NCBI GenBank assembly: GCA_002401565.1
Contig: NVTL01000008.1
Span: 45,507 to 52,399, forward strand
Length of the DNA: 6,893 nucleotides
DNA from: Rhodospirillaceae bacterium
GTDB lineage: Bacteria; Pseudomonadota; Alphaproteobacteria; Rhodospirillales; Magnetovibrionaceae
Direction: 5' to 3'
The translations under genes were made by a program, and so were the position numbers. The notes under the pieces were generated by a model that was not told the DNA's origin, made no database searches, and was given only the letters and a program-made list of their open reading frames with translations. Shown here piece by piece: positions 1-6,893 of the stretch (within the stretch, counting starts at the first letter, position 1; every line of letters starts with the position of its first letter).

Positions 1-2
1 TA

Positions 3-443
3 CTGCTGAGCCTCCGGTCCTTGGAAAAGAAGATTTCCTTGGTCGTTTCGATCCCGGAAAACATGCCGATTTTGATTGCCGATGAAGTGCGCATAAAACA
101 GATCGTGTTGAACCTACTGACCAACTCCATCAAGTTTACGCCTCCTGAAGGGCATGTCACATTGACTATGAATTTAACGAATCAAGGCGGTATAAAAATT
201 AGCGTCAAAGATGATGGCGTAGGCATTGCGCCGGGTGATTTGGCTAAAATTCTTGAACCTTTTGGTCAGGCTAACGATACCAGTTCGCTCTCGTGTGAAG
301 GTGTAGGTTTGGGCTTATATCTGGTAAAAATATTTGCAGAAATGCATGATGGACATATCGAGGTCGTCAGCGACTTGGGAATCGGAACCCTTGTATCCGT
401 AACCTTCCCGCCAGAGCGGAGCCATCGCGCGGATGTTCAGTAA
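3..443 (+). CDS. Sensor histidine kinase, C-terminal ATPase domain (5' end outside window)
   Basis: The frame is open to the left edge, so 146 residues of the C-terminus are visible; the TTG at 21 is an internal codon and not a start. Everything visible is a HATPase_c domain, which binds ATP and phosphorylates the dimerisation-domain histidine, here outside the window. Motifs appear in the family order: N-box NLLTNSIKFT (about 37-46), G1 box DDGVGIA (70-76), F-box PFGQ (86-89), G2 box GVGLGLYLVK (100-109) and a G3-like GIGT (126-129). The protein ends about 11 residues after the last strand, so it has no C-terminal receiver domain. The sequence style resembles PleC/DivJ-like kinases of Alphaproteobacteria. 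Stimulus and partner regulator cannot be told. It lies left of the truncated tRNA-Phe, so it may be carried on an integrated element. The domain call is secure; the mobile-element assignment is inference. Confidence 0.93.
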   Translation: MLSLRSLEKKISLVVSIPENMPILIADEVRIKQIVLNLLTNSIKFTPPEGHVTLTMNLTNQGGIKISVKDDGVGIAPGDLAKILEPFGQANDTSSLSCEGVGLGLYLVKIFAEMHDGHIEVVSDLGIGTLVSVTFPPERSHRADVQ

Positions 444-591
444 AAAAAACCGACAGGGACGATAATGTCGCCTCCTGGCTATTAACGGAAGTTTTCAAAG
501 TGTCAGTATAATGTCTGCTTTTCTACGCATAGCGGAAGTAAATTTCTGAATTTTCTGCCATTTCTGGTGACTGGCCCGGCCATGTCGAATG

Positions 592-722
592 AAGTTCGGC
601 GAAAATCACCGATATCTCATTGAGAAATATAGTATATTTTTTCTAATTGGTTCGTTTTGCTCGTTTAAGTTCGGCATAGGTTCGAATATAGACCACCCAT
701 CTATGACCACATGAAAATCACC
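592..722 (+). repeat. Short direct repeats near the tRNA-Phe junction
   Basis: AAGTTCGGC occurs at 592-600 and 667-675. GAAAATCACC occurs at 601-610 and 713-722. The two words are contiguous in the first copy and in the same order, separated by 37 bases, in the second. GGTTCG occurs at 649-654 and 679-684, and GACCAC at 691-696 and 705-710. The 7-base core GAAAATC recurs once more in the tRNA fragment at 771-777. Clustered short repeats beside an attachment core could be recombinase or accessory-factor binding sites. They are short enough that chance cannot be excluded. Confidence 0.35.
625..639. repeat. AT-rich 15-base palindrome
   Basis: AAATATA (625-631) and TATATTT (633-639) form a perfect inverted repeat around a single G at 632. 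Ts continue to 642. With only A-T pairs and a one-base centre it is a poor RNA hairpin, so a DNA-binding dyad (operator or architectural protein site) is more plausible than a terminator. No adjacent gene start shows what it would control. Confidence 0.25.
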
Positions 723-765
723 TTTACTTTATTACTCTTAAAGTCTAGATATCAACCCATCTTTT

Positions 766-813
766 GGATTGAAAATCCGCGTGTCGGTGGTTCAAATCCG
801 CCCCCGGGCACCA
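766..813 (+). other. 3' half of tRNA-Phe(GAA): probable attachment-site scar
   Basis: The sequence reads as the 3' half of a bacterial tRNA-Phe. Visible parts are the last three bases of the 5' anticodon strand (766-768), loop TTGAAAA with anticodon GAA (769-775), 3' anticodon strand TCCGC (776-780), variable loop GTGTC (781-785), T-stem GGTGG/CCGCC (786-790, 798-802) around loop TTCAAAT, acceptor strand CCCGGGC (803-809), discriminator A (810) and encoded CCA (811-813). Upstream there is no GCCCGGG acceptor strand in position and no D-arm, and pairing of the anticodon stem decays at 764-765. The gene is therefore cut in its anticodon stem-loop, a known crossover point for tyrosine recombinases that integrate into tRNA genes. 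The retained terminator just downstream suggests that the right side is the original chromosomal flank. It cannot make a functional tRNA. A split or intron-containing tRNA is much less likely. Confidence 0.85.
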
Positions 814-819
814 TTATTC

Positions 820-852
820 AAAAGGCCTCGGCAGAGATGCTGGGGCTTTTTT
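820..852 (+). terminator. Rho-independent terminator of the former tRNA-Phe gene
   Basis: A hairpin begins six bases after the tRNA CCA end. Its arms (820-833 and 838-850) pair through AAAAG/CTTTT and CCTCGGCA/TGCTGGGG, with one bulged G at 825 and two G-T pairs. They close on a GAGA tetraloop (834-837, GNRA type). The descending arm ends in six Ts (847-852). Spacing and orientation fit termination of the tRNA transcript. In its present setting it would stop readthrough from the left before the OsmC-YcaO gene. Confidence 0.75.
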
Positions 853-1028
853 GTGTCTGGCGGGGTGCTTTCTGAGGTGTTTTTTTTCGCTTCGGCGCAG
901 GCGTCTGCGGCCGTCTGCAGCTTTACGTCCACGAAGTCAGCCCAATCATTGTTTGTTGTTGGCTTGTTAGGGTAAAGTGACTGAATATTTTGCGACAGAG
1001 CCATAATTATCTTGGAAAAAGTACTCAA

Positions 1029-3218
1029 ATGGAAATCACTGTAAATTTTTTGGACAAACTTCGCCTTGAGGCTAAGTTTGATGATTTTACGATCACGGCC
1101 GATCAGCCTATTCGGTATAAGGGCGATGGAACGGCGCCCAGTCCTTTTGATTATTTTTTAGCCTCTTCCGCCCTGTGCGCCGCCTATTTTGTTAAGCTTT
1201 ATTGTGTGTCGCGGGACATCCCAACAGATGACATTCGGGTGTCGCAAAACAATATTGTTGATCCCCAAAACAGATATAATCAAACCTTTAAAATTCAAGT
1301 CGAATTGCCGTCCAGCATTTCAGAACGTGATCGGCTGGGCATTTTAAGGTCGGCTGATCGCTGTACGGTGAAAAAAGTTGTTCAACAAAACCCTGAATTT
1401 AAAATTGATGCTGTACAAGATTTGGATGATGCATCGTTACTGCAAGCGTTTGAGGGCGACAGCACGACGATGATCGAGGGTAAAGACCTGCCTTTGGAAC
1501 AAACGATTGCGAATATGACGTCGATGCTATCGGATATTGGCCTTAAAATTGAAATTGCGGCGTGGCGTAATATTGTGCCAAATGTATGGTCGCTTCATCT
1601 TCGCGAGGCTGCGTCCCCTATGTGTTTTACCAACGGCAAAGGGGCGTCGAAGGAAAGCGCTCTTTGTTCGGCTTTGGGTGAATATATTGAGCGGATGAGC
1701 TGTAATTTCTTCTATAACGATTATTATTTTGGGGAAGAAATCGCGAACAGCAAGTTTGTCCATTACCCCAATGAAAAATGGTTTAAAGCCGGGATAGATG
1801 ATGCTTTGCCAGAAGGGCTGATGGATGAAAAATGCCTGCAACTTTATAATCCAGATGGTGAATTACGGGCGTCTCATTTAATTGATACAAATTCGGGACT
1901 TGTCGAGCGTGGGATTTGTGCTTTGCCCTTTACGCGCAGTTCAGATCAAAAAACGGTCTATTTCCCGTCTAACTTGATCGAAAATATATTTGTTAGCAAT
2001 GGTATGAGTGCCGGCAATAATTTGTATGAAGCCAAGGTACAATGTCTGTCTGAAATATTTGAACGCGCAATCAAACGCCAAATTATCGAAGAAGAAATCA
2101 TTCTGCCCGATGTGCCAAAAGAAATTCTAGCCACATACCCTCATATTTTGGCCGGTATAGAGGAGCTGGAAAATAAAGGCTTCCCTGTTTTGGTTAAGGA
2201 TGCCTCGATGGGGGGGAAGTTCCCTGTCATGTGTGTGACCTTAATGAACCCGAAAACAGGCGGCGTTTTGTCCTCATTCGGGGCGCATCCAAGTTTTGAA
2301 GTGGCATTAGAACGATCCCTCACCGAATTATTACAAGGCCGCAGTTTTGAAGGCTTAAATGACGTGCCGCCCCCGACGTTCAATAGCCACGCGTTGACCG
2401 AGCCGGGTAATTTTGTTGAGCATTTTATTGATTCAACGGGTGTCATATCGTGGAAGTTCTTTAGCACAAAACATGATTATGAATTTTGCGCTTGGGATTT
2501 CAGCGGCACGACGGAGCAAGAAAATGAACGCCTGATGAGTATTTTAGCAGACCTTGGAAAAGAGGTTTATGTGGCAACTTATGAAAACTTTGGGGCCGCA
2601 GCTTGTCGGATGTTGGTGCCAAATTATTCAGAAGTTTACCCAACAGAAGATTTGATTTGGGATAACACCAATAAAGCCCTGATGTTTCGCGAAGACATTT
2701 TAAACATCCATTCCCTAACGGACGAACAGCTTGAAGATTTGCTGGAACGTTTTGAAGAGACGCAACTGGACAATTACACCAAAATTTCAGAATTAATCGG
2801 CATTGCCTTTGATGAAAATACGGTTTGGGGCAAGTTAGATATTGGTGAGCTGAAAATACTCATTCATTTAGCCTTGAACCAATATGAAGACGCGCAAGAG
2901 ATCGTCGCCGATTTTTTAAACTTTAATGATAATACAGTGGACCGTGGTTTGTTTTATCAGGCCATGGGTGCGGTGCTGGACATTACAATTGATGATGAAT
3001 TAGATATCGATGATTATGGGCCAAACCTCAACAGAATGTATGGCATGCAAGTCATGGAAAATGTGGTGGGGTCTGTGACGGGGGATGTGAAGTTTTATGG
3101 CTTAACAAAGACCAGCCTGAAACTTGAAGGCTTAGACAAACATCTGCAATTGATCGAAAGCTACAAAAAACTACATAAGGCGCGGGGCTTACAGAGTGGA
3201 AAAGTGACTAACCGTTAA
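1029..3218 (+). CDS. ycaO: OsmC-YcaO fusion protein, YcaO-type ATP-binding enzyme
   Basis: This is a 729-residue protein in the family that fuses an OsmC-like domain to YcaO. Residues about 1-125 are OsmC-like and contain two candidate redox cysteines: C50 in SSALCAAYF and C112 in ADRCTVKK. Residues about 155-450 match E. coli YcaO closely. The ATP-site motifs are GEYIER (E218, E221, R222), Q338 with SEIFER (E342, E345, R346), and LLQGR (R438). The remaining C-terminus is helical, as in E. coli YcaO. It lacks the PxPxP tail of azoline-forming YcaOs, and no cyclodehydratase partner, TfuA or precursor peptide is nearby. E. coli YcaO has been linked genetically to RimO-dependent methylthiolation of ribosomal protein S12, so a similar role is the best guess. 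ATG 1029 is chosen because the conserved family N-terminus (MEITVNFLDKLRLEAKF) starts there; the Shine-Dalgarno sequence is weak (GGA at 1014). In-frame TTG 990 adds non-conserved residues. The gene is noticeably more AT-rich than the genes to its right. Confidence 0.95.
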   Translation: MEITVNFLDKLRLEAKFDDFTITADQPIRYKGDGTAPSPFDYFLASSALCAAYFVKLYCVSRDIPTDDIRVSQNNIVDPQNRYNQTFKIQVELPSSISERDRLGILRSADRCTVKKVVQQNPEFKIDAVQDLDDASLLQAFEGDSTTMIEGKDLPLEQTIANMTSMLSDIGLKIEIAAWRNIVPNVWSLHLREAASPMCFTNGKGASKESALCSALGEYIERMSCNFFYNDYYFGEEIANSKFVHYPNEKWFKAGIDDALPEGLMDEKCLQLYNPDGELRASHLIDTNSGLVERGICALPFTRSSDQKTVYFPSNLIENIFVSNGMSAGNNLYEAKVQCLSEIFERAIKRQIIEEEIILPDVPKEILATYPHILAGIEELENKGFPVLVKDASMGGKFPVMCVTLMNPKTGGVLSSFGAHPSFEVALERSLTELLQGRSFEGLNDVPPPTFNSHALTEPGNFVEHFIDSTGVISWKFFSTKHDYEFCAWDFSGTTEQENERLMSILADLGKEVYVATYENFGAAACRMLVPNYSEVYPTEDLIWDNTNKALMFREDILNIHSLTDEQLEDLLERFEETQLDNYTKISELIGIAFDENTVWGKLDIGELKILIHLALNQYEDAQEIVADFLNFNDNTVDRGLFYQAMGAVLDITIDDELDIDDYGPNLNRMYGMQVMENVVGSVTGDVKFYGLTKTSLKLEGLDKHLQLIESYKKLHKARGLQSGKVTNR

Positions 3219-3286
3219 GTAACGTGTTGGTTTTAGCGCGTAAGGTCGTTTTCCCTGTTTTGGCAAGCCCCTCGACCAAACCGCCG

Positions 3287-4480
3287 TCATTCCGCGCGTA
3301 AAGTTTCTATGGGATCTAAGCGCGCGGCCGACGCTGCGGGGTAGGCTCCGAAGAATAGTCCAACCCCTGCGGAAATCACGGCACCAAGGGGCAGAGCTAA
3401 CGAGGACGGGGTGAAGTCCCAGCCCGAAAAATCTGCATAGATGTAGGCCGCTAGCATGCCCAAAACGGTCCCGCATATTCCCCCGGTTAAAGACAAGAGC
3501 GCGGCTTCCATCAGGAACATAATGCGGATGTGACTGCGCCGCGCGCCCAAGGCCATGCGCAATCCGATTTCACGTCGTCGTTCCGCAACATTCATCAACA
3601 TCACATTCATCACGCCGACGCCACCGACTAAAAGAGAAATAGCACCAATCGCCGCCAGCAATCCCGCCATGATAGAGGCTTGCTTTTGCATGCCTTCGAT
3701 CAATTGGCGTGCGCTTCGTATCTGCACGCGCTGCCCACCATGCAGGTCGCGCAATCTTTCCCCTAATATTTCGGTGGCAAGAATGGGGTCGCTGTCATCA
3801 GCGGCGGCGGCCAAAATAGTTGAGCTTCCCGTTTGTGTGGCCACGCGACGCATGGAGGCTTCGGGGATGATAACGCCCTTGTTTACATCAAAGGGCAACA
3901 GCGGATTATGAGTGGTTTCGGCCAATATGCCGATGACCGTGAACAAATAATTACCGAGACGAATGCGGTCGCCGGGATGTAAAGGGGTGGCGCTGATTTT
4001 GCGTGAAGCGGCTATGGCTGAACCAATAACGGCATAGGTTTCTTCTTTGTCGAATGCGGACAGGAAACGTCCTTCGACGGTGCGAAGACGGATCACGTCT
4101 TTAAGCGATTGGGTCGCACCGATGATACTGCTCTGCATACCCTGCCCACGCCCCAAACGTTTGCCCGTGATGGAAAGTGGGGCGATTTTACGAATTTGGG
4201 GAAGATCTTTTGCGAGGTCTTCAATGGCTGAGGCCGAAGGCCGAGCCCCCTTCATCTGACCTAAAAAGGCCTGAGCAACGATCAGATCCGTGCCCATGGA
4301 TTTGAACTGACGGATCGATTCAACTTCGGCATTGTGGCCCACATTTAACATGGCAATGACCGATGCGGTGCCAATAACAATGCCCAGCAACGCCAAAATC
4401 GAACGCTGAGCAACCGCCATTACATTCGCAACGGCTTCGTATGCCAAGAGTACGAACAAATTGGGTGCAGGCGTGCTCAT
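3287..4480 (-). CDS. MacB/FtsX-type ABC transporter permease
   Basis: This 397-residue inner-membrane protein has the MacB architecture. A cytoplasmic N-terminus leads into TM1 (about 27-47), followed by a large periplasmic domain (about 48-268), TM2 (270-296), TM3 (322-348) and TM4 (362-382). The cytoplasmic loop after TM2 carries the family signature NVAERRREIGLRMALGAR (297-314), and the C-terminus ends in the typical DPIETLR. Members of this class transmit ATPase-driven motion to periplasmic partners and do not move substrate through a membrane channel (MacB, LolCE, FtsX). Its ATG overlaps the stop of the ATPase gene as ATGA (4477-4480), so the two are translationally coupled and surely form one transporter. 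No MacA-like adaptor is visible on either side. Substrate is unknown; the upstream chaperone and the two unknown proteins are the natural suspects. The gene converges on the OsmC-YcaO gene across 68 bases. Confidence 0.93.
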   Translation of the reverse strand: MSTPAPNLFVLLAYEAVANVMAVAQRSILALLGIVIGTASVIAMLNVGHNAEVESIRQFKSMGTDLIVAQAFLGQMKGARPSASAIEDLAKDLPQIRKIAPLSITGKRLGRGQGMQSSIIGATQSLKDVIRLRTVEGRFLSAFDKEETYAVIGSAIAASRKISATPLHPGDRIRLGNYLFTVIGILAETTHNPLLPFDVNKGVIIPEASMRRVATQTGSSTILAAAADDSDPILATEILGERLRDLHGGQRVQIRSARQLIEGMQKQASIMAGLLAAIGAISLLVGGVGVMNVMLMNVAERRREIGLRMALGARRSHIRIMFLMEAALLSLTGGICGTVLGMLAAYIYADFSGWDFTPSSLALPLGAVISAGVGLFFGAYPAASAARLDPIETLRAE

Positions 4481-5142
4481 GTTTCAATGATCCCATCGCG
4501 CACCAAAATACGGCGGTGGCAACGTTCAGCAACGGCCAAGTCGTGTGTCACGACAATGACTGTAAGCCCCAAGGTATCGTTCATGTGCGTCAAAAGATCC
4601 ATGATTTCGGTGGCCGACGAAGTGTCTAGGTTACCGGTCGGTTCATCGGCTAAAATCAACGAAGGTTTTGAGACCAAGGCCCTCGCAATCGCGACCCGTT
4701 GGCGTTGCCCGCCCGACAATTCTTCGGGCAGATGATCCATGCGGTCGCCTAACCCAACGCGTTCAAGTTCCGTCTGGGCCAAAGGCCTACGTTCGGATCG
4801 ATTTAACCCCCTATATAATAAAGGGTGGGCAACGTTGTCCAAGGCCGACAATCGCCCCATCAGATGAAAGGCCTGAAAGACAAAGCCAATGCGGTGATTG
4901 CGCAGATCAGCCAGTTCATCGGCATCGGCGTCTTGAACGTGCAAATCGTCCAACCGATAACGACCCGATGTCGGTTTATCCAAAAGACCAAGGATATTAA
5001 GCAAGGTGCTTTTGCCCGACCCGGACGCCCCCATAATGGCACACATCTCGCCACGTTTTACGCGCAACGATACACCTTTAAGAACCTCGACGCTGGCCGC
5101 CCCAGTTCCGTATGTTTTATGGATGTCGTCGAGTTGGATCAT
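4477..5142 (-). CDS. LolD/MacB-type ABC transporter ATPase
   Basis: This 221-residue ABC ATPase is complete. It has Walker A GASGSGKST (38-46), Q-loop glutamine Q90 in FVFQAFHL, signature LSGGQ (142-146), Walker B LILADEP with catalytic E167, and H-loop H200 in VVTHD. The segment LNILGLLDKPTSG is characteristic of the MacB/LolD/FtsE group, which fits its partner, the downstream four-helix permease. It powers that permease at the cytoplasmic face, presumably as a dimer. ATG 5142 gives the usual MIxLxxIxKxY start; an in-frame TTG at 5148 would add two residues. Neither has a strong Shine-Dalgarno sequence. The start is 13 bases after the chaperone stop, so translation is probably coupled to that gene. 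Unlike classical MacB, ATPase and permease are separate polypeptides. Confidence 0.95.
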   Translation of the reverse strand: MIQLDDIHKTYGTGAASVEVLKGVSLRVKRGEMCAIMGASGSGKSTLLNILGLLDKPTSGRYRLDDLHVQDADADELADLRNHRIGFVFQAFHLMGRLSALDNVAHPLLYRGLNRSERRPLAQTELERVGLGDRMDHLPEELSGGQRQRVAIARALVSKPSLILADEPTGNLDTSSATEIMDLLTHMNDTLGLTVIVVTHDLAVAERCHRRILVRDGIIET

Positions 5143-5155
5143 TGCCAAACGTGTC

Positions 5156-6031
5156 TTATTTTTTTAACGGCAACAAGGGTTTCGTTCCACCGGGCATTTT
5201 ATCCCCTGGCTTAAAACCTTTTGCCATTTGTTTAAGGCCCACAGTGGGGAACTCGCTCACTGTTCCGTCACCGCATTGCGCAGGGTCTGGAACAATGTCG
5301 GTTGCCCAAATTTCATCGCTTTCCAAGACACGGGCCGCAATGGTAATGGTGCGACTAGCCTGACAGTCTTCGCCAGACAAAGCCGCTTTAAAGGTCAGCA
5401 ACCCATTGGCCAATACGTACCAACCTTGTCTTTGGATGCGAAAAACTTGTTTACCGGATTGATCTTTTCCGGTGACCGAGGCTTCACCAACATAGGTATG
5501 TTCTGTCCCACTGTTAAAAACGGTGAAGTCAATTTTTCCATTGGTGACAGGGGTGGTTGTTAGGCGACCGACATGGATTGTTTCCAACGGTTTATAAAAC
5601 ACGGGAAGTGTAAAAGACGCAATAACCTGAACATCCTTTTCACTTTCTTCACGTTTGCGGTCACCACGTTCGACAATACGAAGGCGATAAACTTTTTCCG
5701 CATGACCAGCTTGGGGGGCGGGCACCAAAGCCGTAACCCGTATTTGGGCACTGCCATGGGCGGGAATGTCCAAACTGGCGGGCTCGACCCGAATACCTTC
5801 TGTGGGGGGTAACAGGACCTTGCCATCGTCTTCTTGCTCCCACCCCAACGCTTCAATATCGTACCCCGCCACAACATCTCGGTCATTGGTGATGGTTAAT
5901 ACACCCTCGCGATTGTCCGCTGTTAGGGTGACAAGCGGCGGGTTAATCCCCGTTCCCGCTTGGGCAGAAGGAAACAGTCCTAAGAGGCCAAAGAGCATAG
6001 CTGCGAAGGTGGAAAAGAGGCGTTTGTTCAT
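5156..6031 (-). CDS. Secreted PapD-like (pilus-type) periplasmic chaperone
   Basis: The 291-residue protein begins with a clear signal peptide: MNKR, then a hydrophobic stretch from about 5 to 20, and likely cleavage after SAQA (residue 25). Residues about 29-122 follow the N-terminal immunoglobulin-like domain of PapD/FimC chaperones: VTLT..., VLTITNDRD, EALGWEQ, a VEPASLDIPAHGSAQIRV strand pair, and YRLRIVE. Next comes the hallmark TLPVFYKP (141-148). A second beta-rich region (about 150-245) would be the C-terminal domain. It is followed by an unusual tail with C253 (possible disulfide partner of C223) and a Lys/Gly/Pro-rich end. Such chaperones complete the fold of pilin subunits by donor-strand complementation, but no usher or pilin is in view. 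ATG 6031 is chosen for the signal peptide and the AGGACGG ribosome site; the longer open frame to 6205 overlaps the upstream gene and is not coding. The substrate is unknown. Confidence 0.85.
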   Translation of the reverse strand: MNKRLFSTFAAMLFGLLGLFPSAQAGTGINPPLVTLTADNREGVLTITNDRDVVAGYDIEALGWEQEDDGKVLLPPTEGIRVEPASLDIPAHGSAQIRVTALVPAPQAGHAEKVYRLRIVERGDRKREESEKDVQVIASFTLPVFYKPLETIHVGRLTTTPVTNGKIDFTVFNSGTEHTYVGEASVTGKDQSGKQVFRIQRQGWYVLANGLLTFKAALSGEDCQASRTITIAARVLESDEIWATDIVPDPAQCGDGTVSEFPTVGLKQMAKGFKPGDKMPGGTKPLLPLKK

Positions 6032-6039
6032 ACAGATAT

Positions 6040-6046
6040 CCGTCCT
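6040..6046 (-). promoter_or_regulatory. Ribosome binding site of the chaperone gene
   Basis: On the minus strand AGGACGG ends eight bases before the ATG at 6031 and directly follows the TAA of the upstream gene (6048-6050). This fixes the chaperone start at 6031 and suggests translational coupling of the two genes. Confidence 0.7.
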
Positions 6047-6047
6047 A

Positions 6048-6746
6048 TTATGTTGTTTCGACTGGATCAACGTCTTTCGCAGAAGCTGAGGCAGATTTTT
6101 CTTGGCTGATGAGGTTTTGTAGATAATCCGATCGGGCTTGGTTGTAGTCGGAATATGACGGCCCGCCGGCCCGCCTGGACGCAGACCATTCCATCGTATC
6201 ATCATGGCTCTTCGGCAGATTGGCGTTGAATTCGAGCAAGTTGAAATAAATTTCGGCAGGCGGCAGGTCCTGTGCTGTCAGATTTTCGTAATATGCGGTG
6301 CGTTGTTGTTGGACAGCTTCTATTCCTTCCCTTTGTGACCTTGCGGCTGCGACAGCACGACTGTTTGTCGGGATTTCTTTAACAAAGTACATCTCACCAG
6401 AGGTTCCAAATAACTTAGCTTGGCTCGCTGCATATACCGGATCATTGGCAATGTCTTCAAGATGATGACGTTCGCCTATGGACAAAGGTCCGTCGTATTC
6501 TTCTGTGTTGGCATTCGATACACCGATCTCTTGTGCCTCAGCAATCAATTGCCCCACCACTTCCTTCGATAGGTTGCTGCCTGTGACCCCGGTCACGGGT
6601 GCGGCTTTTGCCGTGTTGGCGGTATCCGTTTCACCGTTTTGAGCCGGAGCCGGTGTTGAGGCCCATTCGCCACCTTTGTTCTCAGCACCATGTGCCGCTC
6701 GCGTAAATAGGGGGGATGTATAGGCTGAACTGTTTTCGACTTGCAT
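6048..6746 (-). CDS. Unrecognised 232-residue protein, tandem paralogue of the upstream gene
   Basis: I do not recognise a family. The protein has no signal peptide or membrane segment. Residues about 10-60 are low-complexity (Ala, Thr, Gly, Pro, Asn) and probably disordered. The rest is polar and mostly helical, with a charged Gln/Arg/Ala-rich stretch (about 130-155) that could form a short coiled coil. There are no cysteines. The C-terminus contains DYNQARSDYLQNLISQ (about 200-215), which matches ESFQASHDHLQNLIDQ near the end of the truncated upstream gene, so the two are probably duplicated relatives. ATG 6746 is preferred because AGGA lies eight bases upstream; ATG 6752 is in frame but only two bases from AGGA, although it overlaps the preceding stop as TAATG. 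It sits 16 bases before the chaperone gene in the same operon, so it may be a partner or client, but that is inference. A cytosolic role or export by a signal-less route cannot be separated. Confidence 0.8.
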   Translation of the reverse strand: MQVENSSAYTSPLFTRAAHGAENKGGEWASTPAPAQNGETDTANTAKAAPVTGVTGSNLSKEVVGQLIAEAQEIGVSNANTEEYDGPLSIGERHHLEDIANDPVYAASQAKLFGTSGEMYFVKEIPTNSRAVAAARSQREGIEAVQQQRTAYYENLTAQDLPPAEIYFNLLEFNANLPKSHDDTMEWSASRRAGGPSYSDYNQARSDYLQNLISQEKSASASAKDVDPVETT

Positions 6747-6751
6747 GATCA

Positions 6752-6892
6752 TTATCCTGTGGATTGTTCAGAAGATGTCGCTGTATCGCTCTGATCAATA
6801 AGGTTTTGCAGGTGGTCGTGAGAAGCTTGAAAGGATTCAACAGTACGCGTTGACTTATCAAAACCAATACTCAACGAATCCCAATAATCTTG
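6752..6892 (-). CDS. C-terminal end of an unrecognised gene, cut by the window edge
   Basis: From the right edge a minus-strand frame is open for 46 codons and stops with TAA at 6752-6754. It begins QDYWDSLSIGFDKS and ends in a polar Ser/Thr tail. Three things support coding: the stop overlaps or abuts the next gene's start, a ribosome site lies in its last codons, and the 16-residue stretch ESFQASHDHLQNLIDQ matches the C-terminus of the next gene, with nine identities by eye. It is therefore probably a paralogue of that gene and an earlier member of the same operon. Its N-terminus, length and any domains are outside the window. A faint resemblance to helical ends of flagellar hook-associated proteins is too weak to use. 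Confidence 0.7.
   Translation of the reverse strand, partial: QDYWDSLSIGFDKSTRTVESFQASHDHLQNLIDQSDTATSSEQSTG
6755..6758 (-). promoter_or_regulatory. Ribosome binding site deciding the start at 6746
   Basis: Minus-strand AGGA lies eight bases before the ATG at 6746 and only two bases before the in-frame ATG at 6752. Spacing therefore favours 6746. It is embedded in the last codons of the upstream gene, so the two genes are closely coupled. Confidence 0.55.
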
Positions 6893-6893
6893 T

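What the first reader, a model, noticed from the sequence alone, without database searches (positions are those of the whole stretch)
766..813. Truncated tRNA-Phe marks the end of an integrated element
A clean 3' half of tRNA-Phe(GAA), broken in the anticodon stem-loop and followed by its terminator, stands alone without a 5' half. Tyrosine-recombinase islands that use tRNA genes leave this pattern: they restore a full tRNA at one end and leave a 3' fragment at the other. The kinase side would be island and the OsmC-YcaO side the original chromosome.
Basis: partly seen in the sequence, partly recalled or inferred. Interest (0 to 1): 0.75.

Follow-up and report, generated by a model that had tools for sequence, protein, structure and literature searches.

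The report
Stacked gene cargoes at one tRNA
In a relative of the bacterium Magnetovibrio, an intact tRNA gene is followed by a row of gene cargoes, each closed by another copy of the tRNA's 3' half; the cargoes were likely inserted one after another by a recombinase that the row itself does not encode.

Summary
Bases 766-813 equal the last 48 bases of an intact tRNA-Phe(GAA) lying 6.9 kb to the left on the same contig (48/48). The single-island reading is only partly right. The fragment is the middle of three tRNA-Phe 3' copies behind that gene (C11:41144, 46272, 57694), so the window shows a junction between two cargo units (5.1 and 11.4 kb), not island against chromosome. OsmC-YcaO is also cargo: it is in only 3 of 18 family genomes, each time beside tRNA-Phe fragments. 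All three orphan copies follow a related right arm absent from the intact gene; it recurs in three same-genus genomes and, at a tRNA-Met fragment, in another family. No tyrosine recombinase was found on the contig. Best reading: tandem accretion at one tRNA attachment site by a recombinase lost or acting in trans, like the 'additive' islands of marine bacteria. Beyond the window, the array ends in a gene pair (an unknown 134-aa protein, an RRM protein). The 134-aa gene lies 79-100 bp behind tRNA-Phe, -Met or -Ser 3' ends at 14 of 21 loci: the most novel lead.

The parts
3..443 (+). C-terminal part of a sensor histidine kinase (713-aa ORF that starts outside the window), last cargo gene of unit E2
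   Evidence: HATPase_c PF02518 E=1.8e-27; full ORF at 18809-20950 of the joined stretch C11:25000-58892
465..765 (+). Right end of unit E2, without a listed gene; shared with the right end of E1 (pieces at window 476-517 at 95%, 537-609 at 93%, 713-860 at 83%, the last including the fragment and hairpin) and with right ends in G002, G003 and G004
   Evidence: self-BLAST of the contig stretch; BLAST against relatives, 75-82%
713..765 (+). Right arm next to the fragment (TTTACTTT..TTACTCTTA..TCTTTT), absent from the intact tRNA gene; a related arm precedes all three orphan copies
   Evidence: same type at a tRNA-Met fragment in G561, local score 40, 0 of 2000 shuffles as high
766..813 (+). 3' 48 nt of tRNA-Phe(GAA) without its 5' part: junction of units E2 and E3
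   Evidence: 48/48 identical to the intact gene at C11:39401-39476
820..851 (+). Intrinsic-terminator-like hairpin with U run behind the tRNA 3' half
   Evidence: RNA fold of 766-858, z -2.8; homologous sequences follow the intact gene and the other copies; not listed by the pattern scan
1029..3218 (+). OsmC-YcaO fusion gene, first cargo gene of unit E3
   Evidence: NCBIfam TIGR03549 1371 bits against cut-off 900; over cut-off in 3 of 18 family genomes only
3287..4480 (-). MacB-like ABC permease (E3 cargo)
   Evidence: PF12704 and PF02687
4477..5148 (-). ABC ATPase of the MacB/LolD type (E3 cargo)
   Evidence: PF00005; best NCBIfam hits MacB and LolD, both below cut-off
5156..6205 (-). Open reading frame, weak PapD-N-like match below Pfam's cut-off (E3 cargo)
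   Evidence: PF00345 E=2.6e-4, 21.4 bits against 23
6048..6752 (-). Protein of unknown function (E3 cargo), N-terminal part repeated in the next gene to the right
   Evidence: no Pfam or NCBIfam match at E<=0.001; 234-bp repeat at 96%

Best explanation
The fragment is the second of three tRNA-Phe 3' copies that follow an intact tRNA-Phe gene on one contig, and it is the junction between two cargo units that were likely inserted one after another into the tRNA's anticodon loop by a site-specific recombinase that the array does not encode. Each unit begins with a tRNA 3' half and hairpin and ends with a related right arm (shown). Under the model (inferred), an incoming circle recombines at the tRNA, its own 3' half restores the gene, and the older 3' half with everything behind it is pushed right, so units pile up in order of arrival. 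Lengths from core to core are 1.7 kb (E1), 5.1 kb (E2) and 11.4 kb (E3), followed by what looks like a fourth, decayed unit of about 0.9 kb that carries the 134-aa protein gene (F7) and an RRM gene. The recombinase is probably of the tyrosine type and was lost or acts in trans (inferred). The units now look settled rather than active, because the window's junction is shared with G002 and partly eroded there.
For: Intact tRNA-Phe plus three orphan 3' copies on the same strand. A related right arm before all orphan copies and absent from the intact gene. The same arm at tRNA-Phe fragments in G002, G003 and G004 and at a tRNA-Met fragment in G561. The distal copy has drifted most (47, 48 and 40 of 48 identical from left to right, ungapped). 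Genes left of the tRNA are shared with relatives (ORF family F0, next to the tRNA, in 13 loci; tRNA-Thr 7-9 kb upstream in 10 of 22 scanned loci), while genes to the right differ. OsmC-YcaO is accessory. Relatives have integrase-like ORFs beside or behind tRNA-Phe (G033, G061, G092, and a 75-aa piece in the family relative G010), so the site is used by such enzymes. The same-genus, 99% complete G001 has an intact tRNA-Phe and, 7.3 kb behind it, a partial copy with this hairpin (92% over 79 bp).
Against: No recombinase gene was found on the contig, so its type is not shown. The contig is from a draft assembly (113 contigs, 86% complete), and it stops 0.3 kb after the last remnant. No relative with a clean empty site and shared right flank was found. 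The sizes assume that each arm plus copy is an element end; later rearrangement could have merged units (E3 in G000 holds exporter genes that G002 and G004 lack between ycaO and the fragment). Right-arm similarity could partly reflect duplication of one end rather than separate insertions. If units of one kind change target tRNA, the simple model does not explain how each gets a matching 3' half.
Confidence: 0.77

Rival explanations
1. A single tyrosine-recombinase island ends at 813, with the kinase side inserted and the OsmC-YcaO side original chromosome.
For: Intact tRNA-Phe to the left with an exact 48-nt match.
Against: Two other orphan copies, one to the left and one to the right; no integrase found on the contig; OsmC-YcaO in 3 of 18 family genomes, each time beside tRNA-Phe fragments.
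Confidence: 0.05
2. One ancient end (right arm, tRNA 3' half and hairpin) was copied within the region by duplication or unequal crossing-over, and cargo was later swapped between the copies by homologous recombination, without repeated site-specific insertion.
For: Right ends of E1 and E2 share three pieces of 42, 74 and 151 bp at 95, 93 and 83%; hairpin sequences after the copies are homologous.
Against: The same right arm type occurs at a tRNA-Met fragment in another family; tRNA-Phe fragments with unrelated arms occur in other genera (G015, G092, G078), which points to repeated insertion at this site.
Confidence: 0.12
3. The orphan tRNA 3' half with its hairpin is kept by selection as a transcription terminator or RNA-processing site between operons, whatever its origin.
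For: The hairpin is strong; the fragment in the window is unmutated (48/48).
Against: Other copies decay (third copy in G000, G004, G014), and G002 has lost part of the tRNA half at the same junction while keeping the hairpin, so the tRNA part is not under evident constraint.
Confidence: 0.05

Closest known systems
Additive flexible genomic islands of marine bacteria (Methylophilaceae fGI-2 in PMC10872708; Ca. Actinomarinales in PMC7771536; Alteromonas in PMC5217437; passages read)
   Same: Cargo of very different length added at a tRNA gene, with repeats of the tRNA end (PMC10872708: repeats of the last 20 bp of tRNA-Lys precede islands of 330 bp to 42 kb; [quoted passage not shown]
   Different: Here the copies are about 48 nt plus hairpin, start in the anticodon stem, and each is preceded by a related right arm that recurs in other genomes and at a second tRNA.
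tRNA-targeted genomic islands with a tyrosine integrase and tRNA gene fragments (PMC9897764, passages read; Williams 2002 on sublocation, recalled, not held)
   Same: Intact tRNA at one end, 3' fragment at the other.
   Different: No integrase found in the array; several fragments in a row.
Tycheposons (first described in Prochlorococcus, recalled; passages on Methylophilaceae in PMC10872708)
   Same: Cargo at tRNA genes, tRNA-Met among them.
   Different: No tyrosine recombinase found; PMC10872708 gives 4-200 kb for tycheposons, E1 is 1.7 kb.
Integron cassette arrays lacking an integrase (CALIN; passage in PMC11389934)
   Same: A row of cargo units without the recombinase gene, which can be mobilised in trans.
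   Different: Units here are closed by tRNA 3' halves; attC sites were not searched for.

Membership tests
tRNA-targeted tyrosine-recombinase island | Intact tRNA gene at one end and a matching 3' fragment at the other | tested here: met
   48/48 match, 6.9 kb apart
tRNA-targeted tyrosine-recombinase island | Tyrosine recombinase gene inside the element | tested here: not met
   16 PF00589 matches in the genome, none on C11; Pfam scans of 16 array ORFs, the kinase only in its last 146 aa, gave no recombinase except an 82-aa rve remnant
tRNA-targeted tyrosine-recombinase island | Empty site in relatives: intact tRNA joined to the flank found behind the fragment | tested here: inconclusive
   tRNA-Phe is intact in relatives, but right flanks differ in those compared; flanks behind the tRNA-Ser and tRNA-Met units matched other genomes only in the first 96 and 39 of 800 bases
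tRNA-targeted tyrosine-recombinase island | Circular intermediate with a joined attP | not testable with these tools
   needs reads or PCR
Additive flexible genomic island | Fixed locus at a tRNA with conserved neighbour genes on one side | tested here: met
   Upstream gene families shared by up to 13 loci; tRNA-Thr upstream in 10 of 22 scanned loci, several of the others being cut by contig ends
Additive flexible genomic island | Several cargo units separated by repeats of the tRNA end | tested here: met
   Three orphan copies plus a remnant in G000; three copies in G002
Additive flexible genomic island | Cargo differs between close relatives | tested here: met
   G000, G002, G003 and G004 differ between or before the copies
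Tycheposon | Tyrosine recombinase with the tRNA | tested here: not met
Integron cassette array (CALIN) | attC recombination sites between units | not tested
   no attC model was run; Rfam found nothing at E<=1 in the window

The most novel reading that the evidence does not exclude
The array's last unit belongs to an undescribed family of very small mobile units, about 0.85-0.9 kb, whose only genes are a conserved 134-aa protein (F7) and an RRM RNA-binding protein. The family anchors itself precisely behind tRNA 3' ends and has changed target among tRNA-Phe, tRNA-Met and tRNA-Ser, perhaps through a shared AATCCGC core in the anticodon arm, with the two proteins taking part in finding or protecting the tRNA target rather than being passive cargo.
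Probability: 0.18. Interest if true: 0.8.

Novelty: new variant of a known kind. Interest (0 to 1): 0.52.

Why it matters
It shows a tRNA gene used as a landing strip for stacked cargoes with no recombinase found in the stack, and gives both unit ends in sequence, so the question of who moves integrase-free islands in marine bacteria becomes testable. The recurring F7-RRM pair behind three different tRNA genes offers a very small, countable marker for such units and a candidate for a new kind of tRNA-anchored mobile unit.

Tried and rejected
Single island with OsmC-YcaO as chromosome: rejected. F7 as plain chromosomal neighbour of tRNA-Phe (my first reading, because F7 follows intact tRNA-Phe in G015 and G017): given up after F7 was found directly behind tRNA-Ser in G008 and tRNA-Met in G061 and G562. 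Phage or plasmid origin of F7: no relative in viral contigs (62 pattern stretches, none confirmed), plasmids or phages. Right-arm pattern in the species collection: 11 stretches, of which 3 are true fragments in this genus, 3 are intact tRNA-Phe of Clostridia, and 5 show no tRNA; both viral stretches show no tRNA. A stricter arm pattern over 317 order genomes hit only G000 (third copy), G003 and G561; it misses the first two copies of G000 and the copies of G002 and G004, which differ by a base or more.

Full report
What is there. The window is G000:C11:45507-52399 of a draft genome with 113 contigs. Bases 766-813 are the last 48 bases of tRNA-Phe(GAA), identical to the intact gene at C11:39401-39476. 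The identity ends exactly at 766: the gene has CAGC before GGATTGAAAATCC, the fragment has CTTTT. ARAGORN and Rfam see no tRNA in the window. A 14-pair hairpin with a U run follows at 820-851; the pattern scan for terminators missed it.

An array, not one island. BLAST of the stretch against its own genome gives the intact gene and two further orphan copies on the same strand, at C11:41144 and 57694, besides the window's at 46272, plus a hairpin remnant at 58557-58608. Agreement with the window's 48 bases is 47, 48 and 40 from left to right in ungapped register, the last lowered by a deletion. From core to core the units measure 1.7, 5.1 and 11.4 kb (positions). By Pfam, E1 carries a 187-aa unknown and an F5/8 type C protein. 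E2 carries a cytochrome c, an rve-domain remnant, a solute-binding protein and the histidine kinase. E3 carries OsmC-YcaO, a MacB-like permease and ABC ATPase, unknowns, an HlyD-type protein and an outer-membrane efflux protein.

Ends of the units. All three orphan copies follow a related arm (TTTACTTT, TTAC, then TCTTTT or a close form) that the intact gene lacks. The right ends of E1 and E2 share pieces of 42, 74 and 151 bp at 95, 93 and 83%, the last including the copy and hairpin. G003, G002 and G004 carry the same right end at 82, 78 and 75%, each running into a tRNA-Phe fragment. A stricter pattern over 317 order genomes hit G000 (third copy only), G003 and G561; in G561 the arm precedes a tRNA-Met fragment. 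Its best local score against six Phe arms was 40, with 0 of 2000 shuffles as high; seven other arms taken as controls scored like their shuffles, the nearest, G542, being matched by 115 of 1000.

OsmC-YcaO (TIGR03549 over cut-off) is in 3 of 18 family genomes: G000, G002 and G004; several of the 18 are incomplete. In all three it lies beside tRNA-Phe fragments. It is accessory cargo, so the OsmC-YcaO side is not the original chromosome. G002 keeps the window's junction with homologous flanks (82% on the left, 90% on the right), but its arm and part of the tRNA half are gone. The junction is therefore older than the split of the two genomes and is eroding. The same-genus G001, 99% complete, has an intact tRNA-Phe and, 7.3 kb behind it, a partial copy with this hairpin, without OsmC-YcaO.

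Recombinase. The genome has 16 PF00589 matches, several beside other tRNAs, but none on C11. In relatives, integrase-like ORFs lie directly behind tRNA-Phe in G033 and G061 (modest E-values, 7e-8 and 4e-7), 2.7 kb behind it in G092, and as a 75-aa piece directly behind it in the family relative G010 (E 9e-6). So the site is used by such enzymes. That a tyrosine recombinase made the array, and that it was lost or acts in trans, is inference.

Mechanism. Shown: repeated tRNA 3' halves with hairpin, a related right arm, shared genes on the left and variable content on the right. Inferred: each incoming circle recombined in the anticodon arm, its own 3' half restored the tRNA, and older units were pushed right. 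The most distal copy is the most decayed, as this order predicts, though three copies are a small sample.

The last unit. Right of the third copy lie a 134-aa gene (F7) and a 78-aa RRM gene (PF00076, E=1.2e-17), then a decayed remnant that I read as this unit's right end (inferred). F7 has 202 relatives at E<=0.001; of the 120 listed, 113 are exactly 134 aa and none has a Pfam domain. It is in 16 of 150 relatives, 20 of 317 order genomes and 2 of 385 class genomes, the own genome counted each time. At 14 of 21 loci examined (the 20 and G433), a tRNA 3' half ends 79-100 bp before F7: Phe at 10, Met at 3, Ser at 1. The tRNA is intact in six of these (G008, G015, G017, G061, G433, G562). At 7 loci (G010, G014, G053, G069, G081, G102, G563) the score is not clearly above background, although G014 and G102 show what look like decayed remnants by eye. 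The RRM gene follows at 14 of 21 loci; G014 is cut by its contig end. In G008 (Ser), G061 (Met) and G078 (Phe) the pair is closed by another tRNA fragment after a similar right end, with lengths of 901, 852 and 859 bp between the repeats. The fragment in G061 is 39 nt at 87%; in G078 both copies are fragments and the right one covers only 24 bases, so G008 (64 nt at 98%) is the cleanest case. An integrase-like frame was found near F7 in 2 of 21 loci, with many stretches cut by contig ends. F7 was not found in phage, plasmid or viral collections. No function could be read from its predicted fold.

Comparison. The array matches the additive flexible genomic islands of marine bacteria, in which cargo of variable length is added at tRNA genes and leaves repeats of the tRNA end (passages of PMC10872708, PMC7771536 and PMC5217437). 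It lacks the recombinase that the Methylophilaceae paper names for tycheposons. In the searches made (one search listed 12 of 28 papers) no title or abstract start in the listings described such an array in Magnetovibrio or an RRM-bearing unit at tRNA genes; the library lacks most subscription journals, and of five papers only passages were read.

Verdict. That is a variant of a known kind. The F7-RRM pair behind three tRNA types is the part that deserves follow-up. On checking against the calls, the confidence of the main reading was lowered from 0.78 to 0.77, for the unexplained matching 3' halves when a unit changes its target tRNA.

Noticed in passing
L042:13799-14517 (C11:57799-58517), outside the window: Conserved 134-aa gene (F7, no Pfam) followed by a 78-aa RRM gene, directly behind a tRNA-Phe 3' fragment; in other genomes F7 sits behind intact or partial tRNA-Phe, tRNA-Met or tRNA-Ser.
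   Followed up: partly
L152 (G008:C17), reverse complement coordinates: tRNA-Ser 786-878, F7 963-1364, Ser fragments at 1724 and 8749: A tRNA-Ser(GCT) gene also carries a row of its own 3' fragments, the first closing a 0.9-kb F7-RRM unit and followed by a different hairpin-like sequence.
   Followed up: partly
L042:7554-9400 (window 6048-6752 and the gene to its right): Two neighbouring unknown proteins of 234 and 380 aa share their N-terminal part (a 234-bp repeat at 96% identity), as if a gene was duplicated and diverged within E3.
   Followed up: no
L041:17492-17740: 82-aa remnant of an rve-domain transposase inside unit E2.
   Followed up: no
L094:10660-12680 (G015) and L102:8119-10061 (G009): A shared gene pair (a 337-aa protein with only a sub-threshold Sel1 match, and a protein with peptidoglycan-binding and Mu-F-like domains, Pfam run on the G015 copy) between tRNA-Phe and a 3' fragment with another right arm: another unit without a recognised integrase at the same site.
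   Followed up: partly
L149:10837-12009 (G033), L150:9578-11128 (G061), L146:8468-9079 (G092), L096:3374-3601 (G010): Integrase-like ORFs, the last a 75-aa piece, beside or behind tRNA-Phe in relatives; in G033 a 3' fragment lies about 26 kb away.
   Followed up: no
L138, L139, L140 (G000 C51, C36, C62): Integrases of about 345 aa lie directly beside tRNA-Met, tRNA-Glu and tRNA-Val in the same genome; those at Met and Glu are 59% identical. They are candidates for a trans-acting enzyme.
   Followed up: partly
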